Below, in pieces: positions 1-64,000 of a DNA stretch of 64,000 bases. This stretch comes from Anseongella ginsenosidimutans (GTDB taxonomy: Bacteria > Bacteroidota > Bacteroidia > Sphingobacteriales > Sphingobacteriaceae). Position 1 is the first letter of the stretch. Every line of letters begins with the position of its first letter. The DNA lies in the NCBI RefSeq assembly GCF_008033235.1, contig NZ_CP042432.1, positions 682,001 through 746,000 of the forward strand, read 5' to 3'. The notes under the pieces were generated by a model. The model had not been told where the DNA came from and did not search any database. It saw only the letters and a list, made by a program, of their open reading frames with translations. The position numbers were made by a program, and so were the translations under genes.

Positions 1-384
1 CTGCTGACCTTTGCCGCCTTGTTCTTTTCCGAGTTTCTCGGGAAGAGGAAAGTGCATCCTTTCCAGTACCTGCTTATCGGCGCGGCAATGATTATCTATT
101 ATATTTTATTGTTGTCCTTCAGCGAACAGCTTGATTTTAATACGGCCTACCTGATCGCTTCGGCTGCTACGGTGATCCTTATCGGTGCCTTCCTTGCCGC
201 CATTCTGAATAAACGATCGGCCGCGGCCCTTGCGGCAATATTAAGTACTTTCTATGTCTTTATTTTCGTACTTATCCAATTGCAGGACCTGGCCTTGCTT
301 CTCGGAAGCGTGGGTTTGTTCCTGATCGTTGCTGTCATGATGTATTTTTCCGCGAAGATGGACTGGAGCAGGCAACTGTCTTAG
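1..384 (+). CDS. creD: CreD family inner membrane protein, C-terminal part (5' end outside window)
   Basis: The window opens inside this gene: the frame is open from base 1 and 127 codons remain before the stop. The visible part holds about four hydrophobic helices. The motifs HPFQYLLIG, LLLSFSEQ and LQDLALLLGSVGLF in that order are the C-terminal membrane block of CreD (Cet) proteins. The large periplasmic domain that precedes this block in the family lies outside the window. CreD is tied to envelope stress and antibiotic tolerance in proteobacteria; its biochemical role is unknown. The gene converges on the rhamnose operon. The start and promoter cannot be judged. Confidence 0.85.
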   Translation: MLTFAALFFSEFLGKRKVHPFQYLLIGAAMIIYYILLLSFSEQLDFNTAYLIASAATVILIGAFLAAILNKRSAAALAAILSTFYVFIFVLIQLQDLALLLGSVGLFLIVAVMMYFSAKMDWSRQLS

Positions 385-404
385 TGATCGCAACACTGGT
401 TTTG

Positions 405-423
405 CGGCCGGTTAACCCGGCCG
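405..423. terminator. shared hairpin between convergent creD and FGGY kinase
   Basis: A 7 bp GC stem (CGGCCGG/CCGGCCG) with a TTAAC loop fills the 46-base gap between two convergent stop codons. It has no clear T-tract on either side. I read it as a bidirectional terminator-like structure from position and stability only. Confidence 0.4.
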
Positions 424-430
424 GGAAGGA

Positions 431-1714
431 TCAGAACAGCCCGAGGTGCATAGCAGCGCCCAGGGCTGTCCCTTCATGAAAGCCCAGCGACTCAATGGAC
501 AATCCCGGGAATTCCTTTTTCAGCATGGCAATGAACAGGGGGTTTTTACTGAAGCCGCCATCCAGGTAAAGGATATCATGTTGTCCTTCGCTGCCGGCTG
601 CAAGACGGATGGCCCGGGATTGCTTTTTCACCAGGGCCCGCATCAGACTGGCGTAAGCATGGCGGAATTCTTTGAAATAGCTCATATCCCATTTCTCAAA
701 ATCCTCGCCAAGGCCGTTCAGATCTGCGTTGCGCCATTTTTCAACTTCTTCCCGGTCCCAGCCGATGATCTTGATAGCGGCGGGGTGAAATACGCTTTCC
801 AGCCGTTTCAGCATTTCATCGTGATAATGCCCGAGGAAGAAGCGCGATGCCCGCACCGTTTCTCCTCCGGGGCTCATAAAGTTGAGGCAATCCGAAAGCA
901 GCAGTTCGGGATTCAGCGGCTCCCGGGCAAAAGGGTTCAGCGTAATTCCCCAGGTACCCGTGGAAAGTAGCATAAAAGAAGTGCCAGCCTGTTTCCGGTA
1001 AGGGATCAGGGCGGAAGAACTGTCATGCAGGCCTGTCCCCAGGGGAATATACCCGCCCCTGAAGGGAATGGCCCCGTTAAAAGGATCGGTGACCAGCGGG
1101 GGAAAAAGCACGTCCAGGCCTTCATTCTTCACCCAGCGGTGATAGTCGCCTGCATTGAAATCCCACAAGCCGGTATGGCAGCCCACGCTTGTATATTCCG
1201 AACAATAACGGCCTCCGAGAAGCCGGGAAAAGTACTGCGGCAGGTGAAGGCTATAACGGACCTTGCTGAAAAGCTCCTTCCGGGCATATTTCAGCCAGTA
1301 TAGCTGCAGGCCGGAATTCAGCATACCCAGCGGAGGAGAGGCCGTTTCCGTGCAAAACTGTACCTCTTCCCCGTAATCTTCGCGAAACTTCCGGAGAAGA
1401 TCTTCCGGGAAAGGCTTTAGATAGTTGTAAAGCGCCCCCACCGTGTTACCTTCCCCGTCCAGATGGACAAGGCTGGCGCCGTAGGTGGTAAAATTAAGGG
1501 CTTTAATATCAAAATGCCGGTCATCTTCCAGCTGTTTCCAGGTGGAAAGTACCCAGGCGCTTACCTCCTCCAGGTTTTCACTGGGATACCCATCTTCATC
1601 CGTTATTTCATCAAACTGCCGGGCAAGGGAATGGATAACGTTATATTGCTCGTCAAAAAGCAATAATTTTTTATTCGTTTTACCTATATCAAATACTGCA
1701 ATACAAGGAATCAT
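431..1714 (-). CDS. FGGY-family carbohydrate kinase, probable L-rhamnulokinase
   Basis: This 427-residue protein begins with the FGGY/actin-fold phosphate loop DIGKTNKK. It keeps the later HDSSSAL and STGTWG motifs of the fold and the C-terminal ATP-site motif YLDGGFSKNP. The length is complete for the family. It is the last gene of a leftward operon of rhamnose transporter, aldolase/dehydrogenase and isomerase, 27 bases behind the isomerase, so it most likely phosphorylates L-rhamnulose to rhamnulose 1-phosphate in the cytoplasm. The assignment to rhamnulose rests on context. The sequence differs at the N-terminus from classical RhaB, and kinases for L-fuculose or xylulose share the fold. 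Confidence 0.85.
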   Translation of the reverse strand: MIPCIAVFDIGKTNKKLLLFDEQYNVIHSLARQFDEITDEDGYPSENLEEVSAWVLSTWKQLEDDRHFDIKALNFTTYGASLVHLDGEGNTVGALYNYLKPFPEDLLRKFREDYGEEVQFCTETASPPLGMLNSGLQLYWLKYARKELFSKVRYSLHLPQYFSRLLGGRYCSEYTSVGCHTGLWDFNAGDYHRWVKNEGLDVLFPPLVTDPFNGAIPFRGGYIPLGTGLHDSSSALIPYRKQAGTSFMLLSTGTWGITLNPFAREPLNPELLLSDCLNFMSPGGETVRASRFFLGHYHDEMLKRLESVFHPAAIKIIGWDREEVEKWRNADLNGLGEDFEKWDMSYFKEFRHAYASLMRALVKKQSRAIRLAAGSEGQHDILYLDGGFSKNPLFIAMLKKEFPGLSIESLGFHEGTALGAAMHLGLF

Positions 1715-1741
1715 AGTGATTTTAGCTACCGCAGAGCGAAT

Positions 1742-3025
1742 CTACAAACCTGTGGCTTGTGAGGAAGCGCCCCTTTCTTCAATCAGCCTTTCGCGAACCT
1801 TTAACTCCCTGAAAAGCCCCAGGGGATCCAGCGCGGCCCCCGACCGCAGCATGGCTTCCTTTACCAGCGGCCGTACATCGGTACGGAAAGCCTGCTGAAG
1901 GATCTGCTGCGCCCTGCCGGCATCATTGGCCAGCTGCGCGTTGTCCAGAGATTCCCTGTTGATCAGCATCGCCTGTGCATAAGCAAGCAGGATAGCTTCT
2001 ACCGACTGAAGAAGGTCTTCAAGGGGATCCTTCACATTGTGGCTGGCATCGATCATCCAGGCATAGGCATTACTGTCGCCGCCCGACTGACGGATCCCCT
2101 CCACCAACTCGTTAAAGATAAGAAAAAGCATGTAAGGGCGGATGCTTCCGACGGTAAGATCATCGTCTCCGTATTTGGAATCGTTGAAATGAAAACCGCC
2201 AAGCCGTTTTTCATTGATCAGGATAGCCACGATCTGCTCAATATTCGTATTGGGCAGGTGATGCCCAAGGTCCACCAGCACATTTGCTTTTTCGCCAAGC
2301 TTTGAACAAAGTAAATGGGAAGTGCCCCAGTCCTGGATAACGGTTGAATAAAAATTAGGTTCGTAGGGTTTATATTCTACCAGGAACTGCCATCCTTCCG
2401 GCAGCGCCTCGTAAATTTCCCGCAGGCTTTCCAGCGTATAATTAAAGGCCCTTGCCAGATTCTGCTGCCCCGGGAAACAGGAGCCGTCCGAAAGCCAGAG
2501 CGAAAGGGATTTGGATCCCAGCGCCATGCCGTGGCGGATCACCTCAATATTATGGGCAACCGCCTGCTTACGGACGGCAGCATCGGTATGGCAAAGCGAC
2601 CCGAACTTATAAGAAAGCTGCTGCCCCTTCTGGTCCTGGAACGTGTTCGAATTGACGGCGTCAAAACGAATACCGTGCGACTCCGCCAGTTTTTTAATAT
2701 GTGCAGGATCCTCCGGGATATCCCAGGGAATATGCAGGGAGATGGCGCCGCTGCTTTTATTCAGGGCGTGCAGCAGGCCGATGTCTTCGATCTTTTGTTC
2801 CAGGCTGCCGGGTTCCCCTCCGCCGGCAAAGCGGCCGAACCGCGTGCCCCCGGTACCCAGCGCCCAGCTGGGAATCGCTACCTGGAAGGCCTGCAGCTGC
2901 GCTACCAGCGCTTCCGTATCCACTCCCTGTTCGGAAAGCTCTTCTTTCAGCCAGGAAAATTGCCGTTCGTGTTTTGCACGGTACTTCCTGTTGAAGGATT
3001 CAACCGCCTCCTTTTCTATGATCAT
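1742..3025 (-). CDS. rhaI: L-rhamnose isomerase, Pseudomonas stutzeri type (TIM barrel)
   Basis: This 427-residue TIM-barrel sugar isomerase converts L-rhamnose to L-rhamnulose. It strongly resembles the P. stutzeri-type enzyme. The substrate and metal motifs FQVAIPSW, GTGGTRFGRF, HIPWD, VEYKPYEP, VDLGHH and GGFHFNDSKYGDDD appear in the expected order, the last with the metal-binding His and Asp residues. The length matches the family (about 430). It sits between the aldolase/dehydrogenase (27 bases upstream) and the kinase (27 bases downstream), so the three are surely co-transcribed. Nothing is missing from this gene, unlike its two upstream neighbours. Confidence 0.93.
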   Translation of the reverse strand: MIIEKEAVESFNRKYRAKHERQFSWLKEELSEQGVDTEALVAQLQAFQVAIPSWALGTGGTRFGRFAGGGEPGSLEQKIEDIGLLHALNKSSGAISLHIPWDIPEDPAHIKKLAESHGIRFDAVNSNTFQDQKGQQLSYKFGSLCHTDAAVRKQAVAHNIEVIRHGMALGSKSLSLWLSDGSCFPGQQNLARAFNYTLESLREIYEALPEGWQFLVEYKPYEPNFYSTVIQDWGTSHLLCSKLGEKANVLVDLGHHLPNTNIEQIVAILINEKRLGGFHFNDSKYGDDDLTVGSIRPYMLFLIFNELVEGIRQSGGDSNAYAWMIDASHNVKDPLEDLLQSVEAILLAYAQAMLINRESLDNAQLANDAGRAQQILQQAFRTDVRPLVKEAMLRSGAALDPLGLFRELKVRERLIEERGASSQATGL

Positions 3026-3051
3026 AATATTTCCTCCTTAGACCTGGACTT

Positions 3052-4518
3052 TTACCTGACAAAAGTAGCAGGAATGCCGCCGTCCACATTTAACACGTTG
3101 CCGGTGCTTTTCTTCAGCAGCCCGCTTACGAACACGAATACAGCGCTGGCAATATCTTCGGTGGAAATAGCTTCGTTCAGGATGGTACGCTTGGCGTAAT
3201 AGGCCGGGAGTTCTTCCACTGTAATGCCGTAGGCCTTGGCCCGGCCTTCGGCCCAGCCGCTTTCCCATATTTTGCTTCCCTCGATCACAGCGTCAGGGTT
3301 CACGACGTTCACCCGTACCTTGTCCGGTCCCAGTTCAGCGGCCAGCAGGCGCGACATGTGTAACTGAGCGGCTTTGGCAGATCCGTAGGCCACGTTATTC
3401 GGCCCGGACATCAGGGCGTTCTTGCTGGCAATGTTCACTATGTCCCCGCCCATATGCTGCTGCTTCAAGATAGCTGCCCCTTCCCTGGAAACCAGGAATT
3501 GTCCTTTTACCAGCACGTCATAAAGAATGTTCCAGTCCTTCTCCGTTGTTTCAAGGAGGGATTTTGAAATGGATAATCCCGCGCAGTTGATGATGATATC
3601 CACCCCGCCGTACTGCAGTTTCGCGATCCTGAGCGCCGCCGCTACTTTTTCCGCGCTGGTAACATCCGCTGGAGCCACGGCCGTCACATCTTTATTGAAA
3701 GCTGAATCAAATTCCGCTTTCGCGCCGGCAAGCGCATTTTCGTCGATATCGGAAAGCACTACGCAGGCGCCTTCTGCCAGGAAACGCTGGGCAATGGCCT
3801 TGCCGATCCCTCCCGAGCCGCCGGTAACAAAGGCTACTTTCCTCGACAGGGGCTTTTCTTTCGGCATCCGCTGCAATTTCGCTTCTTCCAGCAGCCAGTA
3901 TTCAATATCAAAAGCTTCCTGTTCCGGCAGGGAAACATAGGAAGAGATCGCTTCAGCGCCTTTCATCACGTTGATGGCGTTGATATAGAATTCCGCCGAA
4001 ACGCGGGTAGTCTGCTTATCCTTGGCAAAGGCAAACATGCCCACTCCCGGGTAAAGGATGATCACCGGGTTAGGATCGCGCACCGCCGGGCTGTTATCGC
4101 GCTTGCAGCGTTCATAATAAGCCTGGTAATCCTTACGATAAGCTTCAAACTGCGGACGCAGATGCGCAATAATTTCTTCGGAACTGCCTTCCAGTTTTTC
4201 AGCGGGTAAATCAAGTACCAGCGGCCGGATCTTTGTCCGGAGGAAGTGGTCAGGACAGCTGGTACCCATTGGAGCAAGCTTATCCAGGTCATTACTGCCG
4301 ATAAACTCCAGCACGCGGGGATCATCTGTAAAATGGCCGATCATGGCTTTCTGCTCGGAAGCAAGGCCGCGAAGGTAAGGTATTAACTGCGCCGCTATTT
4401 CCCGGCGCTGCCCTTCTTCCAGGGACGCCACTTTCTGACCGCCGAATACAGGGCGCTTCTTACCGTAATTCTCTTCCAGGTAAATAGCTGCCTTTTCAAT
4501 GGTCTCCAGGGTATTCAT
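3052..4518 (-). CDS. bifunctional rhamnulose-1-phosphate aldolase / short-chain dehydrogenase, C-terminal (SDR) part; frameshifted
   Basis: These 488 residues are the back two thirds of a protein of about 703 residues whose front lies at 4515-5162. The dehydrogenase domain shows the Rossmann motif VTGGSGGIGKAIAQ near residue 230, the NAG equivalent NCAG, and the YxxxK pair in AYGSAKAA. In such fusions it oxidises the lactaldehyde released by the aldolase half. The apparent ATG overlaps the stop of the upstream frame as ATGA, but it is an internal codon of the fusion. One extra base in the C5 run at 4539-4543 joins both frames. This is most likely a sequence error, otherwise a recent pseudogene. 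Confidence 0.85.
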   Translation of the reverse strand: MNTLETIEKAAIYLEENYGKKRPVFGGQKVASLEEGQRREIAAQLIPYLRGLASEQKAMIGHFTDDPRVLEFIGSNDLDKLAPMGTSCPDHFLRTKIRPLVLDLPAEKLEGSSEEIIAHLRPQFEAYRKDYQAYYERCKRDNSPAVRDPNPVIILYPGVGMFAFAKDKQTTRVSAEFYINAINVMKGAEAISSYVSLPEQEAFDIEYWLLEEAKLQRMPKEKPLSRKVAFVTGGSGGIGKAIAQRFLAEGACVVLSDIDENALAGAKAEFDSAFNKDVTAVAPADVTSAEKVAAALRIAKLQYGGVDIIINCAGLSISKSLLETTEKDWNILYDVLVKGQFLVSREGAAILKQQHMGGDIVNIASKNALMSGPNNVAYGSAKAAQLHMSRLLAAELGPDKVRVNVVNPDAVIEGSKIWESGWAEGRAKAYGITVEELPAYYAKRTILNEAISTEDIASAVFVFVSGLLKKSTGNVLNVDGGIPATFVR

Positions 4519-5162
4519 ATAAGATTCGTAGGCGGTATCCCCCAGGTGAACAAACCGTGCCCGCCCAGCATAATGCCGCGGATCCCTGGGTTATCCTTTA
4601 CCGCTTGCTCCATTTTCAATCCAAGGTCAAAGCCCGGCCGCTGCCAGGGCACCCAGGCCAGCTGGCCGCCGAACAATTCCCGAGTAATAGCCTCTCCGTC
4701 TTTGGAAGCGCATATGGCGATAATAGCATCCGGGTGAAGGTGATCTACATGTGTAAAAGGAAGAAAGGCATGCAAAGGCGTATCGATGGACGGGGCTTTT
4801 GAATCCAGGTCGTAAATACAATGGCTGAACAAGCCTACCATTTCATCCTCGTACTCCAGGCCCCGGTACCTTTTTTTAAGATCGTGAAGGCGGTCCAGGT
4901 ACAGGCCGGCGAGCCCGCTGCGTTTCAGCGTTCCCAGGTCGCCCCCTGAACCCTTTACCCAAAGTACCTCCACTTCATTCCCTGTCAGGGGATCGGTTTC
5001 CCTGGTTTTGCAGCTGGTATTTCCACCAGCGTAGTTGGTAAGCCGCAGGTCGGCGCCAAGTAAGTTCGAACGGTATAACAATAACGCTACCTCATCGTTT
5101 TCCAGGGCTTTTGCCCTGCTTTCATCCCAAAGGTAACTGACGTGTTTAAATTTTGTATCCAT
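4515..5162 (-). CDS. bifunctional rhamnulose-1-phosphate aldolase / short-chain dehydrogenase, N-terminal (aldolase) part; frameshifted
   Basis: These 215 residues are a class II aldolase/adducin-type domain. It has GGNTSCK for substrate phosphate, SGGDLGTLK, and the zinc ligands in HVDHLHPDA plus the third histidine in GGHGLFTWG. It would cleave rhamnulose 1-phosphate to dihydroxyacetone phosphate and L-lactaldehyde. After TWG the frame drifts into IPPTNLI and stops. With one added base it reads TWGDTAYESYMNTLETIEKA, continuing into the dehydrogenase part at 3052-4518. The start ATG at 5162 is 13 bases behind the last transporter codon. Family: bifunctional aldolase/short-chain dehydrogenase (RhaEW-like). 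Confidence 0.85.
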   Translation of the reverse strand: MDTKFKHVSYLWDESRAKALENDEVALLLYRSNLLGADLRLTNYAGGNTSCKTRETDPLTGNEVEVLWVKGSGGDLGTLKRSGLAGLYLDRLHDLKKRYRGLEYEDEMVGLFSHCIYDLDSKAPSIDTPLHAFLPFTHVDHLHPDAIIAICASKDGEAITRELFGGQLAWVPWQRPGFDLGLKMEQAVKDNPGIRGIMLGGHGLFTWGIPPTNLI

Positions 5163-5175
5163 TGTAAAATATGAT

Positions 5176-5679
5176 TTAAGATGCCAGGGAATTGCCGTAA
5201 CCGACTATTACTACAGACAATATGATCACAGCAATCCCCGCTAATATAGTTTTAAAAGTTTTATTACTTACTCCCTGCCATTCTTTCAAAGCAATCCCCC
5301 AAAGGTTGGATGCGAGTATGATAAAGGCCATGTGCAATATCCAGGAACTGGCCCCGTTGCCCAGCTTGCTTTCGCCCATTCCGTAGAAGAAAAACTGGAG
5401 GAACCAGGTGGTACCGGCCATGGCCGAAAAAAGGTAGTTACGCGCCAGTGGCGCAGCCTTATTTGTATAATCGCCAAATGTCCTGTTACGTGCGTTCAGT
5501 ATCATGCACCAGATAAGGTTAGTCGTGAGCCCTCCCCAGAGGATCACTACAAAACTAATGTTATTCCGGAAAAGCGGGTTCGCTCCTGCCAGTTCGGCTG
5601 CTTCGGCCATGGGCCGGCCGGCCTCAATCCCGTAATTAAAGCAGGCGCTGAGGATCCCGGAAATAATGGCCACGATCAA
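5176..5679 (-). CDS. rhaT: L-rhamnose/proton symporter RhaT, C-terminal part; frameshifted
   Basis: These 167 residues hold the last five or so membrane helices of RhaT. Motifs include SGILSACFNYGIEAG, VVILWGGLTTN, CMILNARNRTFGDY and FFFYGMGESKLG, all characteristic of the Bacteroidota rhamnose transporter. The first codons shown are not a genuine start. They continue the frame of the part at 5703-6245 through VKEFSVKKGLIVAI once a single base is restored in the T5 run at 5709-5713 (A5 on the coding strand). Together the two parts give about 356 residues, the normal RhaT length. Confidence 0.85.
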   Translation of the reverse strand: MIVAIISGILSACFNYGIEAGRPMAEAAELAGANPLFRNNISFVVILWGGLTTNLIWCMILNARNRTFGDYTNKAAPLARNYLFSAMAGTTWFLQFFFYGMGESKLGNGASSWILHMAFIILASNLWGIALKEWQGVSNKTFKTILAGIAVIILSVVIVGYGNSLAS

Positions 5680-5702
5680 TCCTTTTTTTACGGAAAACTC
5701 CT

Positions 5703-6245
5703 TTACGCTTTTTGTTTCTGTTCATCGCTCAGCTCCGCTTCCTTCAGCATGCCGGCTTTTCCGCATATATAGATGCCCGCAAGGCAAACAAGCGCTCCAA
5801 GAAGTACCAGCCTTCCTCCCGTACTGGTCAGCATCGAAGAAAAGGTTCCTTCCGAACCAGGAGAAAACAAGTCCCGGTAAATGGGCGGCAGCAAGGCGCC
5901 AAAGGCCGAAGTGAAACCCAGCGCTACCGACTGGCCCAGCGAAACCCCCAGGTAACGAATGCCCAGGCCAAAGGTAAGCCCGCCTATCCCCCATAAAAAG
6001 CCCATTGCATAGGTCCAGAAAACCGTTTCTCCCTCCGTTCCGCAGATAACGGACATAAACCCGGGAATAGTTAACCAGGCAGCTATGAAGGGAACGACAA
6101 GCCAGGAAAATATTCCGCCGACGATCCAAAAACTTTCCCATGCCCAATTTCTAACCTTCTTAAAAGGAATATAAAAACTGCCGGAGGCAAATCCGCCGAT
6201 CGCATGAAAAATAACACCTAAAACTGCTCCCATATATCCTGGCAA
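5703..6245 (-). CDS. rhaT: L-rhamnose/proton symporter RhaT, N-terminal part; frameshifted
   Basis: This 180-residue piece is the front half of an inner-membrane transporter of the DMT-like RhaT family. It has several hydrophobic helices and the motifs FHAIGGFASGSFYIPFKKV, WGIGGLTFGLGIRYLG and GKAGMLKEAELSDEQ. It is the first gene of the leftward rhamnose operon and would import L-rhamnose with protons. The frame ends at KQKA-stop. Adding one A in the A5 run gives KQKSVKEFSV, matching the family and leading into the C-terminal part at 5176-5679. The divergent SGNH hydrolase gene lies 189 bases away, so the operon promoter should lie between them. I saw no clear operator. Confidence 0.85.
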   Translation of the reverse strand: MPGYMGAVLGVIFHAIGGFASGSFYIPFKKVRNWAWESFWIVGGIFSWLVVPFIAAWLTIPGFMSVICGTEGETVFWTYAMGFLWGIGGLTFGLGIRYLGVSLGQSVALGFTSAFGALLPPIYRDLFSPGSEGTFSSMLTSTGGRLVLLGALVCLAGIYICGKAGMLKEAELSDEQKQKA

Positions 6246-6434
6246 TTGTCAGGGTGTAATGTTAATAAGGAAGCTAGCCAAAACTATCCTGTTCTGTCCT
6301 GTAAACGCGGGAAATGTACTTTTAAGTTATAGATACGGAGGCGGAATATTATTCTGACACCATTCGGCCCTGGTTCAAACGACACATGGTAATTATTTCG
6401 CCTGGTTATTTATCTTTAGCGCTTATCGGAAAAT

Positions 6435-7634
6435 ATGACAACCATAACGGCAATTTTAGGTGTACTACTGTCAGTTTCAGCAGGAATGAGTGCATCGACA
6501 ACGGTGCCCGGAACTGGCGACACGCTGGCTGTACTATATGAAAAGCAGTTAAACAACAGTGGTTCATTCCCGGAGTTATTATTAAACGGAGTTGGGGAAT
6601 TCACCGCGGATGGGCTACAAATTACCGGAAAAGAGGATGTCGCAAAGCTGGATAAGTTTTACGCGATTGCCGAACGAAAGGTGCAGTACCTGGTAAGTTT
6701 TTCGGCGGATGCCAAAGCTGTATTTCGCAGCAGTGAAGGTGATTTTATCGCCTATGTGGATGTGCAGCATAAGCGCATATCCATTGCTACCAGTCCGGGT
6801 GTTGAAGAAACAGTGAACTTTTTGCAGGCCGACAGGGATTACCTGGTGGAAGTATACCATATTTACCAGCAAGCGAAGTTGCGCATAACTGATGTGCTAA
6901 CAGGCGAGGCCGCCGAAATTGCGGTTGTACATGACGGTCAGGGCGGCGTAGGCAAAGGTGTATTGCAGCAAGGATTTAACGTTGGCATGCAATGGGATCG
7001 GTATTGTTTCGGACTGGCCGGCGGCGCTTCAATGACAATAAAGAAAATCGCCGTTTATGCCTTAAAGAAAAAGGTGAAACTGCTCATTTACGGCGACTCC
7101 ATTACGCAGCCAGAAGGATATTTCCCAAGCAAAGATTTTCCGCTTTCCTGGACGCAGCGGATCATCCGTAAACTAAAAGGGGATGCCATGTCAAGCGGAC
7201 GCGGCGGCGCTACGATAGATATGGTGCTTGAGTACATACAAAACGAATTACCGTATATAGAAGCAGAGTATGTAATGGTTACTATTGGCACCAATGGCGG
7301 AAATACAGCGCCTAAATTGACCCAACTGGTGGACTATATCAAGTCCCGGGGCGCTATACCCATTTTAAATAACATTCCCTGCAATGAGAGCGCTACGCAG
7401 ATCGCCGAGAATCTCCTGATAGAAGAGGTACGCAGGCAGTCCGGAATAAAAGGATGTAAGTTTGATTTAGCCACTTCACTTCCGGACGATGGCAAGGTGG
7501 TGGACAAATCAATGATGTATTGGGAAGATTACAGCGGCAGCTATGGCTGGCAAATATACCATCACCCTAACGAAAAGGGCGGCGCCACCATGTATGAACG
7601 AACACTTTCGGACGTTCCGGAGATATACGAGTGA
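6435..7634 (+). CDS. SGNH/GDSL-type esterase family protein, probably exported
   Basis: This 399-residue protein has a short hydrophobic N-terminus that looks like a signal peptide, a beta-rich domain (about residues 30-210), and an SGNH hydrolase domain from about residue 215. Block I is YGDSITQPEG with the nucleophile Ser, block II SGRGGAT with the oxyanion Gly, block III TIGTNGGN, and the block V His lies in YHHPNEKG. The likely role is deacylation of a carbohydrate. Placed divergently from the rhamnose operon it may act on acetylated rhamnose-containing glycans, but that is inference. Gene ends are intact; the 3' end converges on the cytochrome gene 24 bases away. Confidence 0.8.
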   Translation: MTTITAILGVLLSVSAGMSASTTVPGTGDTLAVLYEKQLNNSGSFPELLLNGVGEFTADGLQITGKEDVAKLDKFYAIAERKVQYLVSFSADAKAVFRSSEGDFIAYVDVQHKRISIATSPGVEETVNFLQADRDYLVEVYHIYQQAKLRITDVLTGEAAEIAVVHDGQGGVGKGVLQQGFNVGMQWDRYCFGLAGGASMTIKKIAVYALKKKVKLLIYGDSITQPEGYFPSKDFPLSWTQRIIRKLKGDAMSSGRGGATIDMVLEYIQNELPYIEAEYVMVTIGTNGGNTAPKLTQLVDYIKSRGAIPILNNIPCNESATQIAENLLIEEVRRQSGIKGCKFDLATSLPDDGKVVDKSMMYWEDYSGSYGWQIYHHPNEKGGATMYERTLSDVPEIYE

Positions 7635-7658
7635 GAAAGGCCCGGGCTGTATGGTTCG

Positions 7659-10600
7659 TTATTTCCGCGATTTAAGACTGCTTAGGTAGGCGACCAGGTT
7701 CGCCAACTGGTTTTTTCCCATTGCTTGCCCAAGGCCGGAGGGCATCAGGGAATGCTCATAGCTTTCCCTGGAAATAATATCCGCCGTTTGCAGTTTATGC
7801 GTCTGGCCGCCAATGCTGCGCAGGGAAACTTCTGCAGCGGTTTCGCCGGTGATATAGCCGGTCAGGCTGCTGCCGTCTTTAAGGTGAACGGTATATCCCT
7901 CGAATCCGAAATTAATGCCTTTGTCCGGGTAAATGATGGCATCGTACAGGGCTTCTTCGGAAAGTTTAGCGCCTATTTCAGAAAGTTCCGGCCCGAATTG
8001 TATTCCTTTTCCGTTTATTACATGACAGGAGCTGCACCAGGCGGTAAAAACAGTTTCTCCCGCTGTAATGTCTCCGTCAATACTGAGCAGGACGGACATT
8101 TCAGGAAGAGGCTCCGCTTCTTCGCCTCCCTGGTAAAAGGCACGCGCCCTTGCGAGTACGTCAGGCCGCCAGGTGGAGGTGAGTATTTCACGTGCCAGTG
8201 TTTCGAATTGAGAGGGTAACCGGTCCGTTTCGGCCAGCAGCATCAATTTGTCACTGCCGGTCCAGGTGGCGCCCAGGGAATTAAGCGCTTCCCGGCGAAG
8301 GTCTTCGCTAAAATTTTCTTCCAGGATAATACGCTGCAGCTCTTTAAAAATGCGGTCGTCGTCGGCTTCCTTCAGCAAGCCAGCCAGGAGCAGCGAACCT
8401 TCGTCATCGCGGTCGATCACCGAACGGATGTCGCCGGTAAGGTCCAGGTTCACTATCGTATTCAATGCATTCTCACGCATTTCCTGCCCGGCAAGCGTAT
8501 CCAGGGCGATTTCCATTAGTTCAGGAGACTTCCCTTTGAGCTGAAAGCGGGCAACGAGATGGATGTACTCCGGTTCGCCCTCCAGGTCCCGCAGGCTGTT
8601 CTCAATGGCCTGGCTCATGGCAAAAGTCTTAGGAAGGCTTTCCGGTTCGGCCAGCATCAGCGCATAGGCGGCTGTTCTTTCGCCAGCGTCCTGTTTCCTG
8701 ATAAGAGACAGCAGTATTTCCTGCTTTTGTTTTCCCTTATGGAATTCAATGGCCCGGAAAAGCTGCCTTCTTTCTTCATCACTGATTTCCCTGGCAGCGG
8801 CCATTTCTGCCAGCAGCGGCAGCGCCATTGCGGAGCCGGATCGCCACACGATCTTTTTGCCGGCCGGGGAAGCAGGATCGCCGCCGTTTTCCAGCCAGGC
8901 CGAAAAGCAGGCATCCGGGTTATTTTCCGCGGCTATGCCCAGGGCTTCAAGATACCAGGGGTCGCGGCCGTCATAATGAGATGCGAACCGGGCCCATAAT
9001 GCGGGCATTTCCGGGGAATTTACGTAATGCATAGCAACCAGGGCCGTGCGGCGGACCAGCGGGGAAGGATCATCCGCCACTTTTCCGAGTACATCTACAA
9101 GGTCAAGGTCCATTTGCCGGGCTGCGCGGACGGCTGCTGCCCGGATCCTTTCGTCACTGTCTGCAAGCGCCAGCTCCAGGTAGTGCTTCCCGTTCTCCGG
9201 CAATTTGCTAAGCAACCATAAAACCCGTGCCCGCAGCCGGGATTCCGGTGAAGCTACTTCGCGTGCGGATGATTCGGACGGCGAACTTACCGCCGGCCCG
9301 CCGGCAGAGTTGCCCGGCATCGTCCGATGCGAAGAAGTAAAGGCCTTACTGAGCGCCGGTTCGGCCCGGTTTCCCATTTCGTGCAAGGCTGTCCATGCCA
9401 GATAGCGAACGGACTGCGCCGGGCTTGCCAGCGCTTTTACCGCGGCTTCCGGCCTATCAAATGCGGATTGTTCCGGGCGGTAAGCATGCCCCTTTGGCGC
9501 AATACGGTAGATCCTACCAAGTTCCACGTCACCCGCACGGTGCCCGCCCACACCCGGATCGTACCAGTCGGCGATCATGAGGGAACCGTCCGGGGCGGCG
9601 CAAACATCCACCGGGCGGAACCATTTATCTTCGGTTGAAAAAAGCAGGTTAGCCCGGGTTGCTTTGAAACCGGCGCCATCGGGACTAACCGGATAAACGC
9701 GCACCGCGTTCATGCCCGCTTCCGCGTGAATAAGCTGTCCCCTGTATGCCTCGGGAAGCAACTGCCCTTCGTACATGCACAGCCCTGAGGGCGATCCGGC
9801 TCCGTTTACCAGCAGGTTGGGAACTACTCCCGGGTCGGTCTGATGCCAATGCCGCAGGGGAACGGAGTCTTCGCGGTTGATCCGCCAATCGCCCCACCAG
9901 GCGCCGGTCAGCTCGTCAGAGTAGCCGTAATTGCCGTACTCCATCACATAATTCACGCGGGTGCTGCGATTGCCGTCATCGTCATTATCCGTTTGCCAGA
10001 CACTCCCGTAGGAATCCACAGCCAGTTCATAAGGGTTCCGGAAATTATGCCCGATTACTTCCAGTTCCGAGCCGTCGGGGTTACAGCGAAAAGCCATGCC
10101 CTGACGGTACGGCTCCCCTTCCGCACTGATTAGGCGGCCGAGCGGATCGTATAAAGCTTTCCCGTTTTTGTCCAGGATCGTCTTCCCCTCATTCCCGAAA
10201 TTAAAATATAATTTGCCATCCGGCCCGAAAACAAAGGCATGAACAGCATGGTCATGCTGCTTGCCGCCGATGCCGGTAAATAGTAATTCTTTGGTGTCGG
10301 CTTTGTCGTCTCCATCGGTATCTGTCAGCAGGTACACACCCGGGCTGCAGGAAACAATTACCTGCCTGCCCAGTACCGCGATCCCCATAGCGGAATTAAT
10401 AAGCGTATCCTGGTAAAAAACTTTCGCGGTATCCGCCCGCCCGTCCTGGTCCCTATCCTCCAGTATCACAATGCGATCTCCGTTTTCACGGTAAGGATTC
10501 TCCGTATTCAGCCAATTGCGATAATTCCAGCCCTCCGTAACCCAAACCCTGCCCCTGGCATCCACATCCATATTAGTAGGATTACTCACCAAAGGCTCAC

Positions 10601-10772
10601 TGGCAAAAAGCGTCACCTCCAACCCATCCGCCACATCCAGCGCCTCCAGCCCTGCCTCCGCCGAAAACGGCTCACGCTCCGCCGAACCATCTTTCGCCCC
10701 GCGTCCACAAGAAAAAACCATTAAAACCCCAGGCAGAAGTAAGCTGTAGAAAATACACTTATTCATATACAA
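7659..10772 (-). CDS. PVC-type membrane-bound dehydrogenase with HEAT repeats and C-terminal cytochrome c domain (lipoprotein)
   Basis: This 1037-residue protein opens with a lipoprotein signal (Cys22 in MVFSCGRG). Next comes a beta-propeller of the PVC-type glucose/sorbosone dehydrogenase-like family (about residues 40-430), with NPTNMDVDARGRVWVTEGWN and DHAVHAFVFGPDGKLYFNFG. An armadillo/HEAT-like helical region covers about residues 440-880. A cytochrome c domain follows, with one CxxCH heme site in AWCSSCHVINGKG and a distal Met in HSLMPSGLGQ. It should sit on the periplasmic or outer face and pass electrons from sugar-like substrates. The substrate is unknown. The start could be Met1 or Met3. 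Confidence 0.85.
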   Translation of the reverse strand: MYMNKCIFYSLLLPGVLMVFSCGRGAKDGSAEREPFSAEAGLEALDVADGLEVTLFASEPLVSNPTNMDVDARGRVWVTEGWNYRNWLNTENPYRENGDRIVILEDRDQDGRADTAKVFYQDTLINSAMGIAVLGRQVIVSCSPGVYLLTDTDGDDKADTKELLFTGIGGKQHDHAVHAFVFGPDGKLYFNFGNEGKTILDKNGKALYDPLGRLISAEGEPYRQGMAFRCNPDGSELEVIGHNFRNPYELAVDSYGSVWQTDNDDDGNRSTRVNYVMEYGNYGYSDELTGAWWGDWRINREDSVPLRHWHQTDPGVVPNLLVNGAGSPSGLCMYEGQLLPEAYRGQLIHAEAGMNAVRVYPVSPDGAGFKATRANLLFSTEDKWFRPVDVCAAPDGSLMIADWYDPGVGGHRAGDVELGRIYRIAPKGHAYRPEQSAFDRPEAAVKALASPAQSVRYLAWTALHEMGNRAEPALSKAFTSSHRTMPGNSAGGPAVSSPSESSAREVASPESRLRARVLWLLSKLPENGKHYLELALADSDERIRAAAVRAARQMDLDLVDVLGKVADDPSPLVRRTALVAMHYVNSPEMPALWARFASHYDGRDPWYLEALGIAAENNPDACFSAWLENGGDPASPAGKKIVWRSGSAMALPLLAEMAAAREISDEERRQLFRAIEFHKGKQKQEILLSLIRKQDAGERTAAYALMLAEPESLPKTFAMSQAIENSLRDLEGEPEYIHLVARFQLKGKSPELMEIALDTLAGQEMRENALNTIVNLDLTGDIRSVIDRDDEGSLLLAGLLKEADDDRIFKELQRIILEENFSEDLRREALNSLGATWTGSDKLMLLAETDRLPSQFETLAREILTSTWRPDVLARARAFYQGGEEAEPLPEMSVLLSIDGDITAGETVFTAWCSSCHVINGKGIQFGPELSEIGAKLSEEALYDAIIYPDKGINFGFEGYTVHLKDGSSLTGYITGETAAEVSLRSIGGQTHKLQTADIISRESYEHSLMPSGLGQAMGKNQLANLVAYLSSLKSRK

Positions 10773-10819
10773 CAGTTTAGGTCAATCCATTTCGCCACCC
10801 AAACCCGCGAGGCCGCAGG

Positions 10820-10900
10820 CAAGCGAAGCGAAAACCAAGTCCAAAGCCCCCGCGCGAAGCGAAGCGAAAGCACGAATCCGTCCGGTGGTAAGCGAAGCGA
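10820..10900. repeat. cluster of GCGAAGC motifs upstream of the cytochrome lipoprotein
   Basis: The heptamer GCGAAGC occurs at 10823-10829, 10854-10860, 10859-10865 and 10892-10898. It lies in phrases close to AAGCGAAGCGAAA repeated about every 35 bases. GCGAAGC is known as an unusually stable DNA mini-hairpin (GC stem, GAA loop). The same heptamer recurs at 44.39-44.51 kb and, inverted, in the palindrome at 61520. Function unknown. Confidence 0.6.
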
Positions 10901-10919
10901 AACCACAAATCAAAAACAA

Positions 10920-11178
10920 GCCTTGTTATTTTTGTTCCTGGCAAAGCCGGGCAATGTGAGCGTAGCAGCGCTTAAGCACCATGGATATCACGTTTGTAAT
11001 ACCAAGTCTTGGTCTTTCCGCCCGTCCTTCTTCAAAAAACTTCTCCATAGCGACTGCTATGCAGAAGTTTTTTTATTTTCGTCCGGAACGAAAATACCGG
11101 CGACTTATATTACAAAACCGCGATATCCGTGGTGCTGTGACCATTTGCCCATGCCGCCAGGGGCAAAAAGAACAAGGC
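10920..11178. repeat. large imperfect palindrome (about 259 bp) between infB and the cytochrome gene
   Basis: The left arm from 10921 (CTTGTTATTTTTG...) and the right arm ending near 11176 (...CAAAAAGAACAAG) pair along much of about 85 bp. The best-matching part is GCACCATGGATATCACG against CGCGATATCCGTGGTGC, continuing into TTTGTAATA/TATTACAAAA. The centre holds a second tight hairpin (11031-11074, arms AAAAACTTCT and AGAAGTTTTT with ATAGC/GCTAT) and a third (ATTTTCGT..ACGAAAAT, 11075-11095). The right end lies four bases from the infB stop. It could act as the infB terminator, a structured RNA or a mobile palindrome. No protein is encoded that I believe. Confidence 0.7.
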
Positions 11179-11181
11179 GTA

Positions 11182-13641
11182 TTATAACTTGCGTTTTATT
11201 TGGACCTCTTCGTACCCCTCAATAATATCTCCCGTTTTGATATCATTGAAGTTCTGGATATTCAAACCGCATTCGTAACCTGCGGTAACTTCCTTCACAT
11301 CTTCCTTAAAGCGTTTAAGTGAAGCAAGTTCCCCGGTATAAACCACGACCCCGTCGCGGATCAGGCGTACATTCGTGTTACGGGTAATCTTTCCGTCGAG
11401 GACCATACACCCGGCCACAGTACCCACCTTAGTGACTTTAAACGTGTCCCTGACTTCCAGGTTACAAACGATCTTCTCTTCTACATCCGGCGTTAACAAG
11501 CCTTCCATTGCGGCCTTTATTTCCTCGATGGCCTTGTAAATTACGGAGTAGAGGCGAATATCAATTTCTTCCTGCTCGGCAAGGCGGCGGGCCTGCGGGG
11601 AAGGACGTACCTGGAAACCAAGTATGATTGCATCGGAAGCCGAAGCCAGCAATACGTCCGATTCGGAGATCTGACCTACTGATTTATGGATTACATTGAT
11701 CTGTATCTCTTCCGTTGACAGCTTCAACAGCGAGTCGGAAAGCGCCTCCACGGATCCGTCCACATCGCCTTTCACGATCAGGTTCAGTTCCTTGAAGTTG
11801 CCGATCGCAAGACGGCGGCCGATTTCATCAAGTGTAATATGTTTTTGCGTACGTAAACCTTGCTCGCGCTGCAGCTGCTGACGCCTTGTAGCTATGTCTT
11901 TTGCTTCCTGTTCGGTTTCAACCGCGTTAAAACGGTCGCCGGCCTGCGGCGCACCCTGCATGCCTAATACCTGCACAGGAGTAGCCGGCCCTGCCTTCTC
12001 TATCTTCTTTCCGCGTTCATTGAATAAGGCCTTGACACGGCCGCTGAACTGGCCTGCCAGAATGGGCTCGCCGACCCGCAGTGTACCCGCCTGGATCAAT
12101 ACGGTGGTTACTACGCCCCTTCCTTTTTCCATGGCCGCCTCAATGACGGTACCAAGGGCTTTTTTCTCAGGATTGGCTTTCAGGTCAAGAAGCTCTGCCT
12201 CCAGCAATACTTTGTCAAGCAGATCATCGACGCCCATACCTGATTTTGCGGAGATTTCCTGGGTCTGGAATTTTCCTCCCCACTCCTCCACCAGGATATT
12301 CATGTTTGCGAGCTGTTCGCGGATCTTGTCCGCGCTGGCTCCCTGCTTGTCCATTTTATTGAAAGCAAAGACCATCGGTACTCCTGCAGCCTGCGCATGG
12401 TTAATGGCCTCAATGGTTTGCGGCATCACGCTGTCATCGGCTGCGATCACGATAATTACCACGTCGGTCACCTTTGCTCCCCTTGCACGCATGGCGGTAA
12501 AGGCCTCGTGCCCCGGGGTATCCAGGAACGTGATCTTGCGGCCGTCGTCCAGGCCTACTTCATAGGCGCCGATATGCTGGGTAATACTCCCGGCTTCACC
12601 CGCAATTACGTTCGCTTTCCGGACATAATCCAGTAAGGAGGTTTTACCGTGGTCAACGTGTCCCATTACCGTAACAATAGGATGGCGGCCAACGAGATCT
12701 TCCTCCGCGTCTTCTTCTTCCAGCAGATCGTCCTGATCGTCGGAAGTAATAAAGTTAACGTCAAAACCAAATTCGCCGGCAACAATACTGATGGTTTCCG
12801 CATCCAGGCGCTGGTTAATGGAAACGAACAAGCCCAGGCTCATACAGGTGGCGATGATCTGCGTAACAGATACGTCCATCATGCTGGCCAGCTCATTAGC
12901 AGTCAGGAATTCCGTTACCCGGAGTACCTTTGACTGTAATTCCCTTTCCTGCTGTTCCTCTTCAGCCACCCGGGCAATATCGTCCCGCTTCTGGCGGCGG
13001 AGACGGGCCCGTTGTGCGAATTTCCCGGATTTACCGGCGCCGCTCAGGCGGGCAAGCGTAGCCTTGATCTGCTCCTGCACCTGCTTCTCATCCACTTCCT
13101 CTCTTTCCTTGCCCTTACGGTGGTGATCTTTGGCGCCGGTCTTGCCCGGCTTATTATCTTTAGACGGATGCTGCTGGCCGGTACTTACCGGAGCTACCGT
13201 TCCTTTTTCCCTGCGTTTCCGCTTCCGCTTTCCTTTCTCCGGCTGACCCGAAGAAGAAGCGACCGGCTTGGATTTTCTTTCCGCCGGAAGCTCGATGCGG
13301 CCGATTACTTTCGGACCTGTAAGACGGCGGGCTGTGGCTCTGATCACTTCCCGTTTATTGGGATCTTCTTTTCCCGGTTCAGCATCGGCAGGAGCGGGAG
13401 TTGCGGCTTCCGCCGCCGGCTGTTCCGCAGGAGCTGCTTCTTCCGTCGTTTCCGGGGAGGTCTTTTCCGCGCTTTCCGCAGGAGCCTCCTCCGCACTTTC
13501 CGGGGCGGTTTTTTCCGTACTTTCCGCGGGAGCAGCTTCTTTTGCTGTTTCAGCCGGAGTTTCCGCCGGCGTTTTCTCCGCACTTTCCGCCGTGGCTGCC
13601 GGCTGTTCCTTTTCTTGTTCCGGCGCCTTTTCTTCCTTCAC
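11182..13641 (-). CDS. infB: translation initiation factor IF-2, main part; frameshifted near its N-terminus
   Basis: These 819 residues carry everything known to be essential in IF-2. After a Glu/Ala/Lys-rich linker comes the IF2_N-like segment ([17 protein letters not shown]). The GTPase follows with G1 [13 protein letters not shown]3 DTPGHEAF, G4 NKMD and G5 SAKSG, and then domains II-IV. The factor delivers initiator tRNA to the 30S subunit. The true gene starts at 14243 with the lysine-rich N-terminus and this frame continues it after a one-base deletion, giving about 1020 residues. Last gene of rimP-nusA-infB. The ATG at 13641 is an internal codon. Confidence 0.93.
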
Positions 13642-13772
13642 AGGCGCCTGTTCGGCTTTGGCCTCTTCCTGTTTCGGCGCTGCTTCCGCCTTTTCAGGCT
13701 TTGGAGCTTCTTCAGCTTCCTTTTGAACAGGTTTCGGTTTTTTGCCCAGCGCGTCGAGGTCTATTTTCCCTA

Positions 13773-14243
13773 CTATTTTCGGCCCCCGCTTCTTGGCCTT
13801 TCGGCTGCACCGGTTGGCTCTTCCTTCTCCGGCTTTTCCTCTTCCACGGGCGGAGCAGGCGTTTCTTCCTTTTTCTCCGGTTCCGGTTGCTGAACCTTTT
13901 CCGGTTTGGTCATGCCTGCAGAGGAAGCCGTATTTTTAATAAGGATCTCTTCCTGTTCGTAATCATCGCCGCTGCTCTTGGCGGCCTTTACCTCGTCAAT
14001 GGATACGTCCTCACGGCGGGCACGGCCAATATGGATCTGCGTAGCTTCTTCGCGGTATATCTTATCGGTCTGATATTCCTTTAGCAGCAACTGGTAAAGA
14101 TCGTCGCCGATCTTCGTATTGGGCCTTGCCTCAACCGGGTATCCCTTATCGTCGAGGTAATCAACAATAGTGGTGATACTTACGTTAAGTTCCTTGGCTA
14201 CTTTTAGTAATTGATATGTTTTCTTGTCTTCAGACATTAGCAA
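13773..14243 (-). CDS. infB: translation initiation factor IF-2, N-terminal part; frameshifted
   Basis: This 156-residue frame is the start of infB: an IF2_N domain ([20 protein letters not shown] and [16 protein letters not shown]) followed by a Lys/Glu/Pro-rich linker. It runs off into RSGGRK-stop. Restoring one base, either in the TTT at 13799-13801 or the C5 run at 13783-13787, makes it read on through [16 protein letters not shown], the conserved Bacteroidota IF-2 motif, into the main part at 11182-13641. It begins 14 bases after nusA in the same operon. Start candidates are Met1 and Met3. IF-2 is essential, so the break is probably a base-calling error. Confidence 0.88.
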
Positions 14244-14257
14244 AATTATCTTCCTTT

Positions 14258-15496
14258 TTATTCTTCGAATTCTGCCCGCAAGATCGACAAAATATCCCGG
14301 ATTGTTTCTTCTTCCAGGTCGGTCCGTTTCACCAGTTCTTCCATCGAAAGTGCAAGTACGCTCTTGGCTGTATCCAGGCCGATCCCTTTCAGCTCATCGA
14401 TCATCCAGCCTTCTATTTCGTCCGAGAATTCGTCCAGGTCCACGTCTTCGTCGTCCCCTTCAGATTCACGGTATACATCTATTTCGTAGCCGGTCAGCTT
14501 TCCCGCCAAACGGATATTATGTCCGCCCCGGCCAATTGCAAGGGAAACCTGGTCCGGTTTCAAATATACCGAAGCATATTTAGTTTCTTCGTTGATCTTG
14601 ATACTATTGATCTTCGCAGGGCTCAGGGCGCGCTGAATATACAGCTGAATATTGTTCGTGTAATTGATCACGTCAATATTTTCGTTCCGGAGTTCCCGGA
14701 CGATGCCGTGGATACGGGAACCTTTCATTCCCACGCAGGCCCCTACCGGGTCAATGCGGTCGTCGTATGACTCTACCGCTACCTTAGCTCTTTCACCAGG
14801 CTCGCGAACGATCTTCTTTATCGTGATGAGCCCGTCAAATATTTCAGGCACTTCCAGTTCAAACAAACGCTCCAGGAATTCCGGCGCCGTGCGCGAAAGG
14901 ATGATCCGCGGGTTCCCGTTCACCATTTCCACTTTCAGCACCACCGCTCTGATGGTTTCTCCCTTTTTGAAGAAGTCGGCAGGGATCTGTTCGGTCTTGG
15001 GAAGGATCAGCTCGTTCTTCTTTTCATCCAGTAAAAGGATTTCCTTTTTCCAGATCTGGTACACTTCGGCAGTAATGATCTCTCCAACCCGGTCTTTATA
15101 TTCGGTATAAACCGCATCCTTCTCCAGTTCCAGTATCTTGGAGATCAATGTCTGCCGGGCAGCCAGGATGGCGCGGCGGCCGAAATCTTCAAGGGTGATC
15201 TCGTCAATGTAGTCATCACCTACTTCCAGGCTGTCATCCAGCGTCTTGGCTTCAGCCAGTTCTATTTCCAGCGCGTCGTCTTCTGAAAACCCGTCTTCCA
15301 TTACCTTCCGGGTTCGCCATATCTCAATATCGCCTTTGTCTACGTTCAGAATAATGTCGCAGTTCTCATCAGTCCCGTATTTTCTCCTGAGCATGCTTTT
15401 TACTACTTCCTGCAGCACGCTTTCCATGTACGGGCGGTCTATCTTCTTTTCATCCTTAAAATCCTTGAAGGAATCTATCAGATTAATATTACTCAT
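14258..15496 (-). CDS. nusA: transcription termination/antitermination protein NusA
   Basis: This 412-residue protein has the NusA order: N-terminal RNA-polymerase-binding domain (residues 1-125), S1 domain (about 130-200), then two KH domains. The first shows DPVGACVGMKGSRIHGIVREL and the second SLAIGRGGHNIRLAGKLTG. A short acidic/helical C-terminus (DLDEFSDEIEGWMIDELKG) contains a helix-hairpin-helix-like end. It lacks the two long AR repeats of E. coli NusA, which is normal outside proteobacteria. It lies between rimP and infB with short spacings, the classic operon. Confidence 0.95.
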   Translation of the reverse strand: MSNINLIDSFKDFKDEKKIDRPYMESVLQEVVKSMLRRKYGTDENCDIILNVDKGDIEIWRTRKVMEDGFSEDDALEIELAEAKTLDDSLEVGDDYIDEITLEDFGRRAILAARQTLISKILELEKDAVYTEYKDRVGEIITAEVYQIWKKEILLLDEKKNELILPKTEQIPADFFKKGETIRAVVLKVEMVNGNPRIILSRTAPEFLERLFELEVPEIFDGLITIKKIVREPGERAKVAVESYDDRIDPVGACVGMKGSRIHGIVRELRNENIDVINYTNNIQLYIQRALSPAKINSIKINEETKYASVYLKPDQVSLAIGRGGHNIRLAGKLTGYEIDVYRESEGDDEDVDLDEFSDEIEGWMIDELKGIGLDTAKSVLALSMEELVKRTDLEEETIRDILSILRAEFEE

Positions 15497-15517
15497 AATT
15501 TATGAATACGCTAATTT

Positions 15518-15970
15518 TCAATTAATTGTCACTTTCGCTTCGGAGATTTCAGAAAAAGGCAGCTCCGATTCAACCAGGACCGTCTTCTTACGCTCATCCT
15601 TTATCTTTTCCTCGAGAACCATCGCTTCTTCAGTCACCTTCACCAGCCTGCCGGTTCGCCTTTTGCCGTCCTGCATCTTAAGGGCCAGCATCCGACCTGT
15701 ATTCTTAACGAACTGCCGCTTCAGCTTCAATGGCGCATCGAGCCCCGGGGAAGATACTTCCAGCGTATAAGCCTGCTCAATGAGGTTTTCCTCTTCAATG
15801 GCATGCCCTACATGCCGGCTGACGGCGGCGCAGGCCTCAATGGATACACCCTTATCCCCGTCGATAAAAACCTGCAGGCGGTTTGCCTGGAGTCTTATTT
15901 CCACGATAAAAAGATCGGTTCCCGCGATCTTTTCTTCTACCAGCTCCGTTATCCGTTGAATGCTATCCAT
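15518..15970 (-). CDS. rimP: ribosome maturation factor RimP
   Basis: This 150-residue protein is needed for maturation of the 30S subunit. It has the N-terminal RimP alpha/beta domain with the signature VFIDGDKGVSIEACAAVSRH and EVSSPGLDAPL. The C-terminal SH3-like domain (FVKNTGRMLALKMQDGKRRTGRL) follows. Length is normal for the family. It is the first gene of the rimP-nusA-infB operon, and its start ATG at 15970 leaves about 75 bases to the terminator of the preceding aminopeptidase gene, where the operon promoter should sit. Confidence 0.94.
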   Translation of the reverse strand: MDSIQRITELVEEKIAGTDLFIVEIRLQANRLQVFIDGDKGVSIEACAAVSRHVGHAIEEENLIEQAYTLEVSSPGLDAPLKLKRQFVKNTGRMLALKMQDGKRRTGRLVKVTEEAMVLEEKIKDERKKTVLVESELPFSEISEAKVTIN

Positions 15971-16046
15971 TCCCTTGCGCTGTGTTAAGTCAAACTGTGT
16001 ATAAGCCCTGGTACTGCAAGGTTTAACGCTTAAGGCAGCACCGCCA

Positions 16047-16072
16047 ATAAAAAGAGGGGACGTTGTCCCCTC
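16047..16072 (-). terminator. rho-independent terminator behind the M1 aminopeptidase
   Basis: On the minus strand an 8 bp stem GAGGGGAC/GTCCCCTC with a three-base loop is followed directly by TTTTTATT. It lies about 90 bases after the stop of the aminopeptidase gene and before rimP, separating the two leftward units. Confidence 0.75.
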
Positions 16073-16160
16073 CTTCCAGTTCCAAAAACGAGTGCAAATA
16101 TAATAAAAAATTTCTATAAAAATTTAAAATTCAACAGTTTTCGCTATGGAAAGCCGTAGG

Positions 16161-16673
16161 CTACCGGTTTTTTCCCAATGCCTTTTTCGCCGCATTCTCC
16201 ACCGCCGGAGATTTATCCTTTGCGGCCTTCTCAAACAAGGCTTTATTATCTTTTTTCGGAAACAAGGTGGCAATTGTTTCAACGGCAAGGGCTCTTACCA
16301 GCGATTTCTCATCACCTGAAGCCAGATCCGCCAGCGCCGAGTAGGCTTTTTCCTTATTCTCCTCCGAGAGCCTGCCCGCCAGGTGGACAGCCCCCAGACG
16401 GATGGCCCAGGTTGTTTCGTCCCGGAACGCATCCAGCAACACTTCCTGTACCCTGGGATCCGCGGAGTGCGCTACCAGGTACTGGAGTGCGCGGTACTTG
16501 TCCATATACAAGGGTGCGTGATAATACTGATATAACCATTGTTCCAATGGTTTATCAACTCTAACCTGGGCCAGCAGCATCTTTTCGGCATCCATATTCA
16601 CCAAATCGGGCCGGGGCATCTCAAAGGCAAAGGTCTGCACTATTTCGTCGATGACCAGCTGCTTCCGTTCCAC
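16161..16673 (-). CDS. M1 family aminopeptidase, C-terminal helical part; frameshifted
   Basis: These 170 residues are the C-terminal HEAT/ERAP-like helical domain of the peptidase at 16640-18313. VNMDAEKMLLAQ and YQYYHAPLYMDKYRALQYL follow directly on the beta-sandwich domain in Bacteroidota M1 enzymes. With one base restored in the C5 run at 16677-16681 the upstream frame reads TGGKVERKQLVIDEIVQTF and enters this one, giving about 717 residues in total. The first Met shown is internal. It would not be made as a separate protein. Confidence 0.85.
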   Translation of the reverse strand: MERKQLVIDEIVQTFAFEMPRPDLVNMDAEKMLLAQVRVDKPLEQWLYQYYHAPLYMDKYRALQYLVAHSADPRVQEVLLDAFRDETTWAIRLGAVHLAGRLSEENKEKAYSALADLASGDEKSLVRALAVETIATLFPKKDNKALFEKAAKDKSPAVENAAKKALGKNR

Positions 16674-18313
16674 CTTCCCCCGGTATAAAAATCTACCTTC
16701 AGGGGAATTTTGTACAGCGGGTTATTTTCAAGGTTCTGGGTTTGTTCGGTCCTGATCACCACCTGTCCGGCTTCCTGTTCGTAGGATACCTCGAAATTCA
16801 GTTCAGGATGCCCGCTGGCCAGCATCCATTGGTTAAAGAACCAGTTCAGATCTTCACCGGTCACGTCCTCAAAGGCCAGGCGAAGGTCATGTACTTCCAC
16901 GGGCTGAAAACGGTGCCGCTCCAGGTAGAGCTTCAGCGCGGCAAAAAAAGCTTCGTCCCCCACGTATTTGCGAAGCATATGCAGCACCCGCCCGCCCTTC
17001 TGGTAAGTGACCACATCGAACATATCTTCCCTGTGCGGCACCTGGTACCGGATCAGGTCTTTATCATGGGAATCCTGGTCAAAGAAGTAATAGGCCATGT
17101 CATTGAAACCATGCACATCGGCTTCGGCCCGCCCGTACTTATGCTCCAGCCAGAGATATTCGCCGTAGGTCGCAAATGCTTCGTTCAGCGGAAGATTGGA
17201 CCAGGACTCGCAGGTGACCAGGTCACCGAACCAATGGTGAAACAGTTCATGTGCGATAATATCTTCATGGTCTTCGTCCAGGTATTCCCGGTCAGTCATA
17301 TTCATTTGGTCGAAAAAGACCGTGGCCGTGGTATTCTCCATTGCCCCTGATACAAAATCACGTACCACTATCTGGGAATATTTACTCCAGGGGTATTCCA
17401 CTCCCAACAGATCCGAATAAAAACCGATCATTTCCGGGGTATTCCCGAAAATGAGGGGGGCGTATTGTTCAAACTCCGGCTCCACGTAGTAGTTTACCTC
17501 CAGGTTGCGCCATTTGTCCTTCACCACGGCAAAATCACCCACGGCAATCATGGTCAGGTAAGTAGCATGCGGAAGTTCCTGCTCCCATATATCGGTGCGG
17601 GTGCCGTTGCCGTTTGATTTGGAAGAGACCTGCGTTCCGTTGGAAAGCGTAACATATTTGTCGTTCACGGTAAGCGCAATTCGCTGGGTATGGTTTTCCT
17701 GCGGCCCGTTGATGGTGGGGAACCAGGCGGAATTTGCCTCGGTTTCGCCCTGCGTCCATATCTGGGAGGGCTTATCCGGGTCTTTGTCAAGGGGATCAAT
17801 AAAATAGAGCCCTTTGTCCTGGGTAATGGCCTCACTTCCGCCTGCTTCCAGCCGGTCGGGCATTGCGGTATAACCGATAAAGATCTCGTATTTTTCCTCC
17901 CGGGTGTACTGGCGGTCAAGCCCTATCCGGATCTTCTTTCCATCGTAGTCATATTCCAGGGGAACCTTGCCGCCCGCGCCTTTCAGCAGGGACACTTCAT
18001 GAAGGCGGAAACCTGTGGCATCCAGAATCAGGGAATCGGAAGGATAGAAATAAGGTTTAAGCTGAAGGATCGCTTCGCCGTAGACAAAGCTGCTGTCCCA
18101 GTTAAACGACACCTTTAAATCCGTATGCAGGAGATCGGTTACCCTCGTATAGCTTTCCTTGTAGCGGTCATAGATATTCTTTTCCGTGGTGTCTTTTGAT
18201 ATATTTTCAGTAATGGTAAGGCCCGGCAGCATTACGTGCTTTTCAGGCAGTTTTCTGGCAGCGCAGGACACCAGCACCGCTGCGAAAAAAAAGGGCAACA
18301 GGATCTTCTTCAT
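16640..18313 (-). CDS. M1 family metallopeptidase (aminopeptidase N-like lipoprotein), main part; frameshifted at its 3' end
   Basis: These 557 residues begin with a lipoprotein signal (Cys17 in AAVLVSCAARK). They contain the M1 substrate loop GAMENTT and the zinc site HELFHHWFGDLVTCESWSNLPLNE in its two pieces: HExxH and the downstream Glu of NEAFATY. The enzyme removes N-terminal residues from peptides in the periplasm. The last 15 residues are out of frame; the proper continuation is the piece at 16161-16673. It is the third gene of a leftward unit with the acyl-CoA dehydrogenase and the TlpA-like protein, 62 bases behind the latter. Confidence 0.9.
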   Translation of the reverse strand: MKKILLPFFFAAVLVSCAARKLPEKHVMLPGLTITENISKDTTEKNIYDRYKESYTRVTDLLHTDLKVSFNWDSSFVYGEAILQLKPYFYPSDSLILDATGFRLHEVSLLKGAGGKVPLEYDYDGKKIRIGLDRQYTREEKYEIFIGYTAMPDRLEAGGSEAITQDKGLYFIDPLDKDPDKPSQIWTQGETEANSAWFPTINGPQENHTQRIALTVNDKYVTLSNGTQVSSKSNGNGTRTDIWEQELPHATYLTMIAVGDFAVVKDKWRNLEVNYYVEPEFEQYAPLIFGNTPEMIGFYSDLLGVEYPWSKYSQIVVRDFVSGAMENTTATVFFDQMNMTDREYLDEDHEDIIAHELFHHWFGDLVTCESWSNLPLNEAFATYGEYLWLEHKYGRAEADVHGFNDMAYYFFDQDSHDKDLIRYQVPHREDMFDVVTYQKGGRVLHMLRKYVGDEAFFAALKLYLERHRFQPVEVHDLRLAFEDVTGEDLNWFFNQWMLASGHPELNFEVSYEQEAGQVVIRTEQTQNLENNPLYKIPLKVDFYTGGRWNGSSWSSTK

Positions 18314-18375
18314 ATTCGGTATTTAATTAAATCTTTGTCAGCCCGGCAGATATGGCCGGGAAAGGCGATGGGGGC

Positions 18376-19635
18376 TTATTCGTTCAGCAATTCATTGATC
18401 ATTCGCGTAAACTCCTCAACGTAAACCTCGTAGTGCGCGCCGGTACCCGGCCCGTTAAAGCCGGTATGTACCCGCCTTACATTCCCTTCCCGGTCAAGGA
18501 TGATCGTAGTAGGGAAAGCCATGAAGTTCCGCAGCGCAGGCATGCTTTCTTCTACCTGCTGGTTGGTATATCCTGTCAGGAGCATTTCGTATTCCACGCC
18601 AAAACGGTCTGTCATGCGCCTGACCAGCCTTTTGTTCTTTTCCATATCGGTAGTACGCTCGTAAGCCAGGCCAACCACCTCGAAGCCCTTGTCGTGATAT
18701 TCCTTGTAAAAATCACTTAAAAAACGGGTTTCATCCATGCAATTAGGACACCAGGAGCCAAAGAACTGGATCACGACCACTTTCCCCCGGAATTTTTCAT
18801 CGCTGAGCGAAACGCTGTCGCCTTCGAGGTTTACATAGGTAAAATCAAGCTGGTCAAAGCCTTCTTCCAGGTAAGTCAGGGAATTCGCGTCGGGCAGGCG
18901 GGCTGTGGAATCCTTGCGCGCCCGCCAGTCCTTTATACCGCTCCGGCCGGAATAAAACTTCCCGCCCGATAATACCGAATCGCCGGAGGCGGCGGCCGTG
19001 AACAGGGTCGCGTAGCCCCCGTCAAAAGAAGAAAGGAACACCTCATTACCGCTGATGGTCCCTTCCAGGAAGCGGTAATCCCCGTAAGGGGTAATGAAGG
19101 TCCCTGTAAGGCGGTTGCCTTCCTGCCGGAACTCACCAACGGCAATGGTCGTATCTCCCTCCCTTACAAAATCCGTTGCCCAGCGGCCCGAAATATCCGC
19201 TAAAGGCGGCTCCGGCGATTCCAGAAAACGATAGGAGGCACCCTGAACCGCATGGAAGGGCATGACCGCATCGCGGCCCGCAAGGTGCTTTATCCAGGAA
19301 CCGGAAAGAGAATCCCCTTGCCGCCGGGCTTTAAATTCCGAATCGAAAAAGGGCATTAAAAAATGAATGGAATCGGCGGTAACGGTGATTTCGTCTGCTT
19401 TTAACCGGCTTTCGCCGTTAATGATCTCGATATACAGCGCTGTGCTGTCGCTTTTCACTTCAAAATTGAAAGGGATCTTCGCCCCGCTTTCCGTGGTCAG
19501 TGTCGCCCGCCATATCCCTTCCCGGAGCCCCTCCCCGCTTCCGGAAGGTTGCGAACAGGAAGTCATGAACATTAATCCCGCAAAGAGGGGAACTAATATA
19601 TTTCTTAGTACGGGTGTCTTTTTGATTTGTATCAT
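18376..19635 (-). CDS. TlpA-family thioredoxin-like lipoprotein
   Basis: From the ATG at 19635 the protein has 419 residues. It has a lipoprotein signal with Cys27 in LMFMTSCSQ, a beta-rich DUF4369-like region (about 35-260), and a thioredoxin fold of TlpA/ResA type (about 275-419). The redox motif is FFGSWCPNC, and the cis-Pro loop is MAFPTTIILD. It probably keeps periplasmic thiols reduced. The open frame extends further upstream inside the acyl-CoA dehydrogenase gene, but this start makes an ATGA overlap with that gene's stop and is the one giving a signal peptide. The overlap suggests translational coupling. Confidence 0.88.
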   Translation of the reverse strand: MIQIKKTPVLRNILVPLFAGLMFMTSCSQPSGSGEGLREGIWRATLTTESGAKIPFNFEVKSDSTALYIEIINGESRLKADEITVTADSIHFLMPFFDSEFKARRQGDSLSGSWIKHLAGRDAVMPFHAVQGASYRFLESPEPPLADISGRWATDFVREGDTTIAVGEFRQEGNRLTGTFITPYGDYRFLEGTISGNEVFLSSFDGGYATLFTAAASGDSVLSGGKFYSGRSGIKDWRARKDSTARLPDANSLTYLEEGFDQLDFTYVNLEGDSVSLSDEKFRGKVVVIQFFGSWCPNCMDETRFLSDFYKEYHDKGFEVVGLAYERTTDMEKNKRLVRRMTDRFGVEYEMLLTGYTNQQVEESMPALRNFMAFPTTIILDREGNVRRVHTGFNGPGTGAHYEVYVEEFTRMINELLNE

Positions 19636-20771
19636 TTTAATAATTCCCTTGATATAATTATGCGCTGTACTTCTGAGGTTCCTTCGTAGATCTGCGTGAT
19701 CTTGGCATCCCGCATAAGCCTTTCTACGTGATATTCTTTCACATATCCGTAGCCGCCGTGTATCTGCACGGCTTCCACCGTCGTTTTCATGGCTGTTTCC
19801 GATGCATACAATTTCGCTATCGACGCGGCGAGCCCGTAAGGCTTTCCCTGGTCTTTTAGCCAGGCAGCTTTGAGGCACAGCAGGCGGGAGGCTTCAATTT
19901 CCGTTGCCATATCAGCCAGTTTAAACTGTATTGCCTGGTGATCGGCCAGGGGCTTGCCAAAGGTCTTACGCTCTTTCGCATAGGATGTTGCCAGTTCAAA
20001 AGCGCCGGAAGCGATCCCCAGGGCCTGCGCGGCAATACCTATGCGGCCTCCTTCAAGCGTTTTCATCGCAAACTTAAAACCAAAACCTTCCGCCCCCAGC
20101 CTGTTTTCCTTCGGTACTTTTACGTCCGAAAACTGCAGGGAGTGAGTATCCGAACCGCGGATACCCAGTTTATTTTCCTTGGGCCCCACGCTAAACCCTT
20201 CCATGCCTTTTTCTACAAGCAAGGCATTGATGCCGCGGCTGCCTTTGGAAGTTTCAGTCTGAGCCATTACAATGCAGACGCCTGCATTCGCCCCATTGGT
20301 GATCCAGTTCTTCGTTCCGTTCAGCAGGTAGTGATCGCCCATATCCAGGGCAGTCGTGTGCTGCCGGGTAGCGTCAGAACCGGATTCCGGCTCGGAAAGA
20401 CAGAAAGCGCCCAGCATTTCTCCTTTGGCTAAGGGAACAAGGTACTTTTCCTTTTGTTCTTCGGTCCCGTATTTTTCCAGTCCGTAACATACCAGCGAAT
20501 TATTTACCGAAACGACCACGGACGCCGAAGCATCGATTTTGGACAGTTCCTCCATGACGAGTACATAGGATACCGTGTCCATTCCTCCGCCGCCGTAGCG
20601 GGCATCTGTCATCATTCCCAGGAATCCCAGCTCCGCCATTTTTTTAACTTGCTCCGCCGGGAAAAGCTGCTGTTCATCACGCTGGATCACGCCTGGCAGC
20701 AGTTCGGCGCGCGCAAAATCCCGGGCAGCCTTTCGGGTCATTTCGTGTTCTTCTGTAAGTGCAAACTGCAT
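19632..20771 (-). CDS. acyl-CoA dehydrogenase (short/medium-chain type)
   Basis: This 379-residue flavoenzyme catalyses the first oxidation of acyl-CoA in beta-oxidation. It has the N-terminal helical domain, the FAD-contacting CLSEPESGSDA and NWITNGANAG segments, and the C-terminal motif IYEGTSEVQRIIISREL. The catalytic glutamate of short-chain enzymes lies in the YEGTSE segment. Length is normal for butyryl-CoA-type enzymes. Its stop overlaps the start of the TlpA-like gene (ATGA). The head of the gene faces the aminotransferase 242 bases away. Confidence 0.93.
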   Translation of the reverse strand: MQFALTEEHEMTRKAARDFARAELLPGVIQRDEQQLFPAEQVKKMAELGFLGMMTDARYGGGGMDTVSYVLVMEELSKIDASASVVVSVNNSLVCYGLEKYGTEEQKEKYLVPLAKGEMLGAFCLSEPESGSDATRQHTTALDMGDHYLLNGTKNWITNGANAGVCIVMAQTETSKGSRGINALLVEKGMEGFSVGPKENKLGIRGSDTHSLQFSDVKVPKENRLGAEGFGFKFAMKTLEGGRIGIAAQALGIASGAFELATSYAKERKTFGKPLADHQAIQFKLADMATEIEASRLLCLKAAWLKDQGKPYGLAASIAKLYASETAMKTTVEAVQIHGGYGYVKEYHVERLMRDAKITQIYEGTSEVQRIIISRELLK

Positions 20772-21013
20772 AATGAAAGGTTTATTGGATTGGTTTTACA
20801 GCTGTAATGTCAAAGGTAAGAAAATTTGATTTTTTCACCGGTTCCGCCGCGGGCAGCTTATACCGCATCCGACGGAGAGATAAAAGCCCGGCTACAGGTA
20901 CGCAGGAATGCATTTGCGAAGAATAAGCATGGATTAAGAAAAAAATAAAGAAATTAGCGTTTCGCGTAAAGCAGCACATTTTTTTTATTTAAAATTGTCA
21001 AACATAAATTCCC

Positions 21014-22204
21014 ATGCCTGAAATCGCCGCCAGACTGCAGCAAACAGAAGAATATTATTTTTCCCGGAAGTTACGGGAGATTGAGCAGATGAACCGCCAG
21101 GGGGAAAAGGTCATCAACCTGGGCATTGGCAGCCCTGACCTGCCTCCTCACCCGGAAGTGATCGCCGCGTTGTGCGACCATGCTCAAAGGCCGGACGTAC
21201 ACGCCTACCAAAGTTACAGGGGGGCGCCGGCGCTCCGTCAGGCGATCAGCGGCTGGTACCGGCGGTATTACCAGGTAGACCTGGACCCGGAAAGCGAAGT
21301 ATTGCCGTTAATAGGCTCCAAAGAAGGGATCATGCATATCTGTATGACTTACCTGGCGGAAGGCGACCAGGCGCTGATACCTAATCCCGGTTATCCGACC
21401 TATCGTTCAGCCGTGGAGCTTAGCGGGGCCGCCTGCCTGGAATATCAGCTTTCGGAAGCCCGGGACTGGCTGCCCGACCTTGACGAGCTTGCCAAAAAGG
21501 ACCTTAGCAGGGTAAAGCTAATGTGGGTCAATTACCCCCATATGCCCACCGGCGCCCGTCCCGGTAAAGGCTTTTTTGAGCGCCTGATCGCTTTCGCCAC
21601 GGAGCGGGATATCCTGCTTTGCCATGATAATCCTTATAGCTTTATCCTGAACGACCGGCCGGAAAGCTTGCTCGCGGTCAGCGGCGCGAGAGAAGTGGCC
21701 CTGGAACTCAATTCGCTGAGCAAATCCGGCAATATGGCGGGCTGGAGGACCGGTATGCTCGCAGGAAAAGCAGAATTCATCAACAATGTCCTCCGGTTTA
21801 AAAGCAATATGGACTCAGGGATGTTCCTCCCCGTCCAGATGGCGGCCGCCAAAGCACTGAGCCTTGGTCCGGAATGGTATCATAGCTTAAATGAGACCTA
21901 TGCGGCGCGGCGCGAAAAAGCATTCAGCCTGCTTGACCACCTGAATTGCACGTACGACAGGCAGCAGGCGGGCATGTTCGTATGGGCCAGGATCCCAAAA
22001 TCTTATGAAGATGGCTATGCCCTTAGCGATGCCGTGTTGACGTCCGCAAGGGTTTTTATCACGCCCGGGGGCATTTTCGGGAGCATGGGTATGCCTTACG
22101 TCCGCATAAGCCTTTGCGCGACAACCGAAACGCTTGACCGCGCTATTGATGCTATCCGGCGATCAAACCCGGAACGGCAGGGTGCGGGACCGGGAAAAGT
22201 GTAA
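21014..22204 (+). CDS. class I/II pyridoxal-phosphate aminotransferase
   Basis: This 396-residue fold-type I aminotransferase has NLGIGSPDLPPHPEV at the N-terminus, NYPHMPTGARP, and the Schiff-base lysine in LNSLSKSGNMAGWRTG. The phosphate-binding Arg follows in that last motif. It resembles LL-diaminopimelate/aspartate-type transaminases. The next gene is prephenate dehydrogenase 54 bases downstream, so it most likely works in aromatic amino acid synthesis, transaminating prephenate or hydroxyphenylpyruvate. The substrate assignment is context only. Confidence 0.88.
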   Translation: MPEIAARLQQTEEYYFSRKLREIEQMNRQGEKVINLGIGSPDLPPHPEVIAALCDHAQRPDVHAYQSYRGAPALRQAISGWYRRYYQVDLDPESEVLPLIGSKEGIMHICMTYLAEGDQALIPNPGYPTYRSAVELSGAACLEYQLSEARDWLPDLDELAKKDLSRVKLMWVNYPHMPTGARPGKGFFERLIAFATERDILLCHDNPYSFILNDRPESLLAVSGAREVALELNSLSKSGNMAGWRTGMLAGKAEFINNVLRFKSNMDSGMFLPVQMAAAKALSLGPEWYHSLNETYAARREKAFSLLDHLNCTYDRQQAGMFVWARIPKSYEDGYALSDAVLTSARVFITPGGIFGSMGMPYVRISLCATTETLDRAIDAIRRSNPERQGAGPGKV

Positions 22205-22258
22205 CTCCTGCACCCGGCATTGATATTTGACACTTAACACTAGGTACTCTATACTAAA

Positions 22259-23098
22259 ATGACCGCAGCAATCATCGGAATTGGCCTGATCGGCGGATCG
22301 CTTGCCCTGAGCCTGAGGGAAAAGGGAATTGCCGGAACCATTATAGGAGTGGATAACGACTCCGCCAATATTAAAAAAGCACTTGACCTGCGGCTCATCG
22401 ACCGGGCCGCCTCCCTGGAAGAAGCCGTTCAGGCCTCCGGGCTCATTGTCCTGGCCATCCCGGTGGATGCCATACTTAAAGTATTACCAAGGGTGCTGGA
22501 CCTTGTAAGCACGCAGGTAGTAATGGACCTGGGTTCCACCAAATCCAAAATACTGCAAGCTGTGGCGAACCATCCTAAACGGGGCAGGCTGGTGGCCGCC
22601 CACCCGATGGCCGGTACCGAATATTCCGGGCCTGAAGCAGCCATAAAGGATCTTTTCAAAGGTAAAACCATGGTATTCTGCGATGCGAGAAAAAGTGACG
22701 AAGACGCTTTTGAAATGGCTGAAGCCCTGGTAGAAAGCCTGGAAATGCGCAGGGTTTTCATGAACGCCTCCGAGCATGACCTGCATACGGCCTATGTCTC
22801 TCATATTTCCCATATTACCTCTTTCGCCCTGGCGCTTACCGTACTGGAGAAAGAAAAAGAAGAAGGCCATATTTTCGAGCTGGCAAGCGGCGGTTTCGAA
22901 TCCACCGTGCGTTTAGCAAAAAGCTCTCCCGACATGTGGGTACCTGTTTTCCGGCAGAACCGAGAGAACGTCCTGGATGTACTTGAAGAACATATCCACC
23001 AGCTTAAAAACATGCAGAAGCTTTTGGAAAACGAGGATTACGAAGCCTTTTACAAACTGATCCAACGCTCAAACAAGATCCGGAAAATTCTTAAATGA
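22259..23098 (+). CDS. tyrA: prephenate dehydrogenase
   Basis: This 279-residue enzyme oxidises prephenate to 4-hydroxyphenylpyruvate with NAD. It has the Rossmann motif GIGLIGGSLALSL, the DLGSTKSKI loop, the substrate site HPMAGTEYSGP and the helical dimer domain with TAYVSHISHITSFAL. Length is that of monofunctional TyrA without chorismate mutase or ACT domain. It follows the aminotransferase in a two-gene tyrosine unit. Its 3' end meets a repeat-filled gap before the convergent rfaE2. Confidence 0.93.
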   Translation: MTAAIIGIGLIGGSLALSLREKGIAGTIIGVDNDSANIKKALDLRLIDRAASLEEAVQASGLIVLAIPVDAILKVLPRVLDLVSTQVVMDLGSTKSKILQAVANHPKRGRLVAAHPMAGTEYSGPEAAIKDLFKGKTMVFCDARKSDEDAFEMAEALVESLEMRRVFMNASEHDLHTAYVSHISHITSFALALTVLEKEKEEGHIFELASGGFESTVRLAKSSPDMWVPVFRQNRENVLDVLEEHIHQLKNMQKLLENEDYEAFYKLIQRSNKIRKILK

Positions 23099-23536
23099 AA
23101 ATGTAGACCATCGTTTTATAGTTTAAAGTTCAAGGTTTAAAGGTTTAAAGTTTTTAGTTTCTAGTTTTTAGTTCAGGATTTACGGGTCAGTATATAGTTT
23201 AACAAATCAAGGGCAAATGTTTAGCGTTTGCGCTTAGGCTACGAAGAACGGTTCTAACGACAGTTCATAATTGTTTCGCAGGAAATGCTTTAAACCTTGA
23301 ACCGTACACTTCGTCCACAGAAAACGCTTTAATATTAAAAACTAGAAACTAGAAACTTCTTCCCAGATTCACAGAACTTTGAACCTTGAACTTTAAACCT
23401 TAAACCGTACACTCCGTCCGCAGAAAACGCTTCAAACTATAAACTAGAAACTGCTTCACAGATTCACAGAAACTTTGAACCTTGAATTTTAAACTAAAAA
23501 CTAAAAACTGCCTCACAGAAAAGTATAAAACCGAGG
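23099..23536. repeat. repeat-filled convergent intergenic region (103 bp direct repeat plus short AT-rich repeats)
   Basis: No gene is seen in these 438 bases. Two tandem, slightly diverged copies of a 103 bp unit cover about 23292-23497; both begin AAACCTT(G/A)AACCGTACAC and contain GTCC(A/G)CAGAAAACGCTT and CAGATTCACAGAA. The left part (23115-23175) is rich in GTTTAAAG, GTTCAAGG and TTTTTAGTTTCTAG. The right part has the complementary words CTTTAAAC, CTTGAAC and AAACTAGAAACTAG, so the two sides could fold on each other. A related word set fills 44.12-44.52 kb, also between convergent genes. Confidence 0.7.
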
Positions 23537-24028
23537 TTAAGAATTCCTGATCTTGGTTTCGATCGCCGTGGTGGAATAACCTTCCAAAAATTCGATGGTT
23601 TTTACTTCTCCGCCGGTGGAAAGCACCAAGTCGGCGCCTACGATCTGCTCAATGGTATAATCGGCGCCTTTTACCAGGACATCGGGACGAAGCAATTTTA
23701 TCAGCTCATAGGGCGTGTCTTCGTCAAAGATGCAAACTGCGTCCACAAAAAACAAGGCGGCCAGCAACAGGGAACGGGAACGCTCGTCGTTTATTGGCCG
23801 GCCGGGGCCTTTCAGGCGATGATTGGAAGCGTCGGAATTTACTCCTACTACCAGTTTATTGCCGGCGGCAGCCGCTTTGGACAGGTAATCGATATGACCC
23901 AGGTGAAGAATATCAAAGCAGCCGTTCGTAAAAACGATTTTCTGGTCGCGTAATCTCCAGGTATTCAAACGCGGCAGCAGCGCCTGCCGGTCAAGGACTT
24001 TTGAATGAAGGATATCATGGCTGTTCAT
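23537..24028 (-). CDS. rfaE2: D-glycero-beta-D-manno-heptose 1-phosphate adenylyltransferase
   Basis: From the ATG at 24028 this is 163 residues of nucleotidyltransferase fold. It has TNGCFDILHLGHIDYL carrying the HxGH site, and later GVNSDASNHRLKGPGRP. It activates heptose 1-phosphate to ADP-heptose for lipopolysaccharide core, here as a stand-alone enzyme rather than the HldE fusion. A longer frame begins with TTG at 24055, but ATG 24028 has a GGAAG just upstream and matches the family length. It overlaps the end of the membrane gene before it by 14 bases. Confidence 0.92.
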   Translation of the reverse strand: MNSHDILHSKVLDRQALLPRLNTWRLRDQKIVFTNGCFDILHLGHIDYLSKAAAAGNKLVVGVNSDASNHRLKGPGRPINDERSRSLLLAALFFVDAVCIFDEDTPYELIKLLRPDVLVKGADYTIEQIVGADLVLSTGGEVKTIEFLEGYSTTAIETKIRNS

Positions 24029-25043
24029 GCTTCCGGGTTTTTTTGGACGTTTCAAAAAAGACAGCCAGCAAACTAATGGCTCCCAGGGCTAAAATCAGCA
24101 ATATCTGGGCCGAAGTATGACTAATGGTCGCATATGCCAAACCGGCTTCACGGGATAAACCGAAAAATGTCAGGCCTTCTGAAACCATCCAGTGGTAAGG
24201 GCCGATACCCCCCTGCACCGGGGCGGCCATGCCCAGGCTGCCCAGGGCCAGGATCACCGCCGCCACTCCCAGGTCAAGAAAATTCGTGGATTCCAGCACC
24301 TTAAAGCCAAAATAGGACGCCAGCAGGTAAAATCCCCAGATAATTACCGTGTATATCCAGAAAAGAGAATGATTTTTGATTTTCGCAATGGAGGTAAACC
24401 CTTTGCGGAAGCCATTCAGAAGATTTATTACTTTCCTGAAAAAGCCCCAGCGCAGCAGCCTGAACTTATACTTTCTGAAAAAGTAGCGGATGACCAGGTA
24501 AAACAGGAAAAGCAGGGCCAGTACCGCCAGGAACGCGATGGTGCCGCTTACGCTGCTGTTAAACATTCCTTGCACCCTTTCTAATACGAAACCGCTGATC
24601 AGGTCGAATTTCAATAATACCGCCAGCACAGTCACTACCAAAAGGCAGAAAACGTCGATCAGCCGCTCGGTGATTACCGTACCCACCAATGCATTTACCG
24701 GGATCTTATCCGTCCTGTTCAGGACGCCGCAGCGGGTCACTTCACCCATTCGCGGCAGGGCCAGATTGGCCAGGTAACCAATAATAACGGCGTGGTAGGT
24801 ATTGGATAATTTAGGGTGGAAGCCCAGGGGGTTTATCAGCATTCGCCAACGGACGGCCCTGAAGACATGCGCCAGCCATACTGCCAGGAGCGACATGAAC
24901 ACCCAGAAATAGTTGGCGTGCCGCAGATCGGAAATGATCCGGTCCATATCCTGCCCTCTGAACGCCAGGTAGAGCAGCAGCAGTCCAACCGCCAGCAGCA
25001 ATAAGTATCGGAGTACTGAAAATAACCTGGCTTTCTTCTCCAA
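24015..25043 (-). CDS. lysylphosphatidylglycerol synthase/UPF0104 family flippase-like membrane protein
   Basis: This 342-residue protein has about eight transmembrane helices and no soluble domain. It shows the family motifs AHVFRAVRWRMLI, LANLALPRMGEVTRC and AAPVQGGIGPYHWMVSEGL. Proteins of this family resemble the flippase part of MprF, but this one lacks the synthetase domain, so a lipid or glycolipid transport role is only a guess. It lies four bases after panD and overlaps rfaE2, so it belongs to a panD-LPG-rfaE2 unit that could link it to envelope assembly. Confidence 0.85.
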   Translation of the reverse strand: MEKKARLFSVLRYLLLLAVGLLLLYLAFRGQDMDRIISDLRHANYFWVFMSLLAVWLAHVFRAVRWRMLINPLGFHPKLSNTYHAVIIGYLANLALPRMGEVTRCGVLNRTDKIPVNALVGTVITERLIDVFCLLVVTVLAVLLKFDLISGFVLERVQGMFNSSVSGTIAFLAVLALLFLFYLVIRYFFRKYKFRLLRWGFFRKVINLLNGFRKGFTSIAKIKNHSLFWIYTVIIWGFYLLASYFGFKVLESTNFLDLGVAAVILALGSLGMAAPVQGGIGPYHWMVSEGLTFFGLSREAGLAYATISHTSAQILLILALGAISLLAVFFETSKKTRKHEQP

Positions 25044-25047
25044 AGGA

Positions 25048-25398
25048 TTATTTGATTATGCGGTTGTTATCGTCCGGAAAAACGATGCTGGGTTTAAATT
25101 TTTTGGCTTCCTCGAAATCCATGGTTGCGTAGGAAATAACGATGACCACATCGCCTACCTGCACTTTGCGGGCTGCCGGCCCGTTAAGGCAGATCATGCC
25201 CGAACCGCGTTCCCCGCTGATGACGTAGGTCTCGAAACGTTCCCCGTTATTGATATTCACTACCTGTACCTTTTCATTGGGAATCAGGTTGGCGGCTTCC
25301 ATCAGTTCCTCGTCAATGGTAATGCTGCCCACGTAATTTAATTCAGCCTGGGTAACCTTAGCTCGGTGTATCTTTGATTTAAAAACCTGTATCAGCAT
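25048..25398 (-). CDS. panD: aspartate 1-decarboxylase (pyruvoyl-dependent proenzyme)
   Basis: This 116-residue proenzyme makes beta-alanine for pantothenate. The self-cleavage site Gly24-Ser25 lies in [10 protein letters not shown], where Ser25 becomes the pyruvoyl group. Lys9 ([10 protein letters not shown]) and Arg54-like residues needed for substrate follow the family pattern, as does [19 protein letters not shown]. panC lies 80 bases upstream on the same strand, so the two beta-alanine/pantothenate steps are adjacent. Confidence 0.95.
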
Positions 25399-25405
25399 TT
25401 CGGAT

Positions 25406-25413
25406 GCAAATTT
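25406..25413 (-). promoter_or_regulatory. candidate -7 element (TAAATTTG) for panD
   Basis: On the minus strand TAAATTTG fits the Bacteroidota -7 consensus TAnnTTTG. It ends only seven bases before the panD ATG, implying a leaderless or very short leader transcript. No convincing -33 TTTG was found. Confidence 0.4.
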
Positions 25414-25478
25414 AGCAATAATTTCTCTAGTCCCTTACACGACGCTTCCGGCATCAGGCATCCTCTGCCGGCGCCGGC

Positions 25479-26393
25479 TTACTGCGATTGCTTTATAAAC
25501 AGATTATCTATCAATCGTGTTTGCCCGAGCCTTATTGCCGCCAATACGATGATGTCGCCTGCCTGCTCCCAGGTTTTCACCGGCTGCAGGGAGCGGGCGT
25601 CTGCGATCTCCAGGTATTCCACCGTGATAAGGGGAGAAGATGCTAAGAGTTCCAGGGCCTTACTGCGCACTTCATCCGGGTTCAGGGTTTGCGCGGCTTC
25701 CCTTGCCATGAAAAGCGCTTCGGGCAGAAGACCGGCTTCTTCTCTTTCCCGGGGCGATAAATGAACGTTCCTTGAACTCATCGCCAGGCCGTCCGGTTCC
25801 CGTTCCGTAGGGCAGCAGATCAGCTCCAGGGGAATGGAAAACAGCCGGACCATTTTGCCGATAACCAGGAATTGCTGATAATCCTTCTGTCCGAAATAAG
25901 CGCGCTGCGGTTCTACGAGGTCGAAAAGCTTCTTTACGATCTGGGTGACTCCCTGGTAATGCCCCGGACGGTGCTTCCCCTCCATAATGCGCTCAAGTTC
26001 ACCCAGTTCAATATGCCATTTTTCTTCTTCCGGGTAAATCTCCCCGACCGCCGGCATGAACAATGCATCGCAGCCCGTTTGACGAAGCTTTTCAATATCG
26101 CTTTCCACAGGACGGGGATACCGGTCCAGGTCGGCCGGGTCATTAAACTGCGTAGGATTCACAAAAATGCTGCATACAGTAAGGCCGTTTTCTTCGACGC
26201 TCCGGGACAGCAGGGAAAGGTGTCCTTTATGAAGGGCTCCCATTGTGGGGACCAGTCCCACGGAAGACAGATGCGGGCGCTGCTCCTGTAAAAAAAGGGC
26301 CAGCTGTTGACGGGTTTTCAGGATATGCAACACTGCTTGAAAATAAGCGGCAAAAATGGTAAAAATCCTTTTAATTCCTGTAAGAATTTGCAT
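25479..26393 (-). CDS. panC: pantothenate synthetase
   Basis: This enzyme joins pantoate and beta-alanine using ATP. The sequence shows VPTMGALHKGHLSLL with the HxGH adenylation motif, FVNPTQFNDPADLDRYPR, YFGQKDYQQ, and the KMSKS-like MSSRNVHLS. From the ATG at 26393 it has 304 residues, about 20 more than usual. The extra segment overlaps a palindrome and divergent promoter, and the GTG at 26333 would give the family length, so the true start may be there. It is followed by panD and faces the GT5-like gene. Confidence 0.93.
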   Translation of the reverse strand: MQILTGIKRIFTIFAAYFQAVLHILKTRQQLALFLQEQRPHLSSVGLVPTMGALHKGHLSLLSRSVEENGLTVCSIFVNPTQFNDPADLDRYPRPVESDIEKLRQTGCDALFMPAVGEIYPEEEKWHIELGELERIMEGKHRPGHYQGVTQIVKKLFDLVEPQRAYFGQKDYQQFLVIGKMVRLFSIPLELICCPTEREPDGLAMSSRNVHLSPREREEAGLLPEALFMAREAAQTLNPDEVRSKALELLASSPLITVEYLEIADARSLQPVKTWEQAGDIIVLAAIRLGQTRLIDNLFIKQSQ

Positions 26394-26408
26394 AAATCAT
26401 TGATTTAT
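26392..26408. promoter_or_regulatory. perfect palindrome, possible operator in the panC/GT5 divergent region
   Basis: ATAAATCA-T-TGATTTAT has two 8-base arms around one base. It overlaps the -33 element of the rightward promoter and the upstream ATG candidate of panC. Size and position suit a dimeric regulator binding site. The regulator is unknown. Confidence 0.45.
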
Positions 26409-26429
26409 CATAAGTTATTCGTATATTTG
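26400..26429 (+). promoter_or_regulatory. Bacteroidota-type promoter for the GT5-like gene (TTG-N19-TATATTTG)
   Basis: TTG at 26400-26402 and TATATTTG at 26422-26429 are separated by 19 bases, close to the Bacteroidota consensus TTTG-N19-21-TAnnTTTG. The gene starts 48 bases further on. It is the best-matching promoter I saw in the window. Confidence 0.6.
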
Positions 26430-26477
26430 CAGCGGAAATCTGTTGTTTCACTGTTCTATAAATAGTTTTCACTCATT

Positions 26478-27308
26478 ATGACAAATAAGACGAAGATCCT
26501 TTTCCTTTGTCAGGAAATGGCTCCCTATTTGGAACTTACCGAAATTGCTAAAATCACCAGACACCTACCCCAGGCCATGCAGGAAAACGGATATGAGATC
26601 CGTGTGTTGATGCCCCGCTTTGGCTGCATAAATGAAAGAAGGAATAAATTACACGAAGTGATCCGCTTGTCGGGGATGAACATTGTTGTGGACGAGAACG
26701 ATAACCCGCTTATCATCAAGGTAGCCTCTATACAAGGCGCCAAAATGCAGGTTTACTTCCTGGATAACGAGGAGTATTTTCACCGGAAACACGTGTTTAA
26801 CGATAACAAGGGAAAATTCTTTGATGATAATGACGAGCGTACTGTTTTCTTCTGCAAGGGCGTACTGGAAACGGTAAAAAAACTTGGCTGGTCGCCGGAC
26901 ATCATTCATTGTCATGGCTGGATGAGTTCCCTGGTGCCTATGTATGTTAAAACAGCTTACAAGAACGAGCCTACTTTCAAGGGCTCTAAAGTGGTTTACT
27001 CCGTATATGGAAATGACTTCAAGGAAGATCTGGGGGAAACTTTTTATAAAAAATCACTGACCGGCTCTATGAACGAAGGGGATGCCGAAGTATTCGGCAC
27101 GGGAAACGCCGTATCCCTGCATAAAGGCGCCATCAAATATTCGGACGGAGTGGTCGTCGCCGACGAAAATATTGCCCCTGAAGTTGAAAAACAGCTCAAA
27201 AACGCGCGTATACCGGTTTCTACCATTATCTCTACCGAAAACTTCGAAGATTATCCTGCTTTTTACGAGGAGATACTCGAGGAAGATATGGCTGAAGTGG
27301 AAGCATAA
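26478..27308 (+). CDS. glycogen/starch synthase N-terminal (GT5) domain protein
   Basis: This 276-residue protein matches only the N-terminal Rossmann domain of GT5 synthases: LFLCQEMAPYLELTEIAKITRHLPQAM replaces the usual KxGGL substrate loop, and PDIIHCHGWMSSLVP follows. The C-terminal nucleotide-sugar domain is absent although the gene is complete. Such short forms are conserved in Bacteroidota next to panC and a DUF4270 gene. Because the catalytic ADP-glucose half is missing, activity as a synthase is doubtful; a regulatory or partner role is possible. Confidence 0.85.
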   Translation: MTNKTKILFLCQEMAPYLELTEIAKITRHLPQAMQENGYEIRVLMPRFGCINERRNKLHEVIRLSGMNIVVDENDNPLIIKVASIQGAKMQVYFLDNEEYFHRKHVFNDNKGKFFDDNDERTVFFCKGVLETVKKLGWSPDIIHCHGWMSSLVPMYVKTAYKNEPTFKGSKVVYSVYGNDFKEDLGETFYKKSLTGSMNEGDAEVFGTGNAVSLHKGAIKYSDGVVVADENIAPEVEKQLKNARIPVSTIISTENFEDYPAFYEEILEEDMAEVEA

Positions 27309-27325
27309 ACAATAGCATCATTCAT

Positions 27326-28732
27326 ATGAAATTAATCTCACGGGGCTTACTGCTTCCGCTAACGGGCTTTCTTTTACTGCAAGCCTGCGACAATCCGGGA
27401 CTGATCGGTCTGGAAGACCAGCAATTTCAGAACGGTGTTGTAATCGATACCGCGACCATACTTACGCAGACAGTCCCCGTAGAGCGGACCAGGACAGACA
27501 ATAACCTGCTCATCAGGGACTTCAGCGGATTTTTTTATAATCCCATCAGCTACCGTGCAGTAGGTCATTTCAAAGACCCCGTGTTTGGTTCCACCGATGC
27601 AAGAAGCTTTTCGCAGGTGTTCAGCACCGGTGGGCATTTCGGTGAAAACCCGGTGCTTGATTCAGCCGTACTGATCCTGAGGTACCCTCCCCTCTCCACC
27701 CAGGCCGTTTACGGAGATACCCTGAGCCGCGTGAATATCGTGGTAAACGAAATCACTGAAGAGCTGGTGGATACAGCGGAGTATTATTCGGACCGGCTTT
27801 TTGAGACGGGCCAGATTATCGGCTCCAGCGAGTTCTACATTAACCGTAATGACAGCATAATGCTGCAGGCTATCGTAAAAGACGGCCCAGACAGTCTTAT
27901 TAAGTCTCCTCCGCAGCTGAGGATAAAGCTGGACCCTGCTTATTTTACGTCCAGGTTCGTGAATATTGACACCTCCATTCTCAATGACCAGGAGGAATTC
28001 CTGGAATATTTTAAGGGGATATCCCTGAGCATGGATTCTACGGCGCTCAGCAGCAACGGAGCCCTGATAAGCTTTAACCTGGCTTCCGAAGAAGCTTCGG
28101 AAATACGGTTGTATTACCGGACGAACGACAATGCGGATACGGTAAGCAAGTCTTTCCCCCTTAACTCCGCGGCAACACAGGCTTCTTATATTCAGCACAA
28201 TTACAGCAATACCCCTGTAGCAGACGTGCTGAACGGTACCGACGACGGCATGCTTTACGTCCAGTCGCTGCAGGGACTGCAAACCCGGCTAAGTTTCCCT
28301 TACCTGACGGACCTGATCGACAGCGGCAAGGTCAACATCAATAAGGCGGAACTGATCCTGTCGGTCATTCCCGGAACCGGAACAACCTATCCTCCGATTC
28401 CCCAGATGAGCATTCACCAGGGGCCTGGGGACAACGGGTTCATCCGCCATATTGTGGATACTTATGCCAATTCCACAGTGGCCACCTTGTTCAGCGGAGT
28501 GTACCAGAAGGAGACCAATACTTACCGGTTCAATATAACGCGGTATATCCAAGCCATTCTTAATGAAGAAGCGGACGATGACAGCCTTTACGTAAGCGTA
28601 CTCAACAATGTTTACCAGCGTAACCAGTTGATGGGCTCAATTAACGGGGTAAGCCGCGCCGCCAGGGTGGTGCTTGGCGGAGGCGAACATCCCGATTACA
28701 AAGCAAGGCTGGAGATTGTCTATTCGAAATGA
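27326..28732 (+). CDS. DUF4270 family lipoprotein
   Basis: This 468-residue lipoprotein has a signal peptide ending in LLLQACDN (Cys21), followed by a long beta-rich body. DUF4270 hallmarks include an early GHFKDPVFGSTDARSFSQV segment, LDSAVLILRY and late FNITRYIQAILN. The family is confined to Bacteroidota and its function is unknown. The stop overlaps the start of the LacI regulator (ATGA), and the GT5-like gene is 18 bases upstream, so the three are probably one transcript from the promoter at 26400-26429. Confidence 0.85.
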   Translation: MKLISRGLLLPLTGFLLLQACDNPGLIGLEDQQFQNGVVIDTATILTQTVPVERTRTDNNLLIRDFSGFFYNPISYRAVGHFKDPVFGSTDARSFSQVFSTGGHFGENPVLDSAVLILRYPPLSTQAVYGDTLSRVNIVVNEITEELVDTAEYYSDRLFETGQIIGSSEFYINRNDSIMLQAIVKDGPDSLIKSPPQLRIKLDPAYFTSRFVNIDTSILNDQEEFLEYFKGISLSMDSTALSSNGALISFNLASEEASEIRLYYRTNDNADTVSKSFPLNSAATQASYIQHNYSNTPVADVLNGTDDGMLYVQSLQGLQTRLSFPYLTDLIDSGKVNINKAELILSVIPGTGTTYPPIPQMSIHQGPGDNGFIRHIVDTYANSTVATLFSGVYQKETNTYRFNITRYIQAILNEEADDDSLYVSVLNNVYQRNQLMGSINGVSRAARVVLGGGEHPDYKARLEIVYSK

Positions 28733-29760
28733 GCAAACCGGTCATTACGATATATGACATTGCCCGGGCCCTCGGCATTTCCCCTTCTACTGTTTCAAGA
28801 GCGCTGAAGGATGATTCGATCATCAGCAGCGAAACCCGGAAAAAAGTAAAAAAAACGGCCGAAGAAATGGGCTACCAGCCCAATTCCATTGCCTCCAGCC
28901 TGCGCAATAAGAAAACGCTGACCATTGGGGTAATCACGCACCGGATTGACCGGAACTTTCAATCCAGGGCCATCAGCGGCATCCAGGATAAGGCGCATGA
29001 GCATGGTTATAATATTATCATCTGCCAGACAAATGATGATCCTGACCGGGAAGTAAAACAGTTCCAGGCGCTTTTCTCCAGCCGGATTGACGGGCTTATC
29101 GGGCAGCTTTCCATGTATACCCGGAATTACGATCATTTCCAGCTATTTCTTGAAAACGACATTCCTATTGTTCTTTTTGACCGTGTTCCCCGGAATCTGG
29201 ATGTGCAAAAAGTAGTGAGCGATGATGTGGGAGGCGGTTACAAAGCAACCGAACACCTTATCCTGCAAGGCAATAAAAGAATCGCCTTTTTCACGGGTGC
29301 GCTGAGCCTTAATATCTACGAAGACCGGCTGAAAGGATACAAAGATGCCCTTGAGAAATACGGAATTCCCTTCGATCCGGACCTGGTATTTGAATTTTAC
29401 CTGAATACGGAAAACAGCCGGAAAGCGGCCCGCGCGCTTTTAGCAGATAAAAAGAAACGCCCTGACAGTATTTTTGCCGCCAACGATACTTCTGCTATCG
29501 CTACCATCCAGGTAGCAAAGGAATTAGGGATTGAGATCCCTGCCGAACTGGCCATTGTGGGTTATGCAAATGACCCCAGCGGGCTGATCGTTTCGCCTAC
29601 GTTATCTACCATAGACCAATCCGCTTACCGCATGGGCCAGATCGCCACCCAGCTGTTGTTGAAACAGATAGAAGAGAAAAAGCCGGGCAAAAACACCTCC
29701 CTGGAAACAACGATTCTGCCCGTCGAGTTAATCGTGCGGGAATCCTCGGTTCGGAAGTAA
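28729..29760 (+). CDS. LacI-family transcriptional regulator
   Basis: This 343-residue regulator has the LacI helix-turn-helix at its N-terminus (TIYDIARALGISPSTVSRAL) with the hinge helix NSIASSLRNKK. The periplasmic-binding-protein-like effector domain spans about residues 60-343 (IGVITHRIDRNFQS, IVLFDRVP, IFAANDTSAIATI). It would bind DNA as a dimer and respond to a sugar or nucleoside. Its target is not obvious; the translational overlap with the DUF4270 gene is the only direct link. It is full length. Confidence 0.9.
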   Translation: MSKPVITIYDIARALGISPSTVSRALKDDSIISSETRKKVKKTAEEMGYQPNSIASSLRNKKTLTIGVITHRIDRNFQSRAISGIQDKAHEHGYNIIICQTNDDPDREVKQFQALFSSRIDGLIGQLSMYTRNYDHFQLFLENDIPIVLFDRVPRNLDVQKVVSDDVGGGYKATEHLILQGNKRIAFFTGALSLNIYEDRLKGYKDALEKYGIPFDPDLVFEFYLNTENSRKAARALLADKKKRPDSIFAANDTSAIATIQVAKELGIEIPAELAIVGYANDPSGLIVSPTLSTIDQSAYRMGQIATQLLLKQIEEKKPGKNTSLETTILPVELIVRESSVRK

Positions 29761-29761
29761 C

Positions 29762-29777
29762 GCGGCGCCGGCGCCGC
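29762..29777. terminator. perfect 16-base GC palindrome between convergent lacI-type gene and SOD
   Basis: GCGGCGCC-GGCGCCGC begins one base after the regulator's stop and lies 28 bases from the SOD stop. It has no T-tract. It is probably a shared transcript-end hairpin. The same word GCGGCGCCGGCG recurs at the nrdJ terminator. Confidence 0.4.
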
Positions 29778-29805
29778 AAGGTTTCTGCCCGGCTCAGGTA
29801 TTCAC

Positions 29806-30405
29806 TTATATCGCGTTGCTATACCTTTTCGCTACAGCATCCCAGTTGATTACGTTATAAAACGCGGCAATATAATCGGGACGGCGGTTCTGGTAATTCA
29901 GGTAATAAGCATGCTCCCAAACATCCAGTCCAAGAACAGGTGTACCCTGTACCTCCGTTACATCCATCAGGGGATTGTCCTGGTTAGGAGTGGAAGTTAC
30001 TTCCAGCTTGCCATCCTTCACGATCAGCCAGGCCCATCCCGAACCAAAGCGGGTAGCAGCCGCGGCCGAGAACTTTTCCTTAAAGGCGTCGAAAGAACCG
30101 AAAGCCGTATCAATCGCGGCAGCCAGCTCGCCTGAAGGAGTGCCCCCGGCGTTTGGCCCGATCACTGTCCAGAAAAGCGAATGATTAAAATGTCCTCCTC
30201 CGTTATTGCGAACGGCAGCTCCGTAGCTTGAAACGTTTTTGCAGATCTCTTCTATGCTTCCCGCTTCTTTGCCTTCGAGGGCTTTATTTAAGTTGGTTAC
30301 ATAAGCCTGGTGGTGCTTGCCGTGGTGGATCTCCATTGTTTTTCCATCAATGTGCGGTTCCAGGGCGTCGGGGGCGTAAGGTAACGCCGGTAGTTCAAAA
30401 GCCAT
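29806..30405 (-). CDS. superoxide dismutase, Fe/Mn family
   Basis: This 199-residue cytoplasmic enzyme dismutates superoxide. The four metal ligands are visible: His27 in MEIHHGKHH, a second His in GHFNHSLFW, then Asp and His in [11 protein letters not shown]. The alpha-hairpin N-terminal domain and alpha/beta C-terminal domain are complete. Whether iron or manganese is preferred cannot be decided by eye. It is transcribed alone, converging on the LacI gene and downstream of tadA by 64 bases. Confidence 0.95.
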
Positions 30406-30469
30406 AATTTTACTTATTTATATTAGTACAACAATCTATTAATTCGCTTGCTTTCTTCCCCTCATGCCT

Positions 30470-30916
30470 TCAACGCTTTCTCCTGAAGAACTCTTGTATC
30501 AGCGCCCCGCACTCTGCTTCCATGATCCCTCCCGTCAGCTGGGTTTTCGGATGCAGGACCCGGCTCCCGATCGTTCCGAAACCCCGCTTTTTATCATAGG
30601 CGCCAAAAACGATCTTATTCAGTTGAAACCAGTAAGCCGCCCCGGCGCACATGACGCAGGGTTCCAGCGTTACATATAAACTACATTCGTCCAGGTATTT
30701 CCCGCCAAGGTATCCCGCCGCTGCCGTCAGCGCCTGCATTTCCGCATGGGCGGTGACATCATTCAGGCGTTCGGTCAGGTTATGCCCGCGGCCAATGATA
30801 CGATTTCCTGCAACAACAAGCGCTCCCACAGGGATCTCCTCTTCCTCGTATGCCTTTTCAGCCTCCTTCAGGGCTTCGCGCATAAAATATTCGTCGGAAT
30901 ATGCTTCAATCATCAA
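30470..30916 (-). CDS. tadA: tRNA-specific adenosine deaminase (nucleoside deaminase)
   Basis: This 148-residue cytidine-deaminase-fold enzyme has the zinc site HAEMQAL and PCVMCAGA. The TadA-type C-terminal run GSRVLHPKTQLTGGIMEAE ends in FFRRKR. The likely role is A-to-I editing of the wobble base of tRNA-Arg(ACG). Free nucleobase deaminases share the fold, but the tail favours TadA. It heads away from the nrdJ gene, leaving a 354-base gap. Confidence 0.88.
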   Translation of the reverse strand: MMIEAYSDEYFMREALKEAEKAYEEEEIPVGALVVAGNRIIGRGHNLTERLNDVTAHAEMQALTAAAGYLGGKYLDECSLYVTLEPCVMCAGAAYWFQLNKIVFGAYDKKRGFGTIGSRVLHPKTQLTGGIMEAECGALIQEFFRRKR

Positions 30917-31270
30917 AACACGTTATTAAACGGATGGTTTTGCGAATATATATTTTATAGGTCATTGTGGAAAACTTAAAAGAGGTTAATACCCGGAATG
31001 GGTGTACTTTTGCAGGCTCAGAAAGAAAAAAAATCTGCACCTTTTTTCATTTTTTTTGTTTTAAATAGAGGTGAGAATGAAGTAATCAACACGGTAAGTG
31101 CTTGGTATATAAATAATTATCGTTAAATTGTGACTAAAAATATTTAAAAACGGGTTTGTTTTTTTTTGTACAAAGCCTAAATTGCTTGAGGCAATCCGCA
31201 AGATGGGGGTTGTCACTCTCGTAGGCCGGCCAGGAAAAACGATCTGTTCAAATTATAAAAATATGCGGAT
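30917..31270 (+). promoter_or_regulatory. intergenic region before nrdJ with candidate -7 element at 31005-31012
   Basis: The 354 bases between tadA and nrdJ hold no gene. TACTTTTG at 31005-31012 fits the -7 consensus TAnnTTTG and would give a leader of about 250 bases. The leader contains long T and A runs and a small hairpin ATTGC-TTGAG-GCAAT near 31181. Because the gene product needs adenosylcobalamin I looked for a cobalamin riboswitch core, but did not find the conserved B12-box words. Confidence 0.35.
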
Positions 31271-33859
31271 ATGAATGATGTGATCACAATCGAAGAAAAG
31301 GTCTTTACTTCCGCAGAAGTAAAGAGTGCCGCCCTGGAGTATTTTGAGGGCGATGAACTGGCTGCCACTACCTGGATGAACAAATATGCGGTGAAAAATG
31401 CCCGGGGGCAATTTACCGAAAAGACGCCCGCCGATATGCACCATCGGATGGCGAAAGAGTTCGCGCGGATGGAAAAGAAGTTCGACGAACAGGCGGAAGG
31501 CCGTCCTAAAAGCGGTCTTTCTTCCTATGGTAAACGCCGCGCGGCCCTTACCGGCAAAAAGATCTTCGGATTGTTTGATCGATTTCGCTATGTAATTCCG
31601 CAGGGAAGCGTAATGGCCGGCCTTGGCAACCAGCATATGATTGCCTCCCTCTCCAATTGCGTGGTGGTTCCGCCGGTGTATGACTCCTACGGAGGGATAT
31701 GCTACACAGATGAACAGCTGGCGCATCTTTTCAAACGGCGCTGCGGCGTGGGGGTTGATATTTCCGGCCTTCGCCCGAAAAATGCGAAAGTATCGAATGC
31801 AGCGGGTACTACCACAGGAGCGATTACTTTTATGGAGCGTTTTTCCAATACCACCCGTGAAGTTGCCCAAAACGGCAGGCGGGGCGCCCTGATGCTGACC
31901 ATTGATATCGCCCATCCGGATGTGGAGGATTTCGTGACCATTAAACAAGACCTGAAGAAGGTAACAGGCGCCAATATTTCCGTCAGGCTTTCGGACGAAT
32001 TCATGCTGGCGGTTATGAACGATACCGATTACACACACCGCTGGCCCATCGACTCCCGCCAGCCGGTCCATAAGAAAACGGTGAACGCCAGGGAATTATG
32101 GGATACCATTATTCGTTGCGCACATAATACCGCCGAACCCGGTTTGATCTTCTGGGACAGACAGCATCGCTACTCCACTTCTTCGGTTTATCCCGAATAC
32201 AAGAACAGTTCCACCAATCCCTGCTCGGAAATCGCTATGCAGGGAGGTGACAGCTGCCGCCTGATCGCCCTGAACATGTTCGGCTTTGTCCAGAACCCGT
32301 TCAGCAAAGGCGCTCAGTTCGATTACGAAACTTTTTATGAGATCGTTTATGAAAGCCAGCGCCTCAGCGATGACCTGGTAGAGCTGGAACTGGAACATGT
32401 CCAGCGGATCCTTGATAAAGTGTATGCGGACGATGAACCGGACTTTATCAAACGGACGGAAATAGAAACATGGAAATTGCTGTACGAAACCGGGAAGAAC
32501 GGCCGCCGCACAGGCCTTGGCTTTACCGCCCTTGCAGATACGCTGGCGGCCCTGGGCCTGCATTTTGACAGTGAAGAGGGCATGCAGGTCATTGACAAGA
32601 TCATGCGCACCAAACTGCAGGCGGAATTTGACAGTTCTGTTGACATGTCCATAGAACGAGGCAGCTTTAAAGGCTTTGATCCCGCCATTGAAAATGAGTC
32701 TGAATTCGTGAAAATGATGCAGGAGGAATTCCCGGAACTTTACAGCCGGATGATGGAGCATGGAAGGCGCAATATTTCCCTTTCAACCGTAGCGCCCACC
32801 GGATCCCTCAGTCTGCTGGCAGGCACTTCTTCCGGGCTGGAGCCGGTTTACCTCCTCTCCTACAAGCGGCGGCGGAAGGTAAATACCAGTACCGAGGGCG
32901 CGAATGTCACTTTCGTGGACGACATGGGCGATTCCTGGGAAGAATTTACCGTTTATCATCCCAAGGCAAAACAATGGATGGAAGTAACGGGGAACGACAA
33001 TATTGAAGACTCCCCCTATTCGGGTTCTACTGCGCCGGAAATCGACTGGATAAAACGCGTAAAGATCCAATCCCTGGTACAGAAATACATTACTCATTCT
33101 ATATCCTCCACCATTAACCTTCCTTCGGATGTGAGCGTGGAGAAGGTCGGCCAGATTTACCTGGAGTCATGGAAGAAAGGCTTAAAGGGCATTACCGTAT
33201 ATCGCGACGGCTCCCGCACCGGGGTATTGGTGGCGGATGACAAGGATAAGGGAAAACAAAAAGAAGCGTCCAGGGAAACTTCCCAGCAGATGGCCGATAC
33301 TCTTATTGAAACCCAGGCTCCCAAACGCCCGAAGAAGCTGGAAGCCGATGTGATCCGCTTTCAGAATGATTATGAAAAATGGATTGCGGTGATCGGCCTG
33401 CTGGACGACCGCCCCTATGAGGTATTTACCGGGAAGATGGAAGATTCCTTTAACCTGCCGGCCTACGTGGAAAAGGGCTGGGTGATCAAGGAGAAGGACG
33501 AAAGCGGAGAATCCCGTTACGACTTCCAGTTCCATGACAAGGACGGCTACCGCACTACGATCGAGGGCCTTTCCCGCTCCTTCAACAAGGAATTCTGGAA
33601 CTACGCAAAGCTCATCTCGGGCGTGCTGCGCCATGGAATGCCTATTAATTACGTGGTAGACCTGGTCAATAACCTCAGTCTTTACGACGAACATATTAAC
33701 ACCTGGAAAAATGGCGTTGCCCGTTCACTGAAGCGTTACATCCCCGACGGCCTGGCCGGAAGCGACCGCAAATGCGGCAGCTGCGGAGATGAAGAAGGCC
33801 TTATTTACGAGGAAGGCTGCCTGAAATGCAAGAGCTGCGGGTACACCAAATGCGGGTAA
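31271..33859 (+). CDS. nrdJ: adenosylcobalamin-dependent (class II) ribonucleotide reductase
   Basis: This 862-residue enzyme reduces ribonucleotides to deoxyribonucleotides using coenzyme B12. The catalytic cysteines appear in LSNCVVVPPV and NPCSEIAMQ, with the barrel motifs KRRCGVGVDISGLRP, GTTTGAITFMERF, SLSTVAPTGSLSLLAG and GITVYRDGSRTGVL. A C-terminal cysteine-rich tail (CGSCGDEEGL and CLKCKSCGYTKCG) probably relays reducing power. The length is normal. The genome therefore needs imported or synthesised cobalamin. Strong terminator follows. Confidence 0.95.
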   Translation: MNDVITIEEKVFTSAEVKSAALEYFEGDELAATTWMNKYAVKNARGQFTEKTPADMHHRMAKEFARMEKKFDEQAEGRPKSGLSSYGKRRAALTGKKIFGLFDRFRYVIPQGSVMAGLGNQHMIASLSNCVVVPPVYDSYGGICYTDEQLAHLFKRRCGVGVDISGLRPKNAKVSNAAGTTTGAITFMERFSNTTREVAQNGRRGALMLTIDIAHPDVEDFVTIKQDLKKVTGANISVRLSDEFMLAVMNDTDYTHRWPIDSRQPVHKKTVNARELWDTIIRCAHNTAEPGLIFWDRQHRYSTSSVYPEYKNSSTNPCSEIAMQGGDSCRLIALNMFGFVQNPFSKGAQFDYETFYEIVYESQRLSDDLVELELEHVQRILDKVYADDEPDFIKRTEIETWKLLYETGKNGRRTGLGFTALADTLAALGLHFDSEEGMQVIDKIMRTKLQAEFDSSVDMSIERGSFKGFDPAIENESEFVKMMQEEFPELYSRMMEHGRRNISLSTVAPTGSLSLLAGTSSGLEPVYLLSYKRRRKVNTSTEGANVTFVDDMGDSWEEFTVYHPKAKQWMEVTGNDNIEDSPYSGSTAPEIDWIKRVKIQSLVQKYITHSISSTINLPSDVSVEKVGQIYLESWKKGLKGITVYRDGSRTGVLVADDKDKGKQKEASRETSQQMADTLIETQAPKRPKKLEADVIRFQNDYEKWIAVIGLLDDRPYEVFTGKMEDSFNLPAYVEKGWVIKEKDESGESRYDFQFHDKDGYRTTIEGLSRSFNKEFWNYAKLISGVLRHGMPINYVVDLVNNLSLYDEHINTWKNGVARSLKRYIPDGLAGSDRKCGSCGDEEGLIYEEGCLKCKSCGYTKCG

Positions 33860-33873
33860 GATTTTGCGGCGCC

Positions 33874-33910
33874 GGCGGGAGCTTCACTTTGGAGTTCCCG
33901 CCTCTTTTTT
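33874..33910 (+). terminator. rho-independent terminator after nrdJ
   Basis: GGCGGGAGCTTC and GGAGTTCCCGCC form a stem of about nine pairs with one or two mismatches, followed by TCTTTTTT. It begins 15 bases after the nrdJ stop. Confidence 0.75.
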
Positions 33911-33962
33911 AGACCGGCGCGAGCAAAAGCATAAACTCACTTCTGGAAGAATAAAACTCATT

Positions 33963-34301
33963 ATGAAAAACCCCATTACCTGGGATGATTTTCAGAAGCT
34001 CGATATCCGGGTAGGTACGGTCACGGAAGTGCGGGATTTTCCCAAGGCCCGCAAGCCGGCCTGGCAGCTGGTCATTGATTTCGGCCCGCTGGGGCTTCGC
34101 AATTCTTCCGCGCAGATTACCGGCTTGTACGACAAGGAAAGCCTCAGGGGCAGGCAAGTGATTGCCGTGGTCAATTTTCCCCCGAAACAGATCGCCAATT
34201 TTATTTCCGAATGCCTGGTACTTGGCGTCTATTCCGAAAGCGGCGAAGTAGTGCTGCTAACGCCTGAACGCAAAACCGGAAACGGGATGCAAATCGGCTG
34301 A
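33963..34301 (+). CDS. csaA: tRNA-binding domain protein, CsaA-like chaperone
   Basis: This 112-residue protein is a single OB-fold tRNA-binding domain: DFQKLDIRVGTVTEVRDFP, SSAQITGLYD, GRQVIAVVNFPPKQIA and VLGVYSESGEVVLLTPE. CsaA proteins are dimers that bind tRNA and can act as export chaperones. A longer frame starts upstream at 33864, but it crosses the nrdJ terminator, so the ATG at 33963 is chosen. Size fits CsaA (about 110). Confidence 0.9.
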   Translation: MKNPITWDDFQKLDIRVGTVTEVRDFPKARKPAWQLVIDFGPLGLRNSSAQITGLYDKESLRGRQVIAVVNFPPKQIANFISECLVLGVYSESGEVVLLTPERKTGNGMQIG

Positions 34302-34393
34302 CATGCAGCTGCCGCCGCGGGCAGGCAGCTGCCGCATGATGAAAAACTTACCGGGCTCTCCGGGAATGGCCTCAATTTTGCTTCAAGTTCTTT

Positions 34394-35935
34394 ATGCCCG
34401 AAATCTCTCCAGAAACAACATCCGTGGTGCTTCGCGCGCTGCAAAAAAAAGATTATAAAGATCTGAAAGCCTCCATGATAGAAGCCTATTCCGGCCTGGG
34501 AGGCAGCTTCTGGGACCAGGAAAAGATCAATAAACTGCTTCAGATATTTCCGGAAGGGCAGTTCTGCGTAGAAGTGAACGGCAGAGTCGTAGCCTGCGCG
34601 CTGGCTATCATCGTGAACTACAAGAAATTTACCGACCGGCACACTTATAACCAGATCACGGGGAATTATACATTCAATACGCACGAACCCAATGGAGACG
34701 TGCTGTACGGCATTGACGTTTTCGTGCATCCGGACCACCGGGGCCTGCGCCTGGGCAGAAGATTATATGACGCCAGAAAAGAACTCTGCGAACGGCTCAA
34801 TCTCCGGGCCATCATCGCCGGCGGAAGAATACCCCATTATGAGCAGTACGCTGACAGCCTTTCTCCCCGGGAATATATCGAGAAAGTAAAACTGAAGGAA
34901 ATTCACGATCCTACGCTGAACTTCCAGCTTTCTAATGACTTCCACGTCCGAAAAGTTCTCAAGGGATATCTCAAAGGAGATACCGAATCGATGGAGTACG
35001 CCACCCTGCTGGAATGGACCAATATTTATTACCAGGAAGACCAGACCGTGCAGCCCCTGGCCTCTACTGCCAGGATCGGGCTGGTGCAATGGGAAATGCG
35101 TCCGATGACCGACATGGATGCGCTAATGGAACAGGTGGAATTTTTCGTGGACGTGGTAAGCGGTTATAAATGTGACTTCATTTTGTTCCCGGAGTTGTTT
35201 AACGCCCCGTTGATGGCTGATTTCAATCATCTGGGCGAAGCTGATGCGGTAAGGGAACTGGCAAGGTTCACGGAACACATCCGGAGCAGGTTCATTGAAT
35301 TTGCTGTGAGCTACAATGTAAATATTATCACGGGGAGCATGCCCATTGTAGAAGAAGGCATGCTGAAAAATATTTCCTATCTGTGCCGGCGCGACGGAAC
35401 CTGGGATTCTTACAGCAAGATCCATCCCACCCCTATAGAAGTTAAAAGCTGGGGAATGTCGGGAGGGGACAAACTAAAAATATTTGATACGGATTGCGGG
35501 AAAATAGGCATACTCATCTGCTATGACGTAGAGTTCCCGGAGCTTTCCCGCATTTATGCCGAACAGGGAATGCAGATTCTGTTTGTACCCTTCCTGACCG
35601 ACAACCAGAATGGCTATACGCGGGTACGGCATTGTGCGCAGGCCAGGGCTATTGAAAATGAATGTTACGTGGCCATCGCGGGCTGCGTAGGGAACCTGCC
35701 CAAGGTGAATAATATGGATATCCAGTATGCGCAGTCGGCCATTTTTACGCCCTCCGATTTCCAGTTCCCTACCAACGCCATAAAGGCCGAAGCCACGCCT
35801 AATACGGAAATGACCCTGATCGCCGATGTAGATCTTAACGCCCTCAAGGAATTACACCAGTATGGCACGGTCCGCACGTTAAAAGACCGCCGCACCGATC
35901 TTTATGAAGTGAACTGGTTAAAAAAACTCACATAA
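34394..35935 (+). CDS. GNAT acetyltransferase / carbon-nitrogen hydrolase fusion
   Basis: This 513-residue two-domain protein has an N-terminal GNAT domain (about residues 10-200). Its acetyl-CoA loop is seen in DVFVHPDHRGLRLGRRLYDAR. The C-terminal nitrilase-superfamily domain (about 225-510) shows the Glu-Lys-Cys triad: Glu in LFPELFNAP, Lys in YSKIHPTP and Cys in GILICYDVEFPEL. Such fusions are widespread in Bacteroidota and some proteobacteria; the substrate is unknown, probably an amide or acylated amine. It stands upstream of dps by 18 bases. Confidence 0.88.
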   Translation: MPEISPETTSVVLRALQKKDYKDLKASMIEAYSGLGGSFWDQEKINKLLQIFPEGQFCVEVNGRVVACALAIIVNYKKFTDRHTYNQITGNYTFNTHEPNGDVLYGIDVFVHPDHRGLRLGRRLYDARKELCERLNLRAIIAGGRIPHYEQYADSLSPREYIEKVKLKEIHDPTLNFQLSNDFHVRKVLKGYLKGDTESMEYATLLEWTNIYYQEDQTVQPLASTARIGLVQWEMRPMTDMDALMEQVEFFVDVVSGYKCDFILFPELFNAPLMADFNHLGEADAVRELARFTEHIRSRFIEFAVSYNVNIITGSMPIVEEGMLKNISYLCRRDGTWDSYSKIHPTPIEVKSWGMSGGDKLKIFDTDCGKIGILICYDVEFPELSRIYAEQGMQILFVPFLTDNQNGYTRVRHCAQARAIENECYVAIAGCVGNLPKVNNMDIQYAQSAIFTPSDFQFPTNAIKAEATPNTEMTLIADVDLNALKELHQYGTVRTLKDRRTDLYEVNWLKKLT

Positions 35936-35953
35936 AAAAGAAAGGAAAACCAC

Positions 35954-36439
35954 ATGGCTAAGAAAACCACCAAACTCACCCAGATAGGACTGGAAAAAAA
36001 AGATTCCAAGAAACTAGGCGATAAACTGAATGAGTTACTTGCCAATTACCAGGTATTTTACATTAACTCCCGGGGCTTCCACTGGAACATTAAAGGCGAT
36101 AAATTTTTCGAACTCCATGCAAAGTTTGAAGAATTATACTCCGATTCCCAGTTAAAGATTGACGAAATCGCCGAACGCGTGCTGACATTAGGCTTTACCC
36201 CCCTGCATTCCTACAGCGATTACCTGCAGGTTTCCAAAGTGAAGGAAGTGAAGAACGTATCCAATGACCGGGAATGCGTCCAGCACATAGTAGACGGCTT
36301 CCGCCAGGTCCTGAATATCGAGCGTGAAGTGCTGGAAGCTGCAGACGAGGTTGCAGACGAAGGAACCAGCGACCTTATGGCCGGGTATATCCGCGAGCAG
36401 GAAAAACAGGTGTGGATGTATAATTCCTTCCTGCAATAG
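35954..36439 (+). CDS. dps: Dps-family ferritin-like DNA-protection protein
   Basis: This 161-residue four-helix protein oxidises and stores iron and protects DNA. The inter-subunit ferroxidase residues lie in GFHWNIKGDKFFELHAKFEELYSD (His, Asp and Glu in two consecutive motifs). The N-terminus is lysine rich (MAKKTTKLTQ), as in DNA-binding forms. Length is typical. It is close behind the GNAT/nitrilase gene and ends at a short terminator hairpin. Confidence 0.93.
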   Translation: MAKKTTKLTQIGLEKKDSKKLGDKLNELLANYQVFYINSRGFHWNIKGDKFFELHAKFEELYSDSQLKIDEIAERVLTLGFTPLHSYSDYLQVSKVKEVKNVSNDRECVQHIVDGFRQVLNIEREVLEAADEVADEGTSDLMAGYIREQEKQVWMYNSFLQ

Positions 36440-36443
36440 CGCG

Positions 36444-36464
36444 TCCCGGCCGGGCGGGATTTTT
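36444..36464 (+). terminator. terminator after dps
   Basis: TCCCG-GCCGGG-CGGGA followed by TTTTT, five bases after the dps stop. The stem is short but the T-tract is clear. Confidence 0.55.
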
Positions 36465-36466
36465 CC

Positions 36467-36474
36467 TATCTTTG
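36467..36474 (+). promoter_or_regulatory. candidate -7 element (TATCTTTG), near-leaderless
   Basis: TATCTTTG fits TAnnTTTG and ends five bases before the ATG at 36480. The transcript would be leaderless. It lies directly behind the dps terminator, supporting a separate unit for the next gene. Confidence 0.45.
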
Positions 36475-36479
36475 CCGGC

Positions 36480-37298
36480 ATGAAATCTATACTTACTGCC
36501 CTGCTCGTTTTAGCAACCTGCTCTTTTTCGCATGCCCAGCTTTTTGATAAAATAAAGAAAAAAGCGGAGGAAGCTGCGGAAAAAGTAGTGGATGATGTTA
36601 TTAATAAAGAGGAAGATACCGAGCCCGCACAGGCGCCGGAAACTGATGTTCCGGAAAATGCTCCTGCCCGGGCAGCCGTTAGCGGCGCTTTTGATTTTGT
36701 ACCCGCAGATTCCCTGCTATTTCACGATGATCTTTTGGCCGACAAGCCGGGAAGTATGCCGCGGCAGTGGAAAAGCAGCGGATCGGGCCAGGTGGTAAGC
36801 TTTCCCGGCATCGAAGGCAACTGGCTTTTACTTAAAGAATTCACTACGTATAAGGCGGACACGCTGCTGGCTATGCCTGAGGCCTTCAGCCTTGAATTTG
36901 ACATCCTTACCCGCAGCGATCAGGCCAGGGACCTGTTACAATTCAGCTTTGGCTTTGCCAGTGATAACAGCGTCCGGGATTATATCGGCGATGCCTATAA
37001 TTCCAATGCAATTACCCAAACCACCATCCATTACTGGAATAAGGAAATAATCAGTTCGAGCAGTGATACCAGGATCTATAATACCACGGATCATGAGCTG
37101 GAAAACTATGCAAATGAAATAATGCATGTTTCCATCCGGGTAAGAGGAGAAAACATGGCCGTCTACCTGGATGAAACGAAGGTCCTGGATACGGAGATGT
37201 TCGATCCCGGCGCAAAAAAATATTTTTACATGAGTACCGGCACCGAACTGAATAATGAGGCGCAGATCGCCGTCAGTAATTTTATGCTGAAAGAATAG
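36480..37298 (+). CDS. secreted protein of unknown function, LamG/concanavalin-like fold suspected
   Basis: From the ATG at 36480 the protein has 272 residues with a clear signal peptide (MKSILTALLVLATCSFSHAQ). A charged helical stretch follows (KIKKKAEEAAEKVVDDVINK), then a beta-rich domain of about 200 residues with FHDDLLADKPGSMPRQW, SLEFDILTRSD and HVSIRVRGENMAVYLDETKVL. The last resembles a jelly-roll carbohydrate-binding sheet. Similar proteins in Bacteroidota often carry a C-terminal OmpA domain, which is absent here. Function not known. Confidence 0.75.
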   Translation: MKSILTALLVLATCSFSHAQLFDKIKKKAEEAAEKVVDDVINKEEDTEPAQAPETDVPENAPARAAVSGAFDFVPADSLLFHDDLLADKPGSMPRQWKSSGSGQVVSFPGIEGNWLLLKEFTTYKADTLLAMPEAFSLEFDILTRSDQARDLLQFSFGFASDNSVRDYIGDAYNSNAITQTTIHYWNKEIISSSSDTRIYNTTDHELENYANEIMHVSIRVRGENMAVYLDETKVLDTEMFDPGAKKYFYMSTGTELNNEAQIAVSNFMLKE

Positions 37299-37311
37299 AA
37301 CGACTCCGGCC

Positions 37312-37659
37312 ATGACAATACAGGAAACCAATGAAAAGTGGAACAGGCTCACTCAAAAAATAGCCAGTGAATTCGGGAATGAAAAACCGGATGTGAAGAG
37401 CCTGCTTTTTCTGATCGGGGTGCAGGAACTGGGCAAAGGGCCCCGGCGCTTTTCCAAACGGCAGAAAGAAGAACTGATGCATATCGCGAATTGCCGCCTG
37501 TTCAGCGAGCTGGGTTTTTATGAACTCGAGGGGCTTGACCAGGACGGCTGGCCGCATTGGAAAAGTGTCAAAAAAATCCCAAATTACACTGTTTTTGAGC
37601 AGGAGTTGCTGATCAAACAACTCATTATTCATTATTTTGAGGAACAAGGCTTCATCTGA
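37312..37659 (+). CDS. conserved hypothetical protein, small and soluble
   Basis: This 115-residue protein has no signal peptide, membrane segment or motif I recognise. It reads as mostly helical, with KSLLFLIGVQELGKGPRRFSK as its most distinctive stretch (split: KSLLFLIGVQELG, then KGPRRFSKRQKEEL). It looks like a conserved Bacteroidota orphan. It sits 13 bases after the secreted protein and five bases before the peptidyl-prolyl isomerase gene, so it is probably co-transcribed with both. Confidence 0.7.
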   Translation: MTIQETNEKWNRLTQKIASEFGNEKPDVKSLLFLIGVQELGKGPRRFSKRQKEELMHIANCRLFSELGFYELEGLDQDGWPHWKSVKKIPNYTVFEQELLIKQLIIHYFEEQGFI

Positions 37660-37664
37660 CAAGT

Positions 37665-38383
37665 ATGCATTTAAAAAAAATCCTTCTTTTTGCTCCCTTC
37701 TTACTGCTGACGGCCTGCGGGATTCCCTTACTTAGTAAAAAAGGGGGCAGCAGCCGCATTATATTGAGCTGAGTACTTCCTATGGCAGCAGCATCATTCG
37801 TTTATATGACGAAACGCCGCTGCACCGGGACAATATGCTAAAGCTCGTAAGGGACGGCTTTTACGACAGCCTGCTTTTCCACCGCGTTATTGAAAATTTT
37901 ATGATACAGGGCGGCGACCCTAACTCGAAAGACGCGGCCCCCGGGGAACGCCTGGGCGAAGGCGAGGCGCCCGGCCCGCGAATCCCCGCTGAATTCAGGG
38001 ACTCGCTTTTCCATAAAAAAGGCGTACTCGCAGCGGCCCGGGACAACAACCCGGAGAAAGCCTCCAGCAATTGCCAGTTTTATATTGTGCAGGGCCAGGT
38101 TTTTACGGACGAGCAGCTGGATATGCTGGAGCAGACAAGGCTGGAAGGCCGGGAAATCCCTCAATGGCAGCGGGAAGTTTACAAAACCATTGGCGGAACG
38201 CCTCACCTGGACCAGACGTATACAGTATTTGGCGAAGTAGTGCAGGGCCTAGCCATGATCGACACGATCGCGGCTGTAGAAACCGATTCCTTTGACCGTC
38301 CGGAGAAAGATGTAAAAATGACCATCCGGGAGCTGACCAGGAGGGAGGTACGACGACTGGAATATGAAGATAATCAGCTATAA
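37665..38383 (+). CDS. peptidyl-prolyl cis-trans isomerase, cyclophilin type, lipoprotein; frameshifted
   Basis: The start at 37665 encodes a lipoprotein signal with Cys18 in LLLTACGIP. The frame ends after about 35 codons. Adding one base in the A6/G5 run at 37737-37747 makes it read KKGGQQPHYIELSTSYGS and continue to the stop at 38383 as a 239-residue cyclophilin. The body shows FHRVIENFMIQGGDP, the active-site Phe/Gln pattern and NCQFYIVQGQ. The bare second frame begins at 37835. The enzyme would assist folding of periplasmic proteins. The 3' end overlaps the exonuclease gene by 20 bases. Confidence 0.88.
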
Positions 38384-39134
38384 TATAAACGGGATCCGCT
38401 CGGCCATGAACAAGAACTGGCTGGCCTGGCTGCAGGCGACCGCAGCGGATATCGTGTGCCTGCAGGAAGTAAAAGCGGAAACAGGTCAGATTACAGAACA
38501 GCTGCAGCTGATCGAAATGATGGGCTATCATGTTTTCTGGAATCCTGCCGTAAAAAAAGGCTATAGCGGAACGGCTATTCTGAGTAAAATAAAGCCGGAC
38601 AACGTGGAATACGGCTGCAGTATGGATGTCTATGATTGCGAAGGGCGGATCGTCAGGGCGGATTACGGCGACTTCTCCGTCATGAGTGTTTATTTCCCTT
38701 CCGGCTCCAGCGGCGAACTGCGCCAGGCTTTCAAATTCAAGTTCCTTGATGACTTCCAGTCTTATATACACCGGCTGAAATGGGAACGCCCCAACCTTGT
38801 CATCGGCGGCGATTACAACATCTGTCATCGCTCCATTGATATTCATAACCCGAAATCAAACGCCAACTCTTCCGGCTTTCTTCCCGGGGAACGCCAGTGG
38901 ATGGAAGACTTTTTCAGCAACGGCTTCACCGACACGTTTCGCCATTTCAATCCGGAACCGCATAATTACACCTGGTGGAGCTATCGTTCCAATGCGCGTT
39001 CCAGGAACCTGGGCTGGCGCATTGATTATCTTTCCGCTACATCGGAAATGAACGACCTCCTGAAAAGAGCGGCTATTTTGCCGGACGCGCGCCATTCCGA
39101 TCACTGCCCGGTACTGCTGGAGCTGAAATATTAA
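38364..39134 (+). CDS. xth: exodeoxyribonuclease III family (AP endonuclease)
   Basis: This 256-residue enzyme of the endonuclease/exonuclease/phosphatase fold shows SYNINGIRSAM, LQEVKAE with the metal Glu, GGDYNICHRSIDIHNP, WRIDYLSAT and the final DARHSDHCPV with the catalytic Asp-His. It repairs abasic sites in DNA. The start overlaps the end of the isomerase gene. Length is as expected. Confidence 0.93.
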   Translation: MKIISYNINGIRSAMNKNWLAWLQATAADIVCLQEVKAETGQITEQLQLIEMMGYHVFWNPAVKKGYSGTAILSKIKPDNVEYGCSMDVYDCEGRIVRADYGDFSVMSVYFPSGSSGELRQAFKFKFLDDFQSYIHRLKWERPNLVIGGDYNICHRSIDIHNPKSNANSSGFLPGERQWMEDFFSNGFTDTFRHFNPEPHNYTWWSYRSNARSRNLGWRIDYLSATSEMNDLLKRAAILPDARHSDHCPVLLELKY

Positions 39135-39154
39135 GCCAGGGCTGAAGTACTGAA

Positions 39155-39490
39155 ATGATCATCGTCAGTAAATGGTTCCTGTATATTTTCACGTTCGCCT
39201 TCGCGGACGCCATGGCCCTTTTCCCTTTCATCATTCTTCGGTCCCGGGCTCTTAACGGCAACAGGGAGCTGATCATGCATGAAAGAATACACCTTCGCCA
39301 GCAGGCGGAAATGCTTGTCATCTTTTTCTATCTATGGTACCTGACGGAATACCTTCTCAGAAGGCTTCGCGGGAACGGTCATATGACTGCTTACCTGGGC
39401 ATTTCGTTCGAACGGGAAGCCCGGGCGCATGCCCGCAACCCGGCTTACCTGGCCTCGCGGAAATTCTGGGCTTTCCTTGCCTGGATCTGA
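39155..39490 (+). CDS. small membrane protein with an HExxH motif
   Basis: This 111-residue protein has a hydrophobic N-terminal helix (residues 1-28), then MHERIHLRQQAEM containing HExxH, a second hydrophobic helix (FFYLWYLTEYLL) and SFEREARAHARNP with a Glu placed as a possible third zinc ligand. It looks like a minimal membrane-embedded metallopeptidase core of the type found in M56 proteins, conserved as a short orphan in Bacteroidota. Catalysis is unproven. It follows xth by 20 bases. Confidence 0.7.
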   Translation: MIIVSKWFLYIFTFAFADAMALFPFIILRSRALNGNRELIMHERIHLRQQAEMLVIFFYLWYLTEYLLRRLRGNGHMTAYLGISFEREARAHARNPAYLASRKFWAFLAWI

Positions 39491-39591
39491 CACCGGTGCT
39501 GCGTTAAGCGGGAAGGCTTGGCGCTGCAAGTTCAGGCTTAACGCAACGCCAGTGTGGTGAATACTAAAATTCATTCACCACACTGGTTCGA

Positions 39592-40170
39592 TTACGCGAA
39601 TTCAATAATTCCTGAAGGAGTAATGCATTTTTTGAGGGGAACGTCCTGCAGGCCGGTATCTGCGATCTCTTCCAGCGGATCGAAAAAAGATACGCCGATA
39701 GTTTGCACGTCCGGACGGCATTCGATCAGGAAGCGATCGTAAAAGCCGCGTCCATAACCCACCCGGTGGCCGCGTTTATCCACGGCTAAGAGGGGTACGA
39801 TAGCCATGTCAATGGATTTAATGGCTACTTCCTCACCCGAAACAGGTTCAGGAATGCCAAAGCGGCCTACCCGCAATTCTATTTCTCCCAGCGCGTAATG
39901 GGACATGATATTTGTATTGAAATCAGACTTCGGTACTACTATCCTGATCTCCGGCAGGTTTTCCTTTAGCCAGTCAATCAGCAGCATGGTATCCACCTCG
40001 TTTTTTTCCCTGATTGGTAAATAACTATGAAGGTACCGCACTTCCCTGAAATCGATCCTGCAGAAATGCTTTAAAATTGCCTCGTTCCTTTTGCTGAGTT
40101 CATTCGCGGGCAAGTTCAACCTTTTTTCCAGGTATTCCTTTCTTAGAATGTGCTTTTCAAGTGCTGCCAT
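39592..40170 (-). CDS. 5-formyltetrahydrofolate cyclo-ligase
   Basis: This 192-residue enzyme converts 5-formyl-THF to methenyl-THF with ATP. It shows KEYLEKRLNL, the substrate loop VDTMLLIDWL, and the signature VGYGRGFYDRFL with the phosphate-binding Gly/Arg run. Length is standard. It is transcribed alone, divergent from the oxidoreductase at 40219, and converges on the HExxH gene across about 100 bases that hold no clear feature. Confidence 0.92.
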   Translation of the reverse strand: MAALEKHILRKEYLEKRLNLPANELSKRNEAILKHFCRIDFREVRYLHSYLPIREKNEVDTMLLIDWLKENLPEIRIVVPKSDFNTNIMSHYALGEIELRVGRFGIPEPVSGEEVAIKSIDMAIVPLLAVDKRGHRVGYGRGFYDRFLIECRPDVQTIGVSFFDPLEEIADTGLQDVPLKKCITPSGIIEFA

Positions 40171-40218
40171 TGCACTAAAATATTAATTTTTTCCTTATTA
40201 AACTGTAACTTCGCGCGT

Positions 40219-41265
40219 ATGAGTACTCCTATTAACGTTGGCCTTACTTCCTTTGGCATGTCAGGAAAAGTTTTTCACGGGCCTCTATTAAAAACCAACC
40301 CGGATTTCAAAGTAGTATCGGTGATGCAGCGTACTCCGCGGGGAGCTGAAGAATATTTTCCCGGGTGCCGCATTGTAAAAAAATTTTCCGGCCTTACTTC
40401 TGATCCGGAGGTGGAACTGATCATCGTGAATACACCTGACCAGACCCATTATGAATACGCAAAGGAAGCGCTGCTGGCCGGGAAACACGTGGTGGTTGAA
40501 AAGCCGTTTACCATGACCGTAGCCGAAGGCGAGGAACTGGTACGTCTGGCTGAGGAAAAAGGATTGGTACTCAGCGTATTTCATAACAGGCGCTGGGATG
40601 GCGGCGCGCTTACGGTGAAAGAGATACTGAAAAAAGGCTACCTGGGGCGAATCGTAGAATTTGAATCGCATTATGACCGGTACCGGAATTTCATACAGGA
40701 AGGTACCTGGAAGGAGGATAAAAGCGCCGGCACCGGTACGCTGTACAACCTGGGGTCTCATCAGATAGACGAAGCGCTTTTTCTTTTTGGAATGCCGCAG
40801 GGCGTTTGGGCGGATCTCCGGATCATGCGTACAGGAGGAAAAATAGTGGACTATTTCAACATCCTGCTCCGGTACGAAGACAAGTCCGTGATCCTGCGCT
40901 GCAGCTACCTGGTAAAAGAAGAAGGGCCCCGTATCGTCCTGCACGGAACCGACGGCAGTTACGTAAAGTATGGAATTGATCCACAGGAAGAACGCCTTAA
41001 AGCCGGGCACCTGCCGGACGAAGCCAACTGGGGCTATGAAGACGATATTTACTGGGGAACGCTTAACCGGCAAAAGAATGGGCGCAATACCAGGAGAGCC
41101 TATAAAACTGTCAACGGCAATTACCCGGCCTTCTATGAAAATATTCATAAAGCGATCCGAAGGAAAAAAGAGCTGGCCGTAAAACCGCAGGAAGCTTTAA
41201 ATGTTATCAAGGTAATTGAAGCGGCTATTAAAAGCAGCGCAGAGCGAAGGGAAATCCCCTTCTAG
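40219..41265 (+). CDS. Gfo/Idh/MocA family oxidoreductase
   Basis: From the ATG at 40219 the protein has 348 residues. The N-terminal NAD(P) domain shows GLTSFGMSGKVFHGP in place of the usual GxGxxG and VEKPFTMTVAEGEEL with the EKP catalytic-site motif. The C-terminal beta-sheet domain includes LYNLGSHQIDEALFLFG with the active-site His. The substrate, probably a sugar or inositol, cannot be told. A longer frame from 40150 begins inside the divergent cyclo-ligase gene and is not credible. Confidence 0.9.
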   Translation: MSTPINVGLTSFGMSGKVFHGPLLKTNPDFKVVSVMQRTPRGAEEYFPGCRIVKKFSGLTSDPEVELIIVNTPDQTHYEYAKEALLAGKHVVVEKPFTMTVAEGEELVRLAEEKGLVLSVFHNRRWDGGALTVKEILKKGYLGRIVEFESHYDRYRNFIQEGTWKEDKSAGTGTLYNLGSHQIDEALFLFGMPQGVWADLRIMRTGGKIVDYFNILLRYEDKSVILRCSYLVKEEGPRIVLHGTDGSYVKYGIDPQEERLKAGHLPDEANWGYEDDIYWGTLNRQKNGRNTRRAYKTVNGNYPAFYENIHKAIRRKKELAVKPQEALNVIKVIEAAIKSSAERREIPF

Positions 41266-41300
41266 CGGCCGGGCCGATAAGCTGTACTAAATCATTTCGA

Positions 41301-41930
41301 ATGTATAAAGCTGTAGTTTTTGACGTGGACGGCACCATGGTAGATACCGAAGACGCCGTGGTAGAAGCAAAATTAAAGATCCTGGCCGAAAAGGGCCGTA
41401 CAATGGATCGTACGGAATTGCTTAACAAGATCTGGGGCAAGCCCAGGTATAAGTCCTTCGAACTCCTGGGGATAGATGACACGCCGGAAAATCACGATAA
41501 AATGACAAGGTACATGCTGGAGTTTTCGTACCTGATCAAATTTTATGACGGCATAAAGGAAATTCTTCAACAGCTGCATGATGCCGGAATAAGACTGGGA
41601 ATTGTGACATCCCGCATCCGCGAAGAACTCAGTTACGATATAACGCCCTCAGGACTGATCACCCTCTTCGAGGCCAGTATTTGTTATGAAGATTCTGATG
41701 AACATAAACCTCATCCTGAACCGTTACAGGTGTTTTTGAAAAAGAGCGGACTAAAAGCAGAGGAAGTACTTTTTATAGGAGACACCGTGTATGACATGCA
41801 GTGCGCCGACGCTGCGGGCGTGCATTTCGGACTTGCCCTCTGGGGCACCACTGAACCGGATACGCTGACCGGCGAATACCGCCTGAAGCATCCTTCTGAA
41901 ATACTCAGCGTCCTGCAAGTTCCCTGTTAA
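41301..41930 (+). CDS. HAD-family phosphatase, phosphoglycolate-phosphatase-like
   Basis: This 209-residue haloacid-dehalogenase hydrolase has motif I VFDVDGTMVDTED, motif II in LGIVTSR, and motifs III/IV in KPHPEP and FIGDTVYDMQCADAAG. A helical cap (about residues 18-80) places it in the Gph/PgmB group. The substrate is a small phosphomonoester or sugar phosphate. It follows the oxidoreductase gene by 35 bases and may share its transcript. Confidence 0.9.
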   Translation: MYKAVVFDVDGTMVDTEDAVVEAKLKILAEKGRTMDRTELLNKIWGKPRYKSFELLGIDDTPENHDKMTRYMLEFSYLIKFYDGIKEILQQLHDAGIRLGIVTSRIREELSYDITPSGLITLFEASICYEDSDEHKPHPEPLQVFLKKSGLKAEEVLFIGDTVYDMQCADAAGVHFGLALWGTTEPDTLTGEYRLKHPSEILSVLQVPC

Positions 41931-41960
41931 GGCTTTTTCTTGTTATTTCCTGTGGGAGTA

Positions 41961-42114
41961 CTGGCTGTTCCCTTATCCCGCGCCCTTTCGCTGTGGACTC
42001 GCGCCAGTTCCCTTATGAGCCCGGCGCCCGTTCCGTTATGAGTCCAGGGCCGTTCCGCTGTAGGCCCGGCGCCAGTTCCGTTATGGGCCCGGCGCAGGTT
42101 CCCCTGTGGCATTC
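41961..42114. repeat. degenerate tandem repeat, about seven copies of 21-24 bases
   Basis: The unit is close to CGCCAGTTCCGTTATGAGCCCGG. It recurs at about 41961, 41980, 42002, 42025, 42049, 42070 and 42093 with GTTCC and (T/C)TATG or CTGTGG cores. The array fills the whole gap between the HAD gene and the DUF4382 gene. A minus-strand frame through it spells repeated HNGTGAG, but I do not believe it is a gene. Confidence 0.65.
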
Positions 42115-42115
42115 A

Positions 42116-42949
42116 TCAGGGCTCCGTCGAAGAGAGGCTGATGTTCACCTGGCTTACTTCGCCATCGTTTATTGCAATACCGGCCGTATCCACCGGGATC
42201 AGCCCGCTGGCGGAATCAGGCATAAAACGCATCGTGTAATTTCCCGGCGGAAGCGCTTTCAGCATATAATTGCCCAATGTGTCAGCGTACGTCCCCAAGG
42301 TATCCTTGCCCTTAATAGCGAGTACGGCAGTGTTTACGTTTCCCGGAGAAATCACCCCCCGCACGGTCCCGCCCGCCGGATCGGCTTCCAGCACCCGGAT
42401 AACAGGCTTCAACACATATTTCCCGCTGTCGCCTGCCGGTATCACCGACCTGGCTGCATCAAAGTCAAGGAGTATCTCATAAACTTCGTCTTCACGAAGC
42501 TCCCCGTTCATATTCAATTTAAGCCCCGCCTGCAGGTCCGACGAAGTAATAAGTTCATACTCCCGACCGCCGGCTTTCACCCGGTTCTCATCTCCCAGCA
42601 CGAGCCTCAGATGACCCAGATGCCCGGGCGGCACATTGCCGTCCACCAGCAGGGTATCACGGCCGTTCACCAGGTCCAGCAGGTTGTAAGTCCCCCTTCG
42701 CACTCCTTCAATACTTTCCCAGCCTTCCTCTCCCACGGAATCTTCCACTGAACGGTGAATCAGTATGTCCTCTATTTCAATAAAAACTGCCTCAAAATTT
42801 CCCGGCGCATCGGTCAGGCGGATCTGCAATTGGGCGTTCCCGTTTACCCGGTCCTCATCCAGCTTCGTACAGCTCCCCAGCATAAGGGCTAATCCGAAGG
42901 CCAGGAACGCCTTTCCGGTCAAATTTCTTGTCAAACCAATCATAATCAA
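42116..42949 (-). CDS. DUF4382 domain lipoprotein with carboxypeptidase-regulatory-like tail
   Basis: This 277-residue exported lipoprotein has Cys27 in ALMLGSCTK. The DUF4382 domain (about residues 35-170) starts with LQIRLTDAPGNFEAVFIEI and includes LLDLVNGRDTLL. A C-terminal Ig-like segment (about 185-275) has GTYADTLGNYMLKALPPGNY, the pattern of carboxypeptidase-regulatory or Cna-B repeats. It likely lies at the cell surface; function unknown. The first Met could be residue 1 or 3. A 270-base gap separates it from the divergent propeller gene. Confidence 0.85.
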   Translation of the reverse strand: MIMIGLTRNLTGKAFLAFGLALMLGSCTKLDEDRVNGNAQLQIRLTDAPGNFEAVFIEIEDILIHRSVEDSVGEEGWESIEGVRRGTYNLLDLVNGRDTLLVDGNVPPGHLGHLRLVLGDENRVKAGGREYELITSSDLQAGLKLNMNGELREDEVYEILLDFDAARSVIPAGDSGKYVLKPVIRVLEADPAGGTVRGVISPGNVNTAVLAIKGKDTLGTYADTLGNYMLKALPPGNYTMRFMPDSASGLIPVDTAGIAINDGEVSQVNISLSSTEP

Positions 42950-43219
42950 TTATTCCTTTCCAGCGCCGCATCCACCATACTGTGCAGGCGCCCCCGGGAT
43001 GATTTTATCAAGTTTTGGGCCATACCGCCGCAGGCGTCCATAATTTATCAAGGCGGATTACGAACTTTGGCAAACGCGCGGATTTAAAGCCGGCCCGACT
43101 GCCGGGAAGCTTTCGGAAGGCTGGCGTAATTTTTGGCAGGGAAATTACCAAAAGATCACTGTTCTTTTGAACAGATGGCTTATTATTGCAGTATAATCCT
43201 TATTTTAAATTGAAAGAGC

Positions 43220-44089
43220 ATGAAAAAACTATTGTTTCTGGCCTTTATGTGCCTCATATGCGGGAAAACTTTTTCACAGGGTATCACCATTCCCGGTCTC
43301 TCACATCCTGAAAGCGTCACATATGACGGCAAATTTTACTATGTATCCAATATCGGGACCGAACCCAACCCCACAGCGCAGGACGGCGACGGCTTCATCA
43401 CCAAGATTTCGGAAGACGGCCTTATCCAGGACAGGCTGTACATTCCAAGGAGAGGAAAACTGGACGCTCCAAAAGGGATGTGCGTCATTGGAAAAATATT
43501 GTTTGTGACCGATATCAACAAAATATACGGCTTCTCGCTTAACAACAAGCGCAAAAAAGTTTTCGAGATGGAGATCCCCGAAAGCAATTTTCTGAATGAC
43601 CTGGAGCCATTGAACCAGCACGAAATACTTGTTTCAGCCCCCGACGTAGACGCCATTTTCAAGATAGATGTACTTCAGAAAACCTATCAGCGGCTGGATA
43701 TTGAAGGAACGGTAAACGGTCCGAACGGAATGGCTTTTGACGAAGCGAACAATACGCTTTATGTAGTCGGGATAGGCACTAATAATGAGCCGAACGGACA
43801 ACTCGGCCGGGTAAAGCTGGACTCTTCCAGTGTACAATACGAAATTCTCAGCGACTACAAAGGCCACCTCGACGGCATATTCATTTACCAGAATACCCTG
43901 GTATTCACCGACTGGGTAAAATTCGGCGAAAATGTCGGCGCCCTAAAACGGCTGAACCTGGATACTAAAGAAGTAACGGAAATCGTAGGTAAATTAAAAG
44001 GCCCCGCGGATATCTACTACAATTACGAGAAAGGCCAGCTTTGGATGCCTATGATGATGGGGAATCACGTTTTTAGAATGGACTATTAA
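43220..44089 (+). CDS. secreted SMP-30/gluconolactonase-like beta-propeller protein
   Basis: This 289-residue protein has a signal peptide (MKKLLFLAFMCLICGKTFSQ) followed by blades of a six-bladed propeller: ESVTYDGKFYYVSNIG, PKGMCVIGKILFVTDINKIYG, GPNGMAFDEANNTLYVVGIG and GPADIYYNYEKGQLWMPMM. The metal-site residues of lactonases cannot be verified by eye. Closest description is an SMP-30/gluconolactonase/LRE-like protein in the periplasm. The stop codon lies inside a perfect hairpin. Confidence 0.78.
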   Translation: MKKLLFLAFMCLICGKTFSQGITIPGLSHPESVTYDGKFYYVSNIGTEPNPTAQDGDGFITKISEDGLIQDRLYIPRRGKLDAPKGMCVIGKILFVTDINKIYGFSLNNKRKKVFEMEIPESNFLNDLEPLNQHEILVSAPDVDAIFKIDVLQKTYQRLDIEGTVNGPNGMAFDEANNTLYVVGIGTNNEPNGQLGRVKLDSSSVQYEILSDYKGHLDGIFIYQNTLVFTDWVKFGENVGALKRLNLDTKEVTEIVGKLKGPADIYYNYEKGQLWMPMMMGNHVFRMDY

Positions 44090-44123
44090 GCTATTAAAGC
44101 GGCGAGCCGCTTTAATAGCTTAA
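44086..44123. terminator. perfect 18 bp hairpin containing the stop codon of the propeller gene
   Basis: TTAAGCTATTAAAGCGGC and GCCGCTTTAATAGCTTAA pair without a mismatch around the two-base loop GA. The TAA stop of the upstream gene is part of the left arm. There is no T-tract; a role in transcript ending or 3' protection is inferred. Confidence 0.6.
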
Positions 44124-44520
44124 GGTTTAAGGTTCAAAGTTCAAAGTTCAAAGTTTCAAGTTTCAAGTTTTTAGTTTCTAGTTCAGGGTTTCTAGCTTGA
44201 AGTTTTTAGTTTAAGGTTTAAAGTTCTTAGTTTAAAGTTCCCGATTTCTGGTTTGAAGTTCTTCGTTCAGGGTTCAAAGCCGAAGCAGGCTATTTGAACC
44301 CTGAACTTTTAAACCACTACATTGACCCCACAGGGAACTTGAAACCGTCGCGCAACACCCCTTGAAACTTGAACTTTGAACTTTTGCGAAGCAACCCGTG
44401 CGAAGCACTCTTGAAACTTTGAACCTTAAACCTGAAACTGTTGCGAAGCAACCGCACGAAGCACGTTTGAAACTAAAAACTTTAAACTTTGAACTGTTGC
44501 GAAGCAACAAACTTTGAACT
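44124..44520. repeat. dense short-repeat region between convergent genes
   Basis: No gene is seen. The left half repeats words such as GTTCAAAGTT, GTTTCAAGTTT, TTTTTAGTTT and GTTTAAAGTTC. The right half uses their complements, AACTTTGAAC and CTTGAAACTT. Between them GCGAAGC mini-hairpins occur at 44386, 44400, 44443 and 44499, three inside larger palindromes (TTGCGAAGCAA, GTGCGAAGCAC, GTTGCGAAGCAAC). The region could fold into a long branched structure. Confidence 0.65.
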
Positions 44521-44562
44521 GTTTCTCTTCAAACGGTTGTTCGCAACCGTTTGAAGAGAAAC
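44521..44562. terminator. perfect 19 bp hairpin with TTCG loop abutting the efp stop
   Basis: GTTTCTCTTCAAACGGTTG and CAACCGTTTGAAGAGAAAC pair completely around the tetraloop TTCG (44540-44543). The right arm ends at 44562 and the efp stop codon occupies 44563-44565. It is probably the efp terminator, though a T-tract is lacking. Confidence 0.65.
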
Positions 44563-45129
44563 TTAGTCCTTTACCCGTTCCAGGTATTCGCCTGTTCGGG
44601 TATCCACTTTGACTTTGTCGCCCTGGTTAATGAACAGGGGAACTTTTATTTCCCTGCCGGTTTGAAGAGTGGCATATTTCATAGCGCCTGAAGAAGTATC
44701 GCCTTTTACGGCAGGCTCCGTATAGGTGATTTCCAGCTCCACATGAGAAGGCGCTTCAGCCGATATCGGTTCATCATTCTCATCGAACGCAACCATCACC
44801 TGCATTCCTTCACTCAGAAATTCTGCTGCATCGCCAAAAAGATGCTTCGGTATCGGCACCTGCTCAAAGGAATCGTTATCCATGATTACGAAATTTTCGC
44901 CGTCATCATACAGGTACTGATAATTTTTTGTTTCCACCCTGGCAATTTCCACTTCCTCGTCAGGCCGGAAACGGTATTCAGCCATTTTTCCTGTACGTAC
45001 ATTCCGCATTTTAGCCTGGTAAAATGCCCGCAGGTTTCCCGGTGTCCTGTGCAAGTATTCCGTTACCTGCACCAACTCTCCGTTGAACCGCAGCATATTC
45101 CCGCTTTTAACATCTGATGCTTTTGCCAT
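44563..45129 (-). CDS. efp: translation elongation factor P
   Basis: From the ATG at 45129 this is 188 residues with the three EF-P domains: KOW-like N-domain (MAKASDVKSGNMLRFNG), the OB domains with YTEPAVKGDTSSG, and the terminal VPLFINQGDKVKVDTRTGEY. EF-P relieves ribosome stalling at polyproline. The loop that normally carries the modified Lys reads TPGNLRAF here, with Asn32 at that place and Arg34 two residues on, typical of this lineage as far as I recall. A longer frame from 45174 is rejected because it spans the promoter. Confidence 0.94.
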   Translation of the reverse strand: MAKASDVKSGNMLRFNGELVQVTEYLHRTPGNLRAFYQAKMRNVRTGKMAEYRFRPDEEVEIARVETKNYQYLYDDGENFVIMDNDSFEQVPIPKHLFGDAAEFLSEGMQVMVAFDENDEPISAEAPSHVELEITYTEPAVKGDTSSGAMKYATLQTGREIKVPLFINQGDKVKVDTRTGEYLERVKD

Positions 45130-45151
45130 TACTACTGATTTTAAAGGGAAG

Positions 45152-45159
45152 CAAAGATA
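45152..45159 (-). promoter_or_regulatory. candidate -7 element (TATCTTTG) for efp
   Basis: TATCTTTG on the minus strand lies 22 bases before the efp ATG and fits the TAnnTTTG consensus. The -33 element is not clear. Confidence 0.45.
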
Positions 45160-45215
45160 AAAAAATGAAATCAATTGTCCGGACGCGGATAATCATGTCC
45201 GGCAGCCAGACGCAG

Positions 45216-45644
45216 TCATGCCGGATCTTCCCCTGCTTTCAGTAATATTATATCAGCAATTTGTTGCTTTGCTTTCTTTGCTTCGGGAAAATTTAAAAAC
45301 ATCCAGGCATGGAACATACCCTCATATTCATAGTAGCTAATATCAATTCCCTTTGATCCGGCCATTAATTTTAACTTTTTTGCGTCGGCCAGGAGAATAT
45401 CATTAGTCCCGATAAAAATGGAAATTTTACCCAGCCCTTCAAGGGAACCGTTTATCGGGCTTAGCTGATAATGTGCCGGATCGGCGCCTGCTGCATATAG
45501 CGCTCCCGCCTTGCGAAGGCCTTCTATTCCCAAGAAAGGAGGCATCCCTCCCAGATCGTTGATACGAGGATTGCTTAGTGTAATATCCAGCCAGGGAGAA
45601 AGCAAGATGATTTGCGCCGGCTGTGCTATGTGTTCCTTCTTCAT
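45216..45644 (-). CDS. alpha/beta hydrolase (acetyl-esterase/HSL type), C-terminal part; frameshifted
   Basis: These 142 residues complete the esterase that starts at 46120. LLSPWLDITLS, the acid of the triad in IFIGTNDILLADA and the triad His in YEGMFHAWMF are present. The piece joins the upstream frame after restoring one base in the C4 run at 45686-45689. The first Met is internal. No terminator was seen in the 85 bases before efp. Confidence 0.85.
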   Translation of the reverse strand: MKKEHIAQPAQIILLSPWLDITLSNPRINDLGGMPPFLGIEGLRKAGALYAAGADPAHYQLSPINGSLEGLGKISIFIGTNDILLADAKKLKLMAGSKGIDISYYEYEGMFHAWMFLNFPEAKKAKQQIADIILLKAGEDPA

Positions 45645-46120
45645 CGTCTGCGCCAGGGCAAGTGCAAATCCACCGCCTGATGAGTCCCCATAAGGATCAG
45701 CTTTCGGGGATATGCTACGGCGGTCAAGCGCCGGTATAGAATTTCCGCCGCAGCGAAGGATTCCTTAAATGTATGATCCGGAGCAAGCGGATAATCCAGC
45801 GCAGTAATCGTACAGCCCGTCCTTCGAATCATTTCCGCCAAAAAATCCCAATGGAACAGTACAAAGTTTTGCACGTACGCTCCGCCGTGCAAATAAAGAA
45901 TATGGGTGCCGCTTTCTTTCTTATTCCGCGGACTTAAGGTAAAAACAGACCGGCCATTCACCTGCGACGTACAAACCCGGCAGCTTTTGAAAATTCTGGA
46001 TGGAGGCTGCGGACTATGGAAAAAGGCGGTGTTTCCAGCCGCAAGTCTTTCCCTGAGAAATCTTTTTTTATTGATCGTTCTCAGGAAAAAGTTCAATAAT
46101 TTGCTTTGTGTGCTTGCCAC
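45641..46120 (-). CDS. alpha/beta hydrolase (acetyl-esterase/HSL type), N-terminal part; frameshifted
   Basis: These 159 residues contain the oxyanion-hole motif YLHGGAYVQNF and LDYPLAPDHTFKES. The frame then derails at LILMGTHQAV. With one added G it reads LILMGDSSGGGFALALAQ, which is the nucleophile elbow, and continues into 45216-45644 for a total of about 301 residues. Such enzymes hydrolyse short acyl esters. The gene is divergent from an HxxxDG acyltransferase whose reaction would be the reverse in chemical sense. Confidence 0.85.
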   Translation of the reverse strand: MASTQSKLLNFFLRTINKKRFLRERLAAGNTAFFHSPQPPSRIFKSCRVCTSQVNGRSVFTLSPRNKKESGTHILYLHGGAYVQNFVLFHWDFLAEMIRRTGCTITALDYPLAPDHTFKESFAAAEILYRRLTAVAYPRKLILMGTHQAVDLHLPWRRR

Positions 46121-46203
46121 TACCCTAATCTATACGTAATGAACCAATAATAGTATAGAATTGTTAGTATGATAATGTGAAACAGAAAGTTAAAGAACAT
46201 GCA

Positions 46204-47493
46204 ATGACCTTGGACACTGAACACAACGGTGATTTTTGGCTTCGGCTTGATAATGCCGCAAAAATTTATCCGGCCGTGAAAGACCGGGAGCTTACTTCCG
46301 TCTTCCGTATTGCGGCGCAATTAAAAGACAGGGTAAAGGCAAAGGAACTCCTTGAAGCAGCTCATGCCCTTGAAAGGCGTTTCCCTTATTTCAATGTTAA
46401 ACTGAAAGCCGGGGTGTTCTGGTATTACCTGGAGCCGGCCGGCCTCCCGCTAATTCCGCGGCCGGATATAAAAACCCCCTGCAGGGCCTTTGACAGGCAG
46501 GAGCTAATGTTCCGCATACTCGCCAGGGAAAAGACCATAAGCGTAGAGTTCTCACATATACTAACGGACGGTACCGGGGCGTTTGAATTTTTAAAAACCT
46601 TATTGTTCGTTTATTTTGAAAAATGCGGTCATCGGCTCCCACCGGGCCTTGCGTACCATCGTCCGGAAGATCCTCCTTCAGAGGAAGAGTATGAAGACGC
46701 TTACAAAAAGCATTTTAAAAGAATCGATTCCCGTCCCCCGAAAAGATCAAAAGCGTTTCACCTCCCGTTCAGTTTAAAAAGGGCACCGCGTTTTGACCTG
46801 TTAACGGCTGTAATACCCGTTAAATGTATTATTGAAAAAGCAAAAGCGCACTCAGTAAGCCTGACGGAGTACCTGACTGCTGTTTATCTATATTCGCTTC
46901 AGCAAATTTACCGGCAGCAATCATTCCTCAAAAAACGGGCAACTAATAAAATCTTGCGCATTGAAGTACCCATTAACCTGCGAAAACTCTTCCCTTCCCG
47001 CACCATGAGGAATTTTTCCTTGTATGTGATTCCCGGAATGGATTTGCGGCTGGGGCATTATACATTTGAAGAGATCCTAAAAACAGTTTACCACCAGATG
47101 CAGCTAGAAACGGACAAAAAGCTTATCAGTAAAATGATCTCACGAAATGTAAGCGGCGAGAAAAGCCCGTTTGTCAGGGGCCTTCCGCTTTTTATAAAAT
47201 CAGTAGTGCTGGCCAGGCTATACACATTGGGAACCAAACAATACAGCGGCGTGGTAACCAATCTCGGCAAGATAGATCTGAGCGAAAAAATAAACAAGCT
47301 GATCGATAAATTCGTCTTCATTCCGCCCCCGCCAAACGATATATTAAAAGTAAACTGCGCCGTGGCCGGATTTGATAATCAATTGGTATTGACATTCGGA
47401 AATATCACCAAATCAAGGGAACTGGAACGAAAATTTCTGACATTTCTAACAAAGGAAGGAGTTCCCGTCAGGCTTCTCCAACCCTATAAGTAA
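46204..47493 (+). CDS. HxxxDG acyltransferase, condensation-domain/alcohol-acetyltransferase-like
   Basis: From the ATG at 46204 the protein has 429 residues (a GTG at 46177 is an alternative). The N-terminus FWLRLDNAAKIYPAV and the catalytic EFSHILTDGTGAFEFL (HxxxDG) identify a CoA-dependent acyltransferase of the condensation/AATase fold. The second half has the bridging region VPINLRKLFPSRTMRNFS and a late FGN motif. No carrier-protein domain is attached. It is divergent from the esterase and followed six bases later by a zinc-ribbon membrane protein. The acyl acceptor is unknown. Confidence 0.82.
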   Translation: MTLDTEHNGDFWLRLDNAAKIYPAVKDRELTSVFRIAAQLKDRVKAKELLEAAHALERRFPYFNVKLKAGVFWYYLEPAGLPLIPRPDIKTPCRAFDRQELMFRILAREKTISVEFSHILTDGTGAFEFLKTLLFVYFEKCGHRLPPGLAYHRPEDPPSEEEYEDAYKKHFKRIDSRPPKRSKAFHLPFSLKRAPRFDLLTAVIPVKCIIEKAKAHSVSLTEYLTAVYLYSLQQIYRQQSFLKKRATNKILRIEVPINLRKLFPSRTMRNFSLYVIPGMDLRLGHYTFEEILKTVYHQMQLETDKKLISKMISRNVSGEKSPFVRGLPLFIKSVVLARLYTLGTKQYSGVVTNLGKIDLSEKINKLIDKFVFIPPPPNDILKVNCAVAGFDNQLVLTFGNITKSRELERKFLTFLTKEGVPVRLLQPYK

Positions 47494-47499
47494 AAGACA

Positions 47500-48213
47500 A
47501 TGGCCATCTGTAAGAATTGCGGCGTTGAACTGGAAGAAGTCATGTTAAGTTGCCCGCTATGCGGGGAACCTGTTGCCGGGAGCGGAGAGAGCGGTACCAG
47601 CCGCCAGACGACTCCGGCCGGGGAACCGGCATTTCAACCCCGTGCTGAAATGAGCCAGCCGCAGAAAAAGTTTACGTGGGAGATCATTTCCATTATTCTG
47701 CTTTCGGGTCTCATTGCCACCTTTATCGTTGATTTTGTTATCAATCAAACGATAACATGGTCTGAATACCCCGTGGCGATTAGCCTTACCATTTTTGCCT
47801 ATATTTCCCTGTTTGCTTTCTGGCAACAGCCCACCCTTCTTCAAATAGCTGGCAGCCTGGCATTATCTATCGTCTTTCTGTTGTTGCTTGATTTGCTTAC
47901 CAACGGCATCAGCTGGTCTGTCGGATTAGGGATACCGCTGCTGCTGGCAGCCAACCTTGTTGCGGCCGGACTGATCGGTGTTATTTACAGATCCAAATAC
48001 AAAGGAATAAACCTGCTCGCCTGGGGTTTCCTCGGGGCCGCTTTTCTATGCCTTTGCATTGAAGGTATCCTGGTTCGTTTTATGACAGGCACATTTCGCT
48101 TCGGCTGGAGCCTTATCGTTTGCGGCTCTGTCATTCCCGTGGCGCTTGTTCTATTTTTTGTACATTTAAGGCTAAAGAAAGGGCGCAGCCTTGAAAAAAC
48201 CTTCCATATGTAA
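47500..48213 (+). CDS. zinc-ribbon membrane protein (DUF6320-like)
   Basis: This 237-residue protein starts with a zinc ribbon, CKNCGVELEEVMLSCPLCGEP (two CxxC pairs), then a polar linker (about residues 25-58) and six hydrophobic helices (about 60-230). It ends in a basic tail. It resembles the DUF6320 proteins that accompany acyltransferases of the preceding type. It may anchor or regulate that enzyme at the membrane, which is inference. The tight spacing on both sides indicates one operon with the AraC-type regulator. Confidence 0.78.
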   Translation: MAICKNCGVELEEVMLSCPLCGEPVAGSGESGTSRQTTPAGEPAFQPRAEMSQPQKKFTWEIISIILLSGLIATFIVDFVINQTITWSEYPVAISLTIFAYISLFAFWQQPTLLQIAGSLALSIVFLLLLDLLTNGISWSVGLGIPLLLAANLVAAGLIGVIYRSKYKGINLLAWGFLGAAFLCLCIEGILVRFMTGTFRFGWSLIVCGSVIPVALVLFFVHLRLKKGRSLEKTFHM

Positions 48214-48219
48214 AGCCCG

Positions 48220-48780
48220 ATGAAGCTCTATATTAAATACATGGTAAGCCTCCGCTGCAAAATGGTAGTAAAAGAGGAATTGAAGAAAGTGGGGGTAAAT
48301 TATGCGACCGTTGACCTTGGCGTAGCAGAATTGCCCGGCAAGATTACGGCCGAGCAGCGCAGCCAGCTAAAAACAGCCTTATTGAAATCCGGGCTGGAGC
48401 TAATGGATGACAAAAAGAGCATTCTTATTGAAAAAATCAAGAACGTGGTGATAGAATTCGTTCATTACTCTGACGAACTTCCAAATGTGAACTTCTCCGA
48501 TTACCTAAGTGAGAAGCTGAATTACGATTATACCTACCTGGCCAATATATTTTCCGAAGTAAAGGGCATTAACATCCAGCAATTCATCATTACCCATAAA
48601 ATTGAACGGGTAAAAGAATTGCTTGTTTATGATGAACTGTCACTTACAGAGATCGCCCACAAGCTTAACTACAGCAGCGTTGCACATCTGTCTAACCAAT
48701 TCAAGAAGGTTACCGGGCTGACTCCTTCTCACTTTAAAAAGCTTCGGGAAAAGAGACGGAACCGGCTCGAAAACATGTGA
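48220..48780 (+). CDS. AraC-family regulator with HMA-like N-terminal domain
   Basis: This 186-residue protein ends in an AraC-type double helix-turn-helix (about residues 85-180): LSEKLNYDYTYLANIFSEVKG, IERVKELLVYDELSLTEIA, and the signature YSSVAHLSNQFKKVTGLTPSHFK. The first 70 residues resemble a heavy-metal-associated fold. Related proteins usually begin with an MVCxxC-like metal site, but here it reads MVSLRCKM, so the first Cys is lost. It may bind a different ligand or none. It is seven bases behind the zinc-ribbon gene. Confidence 0.8.
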   Translation: MKLYIKYMVSLRCKMVVKEELKKVGVNYATVDLGVAELPGKITAEQRSQLKTALLKSGLELMDDKKSILIEKIKNVVIEFVHYSDELPNVNFSDYLSEKLNYDYTYLANIFSEVKGINIQQFIITHKIERVKELLVYDELSLTEIAHKLNYSSVAHLSNQFKKVTGLTPSHFKKLREKRRNRLENM

Positions 48781-48832
48781 AATATGTAAAACAATCCTTC
48801 TTTTATGTAACTCTTGCGACGATCAAACCGCG

Positions 48833-48840
48833 TATATTTG
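48833..48840 (+). promoter_or_regulatory. candidate -7 element (TATATTTG) for the desaturase
   Basis: TATATTTG fits TAnnTTTG exactly and lies 37 bases before the desaturase ATG. A TTG at 48814-48816 is 16 bases upstream, slightly closer than the usual 19-21. Confidence 0.45.
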
Positions 48841-48877
48841 AAAAGTTATAGAGTTGAATAAGTAAGAGTGAACAAGA

Positions 48878-49966
48878 ATGAGCCAGAAACTAAAATTTCT
48901 AAATGGAGATAACTCATCGTTTTTTTCTGTATTAAGAAAGCGCGTAGATGAATATTTCATAAACAAGCAGTTATCAAAACATGCCAATGCGTCCATGGTG
49001 TTTAAAACGGTGTTCTTCATTGCTCTCACCGTTGTTTTGTATGCACTGATCTTAACCGGGCTGTTCCCACTCTTTGTTCAATTAATGCTGGCCATAGCGT
49101 TGGGCGTCACAATGGCATTTGTAGGATTTAATATTTGTCATGACGCGCTGCACGGCGCTTATTCTTCGAATAAAAAAGTAAATAAAGGATTGGGGCTGCT
49201 ATTCAATATCATTGGCGCCAACGGTTATTTATGGGGTATTACGCATAATATCGTGCATCACACCTATACGAATATCCCGGGACACGATGAGGACATAGAA
49301 ATTGCACCGGGACTGATACGGGTGTCGCCTGAAGACAAAGCGAATAAGATCCAGCGATACCAGCATATTTATGCCTTCTTCTTATATGGGTTTACTTCTT
49401 TGTCCTGGTTTTTCCGTAAAGATTACGTAAAGTTCTTTAAGAAACGAATAGGGAACAAGGAGACCAAGCATCCGCGGATCGAATATTTCAATTTGTTTTT
49501 TTACAAAATTATTTACTATTCGCTGTTCATCGTAATCCCCCTGCTCGTGCTGGACATTACCTGGTGGCAGTTCCTGATTGGTTACCTTGCGATGAATTTC
49601 GCCGAAGGCTATGTGCTTGGACTTGTATTTCAGCTGGCGCACGTGGTGGAAGACACAAACTTTCCCCATCCGGACAGCGAAGGGAATATCCAGGAAGCCT
49701 GGGCTGTTCACCAGATGATGACCACCGCCAACTTTGCGGGCCGAAGCAACCTTGCCCATTTTTTGTGCGGCGGGCTCAATTTGCAGATCGAACATCACCT
49801 CTTTCCGAAAATATGCCATATTCATTATAAAGGCCTGTCCGGCATTGTAAAGGAAACCGCGCTGGAATTCGGCCTCCCTTATCATGAAAACCGTAACTTC
49901 TTTTCCGCATTACGCTCTCATTATTTCCTTTTAAAACGAATGGGCAAAATGGAAGAACGCGTTTAA
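48878..49966 (+). CDS. membrane fatty acid desaturase
   Basis: This 362-residue di-iron membrane enzyme has the three histidine boxes: HDALHG, HNIVHHTYTNIPGHD and, near the C-terminus, LQIEHHLFP (the QxxHH form seen in front-end and linoleoyl-CoA-type desaturases). Four hydrophobic segments flank them. It inserts a double bond in a lipid-bound or CoA-bound acyl chain, for example in cold adaptation. No fused cytochrome b5 domain is present. It has its own promoter candidate and is followed 16 bases later by a cupin. Confidence 0.9.
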   Translation: MSQKLKFLNGDNSSFFSVLRKRVDEYFINKQLSKHANASMVFKTVFFIALTVVLYALILTGLFPLFVQLMLAIALGVTMAFVGFNICHDALHGAYSSNKKVNKGLGLLFNIIGANGYLWGITHNIVHHTYTNIPGHDEDIEIAPGLIRVSPEDKANKIQRYQHIYAFFLYGFTSLSWFFRKDYVKFFKKRIGNKETKHPRIEYFNLFFYKIIYYSLFIVIPLLVLDITWWQFLIGYLAMNFAEGYVLGLVFQLAHVVEDTNFPHPDSEGNIQEAWAVHQMMTTANFAGRSNLAHFLCGGLNLQIEHHLFPKICHIHYKGLSGIVKETALEFGLPYHENRNFFSALRSHYFLLKRMGKMEERV

Positions 49967-49982
49967 AATCAGTTCCCCGCTA

Positions 49983-50321
49983 ATGGAAGAGAATGAAACA
50001 GAAAAAGCAAAGGCGTTTATTATGGTTGAGATCATTGAATACATGCCTCATGCAGTCATCAGCAAAACCCTCTTCAAAAAACCAACCGGTTCGATCAGCA
50101 TAACGGCCATTGATTCCGGGGAGAGCCTGGTTCAAAAGACCTCTCCCTTCGACATATTTATACAAATTATTGAAGGAAAAGCTGAAATTTTAATAGATAA
50201 TCAATCTCACTTGCTCGAAACAGGCCAGAGCATCATCCTTCCCGCACACATCCCAAACGCAGTAAAGGCCAACGTGCGCTTCAAAATGATTTCCACGATT
50301 ATCAAAAGCGGGTACGAGTAA
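49983..50321 (+). CDS. small cupin-domain protein
   Basis: This 112-residue protein is a single cupin barrel: IFIQIIEGKAEILIDNQSHLLETGQSIILPAHIPNAVKA in consecutive strands (GKAEILIDNQ and ILPAHIPNAV being the two half-motifs). Only the second His of the usual metal set is evident, so metal binding is uncertain. Function unknown; small cupins of this sort often bind or isomerise small ligands. It lies between the desaturase and GH130 genes, 16 and 19 bases apart. Confidence 0.75.
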   Translation: MEENETEKAKAFIMVEIIEYMPHAVISKTLFKKPTGSISITAIDSGESLVQKTSPFDIFIQIIEGKAEILIDNQSHLLETGQSIILPAHIPNAVKANVRFKMISTIIKSGYE

Positions 50322-50340
50322 GTGTCCCGCACAATAAAAC

Positions 50341-51426
50341 ATGACAAAAAACAACTCGCCGGAAATTAAAAAATCGGGCATTCTACTGGAAAAAACTCAG
50401 CTTGGCTTTGAGAACGAAGGCGTTTTTAATCCCGGCTCTTATCAGGACGGGGAAACAATCCACCTGCTCTATCGGGCGGTCAGCGAAGGTAATTACTCCA
50501 CGGTCGGATATTGCCGGCTTTCCGACCCTTTAACAATAGCTGAGCGCGCTGAAACGCCGGTTTACCGACCCAGCCACCCCTCGGAAGCACACGGTGTGGA
50601 GGATCCAAGGGTTGTTAAAATAGACGGGATTTATTACATGGCCTATGTGGCTTATGATGGGATAAATGCGGCCGGCTCCCTGGCTGTCTCTACTGATTTG
50701 AAGCATTTCAGCCGGGCAGGCTTTCTTACGCCCCGCATCACCATGCATGATTTCAGGGAGCTGGCGGAAAAATACGGGGCTATCCCGAAAGGTTATTATT
50801 ACAATGTAATGATACCCGCCGATCCGGAGCAACGCAAAAGCCGCCTGCTGTGGGATAAAGACGTGATTTTCTTCCCAAGGAAAATAAACGGCAGGCTCGC
50901 CTTTTTGCATCGTGTGTTTCCCGGTATTCAGGTGGTTTATTGCGATACGCCTGAAGACCTTACCGATGCTTTCTGGGAAGATTACTTTGGAAATTTCCGC
51001 AGCCATATAGTACTGGAATCAAAACATTCCTTTGAGCGGCAATACATAGGTGGAGGTTGCGTCCCGGTAGAAACACCGGAAGGCTGGCTGCTTATTTATC
51101 ATGGAGTGGAACAATCCCGGGCGGGGAAGGTTTATCATGCAGCAGCGGCCTTGTTGGATATTAACGACCCAACCCGTGAAATAGCAAGATTATCCGTTCC
51201 GTTGTTCTCACCCGAAAAAGAGTGGGAAGTGACCGGCTGCGTGAATAACGTGGTATTTCCCACCGGTACCGCCCAAATTGGAGACCAGCTATATATCTAT
51301 TATGGCGCGGGAGATTCAAAAATAGGCGTGGCATCACTAAGTCTTAGCGGACTGATGAAGGCCTTGTTAAAAAATAAATCCATAAAATCATGTCAAGTCA
51401 GTCAGGATCAACAATCAATATTTTAA
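50341..51426 (+). CDS. GH130-family beta-mannoside phosphorylase or hydrolase
   Basis: This 361-residue protein is a five-bladed propeller of family GH130: GVFNPGSYQDGETIHLLYRA, HGVEDPRVVKIDGIYYMAY with the catalytic Asp, HRVFPGIQV, YIGGGCVPVETPEGWLLIYHG and YYGAGDSKIGVA. Members cleave beta-mannosyl bonds with phosphate, or with water in some subgroups; the phosphate-binding residues could not be assigned. Related genes are often mislabelled as Cry7Aa pesticidal protein. Its 3' end overlaps the glycosyltransferase gene by 37 bases, implying joint translation. Confidence 0.87.
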   Translation: MTKNNSPEIKKSGILLEKTQLGFENEGVFNPGSYQDGETIHLLYRAVSEGNYSTVGYCRLSDPLTIAERAETPVYRPSHPSEAHGVEDPRVVKIDGIYYMAYVAYDGINAAGSLAVSTDLKHFSRAGFLTPRITMHDFRELAEKYGAIPKGYYYNVMIPADPEQRKSRLLWDKDVIFFPRKINGRLAFLHRVFPGIQVVYCDTPEDLTDAFWEDYFGNFRSHIVLESKHSFERQYIGGGCVPVETPEGWLLIYHGVEQSRAGKVYHAAAALLDINDPTREIARLSVPLFSPEKEWEVTGCVNNVVFPTGTAQIGDQLYIYYGAGDSKIGVASLSLSGLMKALLKNKSIKSCQVSQDQQSIF

Positions 51427-53672
51427 GTGTCACTACTTATCCGCCATACGAATGCGGTATTGCCACCTTTAGCCAGGATCTGATCAATGTAATTGGAAGA
51501 AGCTTCGGAGACAGCATCGACATTAAGGTATGCGCTATTTCCGGAAAGAATTCGGGGGAGACCTACAGCGAACCGGTCAGCTATACCCTGAATGCAGGGA
51601 ACCGGGATGCATATCTGGAGCTGGCCGCTAATATCAATGAAGACAGCGATGTTGATATGGTCTACCTTCAGCACGAGTTCGGTCTATTTGGCGGGAACTA
51701 TGGCGATTACCTGCTGGGGCTGCTGCTCAATCTGCATAAGCCCTTTGCCATTTGCTTTCATACTGTATTGCCACATCCTGAACAAGAAATGCTGAAACTG
51801 GTCCAGGTGATCAGCAAACTGGCAGTAAAGGTAGTGGTAATGACGCAGGCGTCCCTGGAAATACTTCACCGGGAGTACGACATTCCCGTCAGCAAATTGG
51901 TACGCATACCGCACGGAACTCATTTGACCGAATGGGGGGACAGTCATAAAATAAAGCAAAAGCACGGTCTTGATAATCGCCTGATCCTTTCCACGTTTGG
52001 CCTGCTCAGTTCAAACAAGTCTATTGAAACAGCTATTGAGGCGATGGATAGCATCAGGATGTATTTCCCGAATGCATTATACCTTGTATTGGGAAAGACG
52101 CACCCTCAGATACTCGCTAATGAAGGCGAACAGTATCGTCGCCAGCTCGAAGAAAAAGTAGCCGAACTGCACCTGGAGGACCATGTTCATTTTGTTAACA
52201 AGTATTTATCCCTTAAAGAGTTACTGGAATACCTGTCCATGACGGATGTCTATCTTTTTACCTCAAAAGATCCCAACCAGGCGGTCAGCGGCACGTTTGT
52301 TTACGCAATGGGTTCCGGCTGTCCGATCGTTTCCACTCCGTTTTTGCAGGCAAGAGAAACCTTAAATGAAAACACGGGAATCCTGGTTGATTTTAATGAC
52401 GCTGCTCAACTCGCTGCGGCTGCAATCCGCCTGTTAAGTGACGAGCCGCGCAGGCATAATATGAGCATGAACACCTACCATGCTACCCGCGACAGCATCT
52501 GGGAGAATGTCGCGATCTCCTATGCACATCTTTTTACTGAATTGGCTGGCCATAGTACTCCGCCCCGACCCTCCCTGCCCCCGGTTTTAACCAATCATTT
52601 CCGGAGGCTGACGGATGACACAGGCATGGTACAATTTGCCAAAATATGCACGCCTGATCTTGATTCGGGCTACACACTCGATGACAACGCCCGCGCCATG
52701 ATAGCCATGTGTATGCACTACCGGTTAAAGCCTGTTATAAAAACGCTGGCCGCTATCAGGAAATACCTGGATTTCATACTTTTTTGCCAGCAGCCGGGCG
52801 GTAAGTTCCTGAACTATGTGGATAAGGAAAAACAGTTCACTGCGCAAAATAAAACCGTAAATTTAGACGACGCCAACACCCGGGCCGTCTGGAGCCTGGG
52901 TATATTACTGTCGTGTCAGCATTTGCTGCCTTACTCGGTGGTAGGCCCGGCGGAAAAGGCGCTGCTAAGCACGTTGGAATGGATAGGGAAACTCGAATCT
53001 CCCCGTGCAATTGCTTTTTCCATCAAAGGGCTTAGTTTTTATTTAAGCTCATTTAAAAATCCGGCGGCGGTAGAACTGGTCATAAAACTAGGCAACCGTT
53101 TGCAGGATAAATATAACGAAACGAAAGCCAAAGACTGGAATTGGTATGAAAAATACCTGACTTATGCCAATGCCGTATTACCGGAAGCTATGTTGTATGC
53201 ATACCTCCATTCCGGGAAAAAGGAACATCATGATACGGCCACAGAAAGTCTGCAATTTTTATGTGATCGTGTTTTTACGGAAAACTACATGAAAGTCATC
53301 TCCAATAAAGGTGAATACACGATCAATAAAGCAAGCGAATTCGGCGAACAGTCAATTGATGTATGTTACACCATCCTGGCCCTTGACCTGTTTTATAAAA
53401 CAACGGGCGATAAACAGTACCTGGAGGATATGAAAATGGCATTCAGCTGGTACCTGGGAAATAACCACCTGCATCAGATCATGTACAATCCTGTATCGGG
53501 AGGCTGTTTCGACGGGCTGGAAGAAACCCACGTTAACCAGAATCAGGGCGCTGAATCTACCGTATGTTATCTGATTGCCCGGCTAACAATGGAAGAATCC
53601 GGCCAGGCTGCCCGTAAAAGCGAGCGATCCTCCCTGAAAGTAAAATATAACCGGCCTTCCGAAATTTTATAA
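51390..53672 (+). CDS. GT4 glycosyltransferase fused to an alpha/alpha-toroid domain
   Basis: This 760-residue protein has a GT-B glycosyltransferase of family 4 at the front (about residues 8-390): TTYPPYECGIATFSQDL, QHEFGLFGG, RIPHGTH and LSTFGLLSSNKSIE. The usual EX7E donor motif is altered: the segment reads SKDPNQAVSGTFVYAMGSG, with neither Glu in place. From about residue 405 to 735 comes a helical toroid domain with DSGYTLDDNARAMIAM and NEQ-like NQGAEST. It probably works with the overlapping GH130 enzyme on the same mannose-containing glycan. The product is unknown. Confidence 0.85.
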   Translation: MSSQSGSTINILSVTTYPPYECGIATFSQDLINVIGRSFGDSIDIKVCAISGKNSGETYSEPVSYTLNAGNRDAYLELAANINEDSDVDMVYLQHEFGLFGGNYGDYLLGLLLNLHKPFAICFHTVLPHPEQEMLKLVQVISKLAVKVVVMTQASLEILHREYDIPVSKLVRIPHGTHLTEWGDSHKIKQKHGLDNRLILSTFGLLSSNKSIETAIEAMDSIRMYFPNALYLVLGKTHPQILANEGEQYRRQLEEKVAELHLEDHVHFVNKYLSLKELLEYLSMTDVYLFTSKDPNQAVSGTFVYAMGSGCPIVSTPFLQARETLNENTGILVDFNDAAQLAAAAIRLLSDEPRRHNMSMNTYHATRDSIWENVAISYAHLFTELAGHSTPPRPSLPPVLTNHFRRLTDDTGMVQFAKICTPDLDSGYTLDDNARAMIAMCMHYRLKPVIKTLAAIRKYLDFILFCQQPGGKFLNYVDKEKQFTAQNKTVNLDDANTRAVWSLGILLSCQHLLPYSVVGPAEKALLSTLEWIGKLESPRAIAFSIKGLSFYLSSFKNPAAVELVIKLGNRLQDKYNETKAKDWNWYEKYLTYANAVLPEAMLYAYLHSGKKEHHDTATESLQFLCDRVFTENYMKVISNKGEYTINKASEFGEQSIDVCYTILALDLFYKTTGDKQYLEDMKMAFSWYLGNNHLHQIMYNPVSGGCFDGLEETHVNQNQGAESTVCYLIARLTMEESGQAARKSERSSLKVKYNRPSEIL

Positions 53673-53683
53673 TCAATAAAACA

Positions 53684-53818
53684 ATGAGTAAAAACGACAA
53701 ACAAAAAAAACCCCGGACTGACGTGGGAAAAGCCACTAAAGCGGTCTCGGATTATCAGGCAGAAAAGGGAAGTAAGCCGGAAAGCATTATACCGGATAGT
53801 AAAAAGCGGAAAAAATAG
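53684..53818 (+). CDS. small basic hydrophilic protein (44 residues)
   Basis: The frame starts with ATG 11 bases after the glycosyltransferase stop and encodes a lysine-rich peptide beginning MSKNDKQKKPRTDVGKATKA and ending PDSKKRKK. It has no hydrophobic segment, no cysteine and is likely disordered. It may bind nucleic acid or acidic polymers. Operon position, good ATG and codon-like composition support a real gene. I do not recognise the family. Confidence 0.55.
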   Translation: MSKNDKQKKPRTDVGKATKAVSDYQAEKGSKPESIIPDSKKRKK

Positions 53819-53857
53819 CTGCCCCAACCGGCCGTTCCTGACGGACAGGGGCCGGTT

Positions 53858-54291
53858 TTATCTTCTGACACGCAGAAATTTATTCCCGCACCCTTCATAG
53901 CACACCGTATATTGAGGAGTCAGTATTAAAAACTCCCCGATAAGAAGGAAATTTTCAACGAAACCTCCCTGCGGCGATTGAATTCCGCCGGAAAGCCGCT
54001 CACAGCTATAAGTCAGTATCAATTGATCGCCAGTAATGGTATACGTGCCCGTTACACAATCGCTAAACTTGCTGGAAGCAAAGCTCCCGTCTTTTTTAAA
54101 CGTATAAGTATACGCGTCATCTACTGCCATCCATTGGGCAAAACTTCCACCGTCACTCACTTTGGTTTCCACCAGTATCCAGGTTCCTAAAAGTGAGCCC
54201 TCTCCGGAACCAGCTGCGTCTTTTTCGCATCCTGTCACCGGTAAAAGCAGGCACAGGAAAAAAAACTTTTACAACGAAAGATCAAGGTCAT
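53858..54291 (-). CDS. lipocalin-like lipoprotein; frameshifted in the signal peptide
   Basis: The body (53858-54238) reads as a lipocalin-like small beta-barrel of about 120 residues: LLGTWILVETK, YTFKKDGSFASSKFSDCVTGTYTITGDQLILTY. Four cysteines follow the lipid Cys. The first apparent codon there is a GTG inside LPVTGCEKD. With one base added to the A8 run at 54258-54265 (T8 on the coding strand), the ATG at 54291 gives MTLIFRCKSFFFLCLLLPVT and a proper lipobox with Cys22. The restored protein has 144 residues. Function unknown. Confidence 0.75.
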
Positions 54292-54381
54292 GATTTATTT
54301 GTTTGCCCGTAATTTCTGGTAAATCAAATAATACACAACTAATATAAGCCAATATAAAAGTATAAATACAGTAGCCAGGAA

Positions 54382-54999
54382 CTATTTGAAATCCAGGACG
54401 GAGATGCGTTCGGTGCAGAAATCGTATTCGTGGGGTTGGTTGGAACAGATAATGAGGGTACGGCCGGGCGAAAAGCGTTCGATCAGGGAGTGGTACCAGC
54501 TGATCCCCTGCTCGTCGAAATTGGCGGTGGGCTCGTCAAGCAGGAGTAGGGGGGTGTCGGAGCAAACAGCCAGGACCAGCTTCAGCCGCTGTTTCATGCC
54601 GGATGAAAAATAACGGATCTCCCGGCCGGCGAATTTTTCGAAGCCCAGGAGGCGGATCACCTGGCTGGCATCGGTGCCAGGAATATATGTTTTGAAGCGA
54701 AAGTGGAAATCGATGCATTCGGCTAGCGTGAATTCTTCCACCAGTTCCAGGTAGGGAGCGGCCAGGGAGAGCTGCTCATACACCTTCTCTACTTCTACTG
54801 CCGTATTCCCAAAGCGGTAAACAACATCGCCTTCGGAGGGGGTAAGGCTGCCCGAGATAACCTGGAGAAAAGTCGATTTCCCGGAACCGTTCGGGCCAAG
54901 AACGGCGTAGCGGCCGCCGGAGCTAATCCGGTAATTCATATTCCGGAATATCCAGTCGCGGTTGAAACGCCTGCCGAGCTTTTTTATCTCAATATCCAT
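54382..54999 (-). CDS. ABC transporter ATP-binding protein without neighbouring permease
   Basis: This 205-residue ATPase has Walker A GPNGSGKST, the signature IRYFSSGMKQRLKL, Walker B LLLLDEPTANFDEQG and the switch His replaced by Asn-Gln (CSNQPHEYDFC). It resembles CcmA/heme- or lipid-export ATPases. No permease gene is adjacent, so the partner must be elsewhere. It is downstream of lpxA on the same strand by 144 bases; a separate promoter is likely. Confidence 0.88.
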   Translation of the reverse strand: MDIEIKKLGRRFNRDWIFRNMNYRISSGGRYAVLGPNGSGKSTFLQVISGSLTPSEGDVVYRFGNTAVEVEKVYEQLSLAAPYLELVEEFTLAECIDFHFRFKTYIPGTDASQVIRLLGFEKFAGREIRYFSSGMKQRLKLVLAVCSDTPLLLLDEPTANFDEQGISWYHSLIERFSPGRTLIICSNQPHEYDFCTERISVLDFK

Positions 55000-55143
55000 A
55001 TTTGCCTTGCCAGCCTGCCGGAACGTTGCGGGGCACCGGAAATTGTTGTACTGTTAGCTCCGGAACTTCATCTTTGCAGCCGGTTTTCAGTCTTTTTGTT
55101 GCGTTTGCCATTCCGGCATTTGCGGAATCGCTGCAAGTTGCCC

Positions 55144-55923
55144 CTACTGGAAAAACCCTTTCATAATTCCACGGTTGGAATTCCGAACGAAATTTACGAT
55201 CTCGTCGCGTTCTTCGGTAGGCTCAATTTCGGCTTCGATAATGTCCAGCGCCTTGGAAGTATTGTTATGTTTTACAAAGAGCAGGCGGTATATTTCCTGA
55301 ATATGATTGATCTTTTCGGACGAAAAACCTCTTCTCCTGAGGCCCACGGAGTTAATACCCACGTACGAAAGAGGCTCCCGCGCGGCCTTTGTATAAGGAG
55401 GCACATCTTTTCTGACCAGGGAGCCGCCCGATAGCATGGCATGTGAGCCAATATTTACGAACTGGTGTACGGCCGTAAGTCCGCTTAATATGGCCCAGTC
55501 TCCGATCGTAATGTGGCCTGCCAGGGTGGTGGCGTTTCCAAGGATCACGCGGTCGCCAAGGATACAGTCATGAGCCACGTGTGCGTAGGCCATGATCAGG
55601 CAGTCTTTTCCGATGCGGGTGTACCCAAGCGCCTTGGTTCCCCGGTTGACGGTAGCGCATTCCCGAATAGTAGTGCCATCGCCTATGATCACCAGGCTGT
55701 CTTCTCCCTCGAATTTGAGGTCCTGGGGAATAGCGGATATTACCGCGCCCGGAAATATGCGGCAGTTTTTCCCTATCCGGGCGCCGTCCATGATCGTGAC
55801 ATTGGAGCCTATCCAGGTACCTTCGCCTATTTCCACATTCTTATGAATGGTTGCGAAGGGTTCAATAACCACATTATCAGCGATTTTTGCCTGCGGGTGA
55901 ACGTAAGCAAGAGGTTGTATCAT
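55144..55923 (-). CDS. lpxA: acyl-ACP--UDP-N-acetylglucosamine O-acyltransferase
   Basis: This 259-residue left-handed beta-helix enzyme starts lipid A synthesis by acylating UDP-GlcNAc. Hexapeptide repeats run from residue 8 to about 185 (VEIGEGTWIGSNVTIMDGARIG), with the catalytic His in AYAHVAHDC and the acyl-ruler region HITIGDWAILSGLTAVHQF. The C-terminal helical domain (RRRGFSSEKINHIQEIYRLLF) makes the trimer. The start overlaps the stop of lpxC/fabZ (ATGA). Order lpxD-lpxC/fabZ-lpxA is the Bacteroidota arrangement. Confidence 0.95.
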   Translation of the reverse strand: MIQPLAYVHPQAKIADNVVIEPFATIHKNVEIGEGTWIGSNVTIMDGARIGKNCRIFPGAVISAIPQDLKFEGEDSLVIIGDGTTIRECATVNRGTKALGYTRIGKDCLIMAYAHVAHDCILGDRVILGNATTLAGHITIGDWAILSGLTAVHQFVNIGSHAMLSGGSLVRKDVPPYTKAAREPLSYVGINSVGLRRRGFSSEKINHIQEIYRLLFVKHNNTSKALDIIEAEIEPTEERDEIVNFVRNSNRGIMKGFFQ

Positions 55924-57323
55924 ACGTCTTTTTTTCTAACTATCTGCGCCATCATTTCCGATTCCATTACGATCCGCTCCCCCACGTATGCTACCCCTTT
56001 CATTTGGCAGATCCCGCGTCTGATAGGAGCCAGCAGGTCGCAGCGTATTACGAGGGTATCTCCCGGAAATACCATATCGCGGAATCTTGTATTATCGATC
56101 TTGAGGAAGTACGTCCAGTAATTATGCGGGTCCGGTACGGTATTCAATACCAGAATTCCTCCCGTTTGTGCCATGGCTTCGACCTGGAGTACGCCGGGCA
56201 TTACCGGGTTCCCGGGAAAATGCCCCTGGAAGAAACCTTCGTTCATCGTCACGTTTTTCAGGCCCACCACGTGCATGTTGCTCATCTCCAGTATTTTATC
56301 TATAAGCAAGAAAGGAGGTCGGTGCGGAAGCATGCCCATGATCTGGTTCACGTCGTAGAGCGGCTTTTCGGCGGGATTATAATTCGGTATTTTTTTCTTG
56401 GTGCGGTCTTTTTTTATCAGGGCCTTGATCTTCCGGGCAAAGGCCACGTTCGCGGCATGACCCGGCCGTGCGGCCATAATATGGGCTTTCAGAGGTACTC
56501 CTACGAGGGCAAGGTCACCCACTACGTCCAGTAACTTATGCCGGGCAGGTTCATTTTGATGGCGCAGCCGGATATTGTTGAGAATGCCTTCCTTGGCTAC
56601 CGAGATCTTTTCCCGTTTAAAGAGCTTGGCCAGCCGGCCCAGCTCTTCCTCGCTCACTTCCTTATCAACGACCACAATAGCGTTGTTCAGGTCCCCGCCG
56701 CGAATAAGATTATGGTTCAGCAGCATTTCAAGCTCATGCAAAAAGCAAAACGTGCGGGAAGAGGCGATTTCCTTGTTGAATTCGGAGATATGCATGATAC
56801 TGGCATGCTGGCTTCCAAGCACCTGGGAATTATAATCTACCATCACCGTCACGCGGTAGTCATCCTGGGGCATGGCCACCATTTCCACCTTGCGGTCGGG
56901 TTCGGCATAGTGTACATTCTGCGGCAGTGTGTAATATTCCCGGTCCGCCTTTTGTTCTTTTCGGCCGGCCTTTTCAATGGATTCCACGAAAACGACCGAA
57001 CTTCCGTCCATAATGGGCGTTTCCGGGCCATCCAACTCAATGAGTACATTATCCACCTCGCAGCCCATTAACGCGGCCAGTACGTGTTCCACGGTGCTTA
57101 CGCTGGCGTCATTCTGGCTAAGGGTAGTGCCCCTGGAGGTATCGGTTACATTATCCACGTCCGCGTCAATCAGCGGACTTCCGGGCAAGTCTACCCGCTG
57201 AAACTTATAGCCGTGATTTTCAGGGGCCGGCCGGAAGGTCATGTTCACTTCCTTCCCGGTATGTAATCCAACGCCTGAAACGGTTACTGGAAATTTAATA
57301 GTATGCTGCTTTACATTCATCAC
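55920..57323 (-). CDS. lpxC/fabZ: bifunctional UDP-3-O-acyl-GlcNAc deacetylase / beta-hydroxyacyl-ACP dehydratase
   Basis: This 467-residue fusion has LpxC at the front (residues 1 to about 305): GVGLHTGKEVNMTF, the zinc His in STVEHVLAAL, and HKLLDVVGDLAL. FabZ is at the back (about 320-467): MLPHRPPFLLID and GHFPGNPVMPGVLQVEAMAQ with the catalytic His and Glu. It links the committed step of lipid A with acyl-chain elongation. The fusion is a hallmark of Bacteroidota and related phyla. lpxD lies 136 bases upstream, lpxA overlaps downstream. Confidence 0.96.
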   Translation of the reverse strand: MMNVKQHTIKFPVTVSGVGLHTGKEVNMTFRPAPENHGYKFQRVDLPGSPLIDADVDNVTDTSRGTTLSQNDASVSTVEHVLAALMGCEVDNVLIELDGPETPIMDGSSVVFVESIEKAGRKEQKADREYYTLPQNVHYAEPDRKVEMVAMPQDDYRVTVMVDYNSQVLGSQHASIMHISEFNKEIASSRTFCFLHELEMLLNHNLIRGGDLNNAIVVVDKEVSEEELGRLAKLFKREKISVAKEGILNNIRLRHQNEPARHKLLDVVGDLALVGVPLKAHIMAARPGHAANVAFARKIKALIKKDRTKKKIPNYNPAEKPLYDVNQIMGMLPHRPPFLLIDKILEMSNMHVVGLKNVTMNEGFFQGHFPGNPVMPGVLQVEAMAQTGGILVLNTVPDPHNYWTYFLKIDNTRFRDMVFPGDTLVIRCDLLAPIRRGICQMKGVAYVGERIVMESEMMAQIVRKKDV

Positions 57324-57459
57324 CGAAATAAGGTTTGATCTTTTACCTTCCGCCCTGCCCGCCGTACCTTCTCCACATCCGCGTACAAAGGTCAGGCGGC
57401 GGAAAAATTTTCGCCAAATATCAGAATATCCGGAAAAGATACGAAATGTTTAATGCTTT

Positions 57460-58521
57460 TTAAGCATTCCTCTCTGCTTCCTCCCCGCTCCCGCCGCGTT
57501 CCAGCAGCTGTTTTTCAAGCAAGGCGATCTTGTTTTCCAATTCCGGCAGCCTCCTGTATACAGCCTGTATGCGCAACGATTCCCGGAAAGCCAGGGCAGG
57601 CGAACCGTTCCATTGTTTTCCTTCCTCGGTAATTGACTTGGATATGCCCGACTTGGCATTTATCTGAGTACCTTTCGCCAATGAAATATGGCCTACGATG
57701 CCTACCTGTCCGCCGATCACGGAGTTCTCTCCTATTTTTGTACTGCCCGAAATGCCCGTCTGGGAAGCTATTACCGTGTTCTTGCCAATCTCCACGTTAT
57801 GGGCTACCTGTATCAGGTTGTCAAGCTTCACCCCTTTTCCGATAATGGTGGAACCCATCGTGGCGCGGTCAATAGAATTATTAGACCCTATTTCCACATC
57901 GTCCTCAATGACCACATTCCCGATCTGGCTCACTTTAGAATAGGAACCATCCGGCTGCGGGGCAAAGCCAAAACCATCGCTGCCGATGACTGTGCCGGAA
58001 TGAACGATCACACGGCTCCCAATCAGGCAATCCGAATAGATCTTAACTCCGGCGTATAAGACAGAATTATCTCCCACCACGCAATTATCACCCAAATATA
58101 CCTGCGGAAATACTTTTACGTTTTTTCCCAGCTTCACGTTATGGCCAATGTAGGAAAAGGCGCCGATGTAACATTCTTCCCCGATTTCGGCCGAAGGGCT
58201 TATAAAATTGGGTTCTTCGCGCCCTGTCTTATTCAGTTTACTGCTGTTGTAGAGGTCAAGCAGCACTGAAAATGCGCTGTAAGGATCCTTTACGCGGATT
58301 AATGTACTTGTCACCGGCTTTTCCAGCAACAGGTCCAGACCTACAATGACAATGGAAGCATTCGTGGAATACAGGAAAGGAGCATATTTAGGATTTGCCA
58401 GGAAGGTAAGCGAGCCCTCCTGGGCGTCTTCAATCTTTGAAACAGCAGACACTTCGGCCCCGGGCTCGCCTTCGACAATCCCGTTCAGTAATTTTCCAAG
58501 TTCGGCCGCAGTGAATTTCAT
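57460..58521 (-). CDS. lpxD: UDP-3-O-(3-hydroxyacyl)glucosamine N-acyltransferase
   Basis: This 353-residue enzyme adds the second acyl chain in lipid A synthesis. It has the N-terminal uridine-binding domain (residues 1-100), a beta-helix of hexapeptide repeats (about 110-300) with VHSGTVIGSDGFGFAPQ and the catalytic His in IQVAHNVEIG, and a C-terminal helix that is somewhat long and charged. It is the first gene of the leftward lpx group. About 85 bases separate it from the HD gene upstream. Confidence 0.95.
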   Translation of the reverse strand: MKFTAAELGKLLNGIVEGEPGAEVSAVSKIEDAQEGSLTFLANPKYAPFLYSTNASIVIVGLDLLLEKPVTSTLIRVKDPYSAFSVLLDLYNSSKLNKTGREEPNFISPSAEIGEECYIGAFSYIGHNVKLGKNVKVFPQVYLGDNCVVGDNSVLYAGVKIYSDCLIGSRVIVHSGTVIGSDGFGFAPQPDGSYSKVSQIGNVVIEDDVEIGSNNSIDRATMGSTIIGKGVKLDNLIQVAHNVEIGKNTVIASQTGISGSTKIGENSVIGGQVGIVGHISLAKGTQINAKSGISKSITEEGKQWNGSPALAFRESLRIQAVYRRLPELENKIALLEKQLLERGGSGEEAERNA

Positions 58522-58606
58522 TCTGAGTATGATTTATTGCTTGTATTTGGATACCCCTATCCTACAAAGGTGAATATTTTTTAAGAAAAAACGCAAATTT
58601 GGAAGA

Positions 58607-59362
58607 TTACATCCCCGATAACTGCTTTGGGTAACAGCAATAATGCTTTTCAACCGTTCTGCTGAGCGCCCTGATGTTAAAATTATCCGATGCGTCGGTT
58701 ATGTCTGCCACGCTGCCGTCCTTCATGAGGATATCGATGTTTTCCGAACTCTCCCTGTAAGCGCTGTTGCTCAGTTTCCCGCTGAAGACCAGCCAGGAAG
58801 CATCAGAAGCCGGAAGATCAAACGCTTTCGCGCATTTGGCCCGCAAGCCGGCAAGTTGTTGTTTTCCAAAGGTATTCTTCTGTACCTCTATCCGAAGCAG
58901 CTGCCGGTTTATCAATCCTCCGCAAAGAATGGAAAGCACCTTGTCAGGGTGACTTACCCAGGCTTTCACGCTTACGGTAATATCATGATCATCCAGTTGC
59001 AAAAAAGCGTCAAGGTACTCCGGTTGGGAAAGAAAGTCCTCCCGTGAAACCCGGTTGTGCAAAAAAAGGCCGAAAGGGGAAGTGCTGAATAAGGAGTCAG
59101 ACTCCAGTGCCAGCTTACGCCCGCGGCCAAGGGCCTTTATCAGCATCTGCTCGGCAGCCACTACTGTTTTGTGAAGGTATACCTGCCAGTACATCAGGCG
59201 GCGGGCAATTAGGAATTTCTCAATGGAATAAATTCCTTTTTCTTCCACCACAAGCTTATCATCCTTGACATTCAGCATCTTAATAATGCGATCGAAACTA
59301 ATCACTCCTTCGGAAACGCCGGAATAAAAACTGTCGCGGTTCAGGTAATCCATCCGGTCCAT
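58607..59362 (-). CDS. HD-domain phosphohydrolase, C-terminal part; frameshifted
   Basis: These 251 residues are the back of the HD protein whose front is at 59341-59844. They begin (internally) at MDYLNRDSFYSGVSEGVISFDRII, the segment with conserved Asp and Arg that follows the HD core in dNTPase-like proteins, and carry IARRLMYWQVYLHKTVVAAEQ. One base restored in the T7 run at 59396-59402 gives YEKKFLHQLVSGQLDMDRMD and joins the frames. Confidence 0.85.
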   Translation of the reverse strand: MDRMDYLNRDSFYSGVSEGVISFDRIIKMLNVKDDKLVVEEKGIYSIEKFLIARRLMYWQVYLHKTVVAAEQMLIKALGRGRKLALESDSLFSTSPFGLFLHNRVSREDFLSQPEYLDAFLQLDDHDITVSVKAWVSHPDKVLSILCGGLINRQLLRIEVQKNTFGKQQLAGLRAKCAKAFDLPASDASWLVFSGKLSNSAYRESSENIDILMKDGSVADITDASDNFNIRALSRTVEKHYCCYPKQLSGM

Positions 59363-59844
59363 GTCCAGCTGGCCCGAGACCAGCTGGTGCAGGAATTTTT
59401 TTCATACGTTCCCTTGAAAATTCGAATGGCCAGGTCAAGCCGGCCTCCGAACTCTCTGTTCAGCCTGTCCATGACCAGGCCAGAAATATCCTCATGTGAG
59501 ATCCCTTCTACAATGGTATGTTCCAGGGCATGAGAAAAAGGGCCGTGCCCGGCATCGTGCAGCAGGATGGCAATAGTAGCTCCTTCGGCCTCGGCTTCGG
59601 AAATAGCATGCCCCTTTCCGCGAAGCGTTTCCAGCGCCATACACATCAGGTGCATAGCGCCCAGGGCGTGATGGAGGCGCGTATGCAGGGCTCCGGGATA
59701 AACCAGGTGCGCCAGGGCCATTTGCTTGATCCTCCGCAGACGCTGCAGGTAAGGGTGTGAGAGCAGATCGAAAATGATCTCGTAAGGGATGTTTATAAAC
59801 CCGTAAACGGGGTCATTGATTATTTTTTTTTTGTTCAGCGTCAC
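59341..59844 (-). CDS. HD-domain phosphohydrolase, N-terminal part; frameshifted
   Basis: This part has the HD superfamily metal residues: LHTRLHHALGAMHLM supplies the first His, ILLHDAGHGPFSHALE the His-Asp pair, and ISHEDISGLVMD further ligands. Such proteins hydrolyse nucleotides such as dNTPs. I favour the GTG at 59844 (reading VTLNKKKIINDPVYGFI) over a TTG at 59865 because it matches relatives; the whole protein would then have about 412 residues. The break is described for the C-terminal part. It is divergent from porX by 55 bases. Confidence 0.83.
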   Translation of the reverse strand: MTLNKKKIINDPVYGFINIPYEIIFDLLSHPYLQRLRRIKQMALAHLVYPGALHTRLHHALGAMHLMCMALETLRGKGHAISEAEAEGATIAILLHDAGHGPFSHALEHTIVEGISHEDISGLVMDRLNREFGGRLDLAIRIFKGTYEKNSCTSWSRASWTWTGWIT

Positions 59845-59899
59845 AATGGAACCTCTTGGCAGCAAATTTGTTAAAATAAATCAGAAATAAAACAGCAAC

Positions 59900-61447
59900 A
59901 TGCAGGAAACAACAATTTTATGGGCCGATGACGAGATCGACCTGTTAAAACCCCATATTCTCTTTCTGAACGACAAAGGCTATAAAGTAAAGACTGTTAC
60001 CAATGGAAGCGATGCCCTGGACGCTATAAAAACCGAAAACTTCGACCTTATTTTTCTTGACGAAAACATGCCGGGGCTTACGGGCCTGGAAACGCTGGCG
60101 GAAGTAAAAAGCCTGAGAGCGGATCTGCCGGTAGTGCTGATTACCAAGAACGAAGACGAACCGGTGATGGAAGATGCCATCGGCGCCCAGATTGACGATT
60201 ACCTGATCAAACCGGTAAACCCTAAGCAGGTGCTGCTGACCATTAAAAAGATACTTGACAATAAACGGCTGGTAACGGCCAAGACGACTTCTGCCTACCA
60301 GCAGGATTTCATGAGCTTGGGCCTGACCCTGAACGATAACCTTTCATTCGACGAGTGGACAGAAGTATACAAGAAGCTGATATATTGGGAGTTGCAACTT
60401 GACCGGCTGGAAGACACGGGCATGCTGGAAATCCTTACCCAGCAAAAGGCGGAAGCAAACATGCAGTTTTCCAAGTTCGTCGAAAAAAATTACCTGAAGT
60501 GGGTGCAGCATCCTGAAGACGGCCCCACTATGTCGCATAATCTCCTCGCCAACAGAGTCTTCCCGCTCCTGGATGACACCCCTACTTTTTTTGTCCTGAT
60601 AGATAACCTGCGTTATGACCAGTGGAAGGTTATCCAGCCCATCATCTCCGAATATTTTCGTTTTGAATCCGAAGAGTGTTATTACAGCATTCTGCCCACG
60701 GCCACGCAATATGCCCGTAACGCCATTTTCTCCGGCCTGATGCCCCTGGAGATGGAAAAGCAGTATCCGAATATCTGGCAAAACGACGAAGATGAAGGCG
60801 GTAAGAATATGTATGAGGAAGACTTCCTGTACTCCCATATTCAGCGGATGCGCAAACCCGTCAAGTTCAGCTACACCAAAGTGCTGAATTATGAAGCCGG
60901 CCGGGAATTAATGGAGAACGTTCACAACATCCTGGGGAATTCCTTAAACGCGGTGGTATATAATTTCGTTGACACGCTCTCCCATGCCCGCACAGAAATG
61001 GAGATCCTGAAGGAACTGGCCTCCGATGAAGCAGCCTACCGTTCCCTGACGCTCTCCTGGTTTGAACATTCCCCCTTACTGGACGCCCTGAAGCGAATTG
61101 CCGATAAGAAAGTGCGCCTCATCATTACTACGGATCACGGGACCATACGGGTAAGAACTCCGAGCAAAGTGATCGGCGACAGGAACACCAATACCAACCT
61201 GAGGTACAAAACGGGCAAGAACCTGGCATTTGACGCAAAAGATGTCATGCATATCCGCAATCCCCATGAAGCGCTCCTGCCGCGGCAGCACGTAAGTTCC
61301 AGCTATATTTTTGCAAAGGAAGACGAATACTTTGTTTACCAGAACAATTACAACCAGTTCGTGCAGTATTACCTGAATACTTTTCAGCACGGGGGGATCT
61401 CGCTGGAAGAAATGATCATTCCGTTTGCTATCTTCAGCAGCAAGTAA
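59900..61447 (+). CDS. porX: PorX, response regulator of the type IX secretion system with PglZ domain
   Basis: This 515-residue protein has a receiver domain (residues 1-120) with the acidic pair DDE at 10-12, the phospho-acceptor Asp54 in LIFLDENMPG and Lys in YLIKPVNP. A helical linker follows, then a PglZ/alkaline-phosphatase-like domain (about 225-515) with Asp235 in VLIDNLRYDQW, the nucleophile Thr267 or Thr269 in ILPTATQYARN and metal residues in VDTLSH and TTDHGTIRV. It regulates type IX secretion with the kinase PorY and the sigma factor SigP in Porphyromonas. The partner genes are not in the window. Confidence 0.93.
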   Translation: MQETTILWADDEIDLLKPHILFLNDKGYKVKTVTNGSDALDAIKTENFDLIFLDENMPGLTGLETLAEVKSLRADLPVVLITKNEDEPVMEDAIGAQIDDYLIKPVNPKQVLLTIKKILDNKRLVTAKTTSAYQQDFMSLGLTLNDNLSFDEWTEVYKKLIYWELQLDRLEDTGMLEILTQQKAEANMQFSKFVEKNYLKWVQHPEDGPTMSHNLLANRVFPLLDDTPTFFVLIDNLRYDQWKVIQPIISEYFRFESEECYYSILPTATQYARNAIFSGLMPLEMEKQYPNIWQNDEDEGGKNMYEEDFLYSHIQRMRKPVKFSYTKVLNYEAGRELMENVHNILGNSLNAVVYNFVDTLSHARTEMEILKELASDEAAYRSLTLSWFEHSPLLDALKRIADKKVRLIITTDHGTIRVRTPSKVIGDRNTNTNLRYKTGKNLAFDAKDVMHIRNPHEALLPRQHVSSSYIFAKEDEYFVYQNNYNQFVQYYLNTFQHGGISLEEMIIPFAIFSSK

Positions 61448-61450
61448 AGC

Positions 61451-61594
61451 TTAATTTTCCCCTTCGAAGGCGGTTTTGATATTTCCGTACTCGCTCAGGC
61501 TGATTTTTGAGGTTCAATTGCTTCGCAATTTCCCTCAAAAATCAAACATCGCTGCGTGCGGAAATATCAAAACCTTGTTTCAGTGGAAAATTAA
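61451..61594. repeat. long imperfect palindrome behind porX (arms about 62 bp)
   Basis: Left arm 61451-61512 begins TTAATTTTCC and contains GGTTTTGATATTTCCG and CTGATTTTTGAGG. The right arm ending GGAAAATTAA at 61594 carries their complements in reverse order. The centre is a smaller hairpin AATTGC-TTC-GCAATT. It starts four bases after the porX stop. A third, decayed inverted copy of the left-arm core (AAAAATCAGCTCGAGCGAGT) lies at about 61656-61676. No gene is encoded. Confidence 0.72.
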
Positions 61595-61697
61595 CCCAAA
61601 AAAGGCGTTTTCGCCTAATCGCTGCGCGATGGGCGGGCGCAAAGCGGCCGGGATCCCAAAAATCAGCTCGAGCGAGTACGGATCCGCCAAAAACCTG

Positions 61698-61705
61698 TAT
61701 TTTTG
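61698..61705 (+). promoter_or_regulatory. candidate -7 element (TATTTTTG) for tsaE, near-leaderless
   Basis: TATTTTTG fits TAnnTTTG and ends six bases before the tsaE ATG, so the transcript would be leaderless. A -33 element is not clear. Confidence 0.4.
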
Positions 61706-61711
61706 CACCCC

Positions 61712-62137
61712 ATGAACGACCACGAACTAAACTGCGGAAGCCTGGAGGAGCTGCGGGGCTGCGCGCGGCAGCTGCTGGACTTTGCAGGAGGCGAGCGCGT
61801 TTTTCTTTTTTATGGTGAAATGGGAGCGGGTAAAACGACCTTTATCCAGGCTATTTGCGCTGAGCTGGGGGTTACTGCTCCAGTTTCGAGCCCGACTTTT
61901 GCGCTGGTCAATGAATATGAGAGCCCGGGCGGGCCTATTTTTCATTTTGATTGCTACCGGTTAAAAAACGAACAGGAAGCTTACGATATCGGACTGGAGG
62001 AATACTTTGACAGTGGCCATTATTGCCTGGTAGAGTGGCCCGGAAAAGTGGAGAGCCTGCTCCCCGAAAAGCATATTACGATAAAAATGGAAGTACACAA
62101 AAATTTACGGAAGATAAAACTCCGGAATTTTACGTAA
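61712..62137 (+). CDS. tsaE: tRNA threonylcarbamoyladenosine biosynthesis ATPase TsaE
   Basis: This 141-residue P-loop ATPase has Walker A GEMGAGKTTF, VSSPTFALVNEY and HFDCYRLKNEQEAYDIGLEEY, then WP in LVEWPGKV. It assists TsaB/TsaD in making t6A37 of ANN-decoding tRNAs. The start at 61712 is chosen over 61703 because the earlier codons overlap the promoter element. It is followed after 10 bases by alanine dehydrogenase. Confidence 0.94.
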   Translation: MNDHELNCGSLEELRGCARQLLDFAGGERVFLFYGEMGAGKTTFIQAICAELGVTAPVSSPTFALVNEYESPGGPIFHFDCYRLKNEQEAYDIGLEEYFDSGHYCLVEWPGKVESLLPEKHITIKMEVHKNLRKIKLRNFT

Positions 62138-62147
62138 ATTGCGTGCT

Positions 62148-63362
62148 ATGAAATCGGGCTTTTCGGAAATTGCCAGACAGGCAATGCTAATGCCTCAGGA
62201 GTCGATGCTGGAGGTAAAGCATAAAAAACACGAACTCTATATAGGTATTCCCAAAGAAACATCCTACCAGGAAAACCGGATCGCACTTACCCCCTCTTCG
62301 GTTGCCGTGCTGGTCAATAATGGCCATGAGGTTATCGTGGAAGCCGGGGCGGGCAACGCCGCAAATTTTCCCGATAAAGAATACAGCGAAGCCGGTGCAA
62401 GGATTATTTACAGTCAGAAAGACGTTTTTCAGGCCGATATCATCATGAAAGTGGCCCCGCCGTCCATGGAGGAACTGGATATGCTGAAATCCGAGCAAAC
62501 GCTTATTTCGGCACTACATGTATCCACCATGAAGGAATCTTACCTCCGCACGCTGATGGCAAAGCGCATTACCGCTATCTGCTATGAATACCTGAAAGAT
62601 CAGGGAGGCATTTTCCCGGTAGTCCGGTCCATGAGCGAGATCACGGGCAACACAGCCATCCTGATTGCGGCCGAATACCTTAGCAATCTCAGGAACGGAA
62701 AGGGAATGATGCTGGGCGGCGTGACCGGCATCCCGCCTTGTGAAGTGGTGATCATCGGCGCCGGGACCGTAGCGGAATTCGCCGCCCGTGCTGCGCTTGG
62801 CCTGGGGGCCGAAGTAAAGATCTTTGATAATTCCCTATACCGCCTCCGGCGGCTGCAGGATAACCTGAAAACCCGGGTATTCACTTCGGTGGTGCAGCCT
62901 AAGGTATTAAGCAAGGCCCTGCTTACCTGCGATGTGGCCGTGGGAGCCATGCGTTCTGTAAACGGGCGCAGCCCCTGTGTGGTGTCGGAAGAAATGGTTT
63001 CCCGGATGAAGGCCAGCTCGGTGATCATTGACGTGAGCATTGACCAGGGCGGATGTTTCGAAACTTCCCGCGTAACTAACCATGACCATCCCACTTTCAG
63101 GAAATACGACGTCATCCACTACTGCGTACCTAACATTGCCTCCCGCGTTTCCAGGACCGCATCCTATGCCCTCACCAATATATTGTCACCGGTTTTGCTG
63201 GCTATCGGCGAAGCAGGCGGTATCCGGAACATGCTTTGGGAAAAATCGGGGCCGCGCAGCGGCGTATATGCCTACCAGGGCCATCTTACCAATAAGTATA
63301 TCGCCGGGCTTTTCAATATTCCCTACAAGGAACTCGACTTGCTGGTTGCGGCCGGGATGTAA
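62148..63362 (+). CDS. ald: alanine dehydrogenase
   Basis: From the ATG at 62148 the protein has 404 residues. It belongs to the alanine dehydrogenase / transhydrogenase alpha family: GIPKETSYQENRIALTP with the substrate Arg and Lys, NNGHEVIVEAGAGN, and the NAD motif VIIGAGTVAEFAARAALG. It interconverts L-alanine and pyruvate plus ammonia. About 30 residues precede the usual start, so a later start is possible. Its place beside tsaE is common in Bacteroidota. Confidence 0.9.
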   Translation: MKSGFSEIARQAMLMPQESMLEVKHKKHELYIGIPKETSYQENRIALTPSSVAVLVNNGHEVIVEAGAGNAANFPDKEYSEAGARIIYSQKDVFQADIIMKVAPPSMEELDMLKSEQTLISALHVSTMKESYLRTLMAKRITAICYEYLKDQGGIFPVVRSMSEITGNTAILIAAEYLSNLRNGKGMMLGGVTGIPPCEVVIIGAGTVAEFAARAALGLGAEVKIFDNSLYRLRRLQDNLKTRVFTSVVQPKVLSKALLTCDVAVGAMRSVNGRSPCVVSEEMVSRMKASSVIIDVSIDQGGCFETSRVTNHDHPTFRKYDVIHYCVPNIASRVSRTASYALTNILSPVLLAIGEAGGIRNMLWEKSGPRSGVYAYQGHLTNKYIAGLFNIPYKELDLLVAAGM

Positions 63363-63403
63363 TGCTGCCGGAAACCTCAGTGTTGCGTTAAGCCTTGCAA
63401 TCC

Positions 63404-64000
63404 CTAGCCCTTGTAATAGTAAAGGGACCAGGCGCCCCCGTTGTATTCAAGCGCGCTCGTGTTCTCGATCCAATCCCCTGAATTCAAATACAATAGGGAC
63501 TGCTCCCCGTTTTCAACCATCTTTATCTCCGGCAAATGATTGTGCCCGCATACGAGATAGTCCATTTTCTTCTCCAGGGCAATATCTATTGCCTTCTGCT
63601 GGAAATCCTCCACCGAACGGACCTTTTTCTTTACCCAGTTCTTGAGCGCTTTTGAAAGCCGGATCTCGCGGCCCGTAAGCGGCTTCCAGAGTACATTGAG
63701 GCCCTTATTGATCAGCACCGTAGCGCCATATGAAAACGCACCCAGTTTGGTAACCAGCTTTGACTTCATGGTAAAGTCATAAGCATCCCCGTGAATGAAC
63801 CAGGCTTTTTTACCATCCAGTTCCAGTTCCAGCTCATTTACCAATTTAAACCGCAGCAATGAAGAAAACGTAAAACGGCGCAGCACGTCATCATGATTGC
63901 CGGGAAGATAATAGACGTTAACACCTTCTTCCAGGTAGTTTCTGAGCGTTTCAAGCACCAGCTGATGTGATTCCGGCCAGTAATAGGTACTCAGCTGCCA
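63404..64000 (-). CDS. UDP-2,3-diacylglucosamine diphosphatase-like metallophosphoesterase (N-terminus outside window)
   Basis: The gene enters from the right edge; the frame is open to base 64000 and 198 codons are visible. The metal motifs YLPGNHDDVLRRF, WFIHGDAYDF and LVCGHNHLPEI are present, while the first metal motif (D-x-H) lies beyond the window. TYYWPESHQLV just before them fits LpxH2-type phosphoesterases, which remove UMP in lipid A synthesis. This would fit the lpx genes nearby. Not separable by eye from other UDP-diacylglucosamine-hydrolase-like families. Confidence 0.85.
   Translation of the reverse strand, partial: WQLSTYYWPESHQLVLETLRNYLEEGVNVYYLPGNHDDVLRRFTFSSLLRFKLVNELELELDGKKAWFIHGDAYDFTMKSKLVTKLGAFSYGATVLINKGLNVLWKPLTGREIRLSKALKNWVKKKVRSVEDFQQKAIDIALEKKMDYLVCGHNHLPEIKMVENGEQSLLYLNSGDWIENTSALEYNGGAWSLYYYKG

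Follow-up and report, generated by a model that had tools for sequence, protein, structure and literature searches.

The giant palindrome behind infB in Anseongella ginsenosidimutans looks like two nested copies of a small mobile repeat

The window analysed here, a stretch of 64,000 nucleotides of the Anseongella ginsenosidimutans genome, includes a giant imperfect palindrome that directly adjoins infB. In the list of open reading frames, the stop codon of infB is at 11182-11184 on the minus strand, and the outer stem of the palindrome, as read from the sequence, pairs 10920-10934 with 11164-11178, in agreement with both the coordinates and the setting given in an initial annotation of the window. 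The other neighbour of the palindrome is a gene (7659-10772) co-oriented with infB, the product of which includes DUF7133, HEAT and cytochrome c domains. Between this gene and the palindrome, at 10800-10910, there are three short hairpins that by eye share the inner part TTCGCTTCGCTT and differ in their stems; units like these also flank two of the loci described below, L038 and L040. infB itself is split into two open frames on the minus strand, 11182-13641 and 13773-14243, which are in different frames. In G001, a genome from the same genus that is 92% complete and in 230 contigs, infB is a single open frame of 1035 residues. The split in the window, at 13641-13773, would be due to either a frameshift or a sequence error in the low-complexity linker.

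The stretch 10900-11200 is predicted to fold with -122.3 kcal/mol, as compared with a mean of -70.6 kcal/mol (sd 5.4) for 100 shuffled versions, none of which was as stable (z = -9.6). Aligned with gaps to its own reverse complement, 10916-11185 scored 89. In a scan of 200-bp windows, the infB-end palindrome scored 67, and a Markov-shuffled 464-kb genome sample peaked at 35. An ungapped repeat finder detected only the innermost 18-bp arms (11034-11051 and 11056-11073) because the long arms contain bulges. As judged by the fold and by the self-complementarity relative to the shuffles, the giant imperfect palindrome is real. Palindromes are a familiar cause of assembly trouble, but chance or an assembly artefact can hardly account for this one, given its z value and the diverged copies of the same architecture found elsewhere in the genome. 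This genome is not special in having large palindromes as such, since a permissive survey (score of at least 38) found more loci in genome G045 than here (28 vs 18), with lower maxima in G045. This general survey served for comparison with shuffles only, as its strict gap scoring missed the giant palindrome and its more permissive listing was noisy.

The initial annotation described two nested central hairpins, which is right in substance; more exactly, they are two nested copies of one element (Table 1). The inner hairpin was recognised as a copy of the core by the covariance model R1 described below. The stretch around this inner core matches two further copies of the element, L043 (73% over 109 bp) and L042 (72% over 111 bp), which have total lengths of 164 and 165 bp, and the interruption of the outer copy, read by eye as 10973-11136, has a length of 164 bp. 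Given these matches and the equal length, one copy holds a full element, oppositely oriented, in its apical loop. On sequence comparison, the infB-end hairpin thus resolves into two nested copies of one small repeat, and is an example of how nesting of small repeats can yield palindromes far larger than a terminator.

Table 1. Positions in the window of the parts of the infB-end palindrome, of infB and of related hairpins.
Feature	Position	Strand	Evidence
Outer stem, infB-distal arm	10920-10934		Pairs with 11164-11178; sequence and fold; flank-pairing score of 9 for the outer copy
Outer core copy, left arm, tip interrupted	10926-10972	+	Pattern match with 0 mismatches; in alignment A1
Inner full-length element (core and shell), ~164 bp, orientation opposite to the outer copy	10973-11136	-	Self-complementary at 10975-11136; exact ends by eye
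Core copy within the inner element	11011-11097	-	45.1 bits, E = 5.5e-11, filters off; also a whole-genome model match
Outer core copy, right arm	11137-11172	+	Aligned with other copies in A1; region 11139-11169 vs L100, 87% over 30 bp
Outer stem, infB-side arm	11164-11178		Sequence and fold
infB main open frame; stop codon 9 bp from the outer core	11182-13641	-	ORF; Pfam IF-2, GTP_EFTU, IF2_N
Small hairpins, a neighbouring pair, with a relationship to shells A and B; the core is missing or deleted	39490-39586		Inverted repeats I4 and I18; shell A pattern match L033; likeness to shell B by eye; not present in G001

A search for further copies, proposed as a check at the outset, was carried out in the genome itself (4,322,684 bases, 4.32 Mb, one contig) and established that the palindrome is not unique. 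With blastn, the left arm of the outer copy matches five further places. A 19-base arm pattern with up to three mismatches gave 12 matches, as against none for the reversed control; by inspection, eight of the 12 lie in uninterrupted imperfect palindromes of ~85 bp, one is the window copy and one is a half copy (L014, the same as L050). Two pattern matches, L016 and L020, appear unrelated on inspection and were rejected as family copies. The covariance model R1 was built from the first nine pattern-match stretches (alignment A1), including the outer window copy. Its 19 rows of matches, six of which are the opposite strand of the same places, correspond to 13 distinct places in the genome, 11 of them with E <= 1e-8, one with 0.0085 and one with 0.34. 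Eight of these places were members of the model, and the five that are independent of its building scored 64 (L046), 45 (inner window copy), 44 (L048), 25 (L049) and 19 bits (L050). As a whole, the outer window copy escapes detection because the model is unable to span the inner element; the left arm taken by itself has an E value of 0.062 under R1. Counting the outer copy raises the number of core copies to 14. With 13 places by the model, the core is a short, non-coding, interspersed multi-copy sequence, as a MITE is.

The copies take two forms, the core within a shell and the core only. Shell-bearing copies are ~165 bp long with the ends TAGTG...CACTA, and their shell is of type A (TAGTGYTGYGTTAAGC...) in L042 and L043 or of type B in L041, L046, L048 and L050. 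TA was seen by eye at both ends of L041-L043, there being no exact empty site for comparison. In the core-only copies (L038, L039, L040, L044, L045 and the outer window copy), the stem around the core is different each time and the ends differ at each site. Decayed and shortened copies of the shell A element are also present.

All six core-only copies lie right behind a stop codon, five of them between convergent reading frames. The core starts 5 bp behind the stop codon at L038, L044 and L045, 8 bp at L040, 9 bp at infB and 14 bp at L039, and its polarity relative to the gene is the same in all six. At L038, L040, L044 and L045, the stop codon by eye forms part of the stem, and at L039 and infB there are a few bases between the two. 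The strength of the pairing between the flanks of each core was expressed as a score, which is 11 for L038, 8 for L039, 12 for L040, 14 for L041, 12 for L042, 13 for L043, 11 for L044, 7 for L045, 15 for L046, 10 for L048, 9 for the outer and 15 for the inner window copy, and 4 for both L049 and L050. A score of at least 10 was reached by nine of the 14 copies vs 0.6% of random genomic pairs, and one of at least 7 by 12 copies vs 13% of random pairs, the other two being short or half copies. When the flanks of the six core-only copies were re-paired, only the true pairing among the 720 tried reached the observed sum; with all 14 copies, which are not independent as the shells share ancestry, none of 20,000 did. 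Strong stems were counted at 16 of 373 gene ends in the G000 sample, 15 of 887 in G001 and 39 of 274 in G045, with none in the shuffled version of each. Long hairpins near stop codons are therefore general in these genomes, and such a position is not peculiar to the repeat family.

The distance of 5-14 bp from the stop codon and the constant polarity are also what might be seen if the hairpins were kept for the transcript, as a terminator, RNase barrier or processing site, the family being one of structured RNA elements at 3' ends. This alternative is considered improbable. Pairing is conserved between the copies, and A-runs and T-runs of at least five bases flank the apical stem in several cores (e.g. 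L038, L040 and L041-L043), as do A6 and T7 at the inner hairpin of the window, but L039 and L044 have no such runs. Moreover, shell-bearing copies occur elsewhere too, L042 lying between divergent reading frames, and the short copy L049 has the opposite polarity. An Rfam scan of the window at the gathering score gave no match, and a terminator scan of 10700-11300, the loop and stem limits of which are unfit for this structure, gave one site vs 0.8 expected. The mispairs, counted by column on the other strand, comprise ten G-U and six A-C columns and therefore do not single out one strand as a kept RNA. On the gene strand, 11 stretches together have 15 G-U vs 47 A-C mispairs (printed p 6e-5), mostly at the same inherited positions, and no claim of a strand signal is made from these counts. 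By these scans and counts, structured RNA and processing site are no more than possible roles of the palindrome.

Beyond its own genome, the repeat was not detected. The palindrome was found by blastn in none of 40 relatives, and the core by the covariance model, under stricter filtering and with as many as 74 candidates per genome scored, in none of 60 other genomes of the family. G001 is among these 60 and lacks the core at all seven loci that were compared (infB, L038, L039, L050, L040, L045 and L049). At infB, its spacer is ~100 bp long with a small predicted hairpin, vs ~415 bp here. At L038 and L045, its convergent stop codons are 2 and 3 bp apart, vs ~390 and ~270 bp here. In plasmid and phage collections, which may omit records of the genome itself, a distant-mode search gave no match. 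A loose left-arm pattern gave eight stretches in genome contigs and two in viral contigs; these ten loci were treated as chance and rejected as family copies, R1 giving one weak match (E = 0.25) that is not at the place of the pattern. The repeat thus appears to be species-restricted, as judged by the 60 genomes and the seven matching sites in G001. A lack of conserved pairing in relatives combined with the absence of a transcript had been named beforehand as grounds for abandoning the initial proposal; of these two, the former was observed. With one relative, the flanks of which are ~70-85% identical, gain of the core here is indistinguishable from its loss in G001.

The initial annotation also noted compensating differences between the arms and took them to suggest selection on the structure or an old inverted insertion. 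In the alignment of nine cores, two-sided changes occur in 13 of the 28 pairs, and the share of cells that pair is 93.2%, values that none of 500 shuffles and no slid version reached; the structure was derived from the same alignment, which gives it an advantage over slid versions, and relatedness alone can lift copies above shuffles. Compensation is therefore confirmed between the copies in this genome and not between species, as the element was found in no other genome searched. Its cause could lie in correction of palindromes at the DNA level rather than in selection, through template switching at the fork, a mechanism named in PMC6649704, the outer stems being copied from the gene end onto the far flank after the arrival of the core. 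This is a serious possibility, rated somewhat below an even chance; it bears on how the pairing came about and does not conflict with the core being a mobile repeat. The flanks of the six core-only copies pair with their own partners and not with those of others, as it would have them do. At L045, the adjacent stop codons of G001 leave no room for a hairpin, and the last residues before the stop are alike, so that the arm beside the gene seems old and the far one new; the close stop codons of G001 at L038 point the same way. On the other hand, two near-invariant T-G mispairs in the core (in 8/9 and 9/9 copies) have been left uncorrected, and G001 may have lost sequence. In addition, at both L039 and L040 the same gene is followed by a hairpin in G001 too, which suggests that older hairpins may exist. 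The one at L039 shares GATGTT with the stem here, a comparison made uncertain by an extra reading frame in the spacer here.

Copies that are repeated, decayed, nested and restricted to one species point to a non-autonomous mobile repeat. Among the initial suggestions, that of a palindromic mobile element is therefore favoured, on the basis of the 13 places, the absence at seven of seven G001 loci and the copy inside a copy. The palindrome probably represents two copies of a non-autonomous, MITE- or REP-like palindromic repeat that has spread in A. ginsenosidimutans. It looks like a mobile repeat and not like a feature specific to infB, for which it is most likely a passenger that at most gives the transcript a bulky 3'-end hairpin. 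Several observations count against mobility. The genome has no match to either of the two transposase families sought (Y1_Tnp and DDE_3), and neither an exact empty site nor a target duplication can be demonstrated with G001 flanks of this divergence. The 13 places are few for an active family, and the location of the core-only copies would fit a functional 3' element too.

The nearest known kinds, by analogy, would be MITEs and pneumococcal repeats. Bacterial MITEs are 70-300 bp long (PMC3733652), and the repeat resembles RUP, NEMIS/Correia and ERIC in its size range, in being non-coding and interspersed beside genes, in its strong hairpin and, for the ~165-bp form, in its matching ends. It is unlike them in that no parent transposase was found among Y1_Tnp and DDE_3 and in that its core-only copies have locus-specific outer stems and no common terminal repeats. 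The pneumococcal BOX, RUP and SPRITE are small repeats that cluster and insert into one another (PMC10969869); BOX may provide a stop codon, and SPRITE lies close to gene ends (PMC3049150). The likeness to these, drawn from their descriptions, extends to small size, clustering, mutual insertion and location at gene ends, whereas SPRITE consists of an 18-bp duplex and a T-rich tract and the palindrome here is larger and bulged. REP elements are imperfect palindromes found mostly downstream of genes (PMC3733652), as the extragenic repeat is here, and could be mobilised by a RAYT, a Y1 tyrosine transposase. Such an origin is very unlikely, since Y1_Tnp has no match in this genome while five of 14 control genomes respond, the copy number is low, and the core of ~85 bp exceeds the REP unit of 20-40 bp given in that source and by eye has no unpaired GTAG/CGTC-tagged end. 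A reading of the palindrome as an integron attC site was set aside on general anatomical grounds, attC sites having R and L boxes at the foot of the stem and an accompanying integrase gene.

The half copy L050 resembles Rickettsia palindromic elements in being placed in frame where a reading frame starts; in-frame insertion is seen here once, with a truncated copy. This half element (L050 1500-1600) is at the N-terminal end of the reading frame, and the G001 ortholog is without it.

If the palindrome is a mobile repeat, a core copy of ~85 bp would have come to lie directly behind the stop codon of infB, and a second, full-length copy (core and shell, ~164 bp) would have entered the tip of the first in the opposite orientation. 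The copies would have spread by transposition, and hairpin tips behind genes would be favoured or tolerated sites. The locus-specific outer stems may be older gene-end hairpins invaded at the tip, which the general occurrence of strong stems near gene ends makes possible. Alternatively, the flanks may have been made complementary after insertion by templated quasi-palindrome correction, to which the comparison of L045 with its hairpin-free sister sequence leans.

A notable feature of the core is how regularly it is central in another palindrome. It may be a mobile palindromic DNA that either inserts at the tips of hairpins already present or generates matching arms for itself when it lands. 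This idea is put forward as doubtful, on the grounds that 12 of the 14 copies have flanks pairing with a score of at least 7 and lie at gene ends, within shells or within another core. If true, and with Y1 and DDE_3 both absent, it would amount to a hairpin-directed mode of spreading not described before. Nothing describing a core with locus-specific outer stems was found in the titles and opening parts of abstracts of the papers listed by literature searches, which argues only weakly for novelty. A single core combined with many different outer stems, each matching, would make a natural set for distinguishing mobile repeats that aim at hairpins from cells that complement the flanks.

Two other palindromic regions were observed in the window. 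At 44080-44562, low-complexity arrays with many small hairpins of the GTTGCGAAGCAAC type have on either side a perfect hairpin of 18-19 bp located at a gene end and gave 124 blast matches in the 464-kb sample. A second giant palindrome, with a score of 65, occupies 61451-61594 and starts 4 bp behind the stop codon of the gene at 59900-61447; part of the sequence that follows it recurs in the genome sample.
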